The position numbers and the translations under genes are program-made. Shown piece after piece: positions 1 through 64,000 of a DNA stretch of 64,000 bases; position 1 is the first letter of the stretch; each line of letters opens with the position of its first letter. Under the pieces are notes generated by a model. That model ran no database searches. It saw only the letters and a program-made list of their open reading frames with translations, and was not told where the DNA came from. The DNA comes from a virus: the IMG/VR virus record IMGVR_UViG_3300032331_000527, positions 1-64,000 of that record. One strand, 5' to 3'.

Positions 1-145
1 CACCGTCCACAGAACCTGATAATGCCACTTTAATCATAGGCACAGTAGTTGGGATCATGTCCTTCTTAGTGAAGATCTTACTGTTATCTAACGTAGCCGT
101 AAACTCGATCGTACTATTCTTAATCAACTTATCTTTTAGTGACAT
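1..145 (-). CDS. uvsX: UvsX recombinase (RecA-like), N-terminal part, cut by window edge
   Basis: Only the first 48 codons are present, reading leftward off the window. The translated start (MSLKDKLIKN, then a TxxLTAS-like stretch, KKD, P-M-x-x-ALSG) lines up closely with the first 45 residues of T4 UvsX, which begins MSDLKSRLIK and runs to the same P-M-x-x-ALSGxxxGG block before the Walker A motif. UvsX is the T4 strand-exchange recombinase, which acts with UvsY and UvsW, both encoded at 22.7 to 24.7 kb. A sigma-70-like promoter lies 46 bases upstream. The Walker motifs are outside the window, so the call rests on the N-terminal match alone. Confidence 0.82.
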   Translation of the reverse strand, partial: MSLKDKLIKNSTIEFTATLDNSKIFTKKDMIPTTVPMIKVALSGSVDG

Positions 146-190
146 ATCATATCCTCTTCTCAAAAAGAACCAATCTTTCAACATGATTAT

Positions 191-219
191 AGTATACTCC
201 AAACGTGAGTGATTGTCAA
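191..219 (-). promoter_or_regulatory. Sigma-70-like promoter for uvsX
   Basis: On the minus strand TTGACA (214-219) is followed after 17 bases by TATACT (191-196). The TGA stop codon of the membrane-protein gene ending at 216 is built into the -35 hexamer. The start codon of uvsX is at 145, leaving a leader of about 40 bases. Confidence 0.8.
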
Positions 220-1034
220 GACTTCTTTTCTATTACAATGTCATCCCATAAGTCACCGTTGGTTGTCACAGCATCTATGCTATCGACTTCTAGCTTCATG
301 TCTTTGCTGGCTGCGATAATCATAAGAACAGCAAGGGGATCGATGACTAGCACGAGCATTAGAATCATCGTACGAATAGCCGACTCCAAGTCTTTCTCAT
401 TTCCTTCTCCGTACATCAACTCTGCGACATAACGGATAGGGCCTACTTCTAATCTCATTGCGCGAGTTTGTGCGGCTAACGGAGCTTTCTCATCTAACAG
501 CTTCTCGATTGTAGCCTGAGCAGCCTTAATATCAACTGCTATCATATCACGTTCTTTCTTCTGCTGAGAACGTAATTGCAAAGCTGTCTGAGCGCGATTA
601 TTCTTTTCGATAATAGAGTCGATTGCTTTATCCATCTGTCCGAGCTGCTGTTCAGACTTAGTGATACGCATGCGCTCGCGCACGAGCGAACTATCTATAC
701 GTTCAATCTTAGCAGCTACGTCTCCACTAGGAGCAGTCTGCTCAAGATGCGCTTTCGATAGGAATCCAAAGATACCCATACTCGTGATGATCATGAGAAT
801 AATAAGCGCAGAAGTGAAATATGATTTCATTAGGAACGGAACATACTTCCAGTTCCTGTAGAGCCATGAAGCAAGAACAATCTTACCTATTTCTAATGTT
901 CCACCAAGGATAACGATTGCCCAGAATGCTCCAGCAAAGATAGCTGTCAATCCTGTCACGGAGTACCAAGCAGAAACGACGGAGAGTGCTATCCCCGTCG
1001 TCATTATTAGTATTCTATCGAAACTTAATGTCAT
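216..1034 (-). CDS. Membrane protein with central coiled coil, unknown function
   Basis: 272 residues. Three hydrophobic segments lie in the N-terminal 100 residues (about 8-27, 30-50 and 75-95) and one near the C-terminus (about 222-242). Between them is a long charged, heptad-like region (about 105-200) rich in E, K, Q and R. The second segment contains GGTLEIGK. The topology suggests an inner-membrane protein with a large cytoplasmic or periplasmic coiled coil. It overlaps the next gene upstream by 4 bases, so the two are probably translationally coupled. I do not recognise a named family. Similar membrane proteins of unknown role occur near uvsX in T4-like phages of marine and freshwater bacteria, from memory and not checked. 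Confidence 0.75.
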   Translation of the reverse strand: MTLSFDRILIMTTGIALSVVSAWYSVTGLTAIFAGAFWAIVILGGTLEIGKIVLASWLYRNWKYVPFLMKSYFTSALIILMIITSMGIFGFLSKAHLEQTAPSGDVAAKIERIDSSLVRERMRITKSEQQLGQMDKAIDSIIEKNNRAQTALQLRSQQKKERDMIAVDIKAAQATIEKLLDEKAPLAAQTRAMRLEVGPIRYVAELMYGEGNEKDLESAIRTMILMLVLVIDPLAVLMIIAASKDMKLEVDSIDAVTTNGDLWDDIVIEKKS

Positions 1035-1321
1035 AGACCTCTTGTTGTCGTCAATACTTTTTCAAGCATTTCCTGACACTTATCCTTACGATTAGGCCAA
1101 TGGATATACGCTTTGTCTGACGTCTTGATGAGATTATTCAACAGAGGAACAATGATGCCCTCTAGAACTTTAATCTTATGAGCAAGCTCTTCTTCTTTAT
1201 CAGTGAGAGCTTGACCTTTCGCATCAAGCTCTAGAAGAACATCAGACTTAATTTCATCTTCGTCTACACCTGTGAATCCGAAGTCGAAGTCAGCATATTC
1301 CTGTGGTACTTTGATTGCCAT
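1031..1321 (-). CDS. Conserved hypothetical protein of T4-like phages
   Basis: 96 residues, soluble and acidic. It opens with MAIKVPQEYADFDFGF, which I recall as a conserved opening of a small protein next to gp43 in cyanophage-type T4-like phages. A helical stretch (about 40-75) with E/K/L heptads may form a coiled coil. It starts directly after the gp43 stop codon and overlaps the downstream membrane-protein gene by 4 bases, so it belongs to the gp43 transcription unit. Function unknown. Confidence 0.7.
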   Translation of the reverse strand: MAIKVPQEYADFDFGFTGVDEDEIKSDVLLELDAKGQALTDKEEELAHKIKVLEGIIVPLLNNLIKTSDKAYIHWPNRKDKCQEMLEKVLTTTRGL

Positions 1322-3820
1322 TTAAAAGAAATCCTCTAGTGTGCTTTGCTTCTCTTCGTGCCAGTTAATCACTTCAAGGATTGCACGGAGCGGCGACATG
1401 AACGCTTTGTCGAACTGTGTATCGTAATCAATATATTCGTCTAGACGAAATTCATTTGGAAGCTGAGAGAAAGCACAAATCACGTTCTCATGAAGTGGAT
1501 TAGGCATTTTAAGATAAGAGAATCGAATCTTATCTCCATCCTGAATCAGTTCATATTTCTTCTGGAGCTTTAGCTTCTTAACACGATTGTTATAAGTGAT
1601 AGCACCACGAACATGAATCGGAATACTCTTAGTCTCGTTTTTATATTTAGTTAGATCTTGAACTGAACGAGGAAACGATACTTCCTCGAACGATAGCTTA
1701 TAGAATTTGGTTTTGAACTCAGAAATGAACGTATGAAGCTCGTTCTCTGGCTTAGTCATAACGATCAGGAGAGCTTCCTTAATAGCTTCACGACACACAG
1801 CAGGAGTCGAAGACTTGACAGCTTCGATTCCCATAATCTTCAGCTTTGGTTTCGCATAGCGAACGCCTTCCGAATCATGAACGTTGAGGATATATCGCTT
1901 CTTCGCAGTCCAGATGCCACGGTCAGCAATAACCTCACGCTTCATATTCATTTTTTGTTGGAAGGCAGACATATTGTCAGCAAGATCCTGATAGATGCGA
2001 TCAATAACTGGTTCCATCTTATCGCGAGCAACTTTATCCAGAAAGTTAATGATCTTCTCTTTAAGACCGTTATCAAGACCCTCTGTCTTAATCCTCTCCG
2101 CAAACACGCTATGTACCAGCTTATCAAAAGAGATATAAAGCGAGTCGGTATCAGACGCGATAACATAATCGTAATCTCCTGTTTTCAATAGATTATTGAG
2201 ATATCTATTCATCTCGTTTTCAGCCCAACGAATGGATAGCTGACCACCAAGAGTAATAGCAGTTGCCTGATCAATGTCAAAGAAACGGAAATGAGGATTA
2301 CCGATAGCGCCGTAAGCTGAGTTCAACTGTACCTTCTTTGCAAGCTGCATGTTCTTATATCGCGAGATATCTTTGACAGCCTGCTTATCTTTGGTTGCTT
2401 CGTAACGCTTTTGTGCCTCGATCATCTTGTCCTTATAGACGACGCGATCGTTATACATACGCTGCATAATCTCAGGGAGAAATCCCTGCTTATCCTTCTT
2501 GAAGAAGCATCCATTAGCTGCAAGACCGTAGCCTTCTGGTACTTCGGGGAATATCCCTTCAAGCAGCTCGTCTACGCTCGTGCGTGCTTTCTTTCCTTGC
2601 AATAGCGTCTCTGGAGAGATATTATATTGCATGATAAGATGAGGATACAGACTATTCAAGTCGAAGGACATAACCCAATCATATCCTCCAGGCTTAGGTT
2701 CTTTAACGAAAGCTCCGATATATGCTTCTTCTTTGCTACCTCCGCCAGTTAACGGAACAGCAACTTTCTTCTTCCACAAATGATTATGAGTAATGACATC
2801 CCACATACGCACTTGAGTAAAGATATCAAGCAGAGTAACCTTCGCATCGTACGCGAGCGCGAGAGCCATATCAATTAGCTTCATCTTGTCGTCTAGCTTC
2901 TCAACAAGCTCAACGTCTCGAATGTTATAGTCGATGAACTTCTTGAAGTCCTTCATGTAGAACTCATGAAGCGTTTCGTATTCGGAGTAATCTAACTTAC
3001 GCTCACCAAGCTCAACAAAACCAATATGATCTAGCTTATAGTTTTCTTGCTGCGTGTAAGTGAACTTCTGATACATCTCAAGATAATCGAGTGTGGCGAT
3101 ACCACCAATATTGTAGACGTGCTCTTCCTTACCAAACTTCGTGCGGACACGACGCTCCTTGAAAATACGCCACGGACTGAAAGATTTACTATGAGATTCA
3201 CCAAGGATAAAGTTCATGCGACGAACAAGATACGGAATATCAAAGAACGTGACGTTCCATCCAGTCACAATGTCTGGATATCCATCACTCCACTCGCTTA
3301 GAAACTTAGTCAACAGTTCCTTCTCGTTGTTGCACTGATAGTAGCGCACGTCCTCGCGCGATGAGTCGTAATCATAATATCCCCACACATGGAAGATACC
3401 ATTCTTCTTCAAAGCGATCGCAGTAATTTCTTGCGCTGCTACATCTGCGCTCGGGAATCCATTCTCGGAACTTACCTCGATATCAATATACGCAACATTG
3501 ATCTGCTCACGATCATAAACGATTTCGTTTTGATATTCCTCGTTCAGATAAGCATAGAGAAAGCGTGACATACCATAGACGGGAAAATTACTCACGTCTT
3601 CGTATCTCTTAACGAACTCTTTGGCGTCACGAATCGATTCGAAAGGCATAGGATCAAGCGGAAGCCCACGAATGTCCGACCACTCAGCGTTAGGACGCTT
3701 GCTTGGAAGGAACATCGTGGGCTTGTATGGAATCTTTTCTTCGAAGGGGCGTCCGCGATCGTAACCGCGGACGAGGATGTTGTTACCGTACTCTAAGGCA
3801 TTCGTGTAAAATTTGCTCAT
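1322..3820 (-). CDS. 43: DNA polymerase, family B (T4 gp43)
   Basis: 832 residues, slightly shorter than T4 gp43 (898). The exonuclease domain has Exo I (YIDIEVSS), Exo II (GWNVTFFDIPYL) and Exo III (YNIRDVELVEKL). The polymerase domain has motif A (FDLNSLYPHLI), motif B (KKVQLNSAYGAIGN) and motif C (ASDTDSLYIS), with all catalytic acidic residues present. The start MSKFY aligns with T4 MKEFY, so the ATG at 3820 is well supported. There is no Shine-Dalgarno sequence, and a promoter -10 box ends 5 bases before the ATG, so the mRNA may be leaderless. The protein works with the clamp gp45 and loader gp44/gp62 encoded nearby; RegA (6086-6493) is the likely translational regulator. Confidence 0.98.
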   Translation of the reverse strand: MSKFYTNALEYGNNILVRGYDRGRPFEEKIPYKPTMFLPSKRPNAEWSDIRGLPLDPMPFESIRDAKEFVKRYEDVSNFPVYGMSRFLYAYLNEEYQNEIVYDREQINVAYIDIEVSSENGFPSADVAAQEITAIALKKNGIFHVWGYYDYDSSREDVRYYQCNNEKELLTKFLSEWSDGYPDIVTGWNVTFFDIPYLVRRMNFILGESHSKSFSPWRIFKERRVRTKFGKEEHVYNIGGIATLDYLEMYQKFTYTQQENYKLDHIGFVELGERKLDYSEYETLHEFYMKDFKKFIDYNIRDVELVEKLDDKMKLIDMALALAYDAKVTLLDIFTQVRMWDVITHNHLWKKKVAVPLTGGGSKEEAYIGAFVKEPKPGGYDWVMSFDLNSLYPHLIMQYNISPETLLQGKKARTSVDELLEGIFPEVPEGYGLAANGCFFKKDKQGFLPEIMQRMYNDRVVYKDKMIEAQKRYEATKDKQAVKDISRYKNMQLAKKVQLNSAYGAIGNPHFRFFDIDQATAITLGGQLSIRWAENEMNRYLNNLLKTGDYDYVIASDTDSLYISFDKLVHSVFAERIKTEGLDNGLKEKIINFLDKVARDKMEPVIDRIYQDLADNMSAFQQKMNMKREVIADRGIWTAKKRYILNVHDSEGVRYAKPKLKIMGIEAVKSSTPAVCREAIKEALLIVMTKPENELHTFISEFKTKFYKLSFEEVSFPRSVQDLTKYKNETKSIPIHVRGAITYNNRVKKLKLQKKYELIQDGDKIRFSYLKMPNPLHENVICAFSQLPNEFRLDEYIDYDTQFDKAFMSPLRAILEVINWHEEKQSTLEDFF

Positions 3821-3825
3821 AACAT

Positions 3826-3854
3826 ATAGTACCAGGTTATGATGTAGCTGTCAA
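3826..3854 (-). promoter_or_regulatory. Sigma-70-like promoter immediately before gp43
   Basis: TTGACA (3849-3854), 17-base spacer, TACTAT (3826-3831) on the minus strand. The -35 lies inside the last codons of the upstream gene. The -10 ends 5 bases before the gp43 ATG, so the expected transcription start falls on or next to the start codon. Confidence 0.72.
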
Positions 3855-4184
3855 GATCCCTTTTGGTGGCATCACTAATCCTGAACCAAAATTCTGATTG
3901 TAAGCATTTTCTACTTGTGTATCTGGATCATAGGTAAACAAAACATTGCGTGGGTCTAGAATGATTTCTTTCGTTCTAGCCATAGGAATGAAATCGACAA
4001 GAGCCATCTGAGACTTACCAGAAGGACTTGGCTGAATCAATACGGCAGCTGGTTTAATCACTTTAATCATATTACCAATAGTGCCAACCTTACCAATAAT
4101 CTCGTCACCGTTAAGCAAGCGAAGCATCACGATAGCTGTATTGCGATTCTCATCATTCATATTCATTGCATTCACATTAGTCAT
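3837..4184 (-). CDS. Small conserved phage protein, possible Lsm/SH3-like beta fold
   Basis: 115 residues. Near the N-terminus it reads MLRLLNGDEIIGKV, followed by P-A-A-V-L-I, LVDFIPMA and a motif where ..ILDPRNVLFTYDP ends the beta-rich part. Short proteins with this order (L-x-x-G-[ED]-x-[IL]-[IL], then a P, then F-x-P, then a terminal NVL) are common in cyanophage-type T4-like phages as unknowns. A second copy of the pattern is seen at 22397-22786. The Lsm-like fold is my inference from the strand pattern. Its C-terminal codons carry the gp43 -35 box. Confidence 0.7.
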   Translation of the reverse strand: MTNVNAMNMNDENRNTAIVMLRLLNGDEIIGKVGTIGNMIKVIKPAAVLIQPSPSGKSQMALVDFIPMARTKEIILDPRNVLFTYDPDTQVENAYNQNFGSGLVMPPKGILTATS

Positions 4185-4195
4185 TCTTCACTTCC

Positions 4196-4666
4196 TTATT
4201 TTGCAACGCCCTGAATCTTTTCCTGTCCTCTCGACCACGCAGCGATACCAAGAACAGCACCCATTGCTAGATGGAATAGACCAGCGCCTTGCAGCGTGAG
4301 AGGACTCCATTGAACAAGAGGCGTTTTCGTCATGACCTGAGCAACGCTCCACATGACAGGGAAGATAGCCATATCAAGGCAACATATGACCATATAACAC
4401 CAACCCATTGCTGGACGCCATTTCTTGACCATCCAGTCTTCGTTTTGCTTTGCGTTCTCCGCTTCCCATTGCTTCTTCTCTAGTTCAATCTTAGCAAGCT
4501 GCGCTGCTTCAGATAGTTGCTGAACAGCAGGAGCTGGAGCAGCTACACGAGGACTAGAATCCACGAATGCTGTTGGGATTGCGGCAGCTGCACCCTTGGT
4601 TGCAGCTGGTATTTCATCCATCGCAGGCTTTGCGACTGGTTCATCAGTTGAGCCAAATTTAGGCAT
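4196..4666 (-). CDS. Holin-like membrane protein (three-TM holin type)
   Basis: 156 residues. The N-terminal half is low complexity (A/P-rich) with a charged helix about 60-85. The motif WMVKKWRPAMGW leads into two or three hydrophobic segments (about 90-110 and 125-148), followed by a short basic tail. The WRP motif before the first transmembrane segment resembles small holins of alphaproteobacterial phages and gene transfer agents. It ends 11 bases before the next gene on its 5' side, an endolysin, which supports a lysis role. Alternative: a spanin or other small inner-membrane lysis regulator. Confidence 0.68.
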   Translation of the reverse strand: MPKFGSTDEPVAKPAMDEIPAATKGAAAAIPTAFVDSSPRVAAPAPAVQQLSEAAQLAKIELEKKQWEAENAKQNEDWMVKKWRPAMGWCYMVICCLDMAIFPVMWSVAQVMTKTPLVQWSPLTLQGAGLFHLAMGAVLGIAAWSRGQEKIQGVAK

Positions 4667-4677
4667 TATCGTTTCCT

Positions 4678-5295
4678 TTATGCTGTGAATATCTCCAAGG
4701 CTGCAGCATAATGAGATTGACGATCTTCAAGACCGATTGTTCCACCATTGATTTTTTTAGTTACAGTAACAACGTCACCTTTATCAGCCCAATTGTTTAG
4801 TTCGCGCGAGTCCCAGAACCATCCAGCACTCCAAGCCGCACCTTCTTCAGTGCTAAGCCATTCAGTTGCTTCTTCCAGAGACATGTTCATGTCATCCGCG
4901 AAAGCTTTATAGTTTGATTTACCAGTCAGCTGGATGAGACCACGACCACAGTAACGATATCCATCCCCCGATGCTTCATCGCCATTACCCATACGACTAG
5001 CATACACGCGATTGGCAATCTTCTGTGGATTTTTCGCATATCCACTAGGATCAACACCGCGGAAATACTTAGGGAAAATAACTTTCAAGCGATCTGCTGA
5101 ATAGTTGAGATTTTCTTTAATAGTTCTAAGACCACCGGATTCGTGTCCTACTTGCGCAAGGAACATTGAGATTCGTTGTGGGGTAGTGATTTCATAAAAC
5201 GTCAATACCTCGTTAAGAGGCTCGACGTATTTCTGAACGATATCTTCGTTGGTATCCTCGAAGAACTCATTCAATTGTTCGAATGTAACAGCCAT
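4678..5295 (-). CDS. Endolysin, glycoside hydrolase family 19 (chitinase-like lysozyme)
   Basis: 205 residues, the usual size for a single-domain phage GH19 endolysin. Diagnostic stretches are FLAQVGHESGGL, with the predicted general-acid glutamate in GHESGG, then LNYSA, the YCGRGLIQLTGKSNY segment typical of GH19, and AWSAGWFWDSREL; the C-terminal part has the TKKINGG motif. It would cleave the glycan strands of peptidoglycan. There is no signal peptide, so release needs a holin, probably the product at 4196-4666. The ATG is preceded by AGGAG (in ataAGGAGtcgccATG), a good ribosome-binding site. Confidence 0.93.
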   Translation of the reverse strand: MAVTFEQLNEFFEDTNEDIVQKYVEPLNEVLTFYEITTPQRISMFLAQVGHESGGLRTIKENLNYSADRLKVIFPKYFRGVDPSGYAKNPQKIANRVYASRMGNGDEASGDGYRYCGRGLIQLTGKSNYKAFADDMNMSLEEATEWLSTEEGAAWSAGWFWDSRELNNWADKGDVVTVTKKINGGTIGLEDRQSHYAAALEIFTA

Positions 5296-5312
5296 GGCGA
5301 CTCCTTATTGAG

Positions 5313-5477
5313 TTACCTTTTATTTAGCGTATTGAGAGCAACGATAGGAATCTCGCCGCGATACAATCCAATGTCAGCAAGCTCTCTGTCTGATAGCTGG
5401 CTTAGTTCTTCGATAGCTTTATAGTATCGTCTTGTGTCTTCAATCTGCTCTGCGAATAGTTTGAATATGTTTAGCAA
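5313..5477 (-). CDS. Small DUF1127 protein (TTG start)
   Basis: 54 residues, missed by ATG-only searches because it starts with TTG at 5477, preceded by GGAGG seven bases upstream. The core YYKAIEELSQLSDRELADIGLY followed by R-G-E-I matches the DUF1127 family pattern (R-x-x-x-x-L-x-x-L-[SD]-x-[RH]-x-L-x-D-I-G-[IL]-x-R). These short arginine-rich proteins are abundant in alphaproteobacteria, where some bind RNA and affect sRNA maturation and phosphate or stress metabolism. It lies just upstream of the endolysin, in the lysis operon. A phage DUF1127 could alter host RNA metabolism; that is inference. Confidence 0.8.
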   Translation of the reverse strand: MLNIFKLFAEQIEDTRRYYKAIEELSQLSDRELADIGLYRGEIPIVALNTLNKR

Positions 5478-5491
5478 TGTCTTCCTCCAAC

Positions 5492-5523
5492 GGATAAAAG
5501 CGGGCCAGTTTCCCAGCCCGCTT
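5492..5523 (-). terminator. Rho-independent terminator after hsp20
   Basis: On the minus strand an 8-bp perfect stem (AAGCGGGC, 5516-5523 with its partner 5498-5505) closes a 10-base loop and is followed by TTTTAT. It lies between the hsp20 stop and the DUF1127 gene, so hsp20 appears to be a single-gene transcript. Confidence 0.8.
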
Positions 5524-5550
5524 CATAACAAATAACTCAATGGGTTTTAA

Positions 5551-6003
5551 TTATTCGATGTTGATCTTCTTAGGCTTCTGACTCTCTGGAATAAAATTCT
5601 CGAGCCAAACCTTAAGAATACCGTTTATCAATTCGGCATTGTTTACGACTACTGTATCAGCCAGAGTGAATGTGCGATTGAACGCACGCTCTGCGATTCC
5701 CTTGTAGAAGTAATATTCGGTAGCCTTATCCATATCACTGGCATCTTTGGTCTTTCCAGCAATGGTAAGCTTACCGCCTTCGAGCGTTAGCTCGATGTCT
5801 GTTTTAGCAAATCCTGCAACAGCCATTTCGATAACATACTTGTTATCATCAACCTTCTTGATGTTGTATGGGGGATACCCAGGAAGGTTCTTTCCGATTC
5901 CATCCAACTGCGAAGATAGCAGCTTGAATGTCTTGTCGAAACCGACAGAGAAAGGATCGAAAGATGCGAATGGAGATGGGATTTGTGCGTAGTCTTTAGT
6001 CAT
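5551..6003 (-). CDS. Small heat-shock protein, Hsp20/IbpA type
   Basis: 150 residues. The alpha-crystallin domain spans about 40-135: NIKKVDDNKYVIEMAVAGF, then DIELTLEGGKLTIAGK, then YKGIAERAFNRTFTLADTV and a terminal NGILKVWLENFIPE. The N-terminus PSPFASFDPFSVGFD resembles bacterial IbpA. Hsp20 proteins are ATP-independent holdases; T4-like cyanophages often carry one, probably to protect or assemble virion proteins. A TATAAATA late motif 57 bases upstream and a terminator downstream make it a one-gene late unit. RBS: tAGGAGGtcat before the ATG. Confidence 0.95.
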   Translation of the reverse strand: MTKDYAQIPSPFASFDPFSVGFDKTFKLLSSQLDGIGKNLPGYPPYNIKKVDDNKYVIEMAVAGFAKTDIELTLEGGKLTIAGKTKDASDMDKATEYYFYKGIAERAFNRTFTLADTVVVNNAELINGILKVWLENFIPESQKPKKINIE

Positions 6004-6060
6004 AGTATGACCTCCTATTAGGCAAGGTTTAAAATATGTGACCCCGAGGGCATCACGTTT

Positions 6061-6068
6061 TATTTATA
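6061..6068 (-). promoter_or_regulatory. T4-type late promoter (TATAAATA) for hsp20
   Basis: The minus strand reads TATAAATA, exactly the T4 late-promoter -10 recognised by gp55 and gp33. It lies 58 bases before the hsp20 ATG. The gene for gp55 is in this window. Confidence 0.72.
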
Positions 6069-6085
6069 TGCGACGCATACAAATT

Positions 6086-6493
6086 CTATTCAACGGTCTT
6101 CTTTTTACCGATGTTGTATTTGGCTTCTAGTTTCCAGTCGTTCTTTTCCTTGTGAGCCAATATCTTAATCTGATTCAGCGGAGCAGCTGGTTCTTTAGTC
6201 TTCTCAGCGTCTACGATATCAATGAGATCCCATTCAGCAAGCAAATTGGTAATCGTATTACGACGAGCGATATCCTCTTCCGAAAAGTTAGTAGGCTTTC
6301 CGTCGAGGGCAAATAATTCTTTGAAGTGAACGATATAGTAGCGTCCCTGCTTATGCAGGATATGACACGATTGAAACAGTACCTTATCGCGTCGAGACGC
6401 GACGCCTATACGAGTTAGTGTTTCACGAATTTTTAGGAAATCTTCTGCTGATCGAAGCTTAACTTCAATCATGTTTTCAACCGATGCGTTCAT
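6086..6493 (-). CDS. regA: RegA translational repressor
   Basis: 135 residues (T4 RegA is 122). From Met8 the protein matches T4 RegA almost along its length: MIEVKLRSAEDFLKI, ETLTRIGVA, KVLFQSCHILHKQGRYYIVHFKE, the EEDIARR segment and the terminal EWKL-type KYNIGKK. RegA binds early phage mRNAs near the start codon and represses their translation, including its own and clamp-loader messages. It sits directly downstream of gp62 as in T4, with an ATGA overlap. Two starts are possible; the ATG at 6493 overlaps the gp62 stop and follows GGTGG, while Met8 (6472) is where homology begins. Confidence 0.97.
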   Translation of the reverse strand: MNASVENMIEVKLRSAEDFLKIRETLTRIGVASRRDKVLFQSCHILHKQGRYYIVHFKELFALDGKPTNFSEEDIARRNTITNLLAEWDLIDIVDAEKTKEPAAPLNQIKILAHKEKNDWKLEAKYNIGKKKTVE

Positions 6494-6882
6494 CCTTTTC
6501 CACCTTTATCGAGAGCAATCTCGATCATGGTAAGCTGATCATCGGTCAAGACACGCAATGTTTGCTCCGCCTTAGCACGACCATAGCAAAAATACTCCAT
6601 GATCATTTCAACGGATGCGTCAATCTTTTCTTTTTCCCATTTTGAATATCGCTGACGCTTCCGCAGACTATTTAGCAAAAACTCATATTGGAGCTTTGAA
6701 TCAAGGCTAGGACGAAGATTCATCTCGTTTGCGTATAGGATTGCGTCTTGATGGTAAGAAAGAGTTCGATTAACCAGATAGGGTTTGTATCCCTTCTCAG
6801 CTAGTTCATCGTTCGCTGTCTTACGCATCAAGTTCTTTTTATTATAGCTCACACTTTCTGCATAGACAAAAGGTTTGCTCAC
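6490..6882 (-). CDS. 62: Clamp loader small subunit gp62
   Basis: 130 residues, shorter than T4 gp62 (187). Recognisable features are the short helical N-terminus with YNKKNLM, the segment ending PYLVNRTLSYHQDAILYANEMN, then LQYEFLLNSLRKRQRYSKW and a helical C-terminus. The VNRxLSxxxDxxLxANxMN pattern is characteristic of gp62 of cyanophage-type T4-like phages. It is the one copy of the small subunit that joins four gp44 ATPases to load gp45. Here it is separated from gp44 by two other genes, unlike T4. It overlaps both neighbours by 4 bases. Confidence 0.9.
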   Translation of the reverse strand: MSKPFVYAESVSYNKKNLMRKTANDELAEKGYKPYLVNRTLSYHQDAILYANEMNLRPSLDSKLQYEFLLNSLRKRQRYSKWEKEKIDASVEMIMEYFCYGRAKAEQTLRVLTDDQLTMIEIALDKGGKG

Positions 6883-7184
6883 ATAATCCTCGATACATTA
6901 CTAAAAATTAATCTGACAGCTGTGTCGATCTCCTCTAGAGGAACATTTAGCCATTCACGATTCTTTCTTAGTCTGCTTTCTTTGAAATGTTTATGAACGA
7001 TGTGATCACATTTTATATGATTAACATCGTTCAATGACCAAATGGCGTGTGTATGGATTTCATCGTAGTGAGTATCCAGTTCTTCGCGGCGGGCTTCTAC
7101 GCCAGACAACAATTCAGATTCACCTACTTTGTATATATTACGCTCTGCGTCTTTCGATGAAGCCATAGCATAAATGTACATCAT
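6879..7184 (-). CDS. T5orf172/MUG113-like (GIY-YIG-related) protein
   Basis: 101 residues. The pattern YIYAM..., YKVGES, R-x-x-E-L, then DHIVHKHF, R-x-x-x-NREWLNV fits the T5orf172 (MUG113) domain, a relative of GIY-YIG nucleases (Y-Y ... K-[IV]-G ... R..L ... H..F ... EWF). A GIY-YIG-type fold may make it a DNA endonuclease or DNA-binding protein. It overlaps gp62 and the ParB-like gene by 4 bases each, so the three are co-transcribed. It is likely a former homing-type insertion between gp62 and gp44, by inference from its position. Confidence 0.68.
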   Translation of the reverse strand: MMYIYAMASSKDAERNIYKVGESELLSGVEARREELDTHYDEIHTHAIWSLNDVNHIKCDHIVHKHFKESRLRKNREWLNVPLEEIDTAVRLIFSNVSRIM

Positions 7185-8140
7185 ACCTCAGTCTCACCTT
7201 GTTTCCATGGCAGAAATTCGTACGAGAACGCGATCCCATACTTCTTAGAAAACGAAGCGATATATGCTTCGGCCTGAGCCTGAAACGAAGTATCTTCGAA
7301 GTCTTTGAAATGGAACACGATATGAATCTCAGCGTGATTCATAGAAAGACCCATTGCCTTTCCAAGAGTTTCAGGAATCCACTTGCAACGATCCACAACA
7401 GCCCAACATACTCCTACGCTACGATTTTCTTTATTGAATCGTATCGTACGGACTCGCTTGAAATATTCACCATCGCCTGTGGTATATTGATGAACGTTAT
7501 GAAGAACGTTCTTCAGCTCGCGTTGTGCCTCAGATTTGGCTTTGCTGACATTAGACGAAACATCTAATGCTGTCATCTGAAACTTACGTCGAAGCATAGC
7601 TCGATATGATTTGTCATCAATATCAACACCAGCGTCTTTGTGGCGCTTAACCATAGCTCGAAGATCGCGAGGCATCATCCCCTTCTTGATGACAGTAGAA
7701 ACATTCATTTCTGCGCCCATCGCATCCAGAAGAAGCTTCTTACCAAGAACATCATTCGGAATAAGATCTTCGGGGATTATAAGAACGTTTGTGCCTTCAA
7801 TGCTAATATAACCTTTCTGATCCGCACGCAGGAGCGCCGCGTTGGTGTTGTTGCCATCAGCAACAATCAGAACAGTTTCGCCGTCAATGGTTTCTTCATA
7901 ACACAAAATCGGATTAGCATTATCCGCATGACCAGAAGCCTCAATCCTATACACGATATTGCTTACATGTTCTTCATCCAGATGGACTTCTCGAACTTGA
8001 TTTCGATATTTGCCTTCATACCACATGAGCATCTGATCTTTATCAGCCCACGCTCGCTTCAGCTTTTGATCTTTATTCTTGACCATATCGCAGATGATGG
8101 TCGCAAGAGCGTCGATTTCTTCGTATTCGGTGTAAGCCAT
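7181..8140 (-). CDS. ParB/sulfiredoxin-like protein
   Basis: 319 residues from the ATG at 8140. An upstream in-frame ATG (8182) lies inside the promoter spacer and cannot be used from that promoter; the chosen ATG follows AAAGGA. About residues 50-135 look like a ParB/Srx domain: a helix, then ILCYEETIDGETVLIVADGNNTNAALL, where the DGNxTxxA part corresponds to the G-x-x-R-x-x-A core of ParB nucleases, though the usual arginine is replaced by N/T. A helical region follows, and the C-terminus has a beta-rich HIVFHFKDFED. It may bind or nick DNA. It is not a gp61 primase: no zinc finger or TOPRIM motif is seen. Confidence 0.55.
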   Translation of the reverse strand: MAYTEYEEIDALATIICDMVKNKDQKLKRAWADKDQMLMWYEGKYRNQVREVHLDEEHVSNIVYRIEASGHADNANPILCYEETIDGETVLIVADGNNTNAALLRADQKGYISIEGTNVLIIPEDLIPNDVLGKKLLLDAMGAEMNVSTVIKKGMMPRDLRAMVKRHKDAGVDIDDKSYRAMLRRKFQMTALDVSSNVSKAKSEAQRELKNVLHNVHQYTTGDGEYFKRVRTIRFNKENRSVGVCWAVVDRCKWIPETLGKAMGLSMNHAEIHIVFHFKDFEDTSFQAQAEAYIASFSKKYGIAFSYEFLPWKQGETEV

Positions 8141-8172
8141 AACAAAGTTCCTTTCACATTCACCATAATATA

Positions 8173-8201
8173 ATTGTACCACGGGTACGCACAGATGTCA
8201 A
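8173..8201 (-). promoter_or_regulatory. Sigma-70-like promoter for the ParB-like/gp62/regA unit
   Basis: TTGACA (8196-8201), 17-base spacer, TACAAT (8173-8178) on the minus strand, in the gap after gp44. Transcription would start near 8166, giving a short leader before the ATG at 8140. Confidence 0.8.
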
Positions 8202-8204
8202 GGT

Positions 8205-9143
8205 CTATTTGAATTCGCAGTCTATCATCACCTGCGTCATGCAGGCAGCCATATTGATTTCCTGATCCACGACGAACGCTGCCTTGTACTGGTAGTCAGC
8301 GAGCGCGAGCACGAGAGGCGGAATAGACTCGGGCTTCATAATCTCCGACGCAGCGTCGTATAGCTTACGAAAGAGAACGTTGACGTCCATGCTCGCGTTT
8401 TGGGCTACCCACTTCCTCATATTCTCGAATTCGCGAGCTTTCAGATACTTTAGGAGCTCCTTGATCTCCACGTTGTCAACTTGGGCTAGAATACCAGCAT
8501 CAATCGAACCTCGAGCTGAGTATCGCTGCAACTCGTTGAGAACGCGACGCCAGTCGGGGAAGTGCTTCGTGATAATTTGGGCTAGAACTTTCTTGTCGAA
8601 TGTCACGCCTTCTGTGTCTAGGATAGTACCGACTCGCTTCATAAACTGCGAAGCCAAATCTGCCTTCTCCTTGTTGCCAATCTTGAACTCAACGACGGAG
8701 CAACGTGAGTGGAGCGGATCGATGAGACGATTGACGAAATTACACGTCAGGATAAAGCCACAGTTCGATGAGAACTCTTCCATGAAATTACGAAGCGAAG
8801 GTTGGACGTGATGAGCGTCAAGATAATCAGCTTCGTCTAGGATAACATACTTGCGTCCGCCAGTCATCGAGACTGTACTGGCATAATGTGCGATATCAGT
8901 TCGCAGAGAGTCTTTGTTGACATTCAAAGAACCGTTGAACACGATATAGTCTGCATCAATCTCTTCGAGCATCGCTCGCGCGACTGTAGTTTTTCCCGCG
9001 CCAGCTGTGCCAGTGAGAAGGAGATTGGGAATGCTGCCGTCGTTCACGAATTGCTGGAACGTAGTCTTTAGATCTACAGGAAGAATGCAATCCGCAATCT
9101 TGCGAGGACGATACTTTTCAACCCAGAGGAATTCTTTGCGCAT
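8205..9143 (-). CDS. 44: Clamp loader large subunit gp44 (AAA+ ATPase)
   Basis: 312 residues (T4: 319). It opens with LWVEKYRPRKIADCILP, the usual clamp-loader N-terminus. Walker A is GTAGAGKTT (about 44-52), Walker B is VILDEAD, and the sensor/arginine-finger region is TCNFVNRLIDPLHSRC with the SRC motif. The C-terminal part is the helical collar. Four copies with one gp62 load the gp45 clamp with ATP. ATGGAGCC just before the ATG supplies the ribosome-binding site. Confidence 0.98.
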   Translation of the reverse strand: MRKEFLWVEKYRPRKIADCILPVDLKTTFQQFVNDGSIPNLLLTGTAGAGKTTVARAMLEEIDADYIVFNGSLNVNKDSLRTDIAHYASTVSMTGGRKYVILDEADYLDAHHVQPSLRNFMEEFSSNCGFILTCNFVNRLIDPLHSRCSVVEFKIGNKEKADLASQFMKRVGTILDTEGVTFDKKVLAQIITKHFPDWRRVLNELQRYSARGSIDAGILAQVDNVEIKELLKYLKAREFENMRKWVAQNASMDVNVLFRKLYDAASEIMKPESIPPLVLALADYQYKAAFVVDQEINMAACMTQVMIDCEFK

Positions 9144-9159
9144 ATTGGCTCCATACTAT

Positions 9160-9187
9160 AAAGAAGGAAGGGGAGCCGAAGCTCCCC
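9160..9187 (-). terminator. Terminator-like UUCG hairpin between gp45 and gp44
   Basis: On the minus strand GGGGAGC-TTCG-GCTCCCC (9170-9187) forms a very stable 7-bp stem with a UUCG tetraloop, followed by TTCCTTCTTT. The T tract is interrupted, so this may reduce rather than stop transcription into gp44, giving more clamp than loader. No separate gp44 promoter was found. Confidence 0.7.
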
Positions 9188-9192
9188 CATTA

Positions 9193-9861
9193 TCACGCAC
9201 CGTACTTGCTACCTTGTTCCGTAGCAATCCAGTATTCTACGTCTCCCGTCTTCGACTTGAAGTGAGAGATACCCTTCGCAGATACACGGACATCATAATC
9301 ACGATTTAAGATCTTGAGATTCTCGATCTTGAAAATCATTCTGTAGTCGACTTCTGCTTTTCCGACTTCGCACATGAAAGTGTTCGAGCCCTCGTTGCGC
9401 GAATCCAGCGCAGCAAGATACGCGATGCCTCCACGTCCGACGAGAGCAAGCTCAGGTAGGCCCAGAACACCCGACGCTCGAAGCGCAGATTGCAAAGAAG
9501 CAGCTTCCAGCACAAACGAGATCTCTGTTGAAGGGAGAGTAATTTCCTTCGCAGGAACTGATTGAATAAGGTCACTCTTAGCATAGCGTAATGTCGTCTT
9601 TGATCTACCGTTGGAGATGACGACTGAGTCAGCACCAAGATTGAGGTCGGGATCTTCGAACATTGATACAGTTGAGATAAACTGCGTCAAGTCGTAGATG
9701 GCAAATTCCTTGTCAAACGATTCTGAGATATTAGCCTTAGCCAATACAGTCTTCTGGGGACTTACGGTCTTTTGGACACTACCCATCTGAAAGATAAGCG
9801 AAGGATTAATCGCGGCAAAGTTCTTAAGGATTTCTGTGGTTTCTTTAGATAGTTTCATCAT
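9193..9861 (-). CDS. 45: Sliding clamp gp45 (DNA polymerase processivity factor)
   Basis: 222 residues (T4: 228). The N-terminus MKLSKETTEILKNFAAIN and the following INPSLIFQ, FAIYDLTQFISTVSMF and PDLNL blocks match T4-type gp45. The C-terminal part has the second clamp repeat, ending YWIATEQ. It forms a homotrimeric ring that tethers gp43 to DNA and, in T4, also activates late transcription together with gp33 and gp55. RBS TTGGAG lies 5 bases before the ATG. It has its own promoter just upstream. Confidence 0.97.
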   Translation of the reverse strand: MMKLSKETTEILKNFAAINPSLIFQMGSVQKTVSPQKTVLAKANISESFDKEFAIYDLTQFISTVSMFEDPDLNLGADSVVISNGRSKTTLRYAKSDLIQSVPAKEITLPSTEISFVLEAASLQSALRASGVLGLPELALVGRGGIAYLAALDSRNEGSNTFMCEVGKAEVDYRMIFKIENLKILNRDYDVRVSAKGISHFKSKTGDVEYWIATEQGSKYGA

Positions 9862-9879
9862 GCAAACTCCAATAGCATT

Positions 9880-9908
9880 ATATTATCATAGTATGAACAA
9901 AATGTCAA
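9880..9908 (-). promoter_or_regulatory. Sigma-70-like promoter for gp45
   Basis: TTGACA (9903-9908), 17-base spacer, TAATAT (9880-9885) on the minus strand. It gives a leader of about 12 bases that holds the TTGGAG ribosome-binding site. Confidence 0.75.
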
Positions 9909-9910
9909 GA

Positions 9911-10777
9911 TCACTTCTTCTTGTTGATCTTATTAGGCATAGACGTCTCATCAGCTGTTGCGCCTGCGCCAATTTGAGCAAGATCTATGAGAGAACCAGC
10001 GAACACATAAGAACCCATGTGCTGGAGCTTCATCCAAGGACAGAGCCAAGTCTTGAGACCAATAGCTTGTGCCTTCTGGCAGAACCAATAATCCTCTGAG
10101 AGATAACGCTTGGATTCTGGATCTACTTCAGCCTGAAACGCCATAAGGATTTCACGAGTGCCGTCGAAATGCTCTGTGCGAACGTGATCAGGCAGATACA
10201 TATACTGAGGATATGCTTCTCGGAACTTCTCCAGAGCAGACCGCTGGATCATCATGAATCCAGTCCCGCTCTCAAGAACTTCTACAGGCTCGTCGAGCGC
10301 GATAGTACCAGTTCCAGCCTTAGGATTGAACACATAGTCGCCAACATAACGCTCAAGGTTCTCGGGATTCTTATCAGCGAAACCCTTGTCGACTGCTCGC
10401 TTAATCTTTTCCCAAGCGATACACTTCTTAGGATAAGCGCCACACACGATATCTTTATCGGATCCTGGAGCAGCGATAACAGACAACGCGATAACGTCGT
10501 TTGGATCAAAGCCAATGTCCGAGTCGATGAACATGAGATGGGTACAATCAGAACGCAAAAATTCGTCCACGAGATAATTTCGTGCACGTGTAATTAGAGA
10601 TTCGTTGAAGAGATAAAAGAAGCGAACATCCATACCATAGTTCGCTGCCATTGACGATAGATCAGCTGTGGACTTGGTATACATTCCTCCGCATTGACCA
10701 CCATACATTGGCGTCGCTACGAAAATCTTTCTTGTTCGCAATTCTTCGATAGATACTGAAACTTCAATTGCTGCCAT
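9911..10777 (-). CDS. Glycosyltransferase-like protein (GT-A fold)
   Basis: 288 residues. The N-terminal KIFVATPMYGGQCGG, the SLITRARNYLVDEFL segment and THLMFIDSDIGF give the nucleotide-sugar site, with DSD as the probable metal-binding DxD motif. Further features are GTGFMMIQRSAL and SEDYWFCQKA, typical acceptor-side motifs of GT2/Anp1-like transferases. It probably transfers a sugar in the cytoplasm; DNA bases, virion proteins or host glycans are all possible targets. Similar proteins occur next to the replication genes in several T4-like phages, from memory. No signal peptide or membrane segment. Confidence 0.78.
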   Translation of the reverse strand: MAAIEVSVSIEELRTRKIFVATPMYGGQCGGMYTKSTADLSSMAANYGMDVRFFYLFNESLITRARNYLVDEFLRSDCTHLMFIDSDIGFDPNDVIALSVIAAPGSDKDIVCGAYPKKCIAWEKIKRAVDKGFADKNPENLERYVGDYVFNPKAGTGTIALDEPVEVLESGTGFMMIQRSALEKFREAYPQYMYLPDHVRTEHFDGTREILMAFQAEVDPESKRYLSEDYWFCQKAQAIGLKTWLCPWMKLQHMGSYVFAGSLIDLAQIGAGATADETSMPNKINKKK

Positions 10778-10817
10778 GACTACTCCAAATGTTTATTACG
10801 TTATTATATATGTTCGT

Positions 10818-11057
10818 TCAAAGCGATTCTGCAATCTCAGCTTGCTTTTTTTTCCAACGAACAACAGCTTGTTGCTGTTTCATACGACGCTTCATAGACG
10901 GCTTCGTATAATGCTCGCGCTCAGCCAAATCTCGCAAAAGATTTTCTCGCTGAACTTTCTTCTTCAAAATGCGCAAAGCACCGTTCATGTCATTGTTGCG
11001 AACAGTGACGGATAGTCCCTTGAGATGCTCCCAAGGTTCACGATTATCAGTTGACAA
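10818..11057 (-). CDS. rpsU: Ribosomal protein bS21 homologue (TTG start)
   Basis: 79 residues. From residue 16, VTVRNNDMNGALRILKK, then LLRDLAEREHYTKPSMKRR follows the bS21 pattern (V-x-V-x-x-N-x-x-x-x-A-L-R-x-x-K ... RRE-x-Y-x-K-P-x-x-x-R). E. coli S21 has 71 residues. The start is TTG at 11057, with GGAG 10 bases upstream; the longer in-frame ATG at 11108 lies inside the preceding terminator hairpin and is rejected. bS21 sits near the anti-Shine-Dalgarno end of 16S rRNA and is needed for initiation on structured mRNAs. Phage copies probably replace the host protein in 30S subunits; that is known as a concept, inferred here. Confidence 0.88.
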   Translation of the reverse strand: MSTDNREPWEHLKGLSVTVRNNDMNGALRILKKKVQRENLLRDLAEREHYTKPSMKRRMKQQQAVVRWKKKQAEIAESL

Positions 11058-11073
11058 TTTAATAAAGCTCCAT

Positions 11074-11104
11074 AAAAAAAGATGAGAGGGGGTCATCCCC
11101 CCTC
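11074..11104 (-). terminator. Rho-independent terminator
   Basis: On the minus strand a 7-bp GAGGGGG/CCCCCTC stem with a 5-base loop is followed by TCATC and seven T residues. It ends the unit of the 88-residue protein and lies before the bS21 gene. Confidence 0.88.
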
Positions 11105-11119
11105 CCATTATATAGTCGA

Positions 11120-11386
11120 TTAAGCAGCGCGGCTGTCGAACACTGATCCGCCGAGAACGGCATAAGCAGCAGCAACCATCTTGCGCGAAGGCTTACCGAG
11201 ACGATACTTGGTAACGACTTCACCCTTTGAGTTCTTGCGATCGTTGAGATAAATCGCGAAGCCCTTCTCACGAAGAGAACGGATAGCCTCATGCGGATTG
11301 CCAGTGCCGAAGCGAGCACGGATCTGAGCAACAGTGAACTCTTCGCCGTTCTGAAGAGCAGCGAGAAGCGATTCGGTCTTAGTCAT
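11120..11386 (-). CDS. Small winged-helix-like conserved phage protein
   Basis: 88 residues. The pattern SLLAALQNGEEFTVAQIRARFG, then PHEAIRSLREKGFAIYLN, then a turn, TKYRLGKPSRKM looks like a compact winged helix: three helices then a beta hairpin. I recall near-identical small proteins (ALxxGexLTAAQIxARF ... SLRxKGFAIY ... TKYRLGxPSRK) as conserved unknowns in many T4-like cyanophages. It is bounded by an internal promoter upstream and a strong terminator downstream, so it is probably expressed at high level. Possible role: a DNA- or RNA-binding regulator. Confidence 0.78.
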   Translation of the reverse strand: MTKTESLLAALQNGEEFTVAQIRARFGTGNPHEAIRSLREKGFAIYLNDRKNSKGEVVTKYRLGKPSRKMVAAAYAVLGGSVFDSRAA

Positions 11387-11418
11387 ATTATATACTCCAT
11401 TGGTGGTTTAGGTTACTC

Positions 11419-12651
11419 TCAGAAAGCAATTTCCTGAGAGTTCTCCGCAGTGGTGGCTGCCGGAGTTTCGGTGACGGGATTGATCGTAGGATCAACCTTG
11501 CTATAGAGGTCCAAGAACGCAGTCTTGGTCTCTTCGTCGAAACGGTTAATGCAAAAGCGAATCGCTTTCATACGATCGCCAAGCATACGATAGGTTTGCG
11601 CGATATGCACGAGGCGACGAGTAGAGATAAGCTCGTCGATAGCGCCTTCGCTGAAAGTCTTGCGAATAATCTCAGACCACACGGTGAGATGCTCAACCAA
11701 TGACTTATCATCTTCAGTCATTGTAGTGTCACTGAGATAATTTGTCAAGATCTTTTTCTCGATCGCGGCAGTAGGATATTCCTGCTCGATGGTAATCGGG
11801 AAACGCTCAAGCCACGCATCGTCGAGCATGGTAGCCGCAACATAGCGTCCATCGTCAGAGCCACGACCCTTCGTGTTAGCAGTGACCATGATATTGAAGC
11901 CAGGAGCTGGTGTAACAATCTCGCCAGTCTTCTTCATGTAATAGGGCTTGCCTTCGAGAATGCCCTGAAGACACATAGCCTTGCCTGGATCAGCACGATC
12001 AGCCTCGTCGATGAGCAGAAGCGCACCGATTTCCATCGCGCGAAGCACTGGGCCTTTCATGAACTTCGTTTCGCCTTCGATAAGACGGAAGCCGCCAATC
12101 AAATCGTCTTCGTCAGTCTCACGAGACATCTGAACACGAATCATCGCACGCTTGGCCTTGGAACAAGCTTGCTCGACCATGAAAGTCTTGCCGTTACCAG
12201 AATGACCAGAGATGAACACAGGGAAGAACTGACCAGAAGCGATAATCTTCTCGATCATCTTGAACTCGCCAAAAGGCACATAGTTCTTGTCTTTGGCAGG
12301 AATCTGCGCATATTCATGCTCCGAAATAGCGTTCGGATTGAACTTCTTGGTCAATGGAGCGTCTTTGCGAATAGGAACGATGTCGGCCGCCATAGCAGCA
12401 ATGGAAGTCGTATCAACCTGAGACTTAGGTGCATTCTGCATTATGGCAGAAGTATCGTGGGTAGGAAGCTTATACACAGCACGCCCAGCACGATACGCAG
12501 GCTTATACAGCCAATGATGATCTGTATTACCAAAGCCATTCGAATCAGCCAGAGCGACCAGCTCTGCGACGGGAACAACAGCTTCAACGCCAAACTGAGC
12601 GATGGCGCACTCGAGGAACTTGATTTGACCAGCCTTCAACATTGGATTCAC
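11419..12651 (-). CDS. cobS: CobS/MoxR-type AAA+ ATPase
   Basis: 410 residues. The AAA+ core has Walker A GHSGNGKTF, VQMSRETDEDDLIGGF (pore-loop region), Walker B LLLIDEADRADP, sensor 1 TANTKGRG and the arginine finger in LDDAWLERF, then STRRLVHIA (sensor 2 region). This order fits the CbbQ/NirQ/CobS branch of MoxR ATPases. In bacteria CobS works with CobT and CobN in cobalt insertion during aerobic B12 synthesis, but CobN is not seen here. The next long gene upstream (12930-15245) is a CobT-like VWA protein, so the two probably form a MoxR-VWA remodelling pair. A promoter for the 88-residue gene lies inside this coding sequence. Confidence 0.88.
   Translation of the reverse strand: MNPMLKAGQIKFLECAIAQFGVEAVVPVAELVALADSNGFGNTDHHWLYKPAYRAGRAVYKLPTHDTSAIMQNAPKSQVDTTSIAAMAADIVPIRKDAPLTKKFNPNAISEHEYAQIPAKDKNYVPFGEFKMIEKIIASGQFFPVFISGHSGNGKTFMVEQACSKAKRAMIRVQMSRETDEDDLIGGFRLIEGETKFMKGPVLRAMEIGALLLIDEADRADPGKAMCLQGILEGKPYYMKKTGEIVTPAPGFNIMVTANTKGRGSDDGRYVAATMLDDAWLERFPITIEQEYPTAAIEKKILTNYLSDTTMTEDDKSLVEHLTVWSEIIRKTFSEGAIDELISTRRLVHIAQTYRMLGDRMKAIRFCINRFDEETKTAFLDLYSKVDPTINPVTETPAATTAENSQEIAF
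11720..11748 (-). promoter_or_regulatory. Sigma-70-like promoter inside cobS, for the 88-residue gene
   Basis: TTGACA (11743-11748), 17-base spacer, TACAAT (11720-11725) on the minus strand, within cobS codons. The next start downstream is at 11386. Confidence 0.6.
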
Positions 12652-12668
12652 CTTTCATCATATAATAT

Positions 12669-12698
12669 ATTGTACCACGATAACGTGGTGATTGTCAA
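12669..12698 (-). promoter_or_regulatory. Promoter with palindrome for cobS
   Basis: TTGACA (12693-12698), 18-base spacer, TACAAT (12669-12674) on the minus strand. The spacer contains a perfect inverted repeat, ACCACG-N4-CGTGGT (12674-12689), touching the -10. The TGA stop of the upstream small gene lies within the -35. Confidence 0.78.
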
Positions 12699-12853
12699 GA
12701 CTTAATTCGCTCAATCATCGGTTTACCAACAAGCCCGTTGCAGTTCAACACGAGACGCATGAACACGAAAGCGTCTTTGATATAGCGAAACGTGGCTGAC
12801 TCATCAACGAGCAACTTGTCTTCCGCCTTGAGGGTGTAAGTTACCTTGAACAT
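12695..12853 (-). CDS. Hypothetical 52-residue protein
   Basis: A short gene of 53 codons: MFKVTYTLKAEDKLLVDESA, then a helical middle with VFMRLVLNCNGLV and a basic end. GGAGAG lies five bases before the ATG, and a TTGACA/TATACT promoter lies just upstream. Its TGA stop overlaps the cobS promoter -35. The spacing and ribosome-binding site support a real gene. No family recognised. Confidence 0.72.
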   Translation of the reverse strand: MFKVTYTLKAEDKLLVDESATFRYIKDAFVFMRLVLNCNGLVGKPMIERIKS

Positions 12854-12877
12854 GGCTCTCTCCTTCATCATATGCTA

Positions 12878-12906
12878 AGTATATAGGGCGGGCGGGGAAA
12901 TGTCAA
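12878..12906 (-). promoter_or_regulatory. Sigma-70-like promoter for the 52-residue gene
   Basis: TTGACA (12901-12906), 17-base spacer, TATACT (12878-12883) on the minus strand, in the gap after the cobT-like gene. Confidence 0.75.
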
Positions 12907-12929
12907 GAACTATTTCCCCGCCCAAATCC

Positions 12930-15245
12930 TCACGCAGCGATCGTCTGAATGAAACGACCTAATACCGCACGAGAAGCTCCACGCTTGTTTTGGGCGGAGA
13001 TAAACGCCCTAGTAAGCTGTCCCTTTTTCATGTCCGAAACTGCATCGAATTTAGCCTGTTGGGCTAAGAGTGAACGTCCGCCCTGAATGAGATAAAACTC
13101 ATCGAAGTTGAGCATACCCTTGACGACGCAGCCTTTTTCCTTCTTCCACTGATTCATCAAGCCATCATGGTCCTTGTTGCAGTAACGATAGCCAATGTGG
13201 CGAACATCGTAAGGACCCCCGACGATATAGAAGCCAACGAACGTGGCGTTCTGAGAAGAACGAACGGTACGAGCATACATACCCGTAATTTCGTGCTGCT
13301 CTTGGAAGTTGATTCTCGTCTGAACACGAGACTCCTCGTCCACGAAAATGCGAGTCGTTTTATCAGTTCTGTGCTGATAGTGAGGCAGAGACGTATGATA
13401 ATGCGTTCCGCGATCGTACGGACGATACGACCAATACGAAGGACAGTTGCTCTCGCCGTCTGTGATGCATACGAAATTCATAATCTGAACGTTCTTTTCC
13501 TTGCGGAACTTCTTCATCAGATCACGAGAAACGAGCAGCGCACAGTTCAATGGTGTACCACCGAGAGAGAAGTATCTCATATCTTTGCCGTATCCGAATC
13601 CATTCTGAACAAGACTCGACGCATTGCTATACCCATTCTTGGTAGCAAATTCATCATCGCCACGCATATTATATTTCTGCGCAGCCAAGAGAAGAGCACC
13701 AGTCATGGTATTGAAGTCCTTGAGAGACATTTTCTCATGGAACATTTCGATGAGACTGAAATCATCCTCAGGGAAAACATAGTCCTTGTTACCGATACGA
13801 CGCTGGATAGCAAGACGCATATCCTTGCGCTTCTGCATCGACAGATGATAGTCCTTATCAGCTTCAGCCATCACGCTCGTGAAGCCATAGACACGATGAG
13901 GAATACCGACACGACGACAGAACATAGTCAAGCAAACAAGCTGGTCAATCGCACCACGAATGCTCGAAGACATAGAACCAGACATGTCCAGAACGACTAC
14001 GAGTCCATGATTCTTGCCAGTAGGCTCAATCGTAAGTCTACGGAAAATGTCGTCGTTGAACTTATAAGAATGAATCTTATTGGTATCAATGACGCCAGTC
14101 TTAGCCTGCTTGCTTCGCGCATACGAAACAGCAGCCTTCTTCATCTCGAACTCCTTCACCATATAGTTAATGGCGTTGTTGTTCTCCGAACGGAACGCAG
14201 TCAGAAGCCTTTGACGATATTCCATCAGCACAGAACGATTGGAAGCACGAGCGAAATCGTGCTCAATCATCTTAATGATAGCCTGATAATCGTATGTGAA
14301 CGGCTCGTATGTAATATCCTTCGGAAAGGAGATATAGCGAAAGTCACGGCCAGTCAGCGACTGATCGAGAAGTTCTTCCATACGATCGTTCATGGCACGA
14401 TCAGTCGTAGCCTCTTCTACTCCATCGAGCGGATCGGACTTACCACCTTTGGTGCCAGGAGAGTTGGCTTCAGAATCGGAATCCTCTTCTTCGCCATCTT
14501 CCTCGGTATCTTCGCTGTCGTCCGACTCATCGCCGTCACCGTAGTCCTCGTCATCAAAGTCGTCGGACTCTTGACCTTCGCCGTCTTCGTCTTCGTCATC
14601 AGCAAGGCTAGTAGATACGTCGCGATTGTCCTCATCTTCTTTCTTGATCTTGGCCCAAGCAAGAAGATCTTCAGACAGCTTAACAACGTCGTCGAACGTG
14701 ATAGTCTGTTCAGCACGGCGGACGAACACACGCTCTTCTTCCGAGAATTTGATACGGATACGAGTACCAAGCTTGAAGTAGAGATTGATACGGTCGATGA
14801 GAGACAGATTATCAACTTCGCGATTAGCCAGCTCAAAGAAATCTTTATCGTGGAGATAGTTGTATCCGTCGATGAAATCCTTGCGCGAGCCAGGAAACTT
14901 GGTCTTGATCTTGCGCTCGATGCGAGCGTCTTCGACCACATTCATGTAGCCTTGGAACGTTTGACCGACACGCTTAGATTCGTGTTCTTTGGTGGCGTTG
15001 TCAATCGCGCCTTTCCAAGCATCGGCTGGAGTTTCCAGCGCATGACCAACTTCGTGGAGCACGAGCATATGATAGAGCGCCTCGCTCATTTCATCCCACA
15101 TAGGCAAGCCAAGGACACGATTCTTCACGTCGAAATAAGCTGTGCGAATGGGTTTATGCTCAACGGTGATGTTCTCGGCCGCAAGCAGCTTGGCGAGCTT
15201 ATCGAGCTCTCCGCCCGGACGGACCATTTTTGTAGATTCAGCCAT
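12930..15245 (-). CDS. cobT: CobT-like protein: HExxH metallopeptidase-like domain plus VWA domain
   Basis: 771 residues from the ATG at 15245, chosen because AAGGAG precedes it and because the longer in-frame ATG (15263) coincides with the predicted transcription start. An N-terminal domain contains LHEVGHAL (residues 64-68 HEVGH) and, about 40 residues later, NVVEDARIE, a zinc-metallopeptidase-like arrangement. A very acidic low-complexity linker follows (about 225-275). The C-terminal VWA domain has a MIDAS, DMSGSMSS, with GGTPL and ITDGES further on. CobT proteins have this acidic linker and VWA; the HExxH suggests a protease or metal-binding role. It pairs with the CobS-type ATPase. No CobN or other cobalamin gene is present. 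Confidence 0.85.
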   Translation of the reverse strand: MAESTKMVRPGGELDKLAKLLAAENITVEHKPIRTAYFDVKNRVLGLPMWDEMSEALYHMLVLHEVGHALETPADAWKGAIDNATKEHESKRVGQTFQGYMNVVEDARIERKIKTKFPGSRKDFIDGYNYLHDKDFFELANREVDNLSLIDRINLYFKLGTRIRIKFSEEERVFVRRAEQTITFDDVVKLSEDLLAWAKIKKEDEDNRDVSTSLADDEDEDGEGQESDDFDDEDYGDGDESDDSEDTEEDGEEEDSDSEANSPGTKGGKSDPLDGVEEATTDRAMNDRMEELLDQSLTGRDFRYISFPKDITYEPFTYDYQAIIKMIEHDFARASNRSVLMEYRQRLLTAFRSENNNAINYMVKEFEMKKAAVSYARSKQAKTGVIDTNKIHSYKFNDDIFRRLTIEPTGKNHGLVVVLDMSGSMSSSIRGAIDQLVCLTMFCRRVGIPHRVYGFTSVMAEADKDYHLSMQKRKDMRLAIQRRIGNKDYVFPEDDFSLIEMFHEKMSLKDFNTMTGALLLAAQKYNMRGDDEFATKNGYSNASSLVQNGFGYGKDMRYFSLGGTPLNCALLVSRDLMKKFRKEKNVQIMNFVCITDGESNCPSYWSYRPYDRGTHYHTSLPHYQHRTDKTTRIFVDEESRVQTRINFQEQHEITGMYARTVRSSQNATFVGFYIVGGPYDVRHIGYRYCNKDHDGLMNQWKKEKGCVVKGMLNFDEFYLIQGGRSLLAQQAKFDAVSDMKKGQLTRAFISAQNKRGASRAVLGRFIQTIAA

Positions 15246-15269
15246 TGCCTTCTCCTTCATCATTTACTA

Positions 15270-15298
15270 ATGATAGCTGGTTGGCGCTCAGTTGTCAA
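15270..15298 (-). promoter_or_regulatory. Sigma-70-like promoter for the cobT-like gene
   Basis: TTGACA (15293-15298), 17-base spacer, TATCAT (15270-15275) on the minus strand. The TGA of the upstream gene is part of the -35. Confidence 0.72.
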
Positions 15299-15459
15299 GA
15301 CGGATCTTTCGCCATGTTAGTATATAGGAGCAAACACAATACGCCAACGGCAACATAGGCGTTCGTGCCTATTCCGATGAACGTGATACCAGCGATAAGG
15401 CAGAGAAGTTGGAAAAACATCGCGCCAATGATCTTGACGACTTCAGTCTTATCATCCAT
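15295..15459 (-). CDS. Small two-helix membrane protein
   Basis: 54 residues: a short charged start (MDDKTEVVK), then two hydrophobic segments (about 10-30 and 34-47) and a polar tail. GAGGAG lies five bases before the ATG. It probably sits in the inner membrane with both ends in the cytoplasm. It starts a run of very short genes between cobT and the methyltransferase. Function unknown; small early membrane proteins in T4-like phages often affect host physiology or superinfection. Confidence 0.68.
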   Translation of the reverse strand: MDDKTEVVKIIGAMFFQLLCLIAGITFIGIGTNAYVAVGVLCLLLYTNMAKDPS

Positions 15460-15470
15460 GTGCGTTCTCC

Positions 15471-15737
15471 TCAATGCAGTTCAGCGGATGTGTCGTACCA
15501 GTTGCGATTCCAGTCTGTGTCGTTGGCTTCGACATCTTGTAGGCGTTCACAGACTCGGATGAGATAGTCGGCGGCGGACTGGTATCGTAAAGCTTGCGTC
15601 AGAATTCCGTAAGCGCCAATACCAGCACCGGTACGACGGTTGATTTCCTCGCAAACACAAAGCAAGGTATAGCCATCAACGGTCGGATACTTTTCAAGGA
15701 ATTCTGCCACACTTGGTCGGATAGCCACTTTGGCCAT
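15471..15737 (-). CDS. Hypothetical 88-residue protein
   Basis: 88 residues, soluble, mostly helical: EFLEKYPTVDGYTLLCVCEEIN, then QSAADYLIRVCERL and an acidic end rich in W, D and N. AGGAGG lies five bases before the ATG. Probably translated together with the 70-residue gene that ends one base upstream. Not recognised. Confidence 0.68.
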   Translation of the reverse strand: MAKVAIRPSVAEFLEKYPTVDGYTLLCVCEEINRRTGAGIGAYGILTQALRYQSAADYLIRVCERLQDVEANDTDWNRNWYDTSAELH

Positions 15738-15738
15738 T

Positions 15739-15951
15739 TTAGCCTCCTAACATTGCGTCGGACGTGAAGCGAACACTATCGCCAAACTCCTCGGCGATAA
15801 GATAAAAGTCGAAGCTGGCCATTTCCATGATCTCGGTAGGCTCGCCAGCGATGATAGCCTCAGCCTCGGCGCGGGTAGCGGCATAAGCCACGATCTCGGG
15901 TAGCTCGTCGGAACCGTAGTGGCTGCCGTAAACGATGAACTTGCTGGTCAT
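15739..15951 (-). CDS. Hypothetical 70-residue protein
   Basis: 70 residues, acidic, with a likely beta-alpha-beta pattern (FIVYGSHYG, AATRAEAEAIIAGE, FDFYLIAEE). ACAGGAG precedes the ATG. It follows the 39-residue membrane protein in the same operon. Not recognised. Confidence 0.66.
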   Translation of the reverse strand: MTSKFIVYGSHYGSDELPEIVAYAATRAEAEAIIAGEPTEIMEMASFDFYLIAEEFGDSVRFTSDAMLGG

Positions 15952-15966
15952 ATTGTTAAGCTCCTG

Positions 15967-16086
15967 TTAGAGACTGAACTCTTCGATCATGCGCTTGGCG
16001 ACGTAGGCAGAACCCATACGAACGCCGACACAGAACGACACGAACGCGACTATAACGATAACGGCGGTGAAAGTGGCGTATTCCAT
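15967..16086 (-). CDS. 39-residue single-pass membrane peptide
   Basis: Short gene of 40 codons. A hydrophobic helix (about 5-24: FTAVIVIVAFVSFCVGV) is followed by a basic/acidic tail ending EEFSL. CGGAG lies nine bases before the ATG, and a strong promoter sits about 35 bases upstream. The arrangement resembles small phage membrane peptides. Function unknown. Confidence 0.62.
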   Translation of the reverse strand: MEYATFTAVIVIVAFVSFCVGVRMGSAYVAKRMIEEFSL

Positions 16087-16120
16087 ATTGCGAAGCTCCG
16101 TTTTCTAACTCTATTATTTC

Positions 16121-16149
16121 ATTGTAAGGGGCTTTGAACCGATTGTCAA
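16121..16149 (-). promoter_or_regulatory. Sigma-70-like promoter for the small-gene operon
   Basis: TTGACA (16144-16149), 17-base spacer, TACAAT (16121-16126) on the minus strand. The TGA stop of the upstream gene lies in the -35. It should drive the genes at 16086 to 15295. Confidence 0.8.
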
Positions 16150-16508
16150 GCCCCTGCCCAGCTCGTTTGGGCCTCACCGTACTGGCCGGTAACAATATTC
16201 CCGCGAGGGAAATTCAAAGCCGGTGCTTTCCAGCTGGCCGCCTTGGCGATGTCGCCGAAAGCAAAGCCCTTGGTTGGCTCCTTAACGATAAAGGAGTGGA
16301 CTGAGCGGTGCGCGTTCCCGTGGTTGGTGACCACCTTGATGAATTTACGCCCCTCTTCGAAAGTGACCTTAAACTCAGCAATACGCTCTGCAACAGCTTG
16401 TTCGTCGCTATAGGGACTGGCTGAAGCGAAGCGGGCGTAATCAGCCACGATTTCGTCGGCATAGTCCAAAAGGTCGGTATAAAGGGCTTCGAGCTGGTTG
16501 GTAGGCAT
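16146..16508 (-). CDS. Hypothetical 120-residue protein
   Basis: 120 residues from the ATG at 16508 (MPTNQLEALY). The longer in-frame ATG at 16535 falls on the predicted transcription start, while AAAGGAG lies seven bases before the chosen ATG. The protein is helical in its first half and has the conserved-looking EFKVTFEEGRKFIKVV, then VHSFIV, and a glycine/serine-rich end. No family recognised; the FEEGRKFIKV strand suggests a small alpha/beta protein. Confidence 0.7.
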   Translation of the reverse strand: MPTNQLEALYTDLLDYADEIVADYARFASASPYSDEQAVAERIAEFKVTFEEGRKFIKVVTNHGNAHRSVHSFIVKEPTKGFAFGDIAKAASWKAPALNFPRGNIVTGQYGEAQTSWAGA

Positions 16509-16541
16509 AAGCGGCTCCTTTCGAGTTATCATCATATTATC

Positions 16542-16570
16542 ATTGTATCACGGTAGGGGGTGATTGTCAA
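16542..16570 (-). promoter_or_regulatory. Sigma-70-like promoter
   Basis: TTGACA (16565-16570), 17-base spacer, TACAAT (16542-16547) on the minus strand, just downstream of the terminator region that ends the methyltransferase unit. Confidence 0.8.
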
Positions 16571-16610
16571 GGCCCTACCCCAGGAAATCGCCAAAAAACT
16601 CTACAAAAAA

Positions 16611-16660
16611 ACTCTAGCAAAAACAGTGACTTACAGTTAAGTCATTGGATTCACTAGAGT
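16611..16660. terminator. Nested, probably bidirectional terminator
   Basis: An inner perfect hairpin TGACTTA-N4-TAAGTCA (16627-16644) is enclosed by an outer ACTCTAG/CTAGAGT pair (16611-16617 and 16654-16660). On the minus strand T runs follow both stems (TTTTT and TTTTTTT); on the plus strand ATTATTTTT follows. It ends the transcript of the methyltransferase gene. The rest of 16561-16682 holds only this and the promoter. Confidence 0.85.
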
Positions 16661-16682
16661 ATTATTTTTGTATTTTTTTGTG

Positions 16683-17375
16683 TTACGAAGCTAACGGAGA
16701 TTTTAACGCAATGAACCCCGTAAAGGCGTGATTCTGCCAAAAGGTATCGATCGCGGTAAAGCCCGCCGCGCGGCACATATCGAAAATCTCTTCGCGGGTA
16801 TTGGGCTTGGTCATGTGGCGGAGTTGTCGCTCCTTATCCAAAATGTCGTCCGAGGTAAATGTGCGCCGCTTGTAATCGTAGTAGGTAAAGGTACGCATCT
16901 CATGGACACGAACATTCTCTGGCATCGTCTTCTCAGCGAACACGAAAGCACCGCCAGGATTCAAACCTTGGAACACGCTATTGATCACTCGCGAGCGATC
17001 CTGATGCGACATGAACTGGAGTGTGAAGATTGACGTGACATACGAGCAGTTATAGAAGTGGAAATCGTTGGCGTTGCCTTGATGATAGTCCAGGTTCAAA
17101 TAGTCCTTCGTATCCTGTTCGTATGTGCTCCAGAACGCTTCTTCGATCTCTACGCCCGTGTACTGTGCGTTCGGAGCGAATGTGTTTTGAGCGATCATGT
17201 ATTTAAGCATCTTACCGGTCGAGCAACCGATATCAACGACGCTTGTGTAGTCTTCCACAAAATACTGAGAATAATCTACGACGTCATTCCACATATCATT
17301 ATATCCACGGATGGATGTATCAATGTGCTCGTCGAATCCTTCTTCGCGTGTAGCGAACGTAAACTTACCTGTCAT
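16683..17375 (-). CDS. Class I SAM-dependent methyltransferase, CmoA-like
   Basis: 230 residues. Motif I is VVDIGCSTGKML (about 48-59), followed by an acidic loop YTGVEIEE and ALQF-type strand 4 with TSIFTLQFM. The C-terminal segment KERQLRHMTKPN, then AGFTAIDTFWQNHAF followed by a terminal GFIALK, resembles CmoA, which makes carboxy-SAM for wobble-uridine modification in tRNA. CmoB is not seen, so either the host supplies it or the substrate differs. It overlaps the cytosine methyltransferase gene by 11 bases. A perfect sigma-70 promoter lies inside that upstream gene. Confidence 0.75.
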   Translation of the reverse strand: MTGKFTFATREEGFDEHIDTSIRGYNDMWNDVVDYSQYFVEDYTSVVDIGCSTGKMLKYMIAQNTFAPNAQYTGVEIEEAFWSTYEQDTKDYLNLDYHQGNANDFHFYNCSYVTSIFTLQFMSHQDRSRVINSVFQGLNPGGAFVFAEKTMPENVRVHEMRTFTYYDYKRRTFTSDDILDKERQLRHMTKPNTREEIFDMCRAAGFTAIDTFWQNHAFTGFIALKSPLAS

Positions 17376-18513
17376 TCTGTAACTCCTTATATGGTTTCAA
17401 GATATTTTCATAAATGCTAGTCGCAAGAGCACCCATCATCTTTGGTGCTACCATACGACCGATTCGTTCAGCCTGCTGATCAAACGTGCCAGTGAGTTCG
17501 TAGTCATCAGGAAGACTCATTATACGTTTCATTTCTTTGATTGTCAATTTCCTATTTGCAGCGTAGTGCATAACACCAGAGGCAGAACGTTGTTGACCCA
17601 TTTGCGTGAGCGTAGGAGAAGGACGATTTGGCGATGGGCGTTTCATATTGAAACAAGAGAGTTTGCCATTGACGAGTCCTGGCTTCAAAGTCTTCGTTGG
17701 ATTGAAAGCCATAGTCTCGACGAATTTCTTTTGGAAACTGCTCTCACAGAAGTCAAGGAGCATTTGAACTTCTGCTGGATCATTATCAATCCCTTCTATC
17801 GCGCTTCCGATAGATACACCTTGCGATGTGGTGGACATAGGATAAATCCGACCAGCGAGTTCATACTCCTCCAGCCCCAGAGCCTCGAAAACGTCACTCC
17901 TTACTCCCACGAAGAATGTGCGCATGCGACTCTGGGGCACCCCAAACTTCGAAGCATCCATCACCTGATAAACCATTTTATATCCGGGTGTGATATGCTC
18001 GAAGCCTGTTACGAAATCACGAAGCTTTTCAATTGCTGCTCGTGACGTAATACCTTCAACATTTTCCGCTACAATAACTTTAGGTTGAATATCCTCAGCG
18101 ATTCTTATATATTCTAGAAACAGATTCTCAATGTTAGTAACAGTCTTGCCGTCGGAATATTTCTTTTCGCGATTCCAACCCTTCTTACCTTTACCAGAAG
18201 TAGAGAACGCAGAACACGGAGGAGACCCGTCGAGGATATCCAATTCTCTTGGTTGTAATCCTCCTACTTCTAGGAGATCTTTACCCGTGATAGCTTTGAT
18301 ATCCCCGAGAATCACTTTGGTGTCGGGAAAGTTGCGCGAATAGGTAGCAACAGCTTCCTCAACGAACTCGTTGATCGCAACAACTTTCCCGCCAGCTAAC
18401 CTATATCCAGTCGAAGATCCACCACCTCCTGCGAAAGTCGATACGACTGTAAATAGTTCTCGACTCGAGGATTTCCTAACATCTTCGATCGTATATGGTT
18501 GATAGTGATTCAC
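17365..18513 (-). CDS. DNA (cytosine-5-)-methyltransferase
   Basis: 382 residues. Motif I is STFAGGGGSSTGY, motif IV is DGSPPCSAFS with the catalytic cysteine, motif VI is VAENVEG, motif VIII is GVPQSRMRTFFVG; the variable target-recognition region runs about 220-300 and motif IX/X follow (RPSPTLTQMG and the C-terminal helix). It methylates cytosine C5 in a specific DNA sequence. No restriction endonuclease lies beside it, so it is an orphan, probably protecting phage DNA from host restriction. It overlaps peptide deformylase by 4 bases. Confidence 0.96.
   Translation of the reverse strand: MNHYQPYTIEDVRKSSSRELFTVVSTFAGGGGSSTGYRLAGGKVVAINEFVEEAVATYSRNFPDTKVILGDIKAITGKDLLEVGGLQPRELDILDGSPPCSAFSTSGKGKKGWNREKKYSDGKTVTNIENLFLEYIRIAEDIQPKVIVAENVEGITSRAAIEKLRDFVTGFEHITPGYKMVYQVMDASKFGVPQSRMRTFFVGVRSDVFEALGLEEYELAGRIYPMSTTSQGVSIGSAIEGIDNDPAEVQMLLDFCESSFQKKFVETMAFNPTKTLKPGLVNGKLSCFNMKRPSPNRPSPTLTQMGQQRSASGVMHYAANRKLTIKEMKRIMSLPDDYELTGTFDQQAERIGRMVAPKMMGALATSIYENILKPYKELQNDR
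17519..17547 (-). promoter_or_regulatory. Consensus sigma-70 promoter inside the C5 methyltransferase gene
   Basis: TTGACA (17542-17547), 17-base spacer, TATAAT (17519-17524): both hexamers match consensus exactly. It lies 144 bases before the CmoA-like start and would express that gene separately. Confidence 0.7.
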
Positions 18514-19061
18514 GAAGCTCTCTGCGTCTTCAGCTTATTAAGCTTACGGTCCATTCTGTTCTTAGCATTACGAGCTTGCTCCAAATGGAATCGAGTGGCT
18601 CGTGTGTTGAACGTGATACCGTTCAAGTGATCGTACTCATGGAGGAACACGCGAGCGGTATATCCTTCGTACAACTCAGTACCAGCTTCTCCGTTCCATC
18701 CGCGATAGCGAACACGAATACGATGAGCTCTCTTTAATTTAATGAATAGGCCTGGATAAGTGAGACATCCTTCTTCGTATACGACTTCTGCATCACCGTA
18801 GTCTACGATCATAGGATTGAACACGCCAATGATGCTCGCTGAGTCTCCTGGATTACCGATAACAAATACGCGAGTCATAATGCCTAGCTGACAAGCAGAA
18901 AGACCAACGCCTTTGCTTTCAATCATCTTATCGCGAAGAAGCTCGTATAGCTGAAACGCTTGAATGACTGTTCCGTCTTCTCCGACATATCCAGTATCAA
19001 AATTAAACTCTGGGCATTGTTCTTTTAAGCGTGGATCATTAGGCTTGATTAATTCGAACAT
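18510..19061 (-). CDS. def: Peptide deformylase
   Basis: 183 residues. All three family motifs are present: motif 1 GVGLSACQLG, motif 2 EEGCLTYPGL with the metal-binding cysteine, and motif 3 HEYDHLNG with the two metal-binding histidines and catalytic glutamate. It removes the formyl group from nascent proteins in the cytoplasm. Peptide deformylases are known auxiliary genes of marine cyanophages and may favour translation of phage proteins. It overlaps the gp46 stop by one base and the methyltransferase by four. Confidence 0.97.
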   Translation of the reverse strand: MFELIKPNDPRLKEQCPEFNFDTGYVGEDGTVIQAFQLYELLRDKMIESKGVGLSACQLGIMTRVFVIGNPGDSASIIGVFNPMIVDYGDAEVVYEEGCLTYPGLFIKLKRAHRIRVRYRGWNGEAGTELYEGYTARVFLHEYDHLNGITFNTRATRFHLEQARNAKNRMDRKLNKLKTQRAS

Positions 19062-20764
19062 TAGAGTATCCTACTGAAGTTTTTTTGTTTTGTGAAGCGA
19101 AGGACATTGCTGAATTTGTCATTAAGCACATCGCCCTTGTGCGAGATAACAAAGATATTGGTACTCTCCATATCATGGATAAGCTTTAGGAACTCATCAC
19201 AACCATTAGCATCGAGAGAAGCATCGAACACTTCATCTAGAATAAGAAGATTGGTGCTTGCGCTGTTTTTCATACGAGCGATAGAACGCCAAGTGAAAAG
19301 AAGCGATAAGTCGATACGCATCTTCTCACCTTCAGAGAATGAGTCGTAAGTAAAATCGTCACGATGACGAGATAGGATTTTTTCTTCGAAAGATTCGTTC
19401 AGCTCGAACTTAACGAAGAAATCCATAGCAGCAAGGTATTTATTGACCAGCTTGTTGATGACTGGTATGTACTGCTTAATAATGCGAGACTTGATACCAG
19501 AGTCGCGTAGGATAACTGTTGCCAGTTCATACATCTCCTTATCCCGTAGGATCTTCTCTTTCTCCGTTAGAACTTTATCTAACTCAAGTTTGGATGAAAG
19601 AATCTCGGATTCGGTAAAGGTTCCTTGCGTCTTGTTAAGGTCGGAGATCTCTTTGTTCCAAATAGCGATTTCTTTTTGATAGGACTCAATTGAGGATTGA
19701 AAACGATTCGTTTCAGCTTGTAGCCTTCTAATATCAGTCTGAATCCCTCGGATCTCACCGTGACGATGCTCTGCTTTCCTATGTTCATCCTCAAGTCTGG
19801 CAAGGGCCGTTTTAATTTCTTCGATTGAATTTTTCTTTTCATCGACCTTCGACTTTCTAAGGGTTTCCTCAATGAGCTGTGCGCAAGTAGGGCACTCATT
19901 ATTTTCCGTGTAAAATCTAATCGTCTTTGTTGCGTTGTTTTTCTTACTTTCAAGATTTTGCTCCAACGAAACTATCTTATGAATACGAGCTACAGTAGAA
20001 TCATAGTCAGCACATTGTTCTAGTAGTTCATTGATTTCTGTTTGATACTCTTCGATGCGTGAATTGCATACATTTAAGTTTTCTTCGTTTCGCATGATGC
20101 TTACGTTATAGTCTGCGATCTTGCTTTCGCGTTGTTCTTCAATCTTAGCACGCAGCTTTTCTTGCGCTTGAATAGATTCTTGATGAAGCTTGATAGCCTG
20201 CTCGTTGAGCTTATACTCTTCGCGATTACTGGCTACACGATCCTTCAGGAGCAAAGCCATCGAGGAAAAGACGCGAATATCTAACAGATCCTCGATGACT
20301 TCGCGGCGAACGTTCGTCGTCAATTGCATGAACGGAACGAACGATGACGATCCCAGGATAACGATCTGGGTGAAGGACTTCATACTTAGCTTAAGAATAC
20401 GCTTCTCGAGCATCTCTTGATAATCACGAACGGCTGCATCCTGATCAACAAGAACACCATCTTCGTGGATCTCAAACATATTAGGCTTGATGCCACGACG
20501 AACGAGATATGTATGATCGTGCGTATAGAACTCGATCTCGACGACTACGTCACGTCCGTTGACCGAGTTAATCAGTTGATCTTTCTTAACCTTACGGAAC
20601 GGCTTACCATAAAGACCATAACAGATTGCGTCAAGCATCGTCGACTTACCCGCACCGTTTTCACCAACGATGAGAGTAGAGTCGTGCTTGTCGAGTTGAA
20701 TTTCTGTGAAGGCGTTGCCGGTAGAAAGAAAATTCTTCCAACGGACTTTGGTAAAATGAATCAT
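19061..20764 (-). CDS. 46: Recombination endonuclease subunit gp46 (Rad50/SbcC-like ATPase)
   Basis: 567 residues (T4: 560). Walker A is GENGAGKST (34-42). A long coiled coil follows, interrupted near the middle by the zinc-hook motif CPTC. The C-terminal head has SFSEGEKMRIDLSLLF (signature) and LLILDEVFDASLD (Walker B and D loop). It forms the SbcC/Rad50-like complex with gp47 that resects DNA ends for recombination-dependent replication. Its start overlaps the gp47 stop, and a consensus promoter lies within the end of gp47. Confidence 0.98.
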   Translation of the reverse strand: MIHFTKVRWKNFLSTGNAFTEIQLDKHDSTLIVGENGAGKSTMLDAICYGLYGKPFRKVKKDQLINSVNGRDVVVEIEFYTHDHTYLVRRGIKPNMFEIHEDGVLVDQDAAVRDYQEMLEKRILKLSMKSFTQIVILGSSSFVPFMQLTTNVRREVIEDLLDIRVFSSMALLLKDRVASNREEYKLNEQAIKLHQESIQAQEKLRAKIEEQRESKIADYNVSIMRNEENLNVCNSRIEEYQTEINELLEQCADYDSTVARIHKIVSLEQNLESKKNNATKTIRFYTENNECPTCAQLIEETLRKSKVDEKKNSIEEIKTALARLEDEHRKAEHRHGEIRGIQTDIRRLQAETNRFQSSIESYQKEIAIWNKEISDLNKTQGTFTESEILSSKLELDKVLTEKEKILRDKEMYELATVILRDSGIKSRIIKQYIPVINKLVNKYLAAMDFFVKFELNESFEEKILSRHRDDFTYDSFSEGEKMRIDLSLLFTWRSIARMKNSASTNLLILDEVFDASLDANGCDEFLKLIHDMESTNIFVISHKGDVLNDKFSNVLRFTKQKNFSRIL

Positions 20765-21834
20765 TATGCTTCCATATTCAATGCTTCATTATATAATGAG
20801 CGCATGAGTTTGTCAAGATCATTATTATCTACATTAGACTCAATCGTGGTAATATACTTAGATAGGATTGTCAGCGTATCTTCTGCCTCATCCAACAACT
20901 CACTCTCACTAATCATATCCATATTACGATGATCCTCTACGATAGTAACGTCTAGAGGCGCAGCTTCATACAGCTTCGTGGTAAACAAATCGAAGTTCAT
21001 CGGATTATCTTTGTTCGACACGATGAGCTTCACATAAGCTCCTGAATACTTATTCCAATCACGATCGAGCAATTCTTCGGTCGTAGAATTTTTATCGTTG
21101 TACCAGATCTTGCGGAACATACGATATGGATTTTCTATGAACGCCAGTTCACGAGTTTCCGTATCAAGGATATGGAATCCTTTAGGGTCATCGTAGTCGC
21201 TCCAAGTAAATTCAGCATGGCTACCAAGGTAATGAATGTTCCCAGCAGAAGACCTGTGATGATAGTGACCGCTAAGGACCATATCAAACCTACCAAAAAG
21301 ACTACGATCGTCTCCGTGACTGACCGGACTACCGCGATACATTTCGAAACCTGCAAGCTCAAGGTGGCCCATGCAGATTTGAGCATTTGTGGATCCTATC
21401 TGTTGCAGAATGATATCTCTGTTCTCATCACAAATCCACGGTAGCATCATAATCTTAGTGCCATCAAACTCTACGACCTTAGCGTATTCATCGTAGATTT
21501 TAAAGTCTGGATACTTATCTACTAGCAACTCCTGTAGAACATTGACGCTATTCGTGTTCTTGAAGTATGTGTCGTGATTGCCTACGAGGATATGGAAATC
21601 TATAGACTCACTGGCAATCCTATCGAGGAACTCTGTACGCAGACGTTTAGCAGTGTTAATGTTAAGATATTTACGACGGTCAACCAAATCCCCGAGATGG
21701 ATAACAGTGTTAATGCGATGATTATCGAGATACGGAAAGAAAATGTCATCTAGGAACTTCTTATTGTTATCAAGGAACGCTGACTGGTCGTTACGCACTC
21801 CCCAGTGCGTATCAGTAATCAAAGCAATTTTCAT
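20764..21834 (-). CDS. 47: Recombination endonuclease subunit gp47 (Mre11/SbcD-like nuclease)
   Basis: 356 residues (T4: 339). Phosphoesterase motifs are present in order: ITDTHWG (motif I), IHLGDLVDRRK (II), LVGNHDTYF (III), MGHLELAG and LSGHYHHRS (IV/V). The protein degrades DNA ends together with gp46, using Mn2+. It is joined to gp55 upstream by a one-base overlap. Confidence 0.98.
   Translation of the reverse strand: MKIALITDTHWGVRNDQSAFLDNNKKFLDDIFFPYLDNHRINTVIHLGDLVDRRKYLNINTAKRLRTEFLDRIASESIDFHILVGNHDTYFKNTNSVNVLQELLVDKYPDFKIYDEYAKVVEFDGTKIMMLPWICDENRDIILQQIGSTNAQICMGHLELAGFEMYRGSPVSHGDDRSLFGRFDMVLSGHYHHRSSAGNIHYLGSHAEFTWSDYDDPKGFHILDTETRELAFIENPYRMFRKIWYNDKNSTTEELLDRDWNKYSGAYVKLIVSNKDNPMNFDLFTTKLYEAAPLDVTIVEDHRNMDMISESELLDEAEDTLTILSKYITTIESNVDNNDLDKLMRSLYNEALNMEA
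20788..20816 (-). promoter_or_regulatory. Consensus sigma-70 promoter inside the end of gp47, for gp46
   Basis: TTGACA (20811-20816), 17-base spacer, TATAAT (20788-20793): exact consensus, within the last 18 codons of gp47. The gp46 start is 23 bases downstream, with GGAAG as ribosome-binding site. Confidence 0.75.
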
Positions 21835-22397
21835 TATACAACCTTGGGTTCTTCGACTTCTACGATCTTCTTACCACGTTTGATATTCTTTGTCGTTTCA
21901 AAGTCCTGCATGAATTTCTCCATCTGCTCTTGCGACCATTCACCGTATTTGATATCAGTATCATAATTGCTGCGATCGCCTGTTTGACTATCAGAAGTTT
22001 CACCCATGATGTTAGCATACTCAATCGCAGCATACTTCGTGTAGAGATGCTTCTTCTCTTTCTGAATACGACGGATGAACGCAAAGTAAATAATCTGCGT
22101 GAAATAAGCAAAAGGATTCTGCGACTTAGAAGGATCGAAGTTCTTGATATAGAGCAAGCAGTTTTCGATACCGTCTGAAACCATTTCCTCTCGGAAAGTG
22201 TAGTTAGCGAAATTCGGACGATAAGCCAAATGAGTAGCAATTTTCATAATGCACTCGCCAACATAATTGGGAATGCGAGGCAGTTGTTTACCTTCCGCGA
22301 TAGCCGCATTGACTTCATCTTTAAAAACAACCATTGCTGCATAAAGCTCTTTGTTGTTAACGTAATGCTTTTTTGGTTTAGCTTTTGAAATAGACAT
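21834..22397 (-). CDS. 55: Late transcription sigma factor gp55
   Basis: 187 residues (T4: 185). The block YVNNKELYAAMVVF, the middle segment MVSDGIENCLLYIKNFDPSK and QNPFAYFTQIIYFAFIRRI correspond to the sigma region 2-like core found in gp55. gp55 replaces host sigma-70 for T4 late promoters (TATAAATA) and needs gp33 and the gp45 clamp. Late-type motifs are found before several virion genes here, so the system appears intact. Confidence 0.95.
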   Translation of the reverse strand: MSISKAKPKKHYVNNKELYAAMVVFKDEVNAAIAEGKQLPRIPNYVGECIMKIATHLAYRPNFANYTFREEMVSDGIENCLLYIKNFDPSKSQNPFAYFTQIIYFAFIRRIQKEKKHLYTKYAAIEYANIMGETSDSQTGDRSNYDTDIKYGEWSQEQMEKFMQDFETTKNIKRGKKIVEVEEPKVV

Positions 22398-22786
22398 TAG
22401 TGTAGGGTTCCTGAGGTATTAGCTATCGTTCGCATAACTTGACTCAAAGCCATTTGACGAATTCGATTCATTTGTTCTTCACGATCACGTTTAGATTGTT
22501 GATTAATTGTACTCATATATCTACTAGCAACTATATCATCAACTATCATATATGTCAAGATATTTCTTTTATCTAGGCAGATAGTCTCTTCCATTAGACT
22601 CTCAAAAGGAATCCAACGCATAATGGCTGTTGTAACAGTCATAGTTGCTGGCGACTGCATCATTTCAATACGATAAGGCTGAGTGACAAACAGATAATCT
22701 TCTTCATCGCCTATGAGCATGCAAAGAAGATCTTCGCCGCTACTCATCTTCAGAAAATAAACTTCTTCCTGCTCTTCCGACTCCAT
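22397..22786 (-). CDS. Small conserved phage protein, Lsm-like pattern
   Basis: 129 residues. LKMSSGEDLLCMLIGDEED, then a P at the next strand and WIPFESL, then LDKRNILTYM and a basic helical C-terminal tail. The order resembles the gene at 3837-4184 and other short beta-rich unknowns of T4-like phages. Two adjacent ATG codons are possible; the second (22786) has the better spacing from AGGAG. It overlaps the end of uvsW by 47 bases and contains the gp55 promoter. Function unknown. Confidence 0.65.
   Translation of the reverse strand: MESEEQEEVYFLKMSSGEDLLCMLIGDEEDYLFVTQPYRIEMMQSPATMTVTTAIMRWIPFESLMEETICLDKRNILTYMIVDDIVASRYMSTINQQSKRDREEQMNRIRQMALSQVMRTIANTSGTLH
22530..22558 (-). promoter_or_regulatory. 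Sigma-70-like promoter for gp55, inside the upstream gene
   Basis: TTGACA (22553-22558), 17-base spacer, TATAGT (22530-22535) on the minus strand, 133 bases before the gp55 start. Confidence 0.6.
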
Positions 22787-24245
22787 CATCGCTCCTTAAT
22801 TTAATGGTGTGCATTTCATAAGGGAATCCCTCACTGTTGTACATTTTAACTCGTTCTATAAGATGATTGAGCGTGAAGTTTTTCTTGCTATTGCTTGTTG
22901 ACAGATTGTCGGCAATATCAAATAACGTCATACCATCTTTGCCTTCTGACGTCCTGAGTCCACGTCCGATGGACTGCATAGTTCTAACACGGCTTTTAGT
23001 TGGACTCGCGAATATGACATTGTGAAGGTTCTTGATATTTATGCCGGTGCTAAATGTGCCGTAAGACGCTACGATGATTGCATCGTTCTCCTTCTCAACG
23101 ATAGCACGAATAGACTCACGCTCTTCGCCGTCAACACCCCCATGAACGAAGAAGACTTTACGATTACCAGCCTTCTCCCCTATCATATCATATAAGATAC
23201 TCCCATGCTTATCAACGTATGCATAAAGTATCAGAGTATTACCTTTAAGTGATACAGCAAGATTCCGAATAAACTTATTACGAGGATAGAACGAAACGAT
23301 GTGTGCAAGTTCGTCTTGGTATGATCCCCCAATAAGCTTCTTTGCTTCCTCGATAGGATGATTGAGCACAAGAACTTTGACTTTAATAGCAGCGAGCTTC
23401 CCGCTGTCAATGAGTTCTTTAGTATCAATGATTTTATGCGCTGGACCAAATAGCCCAGTAAGAACAAGCTCGTTAACTTGCGATCCATCTAGCGTTCCTG
23501 TAAGACCAAAACGATATTTGGTATTTGTCATGTTCGTCATGACTTTCGTCAATGACTGTGCTTTGAATAAGTGAGCTTCGTCTCCGATGACTAAGTCAAA
23601 CGATTCGAAAAAGATCTTATCCATTTCGTAAACCGATTGCCAGGTTGAGATAACAATCGGCTTATCCGTCTGTTTAGATTGGCCTCCATAGATTCGATGA
23701 ACGAACTCATCAGATACATAACCATAGTCGGCAAAATCAGAATAGAGCTGATGCACCAAAGAAATAGTTGGCACAACAATAAGAGTGCGGCAATCATAGT
23801 ACCTCGTCAGTAGATAAATTATTAGGGACTTGCCAGATGCAGTAGGAGAAACCATAACACAGCGCTTGCTCCTAATACCAAGAGCAAATGCCCGTAGTTG
23901 ATGATCGTGTGCTTCGAACGGAAGTCCGAGCGAATGTGAAAATTCCTTAGCTTCAGCAAGAGAGAACTCCTCAGTCTCAATCAATTCGGGATCTACTTCT
24001 ATAGTGTAGTCTCTTTCCTCACAGAACTTAATTATATCTTGCGTGAGTCCTGCGTATGTTGTCATATTACGCGAGTTCAAAAGACGGATCTTACCATCCC
24101 ACACGCGAGACTTGAACTTAGGTGAGAACTTAGCACCAGGAATCTCGAATGTCAAGAACTCTGCTAGCTCGCGAGCGATACCCATATCACCTTCAACGCG
24201 AAGCCACGCTTCATTAACTTTTACGAGCTTGAGATCAGAATCCAT
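22740..24245 (-). CDS. uvsW: UvsW helicase (recombination and fork-repair)
   Basis: 501 residues from the ATG at 24245, where homology to T4 UvsW (503 residues) begins: an N-terminal beta domain ending FSPKFKSRVWDGKIRLL, then SF2 motifs Q-type, Walker A PTASGKSLI, TLIVVPTISLVHQ (Ia), GDEAHLFK (II), GLTGTL (III), ASYGTFSTGINI (V) and QSIGRGLR (VI). A longer in-frame start at 24290 is possible but lies within uvsY and lacks homology. UvsW unwinds branched DNA and ends origin replication by removing R-loops. Confidence 0.97.
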   Translation of the reverse strand: MDSDLKLVKVNEAWLRVEGDMGIARELAEFLTFEIPGAKFSPKFKSRVWDGKIRLLNSRNMTTYAGLTQDIIKFCEERDYTIEVDPELIETEEFSLAEAKEFSHSLGLPFEAHDHQLRAFALGIRSKRCVMVSPTASGKSLIIYLLTRYYDCRTLIVVPTISLVHQLYSDFADYGYVSDEFVHRIYGGQSKQTDKPIVISTWQSVYEMDKIFFESFDLVIGDEAHLFKAQSLTKVMTNMTNTKYRFGLTGTLDGSQVNELVLTGLFGPAHKIIDTKELIDSGKLAAIKVKVLVLNHPIEEAKKLIGGSYQDELAHIVSFYPRNKFIRNLAVSLKGNTLILYAYVDKHGSILYDMIGEKAGNRKVFFVHGGVDGEERESIRAIVEKENDAIIVASYGTFSTGINIKNLHNVIFASPTKSRVRTMQSIGRGLRTSEGKDGMTLFDIADNLSTSNSKKNFTLNHLIERVKMYNSEGFPYEMHTIKLRSDDGVGRAGRSLFSEDE

Positions 24246-24672
24246 TAGTGAACTTTCTCCACTCGATGGCTGACTTGATATCGTATCCACGCTTATGAAT
24301 GCACTTCATAATCTCGACTATGACTTCAACCTTTTCTTCTAGAAGGGCTATACGTTCGTCTATGCGCACAAGTTCGCCATCTGCATCAATATAATTATGC
24401 ACTTCGTTCTTCAGGACTTTGTTGAGGAATGGTTGACGATTAATCCGCTCTAGGTCTTCTGGATTATTTAGATTACCTAGATAATACTCACGCAGAGTAT
24501 TGAATTGTGCCTTCTTACGAATCATAGCACTACGCAGCTGTGAGCGAGTTTCGCTGAGCATACGATTATATTTGGCGTGGAGGGAGGAAATGTTGAGGCT
24601 ATCAGCGTCTAGGTTAAGATCGTCATACTTGGCGTCTTTTTCCCACATCTCGTATATATCTTCGAGTTTCAT
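24235..24672 (-). CDS. uvsY: UvsY recombination mediator
   Basis: 145 residues (T4: 137). The N-terminus MKLEDIYEMWEKDAK matches MRLEDLQEELKKD of T4, the middle has the LREYYLGN motif (T4 ARLDYYSG), and the end KCIHKRGYDIKSAIEWRKF matches T4 IKSRGFAIKHIQDMRAF. UvsY loads UvsX on single-stranded DNA coated by gp32. The -10 box of its promoter ends six bases before the ATG and no Shine-Dalgarno is visible, so the mRNA may be leaderless, as for gp43. Confidence 0.96.
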   Translation of the reverse strand: MKLEDIYEMWEKDAKYDDLNLDADSLNISSLHAKYNRMLSETRSQLRSAMIRKKAQFNTLREYYLGNLNNPEDLERINRQPFLNKVLKNEVHNYIDADGELVRIDERIALLEEKVEVIVEIMKCIHKRGYDIKSAIEWRKFTNGF

Positions 24673-24678
24673 GCTAAT

Positions 24679-24707
24679 ATATTACCATAATGAGAGCCAG
24701 TTGTCAA
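24679..24707 (-). promoter_or_regulatory. Sigma-70-like promoter immediately before uvsY
   Basis: TTGACA (24702-24707), 17-base spacer, TAATAT (24679-24684) on the minus strand. Confidence 0.75.
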
Positions 24708-24722
24708 GATCTATTTTAAGTC

Positions 24723-24751
24723 TTGACATTTTAACAATTAAAGCATATAAT
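24723..24751 (+). promoter_or_regulatory. Consensus sigma-70 promoter pointing right, antisense to virion genes
   Basis: TTGACA (24723-24728), 17-base A/T-rich spacer, TATAAT (24746-24751): both hexamers are exact. It lies back to back with the uvsY promoter in the gap between the early and virion regions. No plus-strand gene follows for 34 kb; the first downstream plus-strand ATG (24755) opens only 37 codons with no properly spaced ribosome-binding site. Confidence 0.62.
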
Positions 24752-24774
24752 AAGGATGTTATCCAGGGGTCATA

Positions 24775-25323
24775 TTACTCGTCAAGACGATACTTACGAT
24801 AGCGGAACGTTACCGAAGCCTGTAGATATTCGATCGTGGTATTCGTTGACTCGAACGCCAACTCAGTAAGATTGATGGGAAACATATCCTCGAAGAAAAT
24901 GAGTTTATTGGCGTTCTTATTGCTCGTGAGAATTGAGAGTGTGCCATCAGAAACGTATGTTGTGTAGTAGCCCATCTGACGTTGACCAGCCATCATAGTG
25001 TTATTGATGGAAGTGGATAGTTCTTTAGTTTGCGACAAACTGTCTGGATGACCTAATCCTTCCATCCATTTTTGGATTTCGAAATAGTTCTTTAGGTCTT
25101 CATCTACTCTAAATGTTAGAGTAAGCGGATCGTAGATAATACGATCGCCTGGACGAGCAAGAGAAGCAAAAGGCGTAGGAACTTCAGCGACACCAACTGT
25201 TACTGCAGGAATAGCGACAGACTGACAAAAATAGTTTACAGTAGGTAGGCGCTTGATAGCAAAGCGAAACCCATTCTGTCCTAGAAAATTGATATTCGAT
25301 GGTTGATTGTCTTCTGCGCTCAT
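24775..25323 (-). CDS. Tail-tube-like structural protein (gp19-family paralogue)
   Basis: 182 residues. NFLGQNGFRFAIKRLPTVNY, the AxxIPA-like SVAIPAVTVG, then DRIIYDPLTLTFRVDED and the end FESTNTTIEYLQASVTFRY follow the beta pattern of contractile-tail tube proteins: a cleft after P, a DPLTxTFxxDE strand as in gp19 (WTVTVMNDE) and a final VTFxYRxY. It probably forms the tube, a tube terminus or a baseplate hub like gp48/gp54. The canonical gp19 is at 45504-46112. It follows gp23 after a strong terminator. Confidence 0.72.
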   Translation of the reverse strand: MSAEDNQPSNINFLGQNGFRFAIKRLPTVNYFCQSVAIPAVTVGVAEVPTPFASLARPGDRIIYDPLTLTFRVDEDLKNYFEIQKWMEGLGHPDSLSQTKELSTSINNTMMAGQRQMGYYTTYVSDGTLSILTSNKNANKLIFFEDMFPINLTELAFESTNTTIEYLQASVTFRYRKYRLDE

Positions 25324-25340
25324 ATCACTATTTAGTCAAT

Positions 25341-25366
25341 AAAAAAGGGGGAGCCGAAGCTCCCCC
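25341..25366 (-). terminator. Strong terminator after gp23
   Basis: On the minus strand GGGGGAGC-TTCG-GCTCCCCC (25347-25366), an 8-bp stem with a UUCG tetraloop, is followed by six T residues and TATT. A second, weaker hairpin (CCTCGC/GCGAGG) lies between it and the gp23 stop, within 25405-25430. Confidence 0.93.
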
Positions 25367-25423
25367 AGTTTGCGGCTTGAAACCGTCTTGTAGCGCCTCG
25401 CCTTTGAACCAGCGAGGTGTAGC

Positions 25424-26821
25424 TTACATAAGGTTCGTAACCTTGACGAAGCGGTAGTACACGTTGTAACCCTTGGTGTTTGGAGCACCGATAGCGCCGT
25501 CGGCAGAAGACGTTGCGAATGGGTTTGCAACCATTCCGTAACGAGTCTTGAAACCAATCTTTGGCTGGAACGTATCCTGACCAACTGCACGGACCATCTG
25601 TAGAGGAACGTATGGACAATAGAACAGACCGGCGTCAAAAGATGAAGAACCCTTATAGCCTAGTGTGAAATACTGTGTACCAGCACTTGAAGAGAAGTAT
25701 GGATCGATATAGACCTTGATACGTCCACCTAGAACACCAGCGAAGGTATTGCCAGTATCGTCAACATTCAGATTGTTAGAAAGAGCTGGAGTATAATCCA
25801 GAACGCCAGCCATCTGAAGAGCAGAAGCAACGTCAGATCCGCAGATCATTACGTTACCCTTACCACGACGAGTTGCCTTAGCAATTTGGTTAGCTTCACG
25901 CTCGATCTGGAATAGAAGACCCTTGAACTTTTCTACCATCCAACGACCGTTTGAGTCGACGTCTAGGTTGAACGTACCAGCAGTTGTTACGTTTTCCTGA
26001 GCACCGACAGCAGCAGTGTAGTTGATTGTACGAACAACTTCACGGTTGATTTCCGCAAGGATTTCAGCAGCAAGGATGTTTGAAAGTTCAGTTTCAGCGT
26101 CAAGACCATGAATTGCCTTCAAGTCCTGTGCAAGTTCCATTGTGTATTCTGCCTTGAGAGCGCGGCTAACTGCGGTAACAGCAACCTTCTCAATGCTGAA
26201 TGCCATTTCCTGGAACGCATTCGCAGCACCGTCACCAAGAGCTTCGGCCTTAGTACGAGCCATACCTGTTGAAAGGGTATACGAAGAAGTCGTAGCATTC
26301 GAAACACGATCTGTTGGATCGTTGGAAGCCTGAGCGCGATTAGTTGAAGTGTTACCAACAACGAGACGTGAAGCAGTGTTACCAGCAGCAGAACCAGAGA
26401 ATGTAGTATTAGCTTCGTTGAAGAGAGCTTCTGTACCAGACTGGTTTGTGTAACGTGAACGCATTGCGAAGATAAGTCCTGTTGGACCAGTCATTGGCTG
26501 AACGCCGCAGATATCATACGCAATTAGGTTTGGCATCGAACGACGAACCAATGAAATAAGTACTGGATCGAATGTGTCGATAGAACCGTCACCAGCAGTA
26601 GATGAAGATGCACCCATAGCGTTTGTTGGAGCAGTTTCTCCCAAAAGACCTGGAGCGCGATAACCGCCTGATCCAAATCCATCTTCTCTAGCAGCCTTTT
26701 CCTGATTCTCAAGAAGTTGGGCAACTACAGTACGACGATGTACGTCCTTGATTGGAGCCAAGTCAGGATGTTCCAGAACTGGCTGCCACTTTTTCTGAAC
26801 TTGTTCATTCAGAGATTGCAT
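25424..26821 (-). CDS. 23: Major capsid protein gp23
   Basis: 465 residues (T4: 521). The N-terminus NEQVQKKWQPVLEHPDLAPI and following QLLENQE are typical of gp23 of cyanophage-type T4-like phages, as are MPNLIAYDICGVQPMTGPTG, the MAFSIEKVAVTAVSRALKAEYTMELAQDL block, and the C-terminal VNG-type end KVTNLM. The first ~50 residues form the delta segment removed by the gp21 protease. It builds the capsid lattice. Its strong terminator fits high expression. Confidence 0.98.
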   Translation of the reverse strand: MQSLNEQVQKKWQPVLEHPDLAPIKDVHRRTVVAQLLENQEKAAREDGFGSGGYRAPGLLGETAPTNAMGASSSTAGDGSIDTFDPVLISLVRRSMPNLIAYDICGVQPMTGPTGLIFAMRSRYTNQSGTEALFNEANTTFSGSAAGNTASRLVVGNTSTNRAQASNDPTDRVSNATTSSYTLSTGMARTKAEALGDGAANAFQEMAFSIEKVAVTAVSRALKAEYTMELAQDLKAIHGLDAETELSNILAAEILAEINREVVRTINYTAAVGAQENVTTAGTFNLDVDSNGRWMVEKFKGLLFQIEREANQIAKATRRGKGNVMICGSDVASALQMAGVLDYTPALSNNLNVDDTGNTFAGVLGGRIKVYIDPYFSSSAGTQYFTLGYKGSSSFDAGLFYCPYVPLQMVRAVGQDTFQPKIGFKTRYGMVANPFATSSADGAIGAPNTKGYNVYYRFVKVTNLM

Positions 26822-26845
26822 TGTGTTTCTCCTAATTAGATTAAA

Positions 26846-27940
26846 TTACTTTTTGATGCCGCGAGTGATCGCGTTCATGTAAGCAGCCATTTCAACTGGA
26901 ACCTGCTTTTCGGCGTCGGTATCGTCGCCCACTGGTTCCTCATCGAGGGTTACGCTTTCGTTCAAAGAGCCGGCCGTGCCCTTTGTTGGGAAGTAACTCT
27001 CACGAAGAGTTCCGATCTTCTTCTTATAAGTCTCAAGACTTTCGAAGTCGACGGACTCAGAAAGTGACTGCAGCTTTGCAAGTTGCGTATCTGTCAGGCC
27101 TTCTGAAACTTCTGCGAACGCAAATGCACGTTCGAATTCTTTTAATTGAGCAGAAAGCTCAACGTTCTTTTCGATTTCCTCATTGATAGCATCTTCTAGA
27201 ACTTCAACCTTATTGGCGAGTTCTTCTGTGACAGCAAGAGCTTCTTCTGGGATATCAATATAGTGTTCTTCGAATAGTCCCTTAAGACCAGACATGAACG
27301 ACTCAACAATTTCAGCCTTAAGACCACGCTCAATAGCGACTGAGTTTGCATCCATCCACTGTTCAACAACATAATCAAGATACGTATCAACACGCTCAAC
27401 GAGTTCTTCGCTGAGAGTTGATGTTTCTTCTGATAAGGTTTCATCGAATTTGGTTTCGAGAGTTTCGATCTGCTCGTTAACCTTTGCTAGAACTGCTGCT
27501 TCAAACACTTCTGTTGCCTTAGCAATGAATTCGTCTGAAACTTCTGCGCCTTCAAAAATAGCCTTGATATCTGCGGACACGTCGAGGTCTTCCTTTGTTA
27601 AACGAACAATCTTAGATTCAGCAACGCGACCCTTTGGATTAACAGATGAACCCTGCATTGGGTTTGTCTTGTCACCCTTGAATGAATCATAAGCTTGAGA
27701 TACTTCGGCTTTCTTCATTCCAGAGAGTGCTTGAATCATAGAGTTAATCATACCAACCTTTGTGTATGGCTTAACGCTAGAACCCTGCATTGGGTTTGTT
27801 CTATCGCCGGAATTCTGTGAACCACCGGGAGGTGACGCATTTGCTCCAGTTGGTTCAGCGACCTCAGCTTCAACGCCAAAGCTCGCTTTCTTTGCTTCAT
27901 GCATGTCGAGCTTATCGACATTTGTGTCCTGAACTGACAT
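26846..27940 (-). CDS. 22: Prohead scaffold protein gp22
   Basis: 364 residues (T4 gp22: 269), acidic and mostly helical with coiled-coil stretches about 125-290, as expected for the internal scaffold between gp21 and gp23. The N-terminal part has two copies of DxTNPMQGSSV, encoded by an exact 20-base repeat. The C-terminus ends AYMNAITRGIKK, resembling the conserved gp22 tail. The core assembles the prohead and is then cut by gp21. A late promoter lies just upstream. Confidence 0.88.
   Translation of the reverse strand: MSVQDTNVDKLDMHEAKKASFGVEAEVAEPTGANASPPGGSQNSGDRTNPMQGSSVKPYTKVGMINSMIQALSGMKKAEVSQAYDSFKGDKTNPMQGSSVNPKGRVAESKIVRLTKEDLDVSADIKAIFEGAEVSDEFIAKATEVFEAAVLAKVNEQIETLETKFDETLSEETSTLSEELVERVDTYLDYVVEQWMDANSVAIERGLKAEIVESFMSGLKGLFEEHYIDIPEEALAVTEELANKVEVLEDAINEEIEKNVELSAQLKEFERAFAFAEVSEGLTDTQLAKLQSLSESVDFESLETYKKKIGTLRESYFPTKGTAGSLNESVTLDEEPVGDDTDAEKQVPVEMAAYMNAITRGIKK
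27648..27799 (-). repeat. Two exact 20-base direct repeats inside gene 22
   Basis: The same 20 bases occur at 27648-27667 and 27780-27799, encoding the repeated NPMQGSS segment of the scaffold protein. Likely an in-frame duplication. Confidence 0.85.
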
Positions 27941-27982
27941 ATTATTATTCTCCCTCAGGGTTTGTAGAAGATGCTTCTAGTT

Positions 27983-27990
27983 TATTTATA
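27983..27990 (-). promoter_or_regulatory. T4-type late promoter (TATAAATA) for gp22/gp23
   Basis: Exact TATAAATA on the minus strand, 43 bases before the gp22 start. Confidence 0.75.
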
Positions 27991-28001
27991 AAAATGAGTG
28001 A

Positions 28002-28658
28002 TTATACCTTTTTAAGGAATGTTTCAAAAGCACGCATCAAAACTGTTTCGCGTGACTCTCTTGATCTATAACCTTCTTCGATATCCGTTTTGATTTGATC
28101 GACTTCCTTTTCTACAAGAACGCCGTTATCCCAAATCCATTCTTTACCTTCCATAATCCCGTGAGCCATAGCTTGTGGGGCTGAAGGATCAGCAACAATG
28201 TCAGCTGCTGTAGCAAGATAGTAATCGTTCTGGACTTCCATGATTCCATTTCTCTTGACGAGACTACCCATACCTCTTGATGAGAAACCTAGTTTGGCTC
28301 CTTCTTTCATAAGATTCTTTACGATCTGACCATACGGCGTATCCATGATTTTAACCTTGCCGATGAAGTTATCTCCATCCTGACGCAGTTCTTTAATCAT
28401 GTGCGACACACGCTCTAGATTGATAGTTGGACCAGCTGGATGTCCGAGTTCACCATAGGCACGATTCTGCTCTACGAAATCACGATTATAACGAGCAACT
28501 TCCTTAGCAAGTATAGGAGTAGGATAAACTCTACCGTTCTTGTTCTGAAGATTACCCTGCATCAAAATGCCTTCAAGGAAAAATTGCTTTTCTCCTGTTA
28601 CTTCGTTTGCTTCAGTGATGATTTGAAGATTTTCGTGGATTTCACAGATGAGTTTCAT
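28002..28658 (-). CDS. 21: Prohead maturation protease gp21
   Basis: 218 residues (T4: 212). The S78-type protease features are visible: LFLEGILMQGNLQN-like opening, GELGHPAGP with the catalytic histidine, and KLGFSSRGMG with the catalytic serine, then DIVADPSAP. It processes the scaffold and gp23 during head maturation. It is one base apart in overlap from the gene upstream (shared ATG/stop). Confidence 0.97.
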   Translation of the reverse strand: MKLICEIHENLQIITEANEVTGEKQFFLEGILMQGNLQNKNGRVYPTPILAKEVARYNRDFVEQNRAYGELGHPAGPTINLERVSHMIKELRQDGDNFIGKVKIMDTPYGQIVKNLMKEGAKLGFSSRGMGSLVKRNGIMEVQNDYYLATAADIVADPSAPQAMAHGIMEGKEWIWDNGVLVEKEVDQIKTDIEEGYRSRESRETVLMRAFETFLKKV

Positions 28659-29080
28659 TAGTATTGCGAGCCCCCTGTGATAGATACTTGCTTATGCAAC
28701 TTAAGAATAAGAGTAGCAGGACCTGTGTTAACTTTGGTGATTGTTACGTTTGATGTTGACATAGCTGTTGTGTTATCAATCAAACGACTATCGGAAAGAT
28801 CGACGTTATCTGTTCCAGAAAGAACAAGAACCATACTTGCACCTCGTCTTATTTCCCATTGTACGTTGTTAGCGCCACCGCAGTTAACTTGCGCTGAGAT
28901 AATGTTCATTGAACGAACAGTTTCGCCACCAGAATTCGCACCCCAAACAGGAATGCCTCCGCCTGTAGTAGTATCAGCGGCGTTTAGTTTGATTCCTCCG
29001 CTATTATGAAATTTAGCAATAATCCAACCACCTTTGGTTTGCTTATTCATAATGCCTTCGTTATTGGAAACGGCTGCCAT
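28658..29080 (-). CDS. Hypothetical virion-associated protein
   Basis: 140 residues, beta-rich and with no membrane segment: GWIIAKFHNSGGIKLNAAD, an N/G-rich loop, NVQWEIRRGASMVLVLSG and a final TLILKLHKQVSI. The position between prohead-core genes and the protease suggests a head protein, perhaps a capsid decoration with an immunoglobulin- or jelly-roll-like fold. No family recognised. Confidence 0.62.
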   Translation of the reverse strand: MAAVSNNEGIMNKQTKGGWIIAKFHNSGGIKLNAADTTTGGGIPVWGANSGGETVRSMNIISAQVNCGGANNVQWEIRRGASMVLVLSGTDNVDLSDSRLIDNTTAMSTSNVTITKVNTGPATLILKLHKQVSITGGSQY

Positions 29081-29661
29081 TAGTTTGCTTCCTCATAGGC
29101 TTTAGCAATGAAGTCAAGAATCTTTTCGAAAGAATCTGCGCTCTCATTGATGGCTGAACGGAACACAGATTGATTCTCTGCATTGAGCTTGTTAAACATA
29201 TCAACGATTGCGTTGTATGTATCTTCATTGACTTCTACGGAATCGCCGTTATCTAGTTCAATGTAGATAGAGTCGTCATCAGATTCGCTGATCATTGGTT
29301 GATTGTTGAAAACGGATTCAACAAAAGCAGGAGCACTAGCAGCAGAAGCTGAAGTCTTTAATACTTTAAGATCACCTTGTCTAGCAGAATCTGCAATTCT
29401 CTTTGGTGTTTGCTGACCATTGAATCCAGACTTATCACTAAGCTTAGAAGTTCCTTGTTGAATAGGCGCGCGATCGCCATTTCCCGATTGATGCTTAGTC
29501 TTTGAGATCTTGTCGTCTGTTTCGAATGAGTCGCCTTTAGTAGGATAATCCGTTACAGTTGGCTTATGCATATCAACGAAATCTTGCTCACCTTGAGCGC
29601 GAGGCTTAAGAGCCGCCGCCTCTGGATTAAGAGCTTCGCGCAGTTGTTTAAACGTCTTCAT
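29080..29661 (-). CDS. Prohead core-like protein (gp68 position)
   Basis: 193 residues, starting MKTFKQLREAL as do many T4-like prohead core proteins. The middle is polar and disordered-looking; the C-terminal 70 residues are acidic with IYIELDNGDSVEVNEDTYN followed by a helix. It lies in the position of T4 gene 68 between genes 67 and 21. The assignment is by position and composition only. Confidence 0.6.
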   Translation of the reverse strand: MKTFKQLREALNPEAAALKPRAQGEQDFVDMHKPTVTDYPTKGDSFETDDKISKTKHQSGNGDRAPIQQGTSKLSDKSGFNGQQTPKRIADSARQGDLKVLKTSASAASAPAFVESVFNNQPMISESDDDSIYIELDNGDSVEVNEDTYNAIVDMFNKLNAENQSVFRSAINESADSFEKILDFIAKAYEEAN

Positions 29662-29842
29662 CTGAAACCATCTCCTGCTCTGATTGCTCTTCCGATTGAT
29701 TGAACATATTAGAAGCGATCTCGATTTTCTTCAAACCAAGAGCATCTTCGATTTTAGTTGCAAGCGCAGCACCAATAGCCTCGCGAAATGCGTTAGCGTC
29801 TTTATTAGCGGCAGCTTGAATTGCGGTATGAATTTGTTCCAT
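29648..29842 (-). CDS. Prohead core-like protein (gp67 position)
   Basis: 64 residues: a helical start MEQIHTAIQAAANKDANAFR, then GAALATKIEDALGLKKIEIASNMFN, then an acidic Q/E-rich tail. The LxxKIxxALxxKKIEIASxxF pattern is common in prohead core proteins of T4-like phages. T4 gp67 (PIP) has 80 residues and sits at this place upstream of gp68. A late promoter lies 25 bases before the start. Confidence 0.66.
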   Translation of the reverse strand: MEQIHTAIQAAANKDANAFREAIGAALATKIEDALGLKKIEIASNMFNQSEEQSEQEMVSDEDV

Positions 29843-29866
29843 ATGATAAACCTTTCATTCGTAATC

Positions 29867-29874
29867 TATTTATA
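29867..29874 (-). promoter_or_regulatory. T4-type late promoter (TATAAATA) for the prohead genes
   Basis: Exact TATAAATA on the minus strand just after the glycine-rich adhesin gene, 25 bases before the start at 29842. Confidence 0.78.
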
Positions 29875-29882
29875 AAAAAGCC

Positions 29883-30623
29883 TTAGTATTCAATAATGAT
29901 TAGTCCTGGCGCACCAGTTCCACCTGCGCGAGTGGTAGCGCCAGTGCCATTTCTTGCACCTGATCCGCCAGCACCATATCCAGTTCCAGGCTGTCCTGCC
30001 TGACCAGCAGCAGTTTCTGGCATAACACCACCCTGACCAAAACCTAATGGAGTATTAGCGCCAATACCTGCTACGTTAGTTGTCGCAGCCATAACACCAC
30101 CAGCACCACCTGGATATCCTGTTAAACCCATTACGTTAGCTGTACCAAACAAAGAAGGAGATGCAGTGCCACCAGCACCGCCAGCAAGCACCGAAGTAGC
30201 AAGTGTTCCACCTAATCCACCACCCGCTGAATAAGTCACACTGTTATAGACAATAGAAGATGGTGCTCCTGCTGCGCCAGCAGCACCAGCAGTACCAGCG
30301 GCTGTAGTACCAGCAACGGTATATGTTAATGTGTAAACACTAGATACTACAGTGATATAAGCAACAACAACAGATGAAGATCCACCACCACCTCCCATTT
30401 GACCAGCAGTAGCAGCGGTACCACCACCTGAACCACCAGCACCGATGATAGTAGCTTTAAACTTAGCACCAGCATATTGAAGTGCTGCTGGCAATGTATA
30501 TGTAACAGATGAGCCTGTTGTGAACGCAACAAGGTTCATAAATCCAGAACCAGCACCGGCAATCAGAGCGCCGTCAACTGTTGCTGATCCATATACTCTT
30601 GTTCCGCTAATCAATTTTGCCAT
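29883..30623 (-). CDS. Glycine-rich tail adhesin
   Basis: 246 residues. A short beta N-terminus (MAKLISGTRVYGSATVDG) is followed by a glycine/alanine-rich domain with GAGGSGGG, GAAGAAGAP, GGLGG, GGAGG and ends GAPGLIIIEY. This composition and the final GLIIIEY are typical of glycine-rich receptor-binding tips of tail fibres, which may form polyglycine-II bundles as in phage S16 gp38. It ends the adhesin module. Its domain is related to the three glycine-rich domains of the neighbouring giant protein. Confidence 0.75.
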   Translation of the reverse strand: MAKLISGTRVYGSATVDGALIAGAGSGFMNLVAFTTGSSVTYTLPAALQYAGAKFKATIIGAGGSGGGTAATAGQMGGGGGSSSVVVAYITVVSSVYTLTYTVAGTTAAGTAGAAGAAGAPSSIVYNSVTYSAGGGLGGTLATSVLAGGAGGTASPSLFGTANVMGLTGYPGGAGGVMAATTNVAGIGANTPLGFGQGGVMPETAAGQAGQPGTGYGAGGSGARNGTGATTRAGGTGAPGLIIIEY

Positions 30624-30635
30624 ATTAATTCTCCG

Positions 30636-33600
30636 TTATTGTTGACCAGTTGGATTACCAACAGCGGCTGGATAACCTGACACTCTGTCTGCGGTAAGTG
30701 TTGATGGATATGCGCGGCCAGTTCCCCATATGATTCTAACGCATCCAGGTCCACCATTCCCTCCTGGCTGACCATTACCATCTCCGCCTCCGCCTCCGCC
30801 TCCAAATCTCCCACCATGAGGAGGTTGATTTGCGCCATTAGGATATGGTGTGGCAGTATATCCTCTTTCACCTAGTTGAACACCAAATGCAGTTGTTGTT
30901 GCAACACCTCCTGAACCACCACCACCACGACCACAACTAGAACCAGCTCCAGCATATGCTATACCTGCAATAGAAGCAACAGCAACGGAACCAAATGGTG
31001 AAGTTCCGCCACCTCCACCACCAACAGCAAAATATCCTCCAGCTGTTGCGCTACCACCAGCGCCGCCACCAGCACCACCTGTTGCAGATGCAGCACCGGA
31101 ACCTGCAACTAATGTTGTTGGATATGTTCCTGTAAAAGTTCCCCCAACACCACCAACAGCAGTGTAACCACCAGCACCGCCACCACCACCTCCAGCAATA
31201 GTTCCTACGCCAGTTCCGCCGGCACCGCCAGCAAAACCTGTACCAGCGCCTACAGTACCACCAGCGCCGCCAGTTACTGGAGCAACAGGTGACCCTCCTG
31301 GTTGACCACCGTTAGCGATAATTGTTGATGCAAATGAACTTGCAGTACCAGCACTCGTTACGGCACCACCAGCACCACAAGTTATTGTATATGTGGTTCC
31401 AGCAGTTACGGCAATGCTTGCACTGTATGCTAATGCGCCGCCGCCTCCACCACCGCCACCATTAGTTCCTCCACCACCGCCACCGCCAATAGCGACAGCA
31501 GAAACAGTTGTATATCCTTTAGGTGCTGTGAATGTGAACACACCTGGAGTTCCTGTATAAACTAAGTTAGGCCCAGAAACATAATCAGGATAAGCACACC
31601 AACATTGACCACCACCAGGTAATGCAAGAGGTTTTGAAGTATCAGCTACAACAACAGTTGGCGCAGTTGCTAACACAGCACCTGATGTAGAACCAGAACG
31701 CAACTGCAATTGAATATCTTGAACACCTTCTTGCAAAATGTCTTGACCAACTGTTAACGCGAGTGTTCCTGTTCCATTTGTGATAGGAATTGATCCGCTA
31801 TTTTGTACAACAGAAGGATAATCAGGATAGTTGCGATTAACGATTGTGCTTGGTGGATAATAAAGCGCAGTGCCTTTGATGATACGAATGTTAGAAAGAT
31901 ATCCAACCCATCGCGCACCACCTGGATCTTGACCAATATTCAAAGAAGAACCATCGTCATATATTGCTGTCGTATGAGCATATTTTCTAACCATTAATCC
32001 GTTTATATAAAGATAGATAACACCATTTGTTTTAGTGATAGCAAAATGATACCATGTGCTGATAGCAAATGTTCCAGCAGTTTCATCATTAATAGTCCAA
32101 GCAGATCCAGTAGCATTTGCTACTTTTAATGTGAATCTGCTCGCTGTTGTTGTTGATGTGCCAAAATTAACACCGCTAATATTAGATCCGGATCTTTTGT
32201 AAATCAGTCCTTTGTTTATGGTAGTCGCGCTTGTGTACAGATATCCTTCAATCGTGAAATCATCAGTCGCACCAAAAACAAAATTAGAACTGCTAGGAAC
32301 ATAAAGATATTGTGTTGTTCCGTTGAACTGATTACTGTATGTTCCAGCAAATGGAATAATGGTAGTACCTGCTACAACAGTTGCTATGTTTCCTATAGTG
32401 TTTAAACCAGTAGCATCGGTAATAGTTGCAGATTGTGATGTCAATAGTTTCGTGTTTCCAACTATTGACAATGCAGTTTGTTCTGGTAAGAATCCGTGTG
32501 GATAATTCCAAATAATTCTAAGCGCGCCAGCACCACCAGCGCCGCCAGTAGTTGATCCACCACCTCCACCACCGCCTTGTGCACCACCAGCTCCACCAAC
32601 AGTAGCAGATGCGGCACCACCAGTTGCACCACCAGAACCACCAGTTCCAGATTGTCCAATAATAGCACCTGATGAACCAGTAAGATTTACACCACCTACT
32701 CCCAAATTAGAAACACCAACAAGTAGCACACCACCGCCACCACCACCGTTTCCAGTAGATGTATTGACTGCGGTTCCTACGCTATCTAAAACACCCGCAC
32801 CGCCTCCACTTGATCCGCCACCGCCACCAGAAGCGGAATTTTTTCCTAATTGCAACAAAAGACTTCCAGTACCACCACCAGTAGAACCAAATGCTAGACC
32901 ACCTTCGCCACCATTAGCAGTAAAACCTCCTGCACCTCCTCCACCACCTTGTGCGGCTGGAGATGCTGCACCGCCGCCACCATTACCACCAGAGAATCCA
33001 ACGAACCCAGAAAATTTAGGAAGAGAGGCAATACCACTTGATGCTGTTCCACCAGGCCCGGCACTTTGACCACCTCCAGCGTAACAAAGATAGCTATAGC
33101 CGACAAGATTATCTGTAAAATAACTATCACCACCATTAACACCGGCTGCTCCACCTATTCCTACTACGACAGGATAAACTGTTCCTGGAACAACTGCGTA
33201 ATCAGTATTATAGCCTAATGCACCGCCTCCACCGCCTTGAGCACCAGCGCCAGATCCGCCGCCGCCGCCTCCACCAACAGCAGCAATGCTTATGCGATAT
33301 ACGCCATCAGGACATGTCCAGTTAGCAGCACCAGTTGTCATGGTACCTAACCCAGTACCTGTCACTGTTGTAGGATATACACCCTGAGCGAACCAATCAG
33401 AACCAACTGTTATTGTTAGATTGTTTGTTGTAACAGTTAGACCTAAGCTTGCTCCGCTAATCGTTATCGTATCACCAATCTGATAGCCAGATCCAGGAGA
33501 TGTCGGTATTACGGTAAGAACACCATGTGTAGCCATAGTGGTAGTCGCATTGTTTTTTCTAATGCTGAATACTGCACCTGTTCCGGAACCACTTGTTGAT

Positions 33601-36596
33601 AGCTGTGTGATACCAGTAAATGACCAAAGTGTTGCAGTAGCAGTGCCTGCCCATGTCAGAGGAGTAACGCCATACACAAGACCACCACTGAAATCTGCTG
33701 CGGTTGTTGTGCCAGCATTAGTGTAATATAATGTGCTAGACTTTGATAACGGTGCGTTGATTGTATAAGTGACAGTATCGCCTTCGTTCATTATTTTTCT
33801 ATCAGGCGTGATCGTGTATGCAAGTGACACTTCGTCAATTGAATTATAAACTTGATATGAAGATGCTGTTTGTCTTCTAGATACTGCTCCAGGAACCATT
33901 GTTTTTCCTCCTGGAGGATTATAAATGTTATCAACTGAAAATGTTGGTGCGGTGCTGTACACAGTAGGAATAACTGCACCACCACCACCGCCTGGATTAT
34001 AATAAGGAGTTAATGTAAACGCATTTGATGATTGGTCAACAAAAGAAAGACTATTGCATGTAAGCAATATTGTTCCGCCATTTATAGCGTTTATGTTAGT
34101 TCCAAGGCTTTGAGTTGCTGACAATCTAGAAGGTGGCGTAAAGTTTCCTGTATATACGCTAGTTGTATTATTAATTCTGTATTGAGAATAATACATATCA
34201 GCCGAGCTTACACCTAAGTAACCACCAGCAATTAGGAATTGTGTGATATTTGTTGTCTGAGCATTTGAAACTATATTATTTGTAACGCCATTCCATCCGC
34301 TTTGAACAACACCGTTGATATAAAGACTTAGTGTTGTGTTACATACGAGAGCAAAATGATTCCATTGGTTAAGAGTATATGCACTGTTTAACGATCCAGT
34401 TGGATTGTTTGTGCCATCATACAACTGCAAAGTTGTCCCATTATTATTAAAATATATCATAAAGGCCCAAGTTGAACCGTTGTACAAATCTAAAAGAACT
34501 TGGCCATTACCACCTGTTGAATATGTTGATGTTTTAAACCAAAATTCAATAGTCCAGTTATTTGACCTGGCGTTAAATACTGATCCGTTACCACCAGATG
34601 TTTGAACGTAAGTTATGATAGTACCTGCACTAGGATTAATTCTAACGCTGTACTCGGCCGTATCGGTATAGGTGTATGCGTTAGGATAAGTTGTTTGTAG
34701 TGTATATTCGTCAAACGAACTTTTTGTATATAAATTTCCGTCACTAGATAAACGACTATCTGGCCATGTTATTCCGCTTGCAGTAGGAAAAACTGTTGAT
34801 GCTGGTGTATTCCATACAATTCTTACTGCTCCGGCACCACCAGCACCACCGCCATTTATTCCGCCTCCACCTCCGCCTCCGTATGCTCCGCCGGCACCAG
34901 CACGTCCATCACCGGAAAGTCCGCCGTATGGAGCAATACCACCTGTTGCGAGACCACCAGTTGCTCCACCAGAACCGCCTGTACCAGGAAGACCTGCTCT
35001 AACACTACCGCTACCACCAGCACCAACACCAACACCATCAGCACCCTTACCTAAAGCTGTTAAACCAACGCCGCCGCCAGCACCAGCATAACCATAACCA
35101 TAAGGATTATCCAAACCACCTGAACCACCACCACCACCTCCGCTACCAGCGGCTGCATTTCCACCAGCTGTCATTACACCGTAAACACCAGGAGCGCCCG
35201 TACCACCAGTACCACTGTAGCCACCTGCGCCGCCGCCAGCACCAGACATGCCGCCGTTAACTGCGCCGCCTGCTCCACCATTACCGCCGCCGTCTCCTAT
35301 ATATGTTCCTCCCGCACCACCTGCTGATGTAGTGGGGTTCGCACCACCTGCTACAATTATTCCTCCTCTGCCGCCTCCACCTTTAACTGTGGAAGTGTTG
35401 ATAAAATAACTATCTCCACCATGATTTGCTGAACCGGTTAAATTTTCAGCACCACCTGCTCCTGCGACAACAGTATATGTTTGACCAGGAACAACAGTGA
35501 TATTATTTTTCCAACCTAAGCCACCTCCACCTCCACCAGATCCCGCACCAGCAGCACCAGCACCGCCACCACCAACACAAACGACACTAATATTAGTAAC
35601 ACCAGGAGGACACGTCCATGTAAATATTCCAGGTGTTCCAGAATATGTTAATGATGTTGCTGATATCGTAGAAGGATAAGAAGCAATTGCGTCGGCATAA
35701 GAATAAGAACTGTTCGAAGGACCATATTCATCAAATGCGCCTGGTATTTGAAGAACAGCAGCACTAGTAAATCGTTGTGCTAGTATTGTGCCTTCGTTGT
35801 TTAATGTGGCTGTTGTCGTATCAGATAAAGTTAATGTTTCTGTTATGCTATCATCAGAGAAAGGCCCATAAGGAGTAGGAATAACATAAGTTGTTTCGCT
35901 AACAGTTAAAGAATTTACAAACGGATAATGATTAGCACTATCATCGTATATTACGCCTTGTGTTCCTGTTAATAAAACAGTTCCACTGATTGCCGTTAAT
36001 GTTGATGTGGGGACAGTGTATGTAGCGCCAGTGTATAATGCAGTACCAATCACAACACGATGATTTGATATAGAAATATTTCCAACAGTACCGGCTGAGC
36101 CCTCTGTTACATAATCTAAAACACCATTAACCATCCATAAACCAGGATTAGGCATTGAACCCGTGCATGTTCCGGAAGCTTCTCTAGTACCATTAACATG
36201 TAAATAGAATGAAGAACCAGATCTGGTAACGGCTATATGATACCACTTATTAGCAACAAAATTATATGGAGCAGGATAATTTGTTGATGGTGTATTAGAT
36301 TGCCCTGTTGGAAAAGTTCCACCTGACCAAAAAAACGGATAAATGTTTGTTGTTGAACCTGTGCCTGGGTAATGAATTTGAAGACCAAAACAAAGTCTAC
36401 TAGCGGAAACACCGTTCGACCACGAACCAAAAAGATCAATTTGTGTAGCAGTAGCAACAAAAAATGATGATGGTAGTTTTATAAAAGCTTCTACAGTCCA
36501 ATTGCTACTGGCAAAATTTAATGCACCAGTAAATTTTAATTGATTTCCGATTTGGCCCGCTGCACCTTTAAAATTATAAGCATAATCAATAGCCAT
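30636..36596 (-). CDS. Giant adhesin with three LamG and three glycine-rich domains
   Basis: 1986 residues, no signal peptide. Concanavalin/LamG-like domains lie about 5-210, 645-850 and 1415-1585; each has the W-x-[VI]-E-[AFG]-[FY] opening, the KWYHIAVTR/QWNHFALVC/TWYHFAITK strand and [YI]-[LI]-[YH]-[VI]-N-G. Each is followed by a glycine-rich domain (about 340-595, 1105-1362 and 1700-1955) that starts with TFTxPxGVTxISVxxVGGGG and ends with VRIVW, LRIIW or VRIIW. Short beta domains connect them (for example 930-1000, with MNEGDTVTYTIN). LamG domains bind sugars, so this is probably a tail-fibre or capsid adhesin for surface glycans. It is one gene with no visible frameshift. Confidence 0.82.
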   Translation of the reverse strand: MAIDYAYNFKGAAGQIGNQLKFTGALNFASSNWTVEAFIKLPSSFFVATATQIDLFGSWSNGVSASRLCFGLQIHYPGTGSTTNIYPFFWSGGTFPTGQSNTPSTNYPAPYNFVANKWYHIAVTRSGSSFYLHVNGTREASGTCTGSMPNPGLWMVNGVLDYVTEGSAGTVGNISISNHRVVIGTALYTGATYTVPTSTLTAISGTVLLTGTQGVIYDDSANHYPFVNSLTVSETTYVIPTPYGPFSDDSITETLTLSDTTTATLNNEGTILAQRFTSAAVLQIPGAFDEYGPSNSSYSYADAIASYPSTISATSLTYSGTPGIFTWTCPPGVTNISVVCVGGGGAGAAGAGSGGGGGGLGWKNNITVVPGQTYTVVAGAGGAENLTGSANHGGDSYFINTSTVKGGGGRGGIIVAGGANPTTSAGGAGGTYIGDGGGNGGAGGAVNGGMSGAGGGAGGYSGTGGTGAPGVYGVMTAGGNAAAGSGGGGGGSGGLDNPYGYGYAGAGGGVGLTALGKGADGVGVGAGGSGSVRAGLPGTGGSGGATGGLATGGIAPYGGLSGDGRAGAGGAYGGGGGGGINGGGAGGAGAVRIVWNTPASTVFPTASGITWPDSRLSSDGNLYTKSSFDEYTLQTTYPNAYTYTDTAEYSVRINPSAGTIITYVQTSGGNGSVFNARSNNWTIEFWFKTSTYSTGGNGQVLLDLYNGSTWAFMIYFNNNGTTLQLYDGTNNPTGSLNSAYTLNQWNHFALVCNTTLSLYINGVVQSGWNGVTNNIVSNAQTTNITQFLIAGGYLGVSSADMYYSQYRINNTTSVYTGNFTPPSRLSATQSLGTNINAINGGTILLTCNSLSFVDQSSNAFTLTPYYNPGGGGGAVIPTVYSTAPTFSVDNIYNPPGGKTMVPGAVSRRQTASSYQVYNSIDEVSLAYTITPDRKIMNEGDTVTYTINAPLSKSSTLYYTNAGTTTAADFSGGLVYGVTPLTWAGTATATLWSFTGITQLSTSGSGTGAVFSIRKNNATTTMATHGVLTVIPTSPGSGYQIGDTITISGASLGLTVTTNNLTITVGSDWFAQGVYPTTVTGTGLGTMTTGAANWTCPDGVYRISIAAVGGGGGGGSGAGAQGGGGGALGYNTDYAVVPGTVYPVVVGIGGAAGVNGGDSYFTDNLVGYSYLCYAGGGQSAGPGGTASSGIASLPKFSGFVGFSGGNGGGGAASPAAQGGGGGAGGFTANGGEGGLAFGSTGGGTGSLLLQLGKNSASGGGGGSSGGGAGVLDSVGTAVNTSTGNGGGGGGVLLVGVSNLGVGGVNLTGSSGAIIGQSGTGGSGGATGGAASATVGGAGGAQGGGGGGGSTTGGAGGAGALRIIWNYPHGFLPEQTALSIVGNTKLLTSQSATITDATGLNTIGNIATVVAGTTIIPFAGTYSNQFNGTTQYLYVPSSSNFVFGATDDFTIEGYLYTSATTINKGLIYKRSGSNISGVNFGTSTTTASRFTLKVANATGSAWTINDETAGTFAISTWYHFAITKTNGVIYLYINGLMVRKYAHTTAIYDDGSSLNIGQDPGGARWVGYLSNIRIIKGTALYYPPSTIVNRNYPDYPSVVQNSGSIPITNGTGTLALTVGQDILQEGVQDIQLQLRSGSTSGAVLATAPTVVVADTSKPLALPGGGQCWCAYPDYVSGPNLVYTGTPGVFTFTAPKGYTTVSAVAIGGGGGGGTNGGGGGGGGALAYSASIAVTAGTTYTITCGAGGAVTSAGTASSFASTIIANGGQPGGSPVAPVTGGAGGTVGAGTGFAGGAGGTGVGTIAGGGGGGAGGYTAVGGVGGTFTGTYPTTLVAGSGAASATGGAGGGAGGSATAGGYFAVGGGGGGTSPFGSVAVASIAGIAYAGAGSSCGRGGGGSGGVATTTAFGVQLGERGYTATPYPNGANQPPHGGRFGGGGGGGDGNGQPGGNGGPGCVRIIWGTGRAYPSTLTADRVSGYPAAVGNPTGQQ

Positions 36597-38020
36597 TATC
36601 CAAACACCGTATCCAATGAACCAGAAACTGAATTATAATATGTATAAACTGCACTTGTGCCGCTTGTTGTATTTGATGCGTAACCTACACGTCCAGCAGT
36701 ATATATGTTGCCAGTAACACCAACACCGCCAGTCACTTTGAATGCACCAGTTAGATTAGATGTTGATGCTGTCGCGTCTGTGACTGTGGTAGCACCAGAA
36801 ATTGTACCTCCAGTAAACGTGCCACCACCGCCGCCTGCTACAGGAGACCAGTAAATGCCAGTGCCCGATGTACGAAGATAATAACCAGCTGTACCAACAG
36901 AAGCGTTGGCAGTCAGAGTGCCAGTGATTACTGGATTATTTTTAGTTAGATATATCGTTGATGCGTTTGCAACCTGCAATCTATCACTGATAAGAGTTCT
37001 AAGCGCAGTGTTAGTGCCAGTTAAACCAACCCAAGATGCTTTAGCTAATAATAACGTATTGACGTTTGCAACTTGGTATCTGTCAGACACGAGGGTACGG
37101 ATAGCGGTGTTAGTTCCCGTCAATCCTGCCCATGTGGCTTTGGCATTCAGTAGCGTATTGACGTTAGCAACCTGATACCTATCATTAATCAACAAACGAA
37201 GTGCGGTATTGGTTCCAGTAAGATTCGTATTGATTAGATTGATACGCAGGTTTGTGTTTGCTAGATATGCTTTGGTGTTAGCGACTGATATCTTAGTTGA
37301 GATAAGGCTAGCTGTTGACGTAGCAAAGTTAGGATCATTTGCTAAAGCGGCCGCAAGTTCATATAGTGTGTTTAGTGTGCCGGGTGCTGAGTTGACAACA
37401 GCCGCAACAGATGTGTCCACATAATTACGAATGGCTGTATTTGTAGAAGTAAGATTGGTATTGATTAAGTTAATACGAGTTGCTTGCGCCGCAATGTAAG
37501 CATTGGTATTTGCTAGTGCTGCGCGCTCTGTCGTTATTGTTTGATAAGTTGCGGCTGCGTTTGCTACCTGTAATCTATCAGATACCAATGTACGAAGTGC
37601 TGTGTTAGTTCCCGTGAGCGCAGTCCATGTAGCCTTTGCATTCAGTAGCGTATTGACGTTTGCTACTTGAAGTCTATCGCTGATAAGTGTGCGAAGGGCC
37701 GTGTTGGTTCCTGTCAGTGCGGCCCAACTTGCACCACCAGAAACTACAATGGTGTTGATGTATGCGTTGGTATTAGCAAGAGCTGAATTAAATGTGGTTG
37801 TGTTGACTTTAGTTGCGATATACGAATTAGTATTAGCCAATATTGATTTGACGTTAGCGACTTGAATATAATCGTTCGTAAAACTAAAGACAGCCGTGCC
37901 GTTAGAAGAATATATCTTCTTGTCTTTGGTATTGATAGCAAGTTCACCAGTAGCAATATCTACTGTTGTTGGCACTTTCGCGGCAACGCTACTGCGTTTT
38001 ATTTTAATTGTGGAAGCCAC
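36596..38020 (-). CDS. Repeat-containing tail fibre protein (GTG start)
   Basis: 474 residues from GTG at 38020. This start is chosen because AGGAG lies six bases upstream and MASTIKIKRSS then matches the start of the paralogue at 39672; an in-frame TTG lies two codons before. The short beta start (GELAINTKDKKIYSSNG) is followed by repeats of about 34 residues, LTGTNTALRTL[IV]SDRLQVAN, mixed with ANTNSYIATKV units. The C-terminal part is a G/T-rich beta region ending in FG. Likely a trimeric fibre shaft. It directly precedes the giant adhesin. Confidence 0.75.
   Translation of the reverse strand: MASTIKIKRSSVAAKVPTTVDIATGELAINTKDKKIYSSNGTAVFSFTNDYIQVANVKSILANTNSYIATKVNTTTFNSALANTNAYINTIVVSGGASWAALTGTNTALRTLISDRLQVANVNTLLNAKATWTALTGTNTALRTLVSDRLQVANAAATYQTITTERAALANTNAYIAAQATRINLINTNLTSTNTAIRNYVDTSVAAVVNSAPGTLNTLYELAAALANDPNFATSTASLISTKISVANTKAYLANTNLRINLINTNLTGTNTALRLLINDRYQVANVNTLLNAKATWAGLTGTNTAIRTLVSDRYQVANVNTLLLAKASWVGLTGTNTALRTLISDRLQVANASTIYLTKNNPVITGTLTANASVGTAGYYLRTSGTGIYWSPVAGGGGGTFTGGTISGATTVTDATASTSNLTGAFKVTGGVGVTGNIYTAGRVGYASNTTSGTSAVYTYYNSVSGSLDTVFG
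36960..37740 (-). repeat. Degenerate tandem repeats coding LTGTNTALRTL...QVANVNTLL
   Basis: At least five copies of an approximately 100-base unit, arranged in two groups, encode LTGTNTA[LI]RTL[IV]SDR[LY]QVANVNTLL. They belong to the fibre gene at 36596-38020. Confidence 0.8.
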
Positions 38021-38040
38021 ACCCAACTCCTAGAGAGGAA

Positions 38041-38068
38041 GACCAAGGGAAACACTTGTCCCTTGGTC
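38041..38068 (-). terminator. Perfect hairpin between two fibre genes
   Basis: GACCAAGGG (38041-38049) and CCCTTGGTC (38060-38068) form a 9-bp stem with a 10-base loop. On the minus strand the sequence after it is TTCCTCTC, without a T run, so it may be a weak terminator or an mRNA processing or stability element. Confidence 0.55.
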
Positions 38069-38085
38069 TGAGTGATTATATTTAG

Positions 38086-39672
38086 TTAGTAAGTTCCGCC
38101 GTCGATGATTGCGTCAAGCTGAGCAAGACCATAACCAGTTCCCGATACGTTAACTGTAGATGTTGGTTCCACCTGAAGACCGGTATATGCCTTGAACACA
38201 CCATCTGTAGCATCTCTGAAGAAACCAGCATACTTAGTTCCGCTTGCTGCATACATGCCGTAGAAGCCGGTGTCAACTGCGTCTGTTGAGTTATTAGCAG
38301 CCAACTTAATCATTGAGTCATCGACGTTTAGTGTCGATGATGAGATATAAGTAACTGCACCTTCAACCGTCAAGTCACCATCAATTATTGCAGAACCAGT
38401 AATACGAGTATTACCAGAAACAGCAAGATTGGTGCTGATTGTCATACGGCCTGTATGAGCTAACAGACCAGATGTTGTTGGATTAGACTTAGTTGCATAT
38501 GTAGAAACAGCATTCGCTACCTCAAGGTAGATATTCTGTCTTGGCATCGCATCCCAGTAAGCGTTCGTACCGTTCGTGCGAAGAAGATAACCAGCTGATC
38601 CAAGCGAGTTGTTAGCCTTAAGACCAGTGACGCTAGTATTGCCAGAAACAACCAAGTTTGTGCTGATAGTAGCACGGCCTGTATGCGCTAGAATGCCAGA
38701 TGTTGTTGGGTTGGTAGCACTAGCCTTTGTCGCAATATACGAGTTGGTGTTAGCCAATACCGTATTGAATGTGGTTGTGTTTACCTTAGTGTCAATATAG
38801 CTGTTGGTATTAGCAAGAGCCGAATTGAAGGTAGTTGAATTGACCTTAGTTGCAATGTAGGTATTGGTATTAGCAAGATCAAGTCTAGCCTGGCTCTTTG
38901 TCTGATACGTCAAAGCCGCATTAGACATCTGAAGTCTGTCAGCAATCAATAAACGAAGCGCAGTGTTTGTGCCTGTTAGGTTAGTATTAACAAGCGTGAT
39001 GCGCTGGCCTTGCGTAGAGATATAAGCATTGGTATTTGCAAGGTCGGTATTGTGTGTGGTTGTGTTAAGCTTAGTCGCAATATAGCTGTTGGTATTCGCA
39101 AGATGCTGACGCTCAATTAACGCATTTGCTGCAATATACAAATTGGTATTTGCAAGGTCAGTGTTATGTGTAGTTGTGTTGAGCTTAGTTGCAATATACG
39201 AATTGGTATTCGCAAGTGCAGAGTTGAAAGTGGTAGAGCTTACTCTAGTCGCAATGTAGCTGTTTGTGTTAGCAAGGGCCAGCTTGAAGGTAGTGTTACT
39301 TACCTTAGTTGCGATGTAGGCATTTGTGTTAGCAAGCTGTGACTTGATATATGAGTTGGTATTTGCAAGTGCGCTATTGAAGGTCGTAGAATTGACCTTA
39401 GTTGCAATATACGAATTGGTATTTGCAAGAGCAGACTGGAATGTTGCGTTAGAAGCTGCATAAGCTTTCGTAGCATATTTAGCATCAGCGTTAGCAACCG
39501 TAATGTATGCGCCGATATTGAACGAAGCCGAACCACCGATTTCGAATACCGACGTGCCATTAGACGTATAGATTTTCTTATCTTTTAGGTTGACCGCTAG
39601 TTCGCCTGCATATAGACTACCTGGCACTGAGCTAGGTGTACTACTGCGTTTGATTTTGATAATTGAAGCCAT
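38086..39672 (-). CDS. Repeat-containing tail fibre protein with ANTN repeats
   Basis: 528 residues. The start MASIIKIKRSSTPSSVPGSL, then GELAVNLKDKKIYTSNG is a typical phage fibre N-terminus. Eleven copies of LANTN[SATL]YI follow, most in a 20-residue unit LANTNSYIATKVNSTTFNSA. Then come two copies of TSGxLAHTGRxTISTNLxVSGN, and the C-terminal YISSSTLNVDDSMIKLAANN with DTGFYGMY, KYAGFFRDATDGVFKAY is a conserved fibre block of T4-like phages. It is paralogous to the gene at 36596-38020 over the N-terminus. Confidence 0.8.
   Translation of the reverse strand: MASIIKIKRSSTPSSVPGSLYAGELAVNLKDKKIYTSNGTSVFEIGGSASFNIGAYITVANADAKYATKAYAASNATFQSALANTNSYIATKVNSTTFNSALANTNSYIKSQLANTNAYIATKVSNTTFKLALANTNSYIATRVSSTTFNSALANTNSYIATKLNTTTHNTDLANTNLYIAANALIERQHLANTNSYIATKLNTTTHNTDLANTNAYISTQGQRITLVNTNLTGTNTALRLLIADRLQMSNAALTYQTKSQARLDLANTNTYIATKVNSTTFNSALANTNSYIDTKVNTTTFNTVLANTNSYIATKASATNPTTSGILAHTGRATISTNLVVSGNTSVTGLKANNSLGSAGYLLRTNGTNAYWDAMPRQNIYLEVANAVSTYATKSNPTTSGLLAHTGRMTISTNLAVSGNTRITGSAIIDGDLTVEGAVTYISSSTLNVDDSMIKLAANNSTDAVDTGFYGMYAASGTKYAGFFRDATDGVFKAYTGLQVEPTSTVNVSGTGYGLAQLDAIIDGGTY
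38760..39470 (-). repeat. Eleven copies of the LANTNSYI-coding repeat
   Basis: A unit of about 60 bases coding LANTNSYIATKVNSTTFNSA and shortened variants is repeated eleven times in the fibre gene. Such arrays can change copy number by recombination. Confidence 0.85.
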
Positions 39673-39675
39673 TTC

Positions 39676-40365
39676 TTAATTCCTTTTTAGCTTTGAACCT
39701 TTTGACAAGCCGGTTCTGACTGGGGTTACAACGACGGGTTCCTCTTTTTCTAATATAGTCGGTTTGCGAACTCTTTCAGATTTAGAATCAGAAGGTCTGA
39801 CACTTTTTCTAACAGGAGCTTTAACATTCTCACGAATTTTATCTACAAGATCATTATTATGTTTAACACTTACCACATCTTCTGAATGTATAATACTTTT
39901 ACGTCTATTCTTTTCAGCTTTAGCTGAATTACCAGCCATCAAATCAAAACCAGAACCGATATTGATAGTTTGTTCCGCTAATATATCGTGGGTCAAACCT
40001 TTTCGTTTCTTGTTCTTTTTCGGATCATTCTCACCCTTAATATCAAAGCCAGTAGTGATCTTAGTAGTTTTTTTAGCCGTACCCGTAGACCCTTGTTTCT
40101 TGCTTATAGTAGGACGTGGGCTCATCATCATTAATTCATCTTTATAATGTCTATTTATATCTTTTAGGTTTTCGATCTCTGCCCGAGTTTGTGTGATCAC
40201 GTCAGCAACTGCATCTGTGTGCTTCACACTGATCTTACCCATTTCTTGTTCAAGATAGGCAACCTTGGTCTCAAGCAAAACTATCGTTGACATAAGATTG
40301 CCAATCTTGTTTTGTTGTTGCTCGATATAGAGATTGATGGTTTCTGATTCTTTATCTGTATCCAT
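39676..40365 (-). CDS. Coiled-coil, basic protein of unknown function
   Basis: 229 residues. The first 75 residues form a probable coiled coil (INLYIEQQQNKIGNLMSTIV, then LETKVAYLEQEM). The rest is K/S/T-rich and apparently disordered, with two copies of a TGFD/SGFD motif (TTGFDIKGEND and GSGFDLMAGNS), ending basic (LSKGSKLKRN). It lies among fibre genes and could be a fibre-assembly chaperone or connector. Not recognised. Confidence 0.62.
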   Translation of the reverse strand: MDTDKESETINLYIEQQQNKIGNLMSTIVLLETKVAYLEQEMGKISVKHTDAVADVITQTRAEIENLKDINRHYKDELMMMSPRPTISKKQGSTGTAKKTTKITTGFDIKGENDPKKNKKRKGLTHDILAEQTINIGSGFDLMAGNSAKAEKNRRKSIIHSEDVVSVKHNNDLVDKIRENVKAPVRKSVRPSDSKSERVRKPTILEKEEPVVVTPVRTGLSKGSKLKRN

Positions 40366-40374
40366 GGCGTACCT

Positions 40375-41361
40375 TTAAAAAGAACCTCCGTCTAAATCTG
40401 TAAATGCAGGAGTTCCGTTCGAAGTGATTTGCATCACAGCACCGCTCGCTCCTGTTATAAATCCAATCACTGAACTATTGGCTCCAAACATTACACCATT
40501 CTTAGTGAATGAAGATAAACCTGTTCCACCATACTTTGTTCCTAAGACAGTTTGCAAAACCAATTCTGATAGATTCGTTTTTCCTGTAGTGCTTGAAGAA
40601 GTAACAATTGTTTGTGTCAGATTGTTAGCTTGAGTAACTTGGAAAACTCCATTGCCGGAAACACCAAGCGATACTCTACCAATATATATTGTATTTGAAG
40701 CCACATATAGGCTTTTGAATCGTCTTTTCGGTGAACCTAACGAATATGTATTATTCGCAGCTGGAATAATATCTTTAACAGCTATCGTTGTTGTTACGTT
40801 GTTAGATATTTTTGTTGCCAGCGCATTGTTTACGTTTGCAGCAAAATTGGCATTGTTGCCCATTGCCGTCGCAATTTCGCGAAGCGTATTTAATACCTCA
40901 GGAGCTGAGTTAACCAGCTGTGAAATTTGATTAGCCACATACAGACGAAGTGCGGTATTATTGGCTGTAAATGTTAGTGTCTTATCACCACTAGAGGTAT
41001 TGCTAGTGGTAATCTTGATGCCTTGACCACCAATAATTTTAATCGTGTCTTCGCCTACGGCCACGAGAGCCGCTTGTCCTGGCACGTTCCACGTCTTGAA
41101 CGAACTGCCTAGACTGACCTTGACTGTACCACTACCCCAACCAGCAACAGAAAATCCAGTATCTTTATCAAAACGGATTGCTGATATACCAGAGAACGAA
41201 TTGGTGATAGTATTCGCACCATTAATTTCGCTGACTATTATACCTGTTGCAACATTAGCAATTCTCTGATCAACATATAGTTTCGTAGTCGCGTCAGTGT
41301 TAGCTGTCGGCGAATCTAAGTTACGGAATACTGTTGGTGTTGGAAACGAAAGTACAGCCAT
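40375..41361 (-). CDS. Tail fibre protein
   Basis: 328 residues. The N-terminal MAVLSFPTPTVFRNLDSPTANT with DATTKLYVDQRIANV is a common phage fibre start (attachment plus short helix). A beta-rich region follows with IKIIGGQGIKITTSNTSSGD, then a helical segment LVNSAPEVLNTLREIATAMG, which is also found in the fibre at 36596 and in many T4-like fibres, and a YSLGSPKRRFKSLYVASNTI block similar to T4-like short fibre repeats. The end is G/N-rich. Confidence 0.72.
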   Translation of the reverse strand: MAVLSFPTPTVFRNLDSPTANTDATTKLYVDQRIANVATGIIVSEINGANTITNSFSGISAIRFDKDTGFSVAGWGSGTVKVSLGSSFKTWNVPGQAALVAVGEDTIKIIGGQGIKITTSNTSSGDKTLTFTANNTALRLYVANQISQLVNSAPEVLNTLREIATAMGNNANFAANVNNALATKISNNVTTTIAVKDIIPAANNTYSLGSPKRRFKSLYVASNTIYIGRVSLGVSGNGVFQVTQANNLTQTIVTSSSTTGKTNLSELVLQTVLGTKYGGTGLSSFTKNGVMFGANSSVIGFITGASGAVMQITSNGTPAFTDLDGGSF

Positions 41362-41364
41362 TTC

Positions 41365-42540
41365 TTATGTTACCACATATATTGTTGTTGCAGCAGAGAA
41401 ATTACCAAAACCGTAAACATTGTAAGTAGAACCAGAAATCGTTTGGTTGGTGTAAGTAACAGCTGGCGTAAGCACAACGTCGCTTCCCAAGAAGATATAT
41501 TTAAATGTGCGCGCAGCAGATGTTGGAGTAGCAATCCATGTGTAATCAGCAGGAGTAGCAGTCGTCACCACAGTTTGCCCTGTAGCAAATGCTGAGTTAT
41601 TATGACTATCACTTGTAGTGAATGTTGGATTAGAACTCGATTGCGTAGTTTTCCAAAAGAGCGGATAGTACACGGTCGCAGGTCCGCGTGTGACTGTTCT
41701 ATTAGCAGATGTTGCGGTACCAGCACCATTGAGACCAGTTCCGCTATAGTTTTGAGTTGATAGCGTATAACTCAATGTGCTGTCTATTGCTGCGCTTGAT
41801 CCTGCTGTTGCGCCGACAGAAGTTAATGTTGCAGTTCCACCACCAGTGTATGATGTAGTTCCAGCAACGCTTGAACCTGTAACAGCCAAAGACCAGTTGA
41901 ATGCTTGACTTGTAAGCCAAAACTTAACTGGATTTGTTGCCCAATTTGCTGTGATAGATGACACATTGAAAACAGTAGGTGCGGTGCCAGATAGAGTTGT
42001 GCCAGATCCAGTTCTTACCGAACGATTGGTCGTCAAGCTATATGTTATGGCCGTTGAGCTTCTTATCTGAATTGCGGATGAAAAGTGTGTAGACGATAGT
42101 GTGTATGTTCCGCCTGTTCCAGAAAGACCAAGAGTGTTTCTTAGGAATGTTCCGCTTAGATTCGTAACACCAGCGATGTTGATATAGTCTCCGTCCTGTA
42201 TGTTAAACGTAGAATTTGTCAAGCTAATAGTAAATACGATATTCTGTGTGTTCACTGTACCATTAGCATAGTCGGTATATTGATTCTTGGTAGAACCGCC
42301 AGATGCCCATGTGTTTGTGAAAGAAGATGCTTCTGCGCCTAGCTTTTGAATCGTGAATACACCACCAGGAAACTGATTGTTTGCAGTCAACACAACAGAC
42401 AACGAATCACCGGCAGTGATATTAGTCACTGTGCTGGTTATGAACGTGTTCCCAAGCGTGTTTACTTTACCAATGACCTCATTGATCTTGGTTCTTACAT
42501 CTTTGAATTTTATGGAAGAGTTTGCAGTTGTGATGGCCAT
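41365..42540 (-). CDS. Beta-rich fibre or structural protein
   Basis: 391 residues, S/T/N/G-rich with a short helical start (IKFKDVRTKINEVIGKVN). The body shows repeated beta segments such as TYTLSSTHFSSAIQI and TLSYTLSTQNYSGTGLNG. The end is a compact DYTWIATPTSAARTFKYIF domain, then VYGFGNFSAATTIYVV, a C-terminal pattern seen in some cyanophage structural proteins. Located between two fibre genes; a virion role is inferred from position. Confidence 0.65.
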   Translation of the reverse strand: MAITTANSSIKFKDVRTKINEVIGKVNTLGNTFITSTVTNITAGDSLSVVLTANNQFPGGVFTIQKLGAEASSFTNTWASGGSTKNQYTDYANGTVNTQNIVFTISLTNSTFNIQDGDYINIAGVTNLSGTFLRNTLGLSGTGGTYTLSSTHFSSAIQIRSSTAITYSLTTNRSVRTGSGTTLSGTAPTVFNVSSITANWATNPVKFWLTSQAFNWSLAVTGSSVAGTTSYTGGGTATLTSVGATAGSSAAIDSTLSYTLSTQNYSGTGLNGAGTATSANRTVTRGPATVYYPLFWKTTQSSSNPTFTTSDSHNNSAFATGQTVVTTATPADYTWIATPTSAARTFKYIFLGSDVVLTPAVTYTNQTISGSTYNVYGFGNFSAATTIYVVT

Positions 42541-43631
42541 TATCCACCCAACGCTACTATACGAGCCTCTAGTGCTGATATTTGTGCCAACGCATTATTC
42601 AATGCCGTCGTTAAAATACCAACTGTGTTTGATGTGACAACACCGCCTGTGACATTGACGACAATCAAATCGTTTTCTCTTAGTTCACCAAGTGTTGTCG
42701 TTGATACAGTTGCTATGTTATTTGCTGCACCACCTGATGCTACTGTTCCTGCTTGCCACTTACGAGTTGTTGCATTATAGACGAGGGCTTGGCCTTCGGT
42801 AGCTGTTTTCAAGCTCGCGTAGTCAACGTCATCCAACTTGTGTAGATTAACTTCACCAGAACCAGGTGAGCGTGATATTCCCATCGTTGTTGAATATGCG
42901 AGTCTTGACAAACGATTTTCCGCAGCTGTCAAGAATACTTCCACTTGTTTTTTTAGTGGCGCTATGTCAGGAGCAGGTCCAACTGGTCCTATAGGACCAG
43001 TGTCACCTTTTATACCCTGGGGCCCGTCTTGTCCAGGTATCCCTTGAGCGCCCCTCTCACCGGGGCTGCCGGGATTTCCATCAAGACCTCTTGCTCCGTC
43101 GGAACCTCGTTCACCTCGTTCACCAGCAACACCTGGCTCGCCTCGTTCTCCACGTTCTCCGCGTTCACCAGCAACACCTGGCTCGCCTCGTTCTCCACGT
43201 TGTCCTCGCTCTCCAGGAATACCTGCGATTCCTTGTTCGCCGTCGTTGCCCTTTTCGCCTTTTTCGCCATGTTCTCCCTTTTCTCCACGTTCGCCTTGAA
43301 TTCCTGCAAGACCTTGAATTCCCTGTAGACCAGTTAAACCACGTTCTCCTTGGTCACCTCTTTTGCCTCGTTCGCCAGTATCTCCCTTGAATCCCTGGAT
43401 TCCTTGAGGCCCAGGAGTTAATATGAATTCGTTGAGTATTTTTTCTTCAAGAGATCTACGAACTTCGTTAGCTTCTGATTTGGCGAACTTTTGTGCAACT
43501 GATAGTATTTTAGCTTTATCTAATTCTGATATGAAAGAATGTTCGTTGAAATGGCGTCGCAGTTCATCTGTTTCGGCCTTAGCAAACTTAGGAGCTATGG
43601 AAAGAATCTGAGCCTTTTCTAGTTCTTTCAT
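42540..43631 (-). CDS. Collagen-like tail fibre protein
   Basis: 363 residues. The first 70 residues hold a tandem duplication, ELEKAQILSIAPKFAKAE and ELDKAKILSVAQKFAKSE, probably helical. Residues 74-220 are 49 uninterrupted G-X-Y triplets, many GER or GEK, six with proline in the Y position. The C-terminal domain (221-363) has YSTTMGISRSPGSG, then HKLDDVDYASLKTATEGQALVYNATTRKW, a block frequent in phage and cyanobacterial phage structural proteins, and a final coiled coil (LNNALAQISALEARIVAL). It likely forms a trimeric collagen triple helix as fibre shaft. Confidence 0.88.
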   Translation of the reverse strand: MKELEKAQILSIAPKFAKAETDELRRHFNEHSFISELDKAKILSVAQKFAKSEANEVRRSLEEKILNEFILTPGPQGIQGFKGDTGERGKRGDQGERGLTGLQGIQGLAGIQGERGEKGEHGEKGEKGNDGEQGIAGIPGERGQRGERGEPGVAGERGERGERGEPGVAGERGERGSDGARGLDGNPGSPGERGAQGIPGQDGPQGIKGDTGPIGPVGPAPDIAPLKKQVEVFLTAAENRLSRLAYSTTMGISRSPGSGEVNLHKLDDVDYASLKTATEGQALVYNATTRKWQAGTVASGGAANNIATVSTTTLGELRENDLIVVNVTGGVVTSNTVGILTTALNNALAQISALEARIVALGG

Positions 43632-43633
43632 TT

Positions 43634-45460
43634 CTATAACACATCCCTGATCTCTTCCGTTTCTTCGATATCTTCTTTAGAGACCTTTTCTATGGCACGA
43701 GTCATGTTTTCAATTAAACGTCTGTCTTCTTCAGAAAGAGGCTTTGGAGTGAACTCTTCTTTCTTAACAGTTCCTTTTTTATCACCTGTTAACTTGATTT
43801 CGATTTTCTGTGCTTTTGGTTTAGCTTCTGCAGCAGGTTTTGCTTCTGGTTTCTTTAACGCAGCAGCTTTAGCTTCCAACTCTTTGCCTTTAATGTCCAT
43901 GTCTTTCATAGCCATTTGCTGTTGAGTCTTTTGCATTTCTTGATCGTGCTGTTGCTGTTGTGCAGCCATTTCATCTTGAGCAGTATCTGGCTCTGCTGCA
44001 ATCTGCGCATCAATTTCACGCATGTCTTCTTCAGACTGACGTAGAACGTTTTTACGAATCCATTCTGTAGAATAGTATTTGCCAGCATATGCGTCAACTA
44101 CGCCTAAAACAGCCAAACGATTGTTGAGCATATCTTGCTCTTTGATTTCAGCATAATAGTTATCACGCTGATAGCTATAGCTGATATCATTCTTCATCTC
44201 TTTCCACTCTTCACGAGTCATTACGCCCGTAAGAAGAAGTTGGATTTCTAGAAGATGATCAAAGAGATGTGAGAAACGATCGCGTAGGCGTTCAATGAAC
44301 TTAGCGAACTTGATTTCGTCACGAGAGATTTCACTACCACGACCAAGTGAGAACTGACCGTCTGGCTCTAAGCGTGAGATAGGAACAGATAGTGACTTAT
44401 AGAGTTTCTTGCGGAAATATTCTACGTCATCCATTTGTCCGAGGTTTTCGCCTCCAGGCAATGTAGTGATTTCAGTTCCGCGCCCACCTTCACGACGGGG
44501 AAGCCAATAGTCTTCCAACATAGTCATGAACTTACGAGCATCTTTGACTGCACCAGTATCTGCATCATAAACAAGACGGTTCTTATGACGAACCATCATA
44601 TCACGCACATACTGTTCAGCTTTTGCTTTTGGTAAGTTACCAACGTCGATATAGAAAATGCGGCGCTCAGGTGCGCGAGCGAGACGATAGATAACTACCG
44701 CGTCTTCAAGCATACGCAACTGATTAAGGGGTTTAATCGCTTTGTGTAAGTGCGAAAGCACCATACGATTACGGGCATCTAGATTTCCGCTATGAACATA
44801 GCAGATAGCATCTTTGGAAATCTTAACGCCTTGTGTCATCGTGCCAGTAGCCATACCAGCAAGATTGTACAAATAATATTCTTCGTATGCAGGAACGATT
44901 AGTTTTGAGTTCTGTCCAACGATAGGAGTACGCTTCATTGGCTGACGAACTTTACGAATACGTCTTGGATCAATGTAACGAAGCTCTTGGATACCCATAC
45001 GAGGGCTCTTATTGTCAATCATAATATGATAGAACAGACGACCATCGATATACCAACGACGGAAGATGTCATATGCCATATTATGAAAATCAAGAAGATC
45101 TAGAACTGTTTTGAATTCTTCTTCGATGCGTCTCTTGACGCTCTCGGGCTGTTTAAGCTTTTCTAAGTCAATAGAAACTGGATCTCTTTCGTCATCTGTG
45201 ATAATAGCTTCGTTAATTACGTCGTCAATCGCAGATTCGCATTCCGGATACATTGACATCTCACGATATCTAGTTACCAGTTCGCCTTCGTTCTTTGATA
45301 CACCTTCTAAGTCGACGTAAGTGCCGTATGCACCGCCAGGCGCTACTTCAAGCGCACCATCGGTATTAGGTGGAGGAGCAAAGGAAGGAACCGAGACTGC
45401 CTTCTTCTCGGTTTCTTCCTCAGTCTTCCCAATACGGAAGCCAAACAATTCGATTGCCAT
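43634..45460 (-). CDS. 20: Portal protein gp20
   Basis: 608 residues (T4: 524). Diagnostic portal segments are ESAIDDVINEAI, the IDGRLFYHIMID strand, ELRYIDPRRIRKVR, HLHKAIKPLNQLRMLEDAVVIYRL, RIFYIDVGNLPK, and DDVEYFRKKLYKSLSVPISRL. The C-terminal 100 residues are an extra Q/K/A-rich extension (QQQQHDQEMQKTQQQM and a poly-KPEAKPA stretch) not seen in T4. It forms the 12-fold portal through which gp17 packages DNA. Confidence 0.97.
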   Translation of the reverse strand: MAIELFGFRIGKTEEETEKKAVSVPSFAPPPNTDGALEVAPGGAYGTYVDLEGVSKNEGELVTRYREMSMYPECESAIDDVINEAIITDDERDPVSIDLEKLKQPESVKRRIEEEFKTVLDLLDFHNMAYDIFRRWYIDGRLFYHIMIDNKSPRMGIQELRYIDPRRIRKVRQPMKRTPIVGQNSKLIVPAYEEYYLYNLAGMATGTMTQGVKISKDAICYVHSGNLDARNRMVLSHLHKAIKPLNQLRMLEDAVVIYRLARAPERRIFYIDVGNLPKAKAEQYVRDMMVRHKNRLVYDADTGAVKDARKFMTMLEDYWLPRREGGRGTEITTLPGGENLGQMDDVEYFRKKLYKSLSVPISRLEPDGQFSLGRGSEISRDEIKFAKFIERLRDRFSHLFDHLLEIQLLLTGVMTREEWKEMKNDISYSYQRDNYYAEIKEQDMLNNRLAVLGVVDAYAGKYYSTEWIRKNVLRQSEEDMREIDAQIAAEPDTAQDEMAAQQQQHDQEMQKTQQQMAMKDMDIKGKELEAKAAALKKPEAKPAAEAKPKAQKIEIKLTGDKKGTVKKEEFTPKPLSEEDRRLIENMTRAIEKVSKEDIEETEEIRDVL

Positions 45461-45503
45461 CTATAATCCTTCAAGTAAGTAATAATATCGAAGAGGCAAT
45501 CAA

Positions 45504-46112
45504 CTAGGTAAGAAGTACCCTATTGTTGACGTCTTTAGCAACGTTCCAGTAATCGTATGCAAATTCAACGGTGAACTCTTCGACAGCGTCTGTGGTTTCC
45601 CAATTCAAATCAATGCTTGAGATATTGATTGGGAAAATGTTTACGAAATCGTATTCGCGAGTTGGAATAGCTGCATCGCCAGCTGAAGTACCGCCAGCAT
45701 AAACACCAGTCTTAGCATAATGACGGACTGTCGCAATAGAACGATAAGAAGCACGTCCAGACTCTGTAATGGCACCTACGTTACGCAGATTGTTGTTGTG
45801 TGAGTTAATGAATGAACTCCACTTCTCGAATGCGTGACGTACCATAAAATCTTCGTCATTTAGAATTGTTACTGTCCAATTCTCAAAGGTTCTATTTCCT
45901 GCCATTTTAATCTTGCGACCGAAGTAGGGCACTTCAATTTGCCCTACTGTAGATGTTGGTAGTTGCGCTGCTTTACATACGAAGCGAAACTGAGCTTCAG
46001 CCGTTGGTTCAGCAAGAGCTGCTGGCAACGTCATGAAGACTTCGAAGAGCGAAGCTCTCGCGCCACCAAGAGGTAGTCCTTGTGAAGCGAAAGTTGACAC
46101 ATTAAAGGGCAT
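45504..46112 (-). CDS. 19: Tail tube protein gp19
   Basis: 202 residues (T4: 163). The matching blocks are FRFVCKAAQLPTSTVGQIEVPYFGRKIKMAG, then RTFENWTVTILNDEDFMVRHAFEKW, SIATVRHYAKTG and the end DLNWETTDAVEEFTVEFAYDYW, all corresponding to T4 gp19. It stacks in hexamers inside the gp18 sheath. A late-promoter variant lies just upstream. Confidence 0.96.
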   Translation of the reverse strand: MPFNVSTFASQGLPLGGARASLFEVFMTLPAALAEPTAEAQFRFVCKAAQLPTSTVGQIEVPYFGRKIKMAGNRTFENWTVTILNDEDFMVRHAFEKWSSFINSHNNNLRNVGAITESGRASYRSIATVRHYAKTGVYAGGTSAGDAAIPTREYDFVNIFPINISSIDLNWETTDAVEEFTVEFAYDYWNVAKDVNNRVLLT

Positions 46113-46139
46113 AGTTTTTATTCTCCCTACTGTTTAAAG

Positions 46140-46147
46140 TATTTATT
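46140..46147 (-). promoter_or_regulatory. Late-promoter variant (AATAAATA) for gp19
   Basis: The minus strand reads AATAAATA, one base from the T4 late consensus TATAAATA, within 30 bases of the gp19 start. Confidence 0.45.
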
Positions 46148-46154
46148 CCGCTTA

Positions 46155-48470
46155 TTAGAACTTACCTACAACTTCAGTGAAATCTACACCGGTACGAACG
46201 GCTACGAAGTTCAGCTGGATGAAGTTGATCGAACGAGCAGGTTTAATATAGATATCGCCGATGAATTCGTTACGATCGATGACTTCTGGTGTGTTATTTG
46301 TTTCGTCGCAAACTACACGGAAATCCGTGATACCACGACGACCCTGAACGTCACGCAGGAACGGCTCAACAAGTGAACGGAACTGAGCGCGAGTGAATGC
46401 ATCGTTAAATTCAAAGAGCGTGTACTTAGCTGCTGTAGCGATAGCCTTTTCAAGAACGATGAACAGACGACGAACGTTGATACGATCGAAAGCTGATGGC
46501 TTCGTTAGAAGAGTCTTATCACCAAAGAGAATTGTACCTTCGCCTGGGAAAGTCACGATTGGATTAATACCACGCTTGTAGAGCTGATCACGATCCGTCT
46601 TATTTGGATTGTAAGCCATTCTAACAACGTTCTTAATCTGCCCACGATTATATCCAGCTGGTGAGTACCAAGGATCGCGATCAATATCAGTACGAACCAT
46701 CGTACCAGCAACGTCGCCGTTACAAGGAATGTTACGGAAAATGTCGTTGTACTTGTCGTATTGAACTTTATATCCAGAATCCAACACACCATAAGATGTT
46801 GATGGTAAGAAGTTACGGAATTCAACGATGTCGTCTACTTCTGATCCTGCATATCCGCTGTTATTAACAACGTCAGCTGAACGAGGTGAGAAGATACCAA
46901 TACAATCTTTACGATATTCACAGATATTGTTTAGAATGTGAATCGCTACGGTTGAAGAAGAAGCACCACCAAGAATCAGTGATACGTCAACATCTTGAGC
47001 AGACTTGAACAGATTGTATCCGTTGATATAGTCGGCTGCACGTGGTGCTCTTCCATCATCGCCTCTTGCAAAAGATACGTTAGATGGCTTAGATTGAGCA
47101 CCAGTTGCTATATTTAAACCAGAAGTGACTGATCTACCAGCAGTAAATCCACCTGTATGACCGTTCCACCAAACCCAACGAGACATCTTGTTGATGTAGT
47201 TCTTGTAGTAGATATCTGTACCGTCTTCGCTCTTGGCATTAACGCACTTGGAAAGATTAGGATACACTTCAAGAATTGTATTAGCAGTTCCTGCGATACC
47301 ACCTTTAAGATCTGCAATAACAACGTGCATTTCATCGCCTGAAGTACCATATTGTGATGCTTCATTGCTAGTGCCTGGAGCAGAAGAGAAGTAATCAAAG
47401 AATTCCCAACGACGAGTAGCACCTTGTGTGGTAGAAGTGTTACCAACATACTTAGACTGGATCGTGAAATAACGACCGTTAGCTGCGATAGAAGCAATCT
47501 TAACTGGAATTTTATCTGGACCAGCAACAATAATGTCGCCTACAGTAAGTTGACTACCTACGTTAGCAGTAGATGTTACAACCGTGCTGTTGTTTGAGAA
47601 TGTCAATACTCCTGTTCCATAAGAACCAGGAGAGAACCATCCATACTTTGTTGAAGTAACAGCTACAGTACCGTTAGAACCAGTAGATGTGCCTTGCGCT
47701 CCAGCTTGAAGTGTTAGCGTTACAGTCCAACCAGTTGTCACGCTTGCAGAAGTGTTTGAAGAAACACGAGCAGTAACTTTTCTTTGCTTTGTTCCATTAA
47801 AAATCAAATAGTCAGTTGTATTAATTTGGCTTATTAGATTAGATGAAGCCACTTTTGATTTAGTGTTAGCTGTGACGCTTGAGATATTTCCGTTAGCAGC
47901 AGTTACAATCGTGAACACTGTTGCAGAAAGACCGGCGCTGTTAGCAGCAGAAAGCGTTGTTCCGCCAAGAGCAAAACCGCGAGTAGCAGTTGTTGATAAA
48001 GTGCTTTCGAATGCATTAGCAGTCAAACATGTAGACGCACGAAGATTGTTACCAAGAAGACCTGGATACTTAGCAATGAAAGAACCTGCTCCAGAAACGC
48101 CAGCAGAAGAATAATTTTCCTGATAATCGTCTTCGTTCTTAACGAGCGGATATATCGATGTATTTGACGAAGAGATAGCATTAACAGCTCTAAGAATATT
48201 ATTCGAACTCTGATTTACGACACGAACAGTGTACAGAGCATTACCGTATGCAAGGAAGTTCGCAGCGGTAAAGAAGTCAACAGCTGTATTGGTAGTTGGG
48301 TGCCAAAATGATTTGACAAGCGTATCTTCGCTATCAACGAGAACACGCTGCCCAACAGGACCCCAGCGCAAATGGCCCGCAAACGCACCAGTTGTAGTGC
48401 TTACGGCAGGAATAATCGTTGTGAGATCGATCTCACTTACATTAACTCCTGGAGAAACTTGGAAACCCAT
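46155..48470 (-). CDS. 18: Tail sheath protein gp18
   Basis: 771 residues (T4: 659). The N-terminus FQVSPGVNVSEIDLTTIIP and the following FAGHLRWGPVGQRVLV are typical of gp18. The C-terminal part RINVRRLFIVLEKAIATAAKYTLFEFN, with RTQFRSL-type continuation and an end IKPARSINFIQLNFVAVRTG, is the conserved sheath core. The middle is longer than in T4, indicating extra surface domains. A late promoter lies upstream. Confidence 0.97.
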   Translation of the reverse strand: MGFQVSPGVNVSEIDLTTIIPAVSTTTGAFAGHLRWGPVGQRVLVDSEDTLVKSFWHPTTNTAVDFFTAANFLAYGNALYTVRVVNQSSNNILRAVNAISSSNTSIYPLVKNEDDYQENYSSAGVSGAGSFIAKYPGLLGNNLRASTCLTANAFESTLSTTATRGFALGGTTLSAANSAGLSATVFTIVTAANGNISSVTANTKSKVASSNLISQINTTDYLIFNGTKQRKVTARVSSNTSASVTTGWTVTLTLQAGAQGTSTGSNGTVAVTSTKYGWFSPGSYGTGVLTFSNNSTVVTSTANVGSQLTVGDIIVAGPDKIPVKIASIAANGRYFTIQSKYVGNTSTTQGATRRWEFFDYFSSAPGTSNEASQYGTSGDEMHVVIADLKGGIAGTANTILEVYPNLSKCVNAKSEDGTDIYYKNYINKMSRWVWWNGHTGGFTAGRSVTSGLNIATGAQSKPSNVSFARGDDGRAPRAADYINGYNLFKSAQDVDVSLILGGASSSTVAIHILNNICEYRKDCIGIFSPRSADVVNNSGYAGSEVDDIVEFRNFLPSTSYGVLDSGYKVQYDKYNDIFRNIPCNGDVAGTMVRTDIDRDPWYSPAGYNRGQIKNVVRMAYNPNKTDRDQLYKRGINPIVTFPGEGTILFGDKTLLTKPSAFDRINVRRLFIVLEKAIATAAKYTLFEFNDAFTRAQFRSLVEPFLRDVQGRRGITDFRVVCDETNNTPEVIDRNEFIGDIYIKPARSINFIQLNFVAVRTGVDFTEVVGKF

Positions 48471-48533
48471 CGGACTTATCTCCTTTATAAAAACGAAGTT
48501 GTGTTTTCTTCGCGCCCTAAATTGAACTCGATT

Positions 48534-48541
48534 TATTTATA
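48534..48541 (-). promoter_or_regulatory. T4-type late promoter (TATAAATA) for gp18
   Basis: Exact TATAAATA on the minus strand, 64 bases before the gp18 start. Confidence 0.75.
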
Positions 48542-48561
48542 AAAAGCGGGCTTTTATCTAT

Positions 48562-50181
48562 TTAGAAATTCCCAAACCCACTAGATTCACCAAAAGCGTC
48601 TCCGGAATTTTCCATTGATTGAGTGGCTTCACCATCGTCGATGAAACCAGCAGGCAACAAATCGTCGTGAACGTCTTTCATGTTTGCATTTGCTAGATTC
48701 TGTCGAATATCGCTATTCGTTAGATCTTTAAAATATGGCTGAGTAATCAACCATCCAAAAAGCACGAGCGTCATAGCTAAATCGTCGTGACAACCTTCTT
48801 CAGCTTTAAACGTATCTTTATCTTCGATGAACGTCGTCAGCTCTTCGATAGTCTCAAAATCTGTTATCAGTAAACGATCACTTTCGATGATCGTTTTTAA
48901 GTTAGAACACCCAATCTTTTTAACTGATTTCGTTGTACGGATACCAAAGGCTGAACGAATATTGAATCCACCACCAACCTTGATATTTTTGTTTTTCGTG
49001 AACGTAGCAATCACGTTTTCATATTCAAGATCCATAAACAACGAGTTAACTACCTGTTGTCCGATATTATTAGTTTCACCTAACACATACGCATTATTGT
49101 ACCACTTGCAAAACCTGTAAATAATATCAGGAAACATCAAAGGTGTTACTTCTCGACTCCTATATTTAGCTACTTGACGATATGGCAATTGCGATACGTC
49201 GTAGATCGACAAAGCTGAATAATCTTGCCCAACACCTTCGGACACGTCAAACACACATATGTAGGATTTACGAGGATCTGGCTTTTCGTAATAGTCTAGA
49301 CCCCATTTATCTTTGCTAGGAGTAATCCAAGACAACTCACGCAATTTCATTGGATGGATAAGTGTGCTGGACGAACCAATGAACTCGCACTCAAACTCCT
49401 GACGAAATTGCTCTTCGCTGGTGTTAGCGATAGTCTGTTGTCTCCAACTATCATCACGCCCAGGAACTTCGTTCCACATAATTTCAATAGGAACATACTC
49501 GCTACGACCCTCACTAGCATCTGTCCACATCTTGAAGAAGTGATTCATACCAAGAGGCGTAGAAACGATAATAATCTTAGTCGTCTTACCTGATGAAATC
49601 GTAGGATATGTAGAAGCGAAGAACGCATCAGCTAGATTGCGTTGAACGTGGGCAAACTCGTCGAGGAAGATTAGATTGAATGATCCACCGCGGATAGCAC
49701 TGGATGATGTAGCAGCAGCTAGAACCTTAGAACCGTTCTCAAGCTCGATGTTACCTTTATTCCAAGTGACTACGCCTTGCTGCAACCATTTCGGAAGATA
49801 TTCGTACGCAAGCTGGAGTTTAGCTAACAGGTCTCGCGCGAGCGCGCCCTTGTTCGCGAGGATAGCGACATTCTGTTGATCTGTAAACAATACGAGCCAT
49901 AAAATATATGCAACAGATGTCGTAGACTTACCGACCTGACGAGGAAGCTTACAGATAGAAAATCTGTTGTCCGCAAACGTGTGGAGCATCTTCGCTTGGA
50001 AATCCCACATATTAAATGGCATAAGACCAAGATCTACGTTTACGATCTTGACGTAATTACGAGCGAAGTACTCTACGTCCTTAGCGCACTTGATATATTC
50101 GTCAGCTTCGTGTTTGGTGTATTGATGTATGACACCAACAGCTTTGAGGTTGGGATTTCCTAGATACGTTTTGACAGCCAT
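48562..50181 (-). CDS. 17: Terminase large subunit gp17
   Basis: 539 residues (T4: 610). Walker A is PRQVGKST (about 80-87), Walker B is LIFLDEFAHV (about 170-179), the coupling motif is IVSTPLG. The C-terminal RNase H-like nuclease has VFDVSEGVGQDYSA with the first catalytic aspartate, GETNNIG and CHDDLAMTLVL with the last. It powers DNA packaging through the portal and makes headful cuts. It overlaps gp16 by one base. Confidence 0.98.
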   Translation of the reverse strand: MAVKTYLGNPNLKAVGVIHQYTKHEADEYIKCAKDVEYFARNYVKIVNVDLGLMPFNMWDFQAKMLHTFADNRFSICKLPRQVGKSTTSVAYILWLVLFTDQQNVAILANKGALARDLLAKLQLAYEYLPKWLQQGVVTWNKGNIELENGSKVLAAATSSSAIRGGSFNLIFLDEFAHVQRNLADAFFASTYPTISSGKTTKIIIVSTPLGMNHFFKMWTDASEGRSEYVPIEIMWNEVPGRDDSWRQQTIANTSEEQFRQEFECEFIGSSSTLIHPMKLRELSWITPSKDKWGLDYYEKPDPRKSYICVFDVSEGVGQDYSALSIYDVSQLPYRQVAKYRSREVTPLMFPDIIYRFCKWYNNAYVLGETNNIGQQVVNSLFMDLEYENVIATFTKNKNIKVGGGFNIRSAFGIRTTKSVKKIGCSNLKTIIESDRLLITDFETIEELTTFIEDKDTFKAEEGCHDDLAMTLVLFGWLITQPYFKDLTNSDIRQNLANANMKDVHDDLLPAGFIDDGEATQSMENSGDAFGESSGFGNF

Positions 50182-50594
50182 TATTTACGCCCATTAATCA
50201 ATGCTTGTAGCTCCGCTGAAGTTCCCACGAAAATAGCATTCTCCGCTTGAATATTCTGCGAAGCTTTGTGATCATCAGTTTTCTTTAGGTCTTTCAGTTT
50301 CTTTTGAATATCCAATAGATCTTTATTGGCGTCTACCATCGTTTTAATGAGTTGCCCAACAACTTCGAATGCGCGAGGATGCTCAGAAGTTTTTGCAACC
50401 ATGAGAGCTTCGTCTAGCGCATCATTACCTTTGTGAATAATCTGATGAAGATTGTTTCTAACCTTAGCAAAATCGTCATCAATGTCTTCATTAGGATTAA
50501 CTTCGATTGGTGGTAACATTTCAATCATAGGACGAGAATCAGGTAATCCCAGAGCGTTTTCTACGCTTATCTCAAATTTTGTTTTTTCAATCAT
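50181..50594 (-). CDS. 16: Terminase small subunit gp16
   Basis: 137 residues (T4: 164). The central helical pair (DDDFAKVRNNLHQIIHKGN, then DEALMVAKTSEHPRAFEVVG, then LIKTMVDANKDLLDIQKKL) matches the coiled-coil core of gp16, which forms an 11- or 12-mer ring and regulates gp17. Position between gp15 and gp17 agrees. Confidence 0.92.
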   Translation of the reverse strand: MIEKTKFEISVENALGLPDSRPMIEMLPPIEVNPNEDIDDDFAKVRNNLHQIIHKGNDALDEALMVAKTSEHPRAFEVVGQLIKTMVDANKDLLDIQKKLKDLKKTDDHKASQNIQAENAIFVGTSAELQALINGRK

Positions 50595-51481
50595 GATATT
50601 GGTTCATCCGTTCCTGTTTTAGGATTATATTTTTTACCATCTACGAAGAAGAATGAGTTGCTACAGAATCCGTAGTCATCTGTTGCGTTGATTTGATTAT
50701 ATGGAATAGAAGCAGAGCTGTTCGTTGTTGGGCTTCCGTTAGCCAATAATCCTGGCTGAATAACAATACGAGAGCTGCGTCCTGTTCGCGCGACGTCTTC
50801 TAATGTGATCTTTCTGCCGCTGTTTGTATTGGCAGTAACGACACCAAAATCGATCTGTGCACGCTTGATAATTCCCTGACGTTTCGTTGGTCCGTAGAAG
50901 AATCCTTTGACAGTAAAATCAAACGTGTATATTAACGCACGACGATTATTGAAATCACCTTCGTATGTGTCTTCGATAGATACTGTATTCAGAATCGTAG
51001 GCACATCCATAGTGATACTTGTTTGTGGAATAAGACGCACTTGATTAGTCCACTCGGGACCAAAATAAGGCACAATCTGCTCAAGAATCTGTGCGCCATC
51101 GTCTGCGTTGCGCACGTATGCGTATAGATTGAATTGCAAATCATATGGAACTGGATTATAGTTGAAATCTAATTTGTCTTCATCAGTAGTGACTTTGATG
51201 TTACGCCCTGTGCTATTAAGACGACGTTGTCCGTCATAGTTCAGCGTTGTCATTTCAAACGCCATACGCGGAAGCTGAATCGCTACTTGTTGATCTAAAT
51301 CAGGATCTTGAGTCGTACGAACTAGGAACTTTTCCTTTGGACCATAGGCAAGAGGGACTGTAACTGCGCTCACGTTGTTATTAGCCGTATCATAGCGACG
51401 AACAACAATGTCGTTGAACATGTTACCAAACATGATAACATATTTTCTAAGCGACTGATGATAAAACTGTGATCCAAACAT
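50591..51481 (-). CDS. 15: Tail sheath stabiliser/completion protein gp15
   Basis: 296 residues (T4: 272). MFGSQFYHQSLRKYVIMFGNMFND and the following I-V-V-R-R are typical of gp15; other matching blocks are PLAYGPKEKFLVR, QLPRMAFEM and the later PYDLQFNLYAYVRN. It forms the hexameric tail terminator that joins the tail to the neck. It overlaps gp16 by 4 bases. Confidence 0.94.
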   Translation of the reverse strand: MFGSQFYHQSLRKYVIMFGNMFNDIVVRRYDTANNNVSAVTVPLAYGPKEKFLVRTTQDPDLDQQVAIQLPRMAFEMTTLNYDGQRRLNSTGRNIKVTTDEDKLDFNYNPVPYDLQFNLYAYVRNADDGAQILEQIVPYFGPEWTNQVRLIPQTSITMDVPTILNTVSIEDTYEGDFNNRRALIYTFDFTVKGFFYGPTKRQGIIKRAQIDFGVVTANTNSGRKITLEDVARTGRSSRIVIQPGLLANGSPTTNSSASIPYNQINATDDYGFCSNSFFFVDGKKYNPKTGTDEPIS

Positions 51482-52317
51482 TAGTATCTATCCACTTCAG
51501 AGAATGGGTTACGTTCGCTGAAGTCGATGTAGTCGAGCGACTTCGTGGTGAAATATTCGTTGTTAGCCAATTTATCTTGGGTCTCGACTCTGTATTCCCA
51601 CAGAATCGATTCGCCGTCTTCATTAAGAATCGAACCAGTTCCGTTTCCACTTTCCAACGTAATTTGATACTGTAGGATATCGTTATTGTAACGAGTACCA
51701 ATAGCGTCGATATCTGTATTGCCTGTAGCAATCGTAGCCAGACGATCTACGAGTTCGCAATTAAGTTCGTATGTGTATAGCTTACCGTGCTGATAAAAGA
51801 CTTGCTCGTTTTCTACGAACTTGATTTCATATAATTTCTTATTCAGAGGAAAGTAAATCCAATCACCTTCGTACGGACGAGAATGTTCCGTTTGATAATC
51901 TTCTGTTCCGCCTGTTTCTAAGCGGAGAGCATTACTATTTCCCCATTCGTTTGTGTTGGCGTTTTCCATCTGAATGTTGTAGCCAACTTCAGTAAGCACT
52001 TTTTCGTTAGATACTTGTTCCCAACGCTTACGAGACATAACGAACGTAATCGAGTCACGGATTTCTAGGTTGAACTTGGAAAGGAAATCGCCTTCACCCT
52101 CGAATCCTTGAGTGTTCTTGATATACATTTCGATGTCAATGGCATCGTTGAACGCAGACGAAGCGTCTTCACCTAATAGAGCATCTGGATTACCAAGAGT
52201 TCGTGGCAAATACTTCACGTCAAGACCATAGATCTTGATTGATTGAATAATCAAATCTTCAGCTAGATCTTGTTGACGTCCGAAAGTAAACGGACGGAAG
52301 TATTTGTTCGTTGCCAT
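51481..52317 (-). CDS. 14: Neck protein gp14
   Basis: 278 residues (T4: 256). Matching segments include QDLAEDLIIQSIKIYGLDVKYLPR, the IEMYIKNTQGFEGEGDFLSKF strand, DSITFVMSRKRW, RPYEGDWIYFPLNKKLYEIKFVE and YELNCELVDR, as in gp14 of cyanophage-type T4-like phages. With gp13 it forms the neck that closes the filled head. Confidence 0.94.
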   Translation of the reverse strand: MATNKYFRPFTFGRQQDLAEDLIIQSIKIYGLDVKYLPRTLGNPDALLGEDASSAFNDAIDIEMYIKNTQGFEGEGDFLSKFNLEIRDSITFVMSRKRWEQVSNEKVLTEVGYNIQMENANTNEWGNSNALRLETGGTEDYQTEHSRPYEGDWIYFPLNKKLYEIKFVENEQVFYQHGKLYTYELNCELVDRLATIATGNTDIDAIGTRYNNDILQYQITLESGNGTGSILNEDGESILWEYRVETQDKLANNEYFTTKSLDYIDFSERNPFSEVDRY

Positions 52318-52319
52318 CG

Positions 52320-53060
52320 TTATCCAATCATGTCCGTAACAGGCAAGCTGTAATCGTTAATAACAGTATCTTCGAGTCTTTGTATTTCTTCCTGTGCTTC
52401 GTCCCATATCTTTTGTCCATTAAACGTAATGCCGCCTGGAAGATTCATGCCTTCGTATAGCTTTAGATGCTCGCCCCACTGGCGCTTAACCAGCTGTGTG
52501 GCATACTGTTTAAGCCAAGGCTCTTCCCAGACATCTGGATATTCTTCTGGATTGACTTCGCGATAACCTTCGATCATAATGAATTGACCTACTTGAGTGT
52601 CGTCGTCCCACGACATATCAATTTGCAACTTATTCATATTACGATTGAAGCGGATAGGTTTCTTTCCGACGAACACTTCTTCAAGGAATTCGATATGGCG
52701 CATCGCAACAACATAAGGCGCAATAGATACGCTAGAAACATTGAACAGTTCGTTTAGATGAAGCTGATAACGAATATTGAACATATTCATAGCACCATAC
52801 GAATCGTTGATATCAAAAACGCGAGTCACTCCTACGAAATCATTCGGAAGAGTGATATAACGATTATTGATATTTGTTTGCGTTAGTTGATGTGGATAAT
52901 ACACATGCTCCATACCGTCAAAGTGATAATCGCGATACTTGAGCAAAGCATCGTCAATACGATCATCAATCTGCTCATCGTCGACGTTGATGTCAATGAC
53001 TGGAGAGCCTAAACGGCGTAAGATATATTCTTTGAACTGTTGACGACTTGTAATAGCCAT
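52320..53060 (-). CDS. 13: Neck protein gp13
   Basis: 246 residues (T4: 309). RQQFKEYILRRLGSPVIDINVDDEQIDDRIDDALLKYRDYHFDG (seen in pieces) is the hallmark N-terminus of gp13; DFVGVTRVFDI and the middle LPNDF segment also match. The RBS is unusual: GGAG sits inside the loop of a hairpin (53062-53090) directly before the ATG. It completes heads with gp14. Confidence 0.94.
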   Translation of the reverse strand: MAITSRQQFKEYILRRLGSPVIDINVDDEQIDDRIDDALLKYRDYHFDGMEHVYYPHQLTQTNINNRYITLPNDFVGVTRVFDINDSYGAMNMFNIRYQLHLNELFNVSSVSIAPYVVAMRHIEFLEEVFVGKKPIRFNRNMNKLQIDMSWDDDTQVGQFIMIEGYREVNPEEYPDVWEEPWLKQYATQLVKRQWGEHLKLYEGMNLPGGITFNGQKIWDEAQEEIQRLEDTVINDYSLPVTDMIG

Positions 53061-53061
53061 A

Positions 53062-53090
53062 AGGGGAGCTCTCCAATGAGTAACTCCCCT
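53062..53090 (-). promoter_or_regulatory. Hairpin enclosing the gp13 ribosome-binding site
   Basis: AGGGGAG/CTCCCCT (53084-53090 and 53062-53068) forms a 7-bp stem whose loop holds TTGGAG. The stem ends two bases before the gp13 ATG and is not followed by a T run. It could regulate gp13 translation. A late-promoter variant (AATAAATA, 53090-53097) overlaps it. Confidence 0.5.
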
Positions 53091-53096
53091 ATTTAT

Positions 53097-55154
53097 TCAT
53101 TTTGAATTCGTTCTGAATACGCCATCCCAATCTTTGGGTAACGGATTGGCTTTATACTCTTCGATGCGCTCAACCATCATATGATAATACTCTGTCATTT
53201 CACCTTCAAATGCTTTCTCAATGTAAGGAATATATTCGAGAGCTTTTTCCCAATACTGTTCGCGATAGAGTTGTAGAAAATCCGCATGCGAGCGAGAGAA
53301 AGCGATATTGAGTCCGTTCTTTTCAACGATGGTATAGATCTTAACCCCTTCGTTTTTGCCTTTAACCGCAAGGCAATCAAGCTCTAGGCATAGATACTCG
53401 TCCTTCACATATTCATAAGTCTTTGGACCTATGACCATCTTAACGTGATATGGCTTGCTCTGACCTTCTAGTCGAGAGGCCAGATTAACGGTATCACCAA
53501 GACAAGTGTAATCAAAACGTTGGTCACTACCCATATTGCCAACCACAACGGAGCCTGTGTTAATCCCAAGACCCATACCAAAGGGTGGAATACCCTCAGC
53601 GGTGACTTCTTTGTTAAATCGTTCCAGATCATCTAGCATCTCCAATGCTGTTTTAACTGCGTGTCTGGCGTGCATCTCATCATCAAGTGGTGCATTCCAA
53701 AACGCCATTTGAGCATCACCGATATACTTATCTAGTGTGCCATCGTTGTCAATGATCTTCTTGGTCATCGCTGTCATGTAGCGATTCATTATCTTAGTAA
53801 GGCCCTGAACGTCGGAGCCATAATGCTCAGAAATAGTAGTGAAACCACGAACGTCAGTAAACATAATCGATAGTTCACGAGTCTCTCCTCCTAGACGTAA
53901 TAGCTCAGGATTCTTCTGAAGTTTTTCAACAAGAGCTGGTGAAAGATAAGTTCCGAATTGCTTTTTGATTTGCTGCTTTAGTCTAAACTCGCGAGCGAAA
54001 TTGTTGAATACCAAATGCCCGAATACAGCAGATAGAGCCAATATAATATAGCTAGGATCCCAAAGTTGAAGTTCTGTTTTAAATAAGTAATATGACGTAA
54101 ACCCTATGCCAGAAACAAGGAAGGCATAAAATGGTACTGTCAGACTTACGCTCAGTTTTGGAACTATATGGAGCAATAGTAGTAGCATGGTGGTTAGTAG
54201 TGCTCCTTCTATTAGCCTTCCTACGTTTGGGCGAGAAATAGAAGTGCCATCGACCAGTGTTTGGAGTGTCTGCGCTTGGATCTCATGGGCCCACTTCTCA
54301 CCGATTGGTGTTGCTATGATACCACCAACACCTTCAATCGTTAGACCAAGAATAACAATCTTGTCCTTCACGCGAGCATCTATCTCGGTTGCTTCTAGCG
54401 TATCAAATTTGGTGTTCCAAGATAACCAGATGCGCCCGCGCTCGTCGGTTGAGATTGGTGGAAAAGCTGGGACTCTTACAGCTTCTATTCCACCTTCGTT
54501 CGTCTTAACTTGGAAGCTAGGGTCTCCAGCAGCGACACGAATGGTCTCCAAAGGTATGCTAGGATAAAGACCAGATGCAATATTGACCAATAGAGGCATA
54601 CGGCGAACCACACCGTCCAATTCAGAGATTGTTGCGACCACACCAACGCCTGAGGCAACTTCGGCATACTTGTCAAGAGGGCGTAATCCACCAGGCCAAC
54701 GATAGACAACCCTAGCAGGATCAACAGGACCGATACTAGCGAACCCACGACGGACCGAATCAGGTTTAGAATTTTGTGTAGTAGGTGTTTGTGCGAGGAT
54801 AACACCATCAAGAGTTTTTGCCAGTTCATCATCGCCACCTGCTCTGTCTTTCTCTGAGAATAGTATTGGTGCAACGATTACCGAAGCACCGTTTTCTTTT
54901 AGTTTGTTGATTGTCTTTGCGATATCTCTGCGGTCGAATGGCCACTGACCAAACTTCTCGACCGACTTCTCACCAAAATTGACAACGACAATTTCCTCTG
55001 ACTGTTTCTTATCAAGCGAAGTGATAAGATAATCAAAGGTCTTTAGCTGGAGCGTTTGAATCGCGCTTGGGTTGATTGCATACAATGTCAACAGGAGACA
55101 GGCGCTGATAGCAACCATCCATGTGCTTGTAAGAAACTTGGTCAGCTTTTCCAT
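53097..55154 (-). CDS. CHASE2-domain class III nucleotide cyclase (probable adenylate cyclase)
   Basis: 685 residues. A membrane segment (about 11-27) is followed by an extracytoplasmic CHASE2 sensor domain (about 33-300), three membrane segments (about 312-387) and a C-terminal cyclase domain (about 420-612). The cyclase has both metal-binding aspartates (FTDVRGFT, D434; KYIGDAQMAFW, D480), K476, FDYTCLGD (D548, T550), and VNLASRLEG with N557 and R561, so it appears active. The DKYIGD lysine and FDYT aspartate favour ATP over GTP, but substrate is inference. It would sense the periplasm and make cyclic nucleotide in the cytoplasm. It is the last gene of the curli cluster. Confidence 0.93.
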   Translation of the reverse strand: MEKLTKFLTSTWMVAISACLLLTLYAINPSAIQTLQLKTFDYLITSLDKKQSEEIVVVNFGEKSVEKFGQWPFDRRDIAKTINKLKENGASVIVAPILFSEKDRAGGDDELAKTLDGVILAQTPTTQNSKPDSVRRGFASIGPVDPARVVYRWPGGLRPLDKYAEVASGVGVVATISELDGVVRRMPLLVNIASGLYPSIPLETIRVAAGDPSFQVKTNEGGIEAVRVPAFPPISTDERGRIWLSWNTKFDTLEATEIDARVKDKIVILGLTIEGVGGIIATPIGEKWAHEIQAQTLQTLVDGTSISRPNVGRLIEGALLTTMLLLLLHIVPKLSVSLTVPFYAFLVSGIGFTSYYLFKTELQLWDPSYIILALSAVFGHLVFNNFAREFRLKQQIKKQFGTYLSPALVEKLQKNPELLRLGGETRELSIMFTDVRGFTTISEHYGSDVQGLTKIMNRYMTAMTKKIIDNDGTLDKYIGDAQMAFWNAPLDDEMHARHAVKTALEMLDDLERFNKEVTAEGIPPFGMGLGINTGSVVVGNMGSDQRFDYTCLGDTVNLASRLEGQSKPYHVKMVIGPKTYEYVKDEYLCLELDCLAVKGKNEGVKIYTIVEKNGLNIAFSRSHADFLQLYREQYWEKALEYIPYIEKAFEGEMTEYYHMMVERIEEYKANPLPKDWDGVFRTNSK

Positions 55155-55417
55155 CAGTATTGACTAACGATATAAGGGCTATTGGGACAAGTGAAACCAC
55201 AAGTAACACTAAGACTAAAAGACTGAGGCGTGTTTCCAGACTGAGAGATAATAGCCGAGATATTATCGCCAGTAAAATTAAGGGTAGCACTATGATTAGC
55301 ACCAGACTGAGTAATACTAACATTCTGTAAGGATCCTATGATGTTCACGGTTGCATTATTTACTGTCTGCGATAGCGCAGGCATTGTCATTAGAAGGAGC
55401 GCGATTAAAGTTTTCAT
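55154..55417 (-). CDS. Secreted curlin-repeat protein, small (CsgB/CsgA-like)
   Basis: 87 residues with an N-terminal signal peptide (MKTLIALLLMTMPALSQ). The mature part has curlin-like repeats: VNIIGSLQNVSITQSGANHS, then ATLNFTGDNISAIISQSGNT, matching the S/N-x5-[QN]-x-G-x4-N-x5-[QN] ladder of CsgA/CsgB. The end has two cysteines (CGFTCPN), unusual for curlins. It probably exits through CsgG and could nucleate or cap amyloid fibres. The start overlaps the cyclase start by one base. Confidence 0.75.
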   Translation of the reverse strand: MKTLIALLLMTMPALSQTVNNATVNIIGSLQNVSITQSGANHSATLNFTGDNISAIISQSGNTPQSFSLSVTCGFTCPNSPYIVSQY

Positions 55418-55418
55418 G

Positions 55419-56528
55419 TCAGTTACCCTGCTTTATAGTTATCGTTGTGGTCCCAGCGCTGTTTACCATCTGTGTCACTGAACCACCATCTTGAGTCAAA
55501 TTCAACGTCATGTTATGCGTAGTTGATACAGTCAATTCCATATATGCGTTGTACGTTTCACGATAGAGCGTCACGTTATCTTGCTCAACAAAATACTTCA
55601 AACCTGTTGCAGCATTATATTTAGGCAGCAAAGCGTTGAACTCTGCAAGCTCATTACCTAACATCTGCGAATTTGATAGATCTAAAAAGTTCAGTAGAAA
55701 ATCACTATCAAGGAAATTGCGATCTAGTTTGTCATACTCGTTGAGATAGTTTTTGTCAAGCTCGCCATACTTTAGAAAATCAACGCCAAGTAAGTCTGCA
55801 TCTAATACGTTCGCGGCACGTTCTACTGTTTGTTCGCGCATGACAGGTTTCGCTGGTGCTACGATAAGCATATTGTTTATCTGATCTAGATTCAAATTCA
55901 TAATGTTGGACTTGAGTGTGCTAGTACTCGCTTGCACGTTTACTGTTTCAAATGCTCTAGTTAGCCAAATAACACCTGCATCTGTAGTAACAGATATGGA
56001 ACCAACCACGCAGTCTCGTTCAATATTACGCCAGCCAGCAGGACAAGAAGGAAGAAGGACAATAGTAGAGCGCCCAATTTCATCGACGGTACCTGAGAAA
56101 TCAGTTCCGCGGACACCGATTGTTGCTGTTGGTGTTTCCACCATGACTTGTTGCGGATCTGATTTAGCAATTTGCCCGGATGCATATTTGATAGTGCCGA
56201 GCGCCATCTTGATGCCAAGCTTGCCAGTTTTCTTTTCACCATCGTAAACAAAATTGTCAATGACAAGGCGGCTGTGCTCCGTTATCTGGACTTTAGTTTC
56301 GTCTCGGAACGTGATTCCCGCTTTACTGTTTGCGGTCGTTATTGTGTCCTTCATCTCAACGCCACTTTGCAGTGCGCTAGGAATCACGTTCGTTTCACGT
56401 TTTATTTCAGCTGGTCCTGACTGCTCAGTGACTTTTCCGACTTCCGCTTCAGTTGTGGTTGGACTTAACAGTAAGAGTATTGCCAGTACCAGTGATTGTA
56501 GAAATGACCTTAGAGTCAACAGCGCCAC
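55419..56528 (-). CDS. Secreted FecR-domain protein with curlin-like C-terminus
   Basis: 369 residues. A signal peptide (LTLRSFLQSLVLAILLLLSP region) precedes a FecR domain about 30-200: SALQSGVEMKDTITTANSKAGITFRD, then TLGIKMALGTIKYASG, then VETPTATIGVRGTDFSG, which is the FecR core. Helical, D/L-rich sequence follows (about 235-310). The last 45 residues (MTLNLTQDGGSVTQMVNSAG, then TTTITIKQGN) look like one or two curlin repeats. FecR domains often relay or gate signals in the periplasm. The gene overlaps the upstream curlin gene by 80 bases. Confidence 0.86.
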   Translation of the reverse strand: MALLTLRSFLQSLVLAILLLLSPTTTEAEVGKVTEQSGPAEIKRETNVIPSALQSGVEMKDTITTANSKAGITFRDETKVQITEHSRLVIDNFVYDGEKKTGKLGIKMALGTIKYASGQIAKSDPQQVMVETPTATIGVRGTDFSGTVDEIGRSTIVLLPSCPAGWRNIERDCVVGSISVTTDAGVIWLTRAFETVNVQASTSTLKSNIMNLNLDQINNMLIVAPAKPVMREQTVERAANVLDADLLGVDFLKYGELDKNYLNEYDKLDRNFLDSDFLLNFLDLSNSQMLGNELAEFNALLPKYNAATGLKYFVEQDNVTLYRETYNAYMELTVSTTHNMTLNLTQDGGSVTQMVNSAGTTTITIKQGN

Positions 56529-57126
56529 CTTGCTTTATATCTACAGTGTTTGTTGCACCTAAGATATTCACATCGGCTTCATGACCATTCGTAGATGCTA
56601 CGCCTGTTTGAATGATGTTGACATTATTGCCTCCACCACCGTCAATAAGAACCGTACTCTTCGCACCCGCGACTGCGCTGGAATCATTCTCTATGTTTAC
56701 GGTGTTGTTGTCTGTGTTAATTGTAACAGTTGATAATGTAAGCCCTTCAGCTTTTTGTGTCACTGTGTTTCCGTCACCCGTAACTGTGTTGTTGATAATG
56801 GATCCTGTACAGCTTCCGCTCACGCCGCAAGCAATTTCAATCGTATTGCTGTCGCCTGTGACTAACGAATTTACCTGTACAGCATCACCCTGAACATTAA
56901 TGCTCATCAGGTTGCTATTACCAATCTGATCAATCGTGACAATGTTATTTTGTCCGTTGAATATTGCTTTGTCGGTGACATTACCAATCGCATTCGAATT
57001 GCCAGTTTGAGTCAATGAAATTGTAGATCCGCCACCTATTTGGTCTACATACACACTATTGCTCGCGGCGTTTGCATATTGAAGCATAACCAAGAATGAC
57101 AAAAATGCCAGTCTTGTACGTTTCAT
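56449..57126 (-). CDS. Secreted curlin-repeat protein (CsgA-like)
   Basis: 225 residues with signal peptide MKRTRLAFLSFLVMLQYANA. The mature protein has repeated curlin ladders such as VYVDQIGGGSTISLTQTGNS, then NIVTIDQIGNSNLMSINVQG and NVNIIQTG, VDIKQGG, with alternating N and Q. It also has one disulphide-capable pair (ACGVSGSC) in the middle. It is the likely major fibre subunit and substrate of the CsgG pore encoded next to it. The repeats are less regular than in E. coli CsgA. Confidence 0.86.
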   Translation of the reverse strand: MKRTRLAFLSFLVMLQYANAASNSVYVDQIGGGSTISLTQTGNSNAIGNVTDKAIFNGQNNIVTIDQIGNSNLMSINVQGDAVQVNSLVTGDSNTIEIACGVSGSCTGSIINNTVTGDGNTVTQKAEGLTLSTVTINTDNNTVNIENDSSAVAGAKSTVLIDGGGGNNVNIIQTGVASTNGHEADVNILGATNTVDIKQGGAVDSKVISTITGTGNTLTVKSNHN

Positions 57127-57130
57127 TTTG

Positions 57131-57934
57131 TTACCTCTTTTTGATACTCCAGAGCTTCTTCTTAGCTCCCTCCTTTATCATATCTGCTACTGCTGCTTCA
57201 ATTGCTATTCTAACTGCATACGTCGTAGGTTCATTAACAGCAGTTCCTGCTTCGAATTCCAAAGATTTCGTACCTACATCAAGAAATTTAAAAACGTTCG
57301 CGCCAGCACTTGTACTAAGAACTGTCTTGGATGATCCTGTTGAAAGTAAAATCTCACCTGTGTTTATGGATATCAAACGGATAACAACAGTGACTTCATC
57401 TTTACGATATTCTTGAGTAGCTCCGATTCCTAAGAATCTTGCGCCTATACCACCTGTTCCTACGTTAGTATCATAACCAACAACACCGCCATCTAACATA
57501 ATGCCAGCAACAGTAAGTGGTGTCAATGGCTTCGCTTGATCCTTTTCATAAAGCTCGCGCTGACTACGAATCAGCTGACGTTCTTTTACTAGATTATCAA
57601 GTGAAGCACGTTCTACAACTTGAAACCACTTACCTTTACCCGCATCCTGTAGTGCCTTGATTAGAAAAACTTCAGAGCCCTGCGTCACAGCAGAACTTAG
57701 ACTAGCAAAACCACTAGCTGGTTTACGTTGTCCTGTTAGATCAGGGAAACGATACACAGCGATTGGAATAAGAGGTCCGTCTACACCTTTCAGATTGGCT
57801 AATTCATTGAAACGCTTAGTCGTAATAACTTCGGGTGCTTCAACAGTAACTTCCATCGTTTCTTTAGTCACTTGAGTAGGCATACAACCAACTAACAATA
57901 GACTAGCAAGAACTATGCCAAAAATCTTTACCAT
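57131..57934 (-). CDS. csgG: Curli secretion pore CsgG
   Basis: 267 residues, lipoprotein signal peptide with lipobox LLLVGC (Cys17). Characteristic CsgG sequence: VYRFPDLTGQRK, SSAVTQGSEVFLIKALQDAG, WFQVVERASLDNLVKERQLIR, then ILDGGVVGYDTNVGTGG, RYFGIG-like GARFLGIGATQEYRKDEVTVVIRLIS and INTGEILLS. The family forms a nonameric outer-membrane channel through which unfolded curlin subunits pass. It overlaps csgF by 7 bases. It is complete, with no missing motif. Confidence 0.97.
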   Translation of the reverse strand: MVKIFGIVLASLLLVGCMPTQVTKETMEVTVEAPEVITTKRFNELANLKGVDGPLIPIAVYRFPDLTGQRKPASGFASLSSAVTQGSEVFLIKALQDAGKGKWFQVVERASLDNLVKERQLIRSQRELYEKDQAKPLTPLTVAGIMLDGGVVGYDTNVGTGGIGARFLGIGATQEYRKDEVTVVIRLISINTGEILLSTGSSKTVLSTSAGANVFKFLDVGTKSLEFEAGTAVNEPTTYAVRIAIEAAVADMIKEGAKKKLWSIKKR

Positions 57935-58377
57935 GCTAAACTCCCATATGGGACAACGACTTCTGTCACGCTGCCACCAGCATCCGTAATTCTTAGAGTA
58001 ATCTGTGATCCATCAGATGACCACTGAACGTTATTCGAAGCGATATCAAATGTACCTGAGGTATTTCCGTTATCAGTAAACAACTGCTCGGCTATTTTCT
58101 GCGAGAGCGTCGCGTACACGCGAGACTCCAAATTGTTCAAGAATTTTGCCAGATTAGTATTTTTCGCGGCGGACGCAGCTGCAGCTGCTTCAGCTTTTTT
58201 ATCTTCAGCCATCTTTTGTCTACGAGAAGCTTCTAGATTGTCGATTGTTAGAACGTGAGCTGAAAAACCTATACCACTGAAAGAAGGACTCTTAAACTGA
58301 AACTGTAAATCGTTTGCTAGAGTACTACTGCTTAGGATTAGGAGGAAGCTCAGTGCTGTGATCGTGCATCTGTTCAT
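57928..58377 (-). CDS. csgF: Curli assembly factor CsgF
   Basis: 149 residues with signal peptide ending SSSTLA. The mature N-terminus DLQFQFKSPSFSGIGF matches the conserved CsgF head (FQFRNPNFGG) that plugs into CsgG. An A/K-rich linker, then NLAKFLNNLESRVYATLSQKIAEQ and a beta-rich end (FDIASNNVQWSSDGSQITLRITD) follow. CsgF anchors the curlin nucleator at the cell surface. Translation starts 53 bases before the stop codon of the small membrane-protein gene upstream. Confidence 0.93.
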   Translation of the reverse strand: MNRCTITALSFLLILSSSTLANDLQFQFKSPSFSGIGFSAHVLTIDNLEASRRQKMAEDKKAEAAAAASAAKNTNLAKFLNNLESRVYATLSQKIAEQLFTDNGNTSGTFDIASNNVQWSSDGSQITLRITDAGGSVTEVVVPYGSLAW

Positions 58378-58636
58378 ATTTCTGTTCCTCGATTTGTTGT
58401 CCTCGTAGCGTAAGCACTACGTTGACTTTCTGATTTAATCGAATAAGGTCATTATCTAGCATTCGAATACGATCAATCAAAGCAATCAGAACTGTATTAG
58501 CTTCGGAGAGTATGGGTTTGATTTCTTGAGTAGCCCACTTCCAAACATAAAAGATAAGGTATCCCATACCGCCAGCAGCGACGATGGGAAATCCATACTT
58601 ATTAATCATTTCTACTATGTCACCAGGCCCGGCCAT
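58325..58636 (-). CDS. Small one-helix membrane protein with coiled coil
   Basis: 103 residues. One hydrophobic helix (about 13-33, GFPIVAAGGMGYLIFYVWKWA) is followed by a coiled coil (about 40-75, with ALIDRIRMLDNDLIRLNQKVNVVL) and a polar tail. Similar in plan to its upstream neighbour and to BhlA/UviB-type holin-like proteins. It might be a holin-like protein or an inner-membrane partner of the curli system. It overlaps csgF at its 3' end. Confidence 0.66.
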   Translation of the reverse strand: MAGPGDIVEMINKYGFPIVAAGGMGYLIFYVWKWATQEIKPILSEANTVLIALIDRIRMLDNDLIRLNQKVNVVLTLRGQQIEEQKYEQMHDHSTELPPNPKQ

Positions 58637-58920
58637 TAGTCTCTCCTTGCGTCGTTTTTACCGTCAGCTCTTGCGATACGATCTGTGTCTGGCTTTATGC
58701 CGAGTGCGTTCGATACCAAAGTATCGATGCGAATAACGTCATGGTTCATAGTCTTAACTCGATTGTCGAGCGCCGTGATAATTCCGCTCATTCCTTTAAC
58801 GCTACCCATCACACCGGCCAGAATAAATTTGAGCGTCAGGAACACGAAATATCCACCCGCGATTGACGAAGCAATAGGAAACCCCACTTCAGCCACGAGC
58901 TTGAAAAATTCTGCATTCAT
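58636..58920 (-). CDS. Small one-helix membrane protein, paralogue of the previous
   Basis: 94 residues. VGFPIASSIAGGYFVFLTLKFIL is the membrane helix (about 11-33), followed by ALDNRVKTMNHDVIRIDTLV, parallel to its neighbour (the D-x-x-R-x-x-x-x-D-H/N-D-[LV]-I-R pattern is shared), so the two are probably a duplication. It is the first gene after a late-promoter-like AATAAATA and would head the curli operon. Function unknown; holin-like is a guess. Confidence 0.66.
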   Translation of the reverse strand: MNAEFFKLVAEVGFPIASSIAGGYFVFLTLKFILAGVMGSVKGMSGIITALDNRVKTMNHDVIRIDTLVSNALGIKPDTDRIARADGKNDARRD

Positions 58921-58942
58921 AACATGTCCTTTCCTTTTACGC

Positions 58943-58950
58943 TATTTATT
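58943..58950 (-). promoter_or_regulatory. Late-promoter variant (AATAAATA) heading the curli cluster
   Basis: The minus strand reads AATAAATA in the divergent gap between the plus-strand oxygenase gene and the membrane-protein/curli genes, 23 bases before the start at 58920. Confidence 0.45.
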
Positions 58951-58968
58951 CAAGTGCTATATAGTTTT

Positions 58969-59658
58969 ATGATTGAACATGCTCTATTCCCTACGCTCGT
59001 ATGTGAGTTCGACTATCCCCGAAAAGACCTCTTTAAAAGAACGTTTTATGATCGTATTTTTGATTATATGACGGGTGATGGCTACTCAAACGAGTTTACA
59101 GGACACGTTAACATCCATCACGAAGAATCATTTTTGCCTTTCTTTCAGTTCGCTATCGACTGTGTTAAGCAGTACGCTTCTCGACTCCATATCGACAACG
59201 AACGCTTTGATTACAACATCACAAAGACTTGGCTGAATATCAAAAAAGAAAACTCAACAAATCTGCATCATCATCGCGACGCTCATATATCGTTCACTTA
59301 TTATGTCAATGTGCCTGAGTCGTTTTCGCGCCCAATTAGGTTTCACAACTACGAGCATAGAAATGAGCCTTATCCAGGTTCAATTCTATGGAACAACACA
59401 ACTAACACATGGGATGAGATAAACGCATACACTTGGCAATTTAATCCAAAAGAAGGACAGCTTTTTGTGTTTCCTTCTTCGTTGCCGCATGATACTGTAG
59501 GACAAAATGATAGTAGCATAGATAGTGGTACAACAAACGAATATGAGTTATCGCAGAATCGTATTTGTTTAGCAGCAGATATTGTTATGACCTACAAAGA
59601 AAATATGAAATCTCCTCTCGGAATCCAACCGATTAGTAATTGGAGAACTTTTGAATGA
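58969..59658 (+). CDS. 2-oxoglutarate/Fe(II) oxygenase, TIGR02466-type
   Basis: 229 residues from the ATG at 58969; an in-frame ATG at 58924 lies upstream but homology starts with HALFPTLVCEFDY. The iron-binding HxD is in NLHHHRDAHISFTYYVNVP, the distal histidine is in FPSSLPHDTVGQN, and the 2-oxoglutarate arginine is probably in QNRICLAADIV. This fits the small putative 2OG-Fe(II) oxygenase family (PF13759) seen in many marine phages. Target unknown. It is one of only two plus-strand genes here and overlaps the next by 4 bases. Confidence 0.83.
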   Translation: MIEHALFPTLVCEFDYPRKDLFKRTFYDRIFDYMTGDGYSNEFTGHVNIHHEESFLPFFQFAIDCVKQYASRLHIDNERFDYNITKTWLNIKKENSTNLHHHRDAHISFTYYVNVPESFSRPIRFHNYEHRNEPYPGSILWNNTTNTWDEINAYTWQFNPKEGQLFVFPSSLPHDTVGQNDSSIDSGTTNEYELSQNRICLAADIVMTYKENMKSPLGIQPISNWRTFE

Positions 59659-60278
59659 CGTACACTACCATATACAATGATCCATTATCAAGAGCTAAGG
59701 TATTGCATCCGTGGATTTATTGGGATAATGCGTTTACCGACGAAGAAATTGATGAGATTGTTGCGTATTGTGACAATAAAGAACTTATGTCTGGAACAGT
59801 AGTTGGTCCTGACTCAGAAGAAACAGTAGAAGAAGGTCGTGTTTCAAAGGTTGCTTTTCATGGAAGAAACCCAGATACAGCTTGGATATTTGACAGATTG
59901 AATTTCACTATCCAATCAGCCAACGAACAGTTTTTCAATTATCATCTGAATGGATACGATGCATTTCAGTACACAACATACAGTGATACTGATAAAGGTC
60001 ATTATACATGGCATATGGATACGCATTTTGGACAACCAGCAGGATCATTAAAATTCGATGAACCGAGAAAGTTATCACTAACTCTTATGTTGAATGATGA
60101 TTACGAAGGCGGAGAATTTCAATTTAATTTTAGCAATGAGTCGGATGCGATAATTCCAGTCAAGAAAAAAGGACGGATACTAATGTTCCCGTCCTTCATG
60201 CTTCATAGAGTTGCTCCAGTAACAAAAGGTATCCGTAGATCCATCGTTATTTGGGTAGTAGGTCCTAAGTTCGTTTAG
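59655..60278 (+). CDS. 2-oxoglutarate/Fe(II) oxygenase, PKHD/prolyl-hydroxylase type
   Basis: 207 residues. The iron site is YTWHMDTHFG (HxD) and MLHRVAPV (distal H), with RRSIVIW supplying the arginine for 2-oxoglutarate. The strand LSLTLMLNDDYEGGEFQF and the PKKKGRILMFPSF-type segment are typical of P4H-like/PiuC hydroxylases. It may hydroxylate proline in a phage or host protein. Its stop codon overlaps that of the convergent minus gene (60275), as TTAG. Confidence 0.88.
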   Translation: MTYTTIYNDPLSRAKVLHPWIYWDNAFTDEEIDEIVAYCDNKELMSGTVVGPDSEETVEEGRVSKVAFHGRNPDTAWIFDRLNFTIQSANEQFFNYHLNGYDAFQYTTYSDTDKGHYTWHMDTHFGQPAGSLKFDEPRKLSLTLMLNDDYEGGEFQFNFSNESDAIIPVKKKGRILMFPSFMLHRVAPVTKGIRRSIVIWVVGPKFV

Positions 60279-60661
60279 ATATTCAGATTAATGTTAGTGC
60301 TGTAACCGTTTGCGAATACTAACTCTGTGTGGGATTTTTCTACTGAAATCCCACCACCTTTAGAACTGATCATGCTCAGAAATTCAGTTTTTGCTGTATC
60401 TGTGCTTTGCGATAAAGTACGGAAAAACGCTCTCGCAGTCACTTCTTCTGCTCCGTCGCGCGATTCGCATTGATATACGAATTTGATCGTATTTTCATCT
60501 ACTCTAGTTCGAGTGACGTTACCTGTATGTCCAGGCAGAGTGCGAACAAAATTGATATAGTTGTTCGCTATAATCTGTTCGCTCTCTGTGTATGTAGCAG
60601 GATCAACAAAAATCTGATCGTCGTCTTTGACTGCATAGCGATGAATCTGATATCCAGCCAT
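60275..60661 (-). CDS. Hypothetical 128-residue protein
   Basis: 128 residues with no membrane segment: MAGYQIHRYAVKDDDQIFVDP, a helix ESEQIIANNYINFVRTLPG, a beta part NTIKFVYQCESRDGAEEV and a helical FFRTLSQSTDTAKTEFLSM, ending ISVEKSHTELVFANGYSTN. Small soluble alpha/beta protein, not recognised. A late promoter lies 40 bases upstream. Confidence 0.62.
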   Translation of the reverse strand: MAGYQIHRYAVKDDDQIFVDPATYTESEQIIANNYINFVRTLPGHTGNVTRTRVDENTIKFVYQCESRDGAEEVTARAFFRTLSQSTDTAKTEFLSMISSKGGGISVEKSHTELVFANGYSTNINLNI

Positions 60662-60671
60662 ATGAAAACCT

Positions 60672-61607
60672 CTAGTTCGATGCCTTTGGATTATATACCC
60701 TATTTATAAAGGCTAACTCGTTCTTGATAGTAGCCTCTGTTTCTTTGGGATCCATGCAATATGAAAGATATGGTGCTCTAAGCTCCGCCACTTTCTTAAA
60801 GTCTGGATGCGCGCACGCGAGCTTCATGTCGGCTTCAAACGTCTTAACGAATCCAGCTCGCTCTTTAGGTACAGCAAAGAGTAGGATTGTCTGAAGATTA
60901 AACTCAGGGAATCCGATTTCTTTACCTGTAGGAGCATCTGGGAAAGTCTTCATACGCTCGTCAGAAGAAACAAGAAGCGCCTTAAGACCAATCATATCTG
61001 GCATTGTGAATACCGTATAGTCGACTTCCTTATTCTGAACTGCTAGAACGATATCTGGAACAGACTTGTACTTGATCTCATCGACTCTACCTTCAATCCC
61101 ATATTTTTTCATAAACAAATCGTTCATCATTCTAGCTGCTGGGCCAATAAGAGTCGAGCCGACATATGATTTTGGCTTGCTCTTAATAGAAGCAACAAGA
61201 TCGTCGATATTCTTAATCGGAGAATCTAGAGCAACTAGAACACCAAGCGTGTTCTTACCAATACCTGTACTGATGATAAAGTCATTATCACGATCAAATC
61301 CTGGCTTTGGGTTCTCTATCCTATTAACTGTAAGGGTCGAAATTCCTGTATAGAATACAACATCTTGATTTTGTTTAGCTAGAACAGTTGCTCTTAACGC
61401 AGCAACGTCACCAGCAGCGCCCATTGAAAATGCGAACTTGTATTCTCTTTCTTTTTGAACTGTGTTCAGAATCTGTGTAATACCAACTCCGATTAGTCCA
61501 CCACTACCAATAACTGGTAATGCGCTGACGAGTTCCACTTGCTTTTGCGCTAGTGCTGGAGACGCCAACATAGCGGCGAGTAAAGCAATTTTAATACCAC
61601 GAAACAT
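60672..61607 (-). CDS. Periplasmic binding protein, TctC/Bug family
   Basis: 311 residues with signal peptide MFRGIKIALLAAMLASPALA. The mature sequence follows the tripartite tricarboxylate transporter receptor pattern: P-x-G-x-G-G-x-x-[RG]-x-G (ALPVIGSGGLIGVG), then ISTLTVNR, NTLGVLVALDSPIKNIDDLVASIK, YVGSTLIGPAARMMNDLF and VDYTVFTMPD. Bug-type proteins bind carboxylates in the periplasm. No TctA/TctB membrane genes are seen. A phage-encoded solute binding protein is unusual; it may feed a host transporter. Confidence 0.85.
   Translation of the reverse strand: MFRGIKIALLAAMLASPALAQKQVELVSALPVIGSGGLIGVGITQILNTVQKEREYKFAFSMGAAGDVAALRATVLAKQNQDVVFYTGISTLTVNRIENPKPGFDRDNDFIISTGIGKNTLGVLVALDSPIKNIDDLVASIKSKPKSYVGSTLIGPAARMMNDLFMKKYGIEGRVDEIKYKSVPDIVLAVQNKEVDYTVFTMPDMIGLKALLVSSDERMKTFPDAPTGKEIGFPEFNLQTILLFAVPKERAGFVKTFEADMKLACAHPDFKKVAELRAPYLSYCMDPKETEATIKNELAFINRVYNPKASN
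60701..60708 (-). promoter_or_regulatory. T4-type late promoter (TATAAATA)
   Basis: Exact TATAAATA on the minus strand inside the last codons of the TctC-like gene, 40 bases before the gene starting at 60661. Confidence 0.7.
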
Positions 61608-62841
61608 TTAATTCTCCTATTGTGTAAGGTTCTGTAAAGATGTGTTTTCCAAGCAACTCTTTCTCTGCAACTTTGGCGTATTTCTTTAAGTAGAATTTGT
61701 TGTACTCTTCTAAAGCTTCGGCTGCTGCATTATCTTTCTGAATCAGTGAGACTAATTCATATTCCGGTGATCTAGTTCCTGGCTTGGGAGCAACAAACAT
61801 ATTACTGTTCCAATAGTAATAGATCAACTCATCGTATCTACGATAGATATTTCCAACAAGACTAGGTGAGACGTCAGCCTTATTGAAAACAATCGCTCGT
61901 TCTTGACTGTACATAAATGCAGCATAGAAATCTCTATCGGATTCCAACTTACGCTTGATCACATGAGATTGTTTGATTGGGATGAGGGGACAATCTGGCG
62001 TCCAGAAAAAGTTTTCGATAGTATAGATATCGTCTACGTCTTTTTTCTGGATCATCTTCACGGAGTGCATTGATGCATCGCTGAAACGGAATTGAAGATG
62101 ATTGTCTAATATATTTAGCGATGGTTTCTCGACTCCTCTGATAAAAGCTGCGTTATTTTTTCTTACAGCATGTTTATTATTGTGATGCTGTTGGAAGAAG
62201 CTTCTCGTATATGGCGTCTTTATTGTTACGAACGATGGATTACTGACGAACTTATCCATACCCAAACTCGAGAATTTATTGCTGACGATATCGCCAACAG
62301 CGAAATCTGATGCGTCTAACAGCGTGATCTTAGTGTTTGGACTTCTATCAGCTATGATCTTCAGCTGTGGTTTAACCATAATATCGAATTCTAAAAGTGT
62401 CTTGATAGAAGCGTCTTTCATCAACTCGTTTTTGTCGAATCTGTTAAGAGCTTTGCTGTAGTGAACTGTCTGTATCTCGTCAATGAAAATGTTGTTATCT
62501 AAGAATGTGTAGAGAATCTCGTGTGAGTCTGCTCCTCCAGAATAGCTAAGAATGAGATAGTCATACTTGTCACGCAATTGTTGACAACGTTCGACATAGA
62601 GCTGCTTGAGAGTTTGCTCTGGTTCTTTTGACCAGTCACGTGTCTTGAACACTGGCTCGTTGAAACAATAGTAAATAGTTTCACGACCAGCGCCTCGACT
62701 GATCCTAATATCAGCAGGGATATTATGAATCTTCTCGCGCAGATTTACGCCAGCAACCATCTCATCGAGCAGATCCTCTCGACTGATATAGATCTTGTTA
62801 CCATGAAGATAGAAACCGCAATGCAGTTGAGGATATATCAT
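61591..62841 (-). CDS. PP-loop ATPase (asparagine-synthase/N-type ATP pyrophosphatase-like)
   Basis: 416 residues. A SGGADS PP-loop (LSYSGGADSHEILYTF, about 97-112) follows an N-terminal extension of about 95 residues and a strand YDYLIL. The C-terminal half is helical and unlike known members. The PP-loop superfamily activates substrates by adenylation (asparagine synthase, GMP synthase, QueC, tRNA-sulphur enzymes). No QueC zinc cysteines are visible. Paralogue of the gene at 62838. It overlaps the TctC-like gene by 17 bases. Confidence 0.75.
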   Translation of the reverse strand: MIYPQLHCGFYLHGNKIYISREDLLDEMVAGVNLREKIHNIPADIRISRGAGRETIYYCFNEPVFKTRDWSKEPEQTLKQLYVERCQQLRDKYDYLILSYSGGADSHEILYTFLDNNIFIDEIQTVHYSKALNRFDKNELMKDASIKTLLEFDIMVKPQLKIIADRSPNTKITLLDASDFAVGDIVSNKFSSLGMDKFVSNPSFVTIKTPYTRSFFQQHHNNKHAVRKNNAAFIRGVEKPSLNILDNHLQFRFSDASMHSVKMIQKKDVDDIYTIENFFWTPDCPLIPIKQSHVIKRKLESDRDFYAAFMYSQERAIVFNKADVSPSLVGNIYRRYDELIYYYWNSNMFVAPKPGTRSPEYELVSLIQKDNAAAEALEEYNKFYLKKYAKVAEKELLGKHIFTEPYTIGELNVSWY

Positions 62842-63683
62842 TTAATTTTCCATAGATCTAAGAACTCTATTAGATCTGCTCTTTTGCCAAAACTATAACC
62901 AGGTTTCGCCGTTTTCATACCGGAACTCATACTGATCTTTCGAGCTAGCTCACGGAACTCTTTATCGAACTCATATCCCAATATAGGACGATATTCTATC
63001 CCGTACAACTTACACTTCCACATGTCCACAGGTTCTTTGTCATCGTAGATAGCGTCTATCATAGCATAGGCTATCTCTAGTGTGTACATGAAAAATGGAA
63101 TTGTGTACTGTTCGCCTACGAAACACTCGTTATAACTATCCCACTCGTTCATCATTGGACGAAGCCTAACTTCTCCGTCTTCGTCGGGCTTTTCACCTTC
63201 AATCATATGTTCGCCAATAATCAATACGCCATCATTGTCTCTTGCGTATCTACAGGCGTGGATAGAAGGGATTGAAAAAATACCATATCCAAGTATCTTC
63301 TTTATCACTTCCTCATAGTATATACTGAGATACTCGCTATTGTCAAGATTTAATACGATGGGCTCGATATTAAGTTTCTTACACAGCTCAAAGGCGTATC
63401 TAAGTTCTTTTTCGTTACCCGAAGTCTTTACGATAATCACTTCAAAGGGAATATTGTTACGATGGAAACATTGGGTAACGAAAATAGAATCTGCGCCTCC
63501 GCTAAGAGCGACGTAAATCTTCTTGTTTTTTTCGTAGATTTTTTTGGCTGTGTAATCCGCGGCGTCTTGAAAGCTCATCTCTCGAAATGGATATGGGCGC
63601 AAACGAACATAGTACGCCATTCCTTTGACGAGCAATCGTTCGTAGATGTTGGTATCTACCCAGTCATTTTCGGTTGCCATCAA
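62838..63683 (-). CDS. PP-loop ATPase, second copy
   Basis: 281 residues. The PP-loop is ALSGGADSIFVTQCF (about 58-72), after an N-terminal helix region and KKIYVALSGGADS strand. Then LNIEPIVLNLDNSEYLSIYYEEVI and GVLIIGEHMIEGEKPDEDG form the probable substrate pocket. Related to asparagine-synthase C-terminal or other adenylating domains. The two PP-loop genes are joined by a 4-base overlap and probably work together. Confidence 0.72.
   Translation of the reverse strand: MMATENDWVDTNIYERLLVKGMAYYVRLRPYPFREMSFQDAADYTAKKIYEKNKKIYVALSGGADSIFVTQCFHRNNIPFEVIIVKTSGNEKELRYAFELCKKLNIEPIVLNLDNSEYLSIYYEEVIKKILGYGIFSIPSIHACRYARDNDGVLIIGEHMIEGEKPDEDGEVRLRPMMNEWDSYNECFVGEQYTIPFFMYTLEIAYAMIDAIYDDKEPVDMWKCKLYGIEYRPILGYEFDKEFRELARKISMSSGMKTAKPGYSFGKRADLIEFLDLWKIK
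63317..63346 (-). promoter_or_regulatory. Possible sigma-70-like promoter inside the PP-loop gene
   Basis: TTGACA (63341-63346), 18-base spacer, TATACT (63317-63322) on the minus strand. It could express the second PP-loop gene and the TctC-like gene downstream. Confidence 0.45.
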
Positions 63684-64000
63684 ATCCCTTCCAAGTACCG
63701 AATATCAAATCCCACACAGGGATAAACACACCATAATTACGAGTCGGGTCTTGGTGATGGATTAGATGCCACTTACCACTGGTAAGGAACGGATAAAGAT
63801 TAATGCGTTTGTTGTGTTCTATAGCTTCCTGAATGAAAGCAGCCCAAACATAATAAGCTACGAATAACCACCAATGACCTGTTACAGCACTAATTATAAA
63901 GGTTGGGATCACCTCTGTCAACCACTGATCTACGGTACTGTTTATCGTATCAAACCAAAGAAATGCGTTCTTCCAGCTCAATCCCTGTATCGTAGCATTC
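63664..64000 (-). CDS. Fatty-acid hydroxylase/sterol desaturase-like protein, C-terminal part, cut by window edge
   Basis: At least 112 residues remain; the frame stays open to the right edge, so the N-terminus is missing. A hydrophobic region (about WWLFVAYYVWAAFIQEAIEH) is followed by LTSGKWHLIHHQDPTRNYG and WDLIFGTWKGF, which are the late histidine-box and WDxLFGT motifs of the fatty-acid hydroxylase superfamily. A di-iron membrane enzyme that hydroxylates lipids is the likely role. It overlaps the PP-loop gene by 20 bases. Confidence 0.75.
   Translation of the reverse strand, partial: NATIQGLSWKNAFLWFDTINSTVDQWLTEVIPTFIISAVTGHWWLFVAYYVWAAFIQEAIEHNKRINLYPFLTSGKWHLIHHQDPTRNYGVFIPVWDLIFGTWKGFDGNRK

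Follow-up and report, generated by a model that had tools for sequence, protein, structure and literature searches.

Positions 58950-53097 of the window, by which we mean the whole 64,000-nt stretch of viral DNA analysed here, can on balance best be read as a late operon for a complete type VIII secretion system, one that would make amyloid fibres late in infection, carry a FecR/CHASE2 sensor pair and membrane partners, and bring its benefit at or after lysis. The gene set itself is already known; comparison with relatives adds, at the level of sequence, late-promoter motifs, a pair of small membrane proteins and a bacterial chromosomal copy. Phage curli are widespread, having been reported at 65 of the 65 ocean stations examined (PMC9599517), and the published proposals on their role compete.

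Gene order and authenticity of the cluster

Six open reading frames run on the minus strand from 58377 to 53097 and encode CsgF, CsgG, a curlin, a FecR-domain protein, a second small curlin and a CHASE2 class III cyclase (Table 1). The earlier note had their place and strand right, as well as their close packing, in which neighbours overlap or stand 1-4 bases apart; it had missed the larger overlap of curlin 1 and FecR, where the FecR gene begins at a GTG within curlin 1 and the two share 80 nt, the most frequent length of this overlap among relatives. The Pfam matches, which for all six families lie above the curated cut-offs, bear out the family assignments and with them the view of the cluster as curli-like secretion genes joined by a sensory cyclase. 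An Rfam scan of the window gave no match.

Table 1. Features of the curli module and its borders in the window
Feature	Position	Strand	Description
T4-type late-promoter-like motif AATAAATA	58943..58950	-	22 nt upstream of TM1, the first module gene
TM1	58636..58920	-	94 aa; one N-terminal membrane helix, coiled-coil-like stretch, C-terminal DGKxDARRD motif; phrog_18771
TM2	58325..58636	-	103 aa, TM1 paralogue; GFPI-type membrane segment; 3' end overlaps csgF
CsgF	57928..58377	-	149 aa; signal peptide, then FQFKSPSFSG (constriction-peptide motif); PF10614 67 bits
CsgG	57131..57934	-	267-aa lipoprotein; LLLVGC lipobox; predicted outer-membrane channel; PF03783 172 bits
Curlin 1	56449..57126	-	225 aa; signal peptide, curlin repeats, Cys pair; PF07012
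FecR-domain protein	55419..56528	-	369 aa; signal peptide, FecR domain, LD-rich linker, C-terminal beta domain ending ITIKQGN; PF04773 44 bits
Curlin 2	55154..55417	-	87 aa; small curlin, Cys pair; PF07012 22.7 bits; CsgB model NF007506 E=3.7e-4
CHASE2 + class III nucleotide cyclase	53097..55154	-	685 aa; PF05226 137 bits; PF00211 (Guanylate_cyc) 79 bits
Late-promoter-like motif AATAAATA of the next unit (gp13, 52320-53060)	53090..53097	-	motif start to gp13 ATG 37 nt; downstream module limit

The search of related phages that had been proposed found the order csgF-csgG-curlin-fecR-(curlin)-cyclase again in more than 80 viral loci. Where at least 7.5 kb follow csgG, FecR is present in 69/69 viral loci, curlin in 69/69 and cyclase in 68/69; like the larger count, these figures include loci labelled bacterial that we treat as misbinned phage contigs. 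The loci so labelled (L054-L060, L064, L066, L073, L083, L087) carry the phage module, in most cases with TM1/TM2, in bins of unrelated phyla; calling them misbinned is a matter of judgement rather than proof. Fifteen loci, the window counted, have both cyclase and gp13, and in 11 of them the two genes form a junction within 250 nt. Since junction and gene order recur in relatives and the cluster is internal to a virus record of 139,058 bp, an assembly chimera, namely the join to host sequence considered earlier, is ruled out.

The membrane-protein pair

The six genes are not the full extent of the module, which had been drawn two genes short. Upstream of csgF lie TM1 and TM2, paralogous single-helix membrane proteins of ~95 aa. 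The pair accompanies the phage curli system almost always, and none of the bacterial curli operons examined has it. Judged by this distribution, it belongs to the phage curli module; dN/dS of TM1 is 0.048. TM1 is confined to curli-carrying phages, and its absence from T4-like phages without curli argues against a general lysis gene.

The holin family phrog_4898 matches TM2 weakly (E=0.004) and, with 1.1e-4 as the best value, weakly also 6 of the 14 aligned TM1/TM2 proteins; the BhlA holin model PF10960 gives no match, and YvrJ is hit weakly by one of the 14 members (E=0.11). A 'histidine kinase', at times two, has been placed ahead of CsgF in pelagiphages (PMC9599517), and the TM1/TM2 family goes unnamed in the available excerpts of the pelagiphage accounts (PMC7029224, PMC9599517). 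When genes before csgF were searched for dimerisation/phosphoacceptor and ATPase domains of kinases, none was detected in the 14 TM1/TM2 members. We infer that this 'histidine kinase' may be the TM1/TM2 family; the set of loci compared contains no podophage loci.

Late-promoter motifs

A gp17 terminase 53-56% identical to those of Synechococcus, Pelagibacter and Melnitz phages, together with a T4-type late-promoter motif, places the virus among T4-like phages of the marine Kyanoviridae type. All 10 of the 10 occurrences of [TA]ATAAATA in the window are on the minus strand, which is the gene strand. In relatives, the motif is found within 90 nt upstream of TM1 (36/89), csgF (45/118) and gp13 (13/15), against a background of 0.9% of random 90-mers, and it is absent upstream of the inner genes TM2 (0/91), csgG (0/120) and fecR (0/108). 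A motif of csgF's own is rarer where the TM pair lies directly upstream (13/59) than where the pair is on the opposite strand (18/29; Fisher p=3e-4). Because late-type motifs flank the block and, among relatives, precede the first genes and not the inner ones, the module is probably a late operon, switched on late in infection, as read from motif consensus rather than transcripts.

Such timing bears on another use of the fibres. The T4 exclusion genes imm and sp act early, whereas the promoters here are of the late type, and we consider it unlikely that fibres or a changed surface serve to block superinfection by competing phages, even though fibres would cover the surface. Curli biofilms can nonetheless restrict phage penetration, an argument made in PMC9599517.

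Secretion channel and curlins

CsgF carries the N-terminal FxFxxPxFxG peptide, in which F28, P31, F33 and G35 are conserved or nearly so (CsgF alignment A5). The CsgG family profile matches the PDB CsgG structures 3x2r/6l7a at E=1.8e-96, and Cys17 is invariant (CsgG alignment A1), as befits an outer-membrane lipoprotein channel of this family. Residues Y51, N55 and F56, which form the pore constriction in E. coli CsgG, are not kept in the phage loop according to the alignment and a loop survey; the same is true of many bacterial CsgG proteins.

CsgE (PF10627) had no match at E<=1 across the 139-kb record, while the E. coli control was positive. This protein boosts E. coli curli output almost 20-fold yet is dispensable (PMC7029224). 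It is the periplasmic gate of the E. coli system, and PMC9599517 gives it as absent from alphaproteobacterial modules. Since it is non-essential for curli (PMC7029224), we do not count its absence as a defining loss. A genome without the gate would suit the proposal that an ungated CsgG pore takes up large nutrients or cofactors during infection (PMC7029224, PMC9599517). However, this leaves unexplained the late timing and the fixed order of a conserved CsgF, two curlins, FecR and cyclase, and we regard it as highly improbable.

Both curlins have PF07012 repeats, and a Q/G/N ladder is conserved, as expected of secreted subunits. The AlphaFold2 model of curlin 1 is a beta-strand ladder (pLDDT 88.9, pTM 0.83); in other words, the protein models as a beta-solenoid, a prediction that does not itself demonstrate amyloid formation. 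Median dN/dS is 0.05-0.14 for all module genes but curlin 2 (0.23), with every gene of the module, curlins included, under purifying selection. Some observations run against the explanation we favour: besides the missing CsgE, the repeat scores of 21.1 and 22.7 bits are just over the Pfam cut-off of 20.7, and the curlin model has no match in the PDB at E<=0.001.

These data also bear on a role in lysis. A pore in the outer membrane, where CsgG has its place, does not collapse the proton-motive force. This is at odds with the proposal, made for Melnitz, that CsgG/CsgF now serve as a pinholin or secretin timing lysis, the fibre genes being secondary (PMC9004378). Late-type promoters, an obligate pair of small membrane proteins weakly similar to a phage holin family and the synteny argument of the Melnitz authors (PMC9004378) speak for it. 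Nevertheless, the accompanying claim that csgA/csgB are absent fails, as Melnitz has curlin genes and curlins are both universal in the viral loci counted above and under purifying selection; the restriction of TM1 to curli phages and the negative BhlA search also weigh against it. We therefore find lysis timing rather improbable. With all genes under purifying selection and curlin 1 predicted to be a beta-solenoid, a pore-only lysis device is disfavoured. Among the roles listed in the earlier note, fibres thus gain from the conserved curlins, their modelled fold and strong purifying selection, the pore as a mere lysis aid loses, and the late-type motifs make an early block of superinfection less plausible.

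FecR protein and cyclase

The FecR protein appears to be exported and has no anti-sigma part: only a ~26-residue signal-peptide-like helix precedes the FecR region, and no N-terminal cytoplasmic anti-sigma domain was found ahead of a membrane helix. The periplasmic FecR domain is recognised by PF04773 and by Foldseek, which matches the structure model (m0796de38c3e4) to periplasmic domains of PupR and of Parabacteroides anti-sigma proteins (prob 1.0).

The cyclase has the sequence features of a CHASE2 class III adenylate cyclase, namely a CHASE2 sensor, membrane helices, two metal Asp, adenine Lys and Thr/Asp, and transition-state Asn and Arg; its best match among PDB adenylate cyclases has E=8.3e-34. 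Its catalytic residues D434, K476, D480, T550, N557 and R561 are complete. D434, K476, D480 and R561 are invariant in 78/78 phage cyclases, and the transition-state Asn is replaced by Ser in 23/78, so that activity may differ among lineages. Bacterial surface programmes are under cAMP control, and with an intact active site the cyclase might act as a switch that reprograms host metabolism or biofilm genes, the fibre genes being output or accessory. As the last gene of a late operon, however, it would have little time to do so, and with the altered residue elsewhere we give this switch little credence. The earlier remark that FecR and CHASE2-cyclase genes adjoin in some bacteria holds for 5 of the 29 best bacterial cyclase loci, and a Burkholderia biofilm operon has FecR plus CHASE2 (PMC5192318).

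Proposed function

In the fibre-secretion reading that we prefer, Sec-exported curlins would cross a CsgF-capped CsgG channel and, as genes, motifs, predicted fold and selection suggest, assemble into beta-solenoid amyloid fibres on the cell surface. FecR protein and cyclase would act as a pair of envelope sensors. The periplasmic FecR protein, with a beta domain whose last strand is curlin-like, may signal the state of the envelope or of curlin export, and CHASE2 would pass this signal on to cyclic nucleotide. TM1/TM2, associated with the system so consistently, could be inner-membrane partners added by the phage. Given late-type promoters, fibres would coincide with virion assembly and lysis, which makes a benefit at or after lysis likeliest. 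Sibling cells, debris and virions might be kept near one another, as PMC7029224 proposes under the name 'sibling capture'; against this explanation counts the report of the Melnitz authors that no clumping was seen in cytograms or electron micrographs (PMC9004378). It is tempting to speculate, as a tentative extension, that TM1/TM2 are an obligate new type VIII component, that exported FecR and CHASE2 cyclase monitor the system from the envelope, and that the gene pair, not the pore, couples fibre export to late infection. With a late-promoter map, conservation of the curlins and an obligate membrane pair to build on, the role can be tested directly in existing phage-host cultures.

Comparison with known systems

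With E. coli csgBAC-csgDEFG the window shares CsgG, CsgF and curlin repeats, whereas it lacks CsgE and adds FecR, the CHASE2 cyclase and the TM pair. The earlier statement that no T4-like phage with the whole set is known was wrong, since HTVC008M and Melnitz have it; nor is the gene set novel, being published (PMC7029224, PMC9004378, PMC9599517) and present in cultured phages. A 2022 paper on pelagiphages already describes it, FecR and cyclase included. HTVC008M, pelagimyophages and HTVC023P-type podophages (PMC7029224, PMC9599517) have CsgF, CsgG, curlin, FecR, second curlin and cyclase in the order of the window. Its CsgG is 50% identical to that of HTVC008M; GC content is 43% compared with 33.5% in the HTVC008M region examined, and the second curlin has 87 aa compared with 441 aa. 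Methylophilales phage Melnitz has the same order plus two small upstream genes. The two CsgG proteins are 45% identical, and at the transition-state position, where the window cyclase keeps Asn, that of Melnitz has Ser. Although its genome has curlin genes, the Melnitz paper (PMC9004378) lists only csgG/csgF and terms the module incomplete. Salmonella phage record OR851715, a 1.5-kb unverified contig, is probably host DNA and was rejected as a curli phage.

The closest bacterial counterpart is the chromosome of Hyphomonas sp. TMED17 (L061), where csgF-csgG-curlin-fecR-CHASE2 cyclase follow in the order of the window, on a 705-kb contig and with bacterial genes on either side. This bacterium, not a phage, has one 504-aa curlin and no TM1/TM2. 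Searches for further operons of the Hyphomonas type used query alignments that contain the TMED17 sequence; across 105 genomes from its family they yielded no second comparable cyclase or CsgF, and across 385 genomes from its class no full-length FecR match besides its own. The CsgG tree suggested as a way to the donor unites phages and TMED17 in one group but does not separate TMED17 inside from beside the phages, and thus donor type from later recipient (AU p=0.15). On its gene content, the TMED17 operon contradicts the published claim that FecR and cyclase genes are missing from bacterial curli operons. The FecR-cyclase-curli combination is thus not confined to phages, and Hyphomonas offers a bacterial system for studying the same circuit.

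Organization of the curli module

The earlier note described a minus-strand gene run at 58377-53097, and both the open reading frames (ORFs) and the Pfam families of their products agree with that description (Table). Neighbouring ORFs overlap or are 1-4 bases apart, and the curlin 1 and FecR ORFs share a longer overlap of 80 nt. The virus record containing the window is 139,058 bp in length and has one CsgG and one CHASE2. The phage is T4-like: its terminase is 53-56% identical to those of marine T4-like phages of Synechococcus, Prochlorococcus and Pelagibacter and of the Methylophilales phage Melnitz. Its tRNA genes and tmRNA are located outside the window. The TctC-type receptor might be a clue to the host.

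Table. Features of the module and of the phage (window positions unless a locus is named)
Feature	Position	Strand	Length	Remarks
TM1	58636-58920	-		phrog_18771; directly upstream of the six genes of the module
TM2	58325-58636	-		phrog_18771; paralogue of TM1
CsgF		-	149 aa	Pfam, over curated cut-off
CsgG		-	267 aa	Pfam, over curated cut-off
Curlin 1, curlin repeats		-	225 aa	Pfam, only just over curated cut-off
FecR		-	369 aa	Pfam, over curated cut-off
Curlin 2, curlin repeats		-	87 aa	Pfam, only just over curated cut-off
CHASE2 + class III cyclase		-	685 aa	Pfam, over curated cut-off
tmRNA, alphaproteobacterial-type	18911-19314 of locus L358 (genome ~102.9-103.3 kb); also locus L360			Phage-coded, with 16 tRNA genes; tag ANDNALIETRLAA
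TctC-type substrate-binding receptor of tripartite tricarboxylate transporters	60672-61607			PF03401, 51 bits; signal peptide
Two neighbouring proteins with PP-loop-like motifs	61591-63683			SYSGGADS and ALSGGADS
Stretch open on both strands	12930-15320	-/+	777 aa (-), 717 aa (+)	

The alignment of CsgG to a solved CsgG spans its length, CsgF keeps FxFxxPxFxG after a signal peptide, and the predicted structure of curlin 1 is a ladder of beta-strands (pLDDT 88.9). A conserved cysteine pair found within window positions 55154-57126 and in relatives (curlin 1, 111/119; FecR, 97/108; curlin 2, 36/36) is uncommon in bacterial curlins (27 of 200 ORFs).

Conservation and selection

Viral relatives were gathered by two CsgG scans of IMG/VR and re-annotated with profiles built in this analysis. 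Where at least 7.5 kb is available downstream of csgG (69 viral loci), csgF is present in 67, a curlin and fecR in all 69 and the cyclase in 68; among comparable bacterial curli loci, fecR and the cyclase are found in 1 of 53. Median dN/dS among near relatives is 0.05-0.14, with the small curlin 2 higher at 0.23. Given the presence of curlins and the low dN/dS, the fibre genes are therefore maintained by selection, as is the pore, which speaks against a module that has shrunk to a pore.

The TM1/TM2 pair and probable late expression

TM1 and TM2 each have a single hydrophobic segment near the N-terminus followed by a coiled-coil-like remainder, which in TM1 ends in DGKxDARRD. Among 50,697 phage records, TM1 is found only in the isolated Pelagibacter phage HTVC008M and in Melnitz strains, that is, only together with curli. 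Scanning IMG/VR with TM1 gave 78 new loci, 72 of them with module genes nearby; the other six are short contigs (6-11 kb) or have TM1/TM2 close to a contig end. CsgG was found in all 22 whole records tested among TM1-carrying loci, and neither TM1 nor TM2 occurs in the 53 bacterial curli loci. In some phages the pair lies beyond the cyclase, on the opposite strand. TM1/TM2 match no kinase domain; they resemble a holin family only weakly, and the BhlA holin model does not match. Possibly, TM1/TM2 correspond to the one or two 'histidine kinases' of PMC9599517.

Ten copies of the T4-type late promoter motif [TA]ATAAATA lie in the window, all of them on the minus strand, which carries most genes. 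The count alone is no higher than chance; the placement exceeds it. One copy precedes TM1 by 22 nt, and the next lies where the cyclase gene ends, ahead of gp13. In relatives, the motif is found within 90 nt upstream of TM1 (36/89), csgF (45/118) and gp13 (13/15), at a background of 0.9%, and is absent there from TM2 (0/91), csgG (0/120) and fecR (0/108). A motif of its own precedes csgF in 13 of the 59 loci with the TM pair immediately upstream and in 18 of the 29 with the pair on the opposite strand (Fisher p=3e-4, indicative only because the rows are related). Judged from sequence, this placement would be the pattern of a late operon beginning with the TM pair.

FecR protein and cyclase

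In the FecR protein, a signal-peptide-like helix leads into the FecR domain, and a linker rich in leucine and aspartate separates this from a C-terminal beta domain that closes with ITIxQ. The protein matches the periplasmic domains found in anti-sigma factors of the FecR type. Because it has no cytoplasmic anti-sigma part, calling it an 'iron-dependent regulator' is unsupported.

The cyclase has six of six catalytic residues, assigned by what is generally known about class III cyclases. Across 78 phage cyclases D434, K476, D480 and R561 are invariant, and N557 is replaced by Ser in 23, including Melnitz. This Ser in place of the transition-state Asn (loci L051, L039, L046 and 20 others) always accompanies Asp at the adenine position, in a VSTAAR variant.

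A fecR gene adjoins the CHASE2 cyclase in 5 of the 29 best bacterial cyclase loci, and in Burkholderia the genes for a FecR-domain protein and for a CHASE2 kinase share an operon that has been linked to biofilm formation (PMC5192318). Both observations support the view that FecR and CHASE2 form a sensor pair.

Most likely, curlin fibres would be exported late through CsgG/CsgF, with FecR and CHASE2 as a putative envelope sensor pair and the phage-specific membrane pair TM1/TM2 in a presumed role; fibre formation and a benefit to the phage are likewise presumed.

A bacterial counterpart, and phage modules in bacterial bins

On a 705-kb contig of Hyphomonas sp. TMED17, csgF, csgG, a 504-aa curlin, fecR and a CHASE2 cyclase form one run, flanked on each side by ordinary bacterial genes and devoid of TM1/TM2. 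Its CsgG clusters with phage CsgG (SH-aLRT 99), and a tree with phages as a single clade excluding TMED17 is not rejected (AU p=0.15). Cyclase and CsgF profiles revealed no second comparable case in 105 genomes of its family, and no further FecR match at full length turned up in 385 genomes of its class. Phage curli modules are also present in genome bins of bacteria from unrelated phyla (loci L054-L060, L064, L066, L073, L083 and L087); apparently, these are misbinned phage contigs in public genomes.

Relation to known phage curli genes

The earlier note knew of no T4-like phage with the whole set. This is wrong, because the same set is present in HTVC008M, Melnitz and published work. The annotation of HTVC008M lists csgF, csgG, a curlin-associated gene, two unnamed genes and the cyclase; FecR and the second curlin were placed by sequence comparison. 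That of Melnitz gives the full order, including both. In PMC7029224 (2020), CsgF/CsgG were reported and sibling capture was proposed, and PMC9004378 (2022) proposed a lysis pore, with csgA/csgB given as absent. PMC9599517 (2022) describes CsgF, CsgG, CsgA/B, FecR, cyclase and 'histidine kinase' in podo- and myophages, with an alphaproteobacterial origin. The cluster thus is of an already published kind, and the points added here can be tested.
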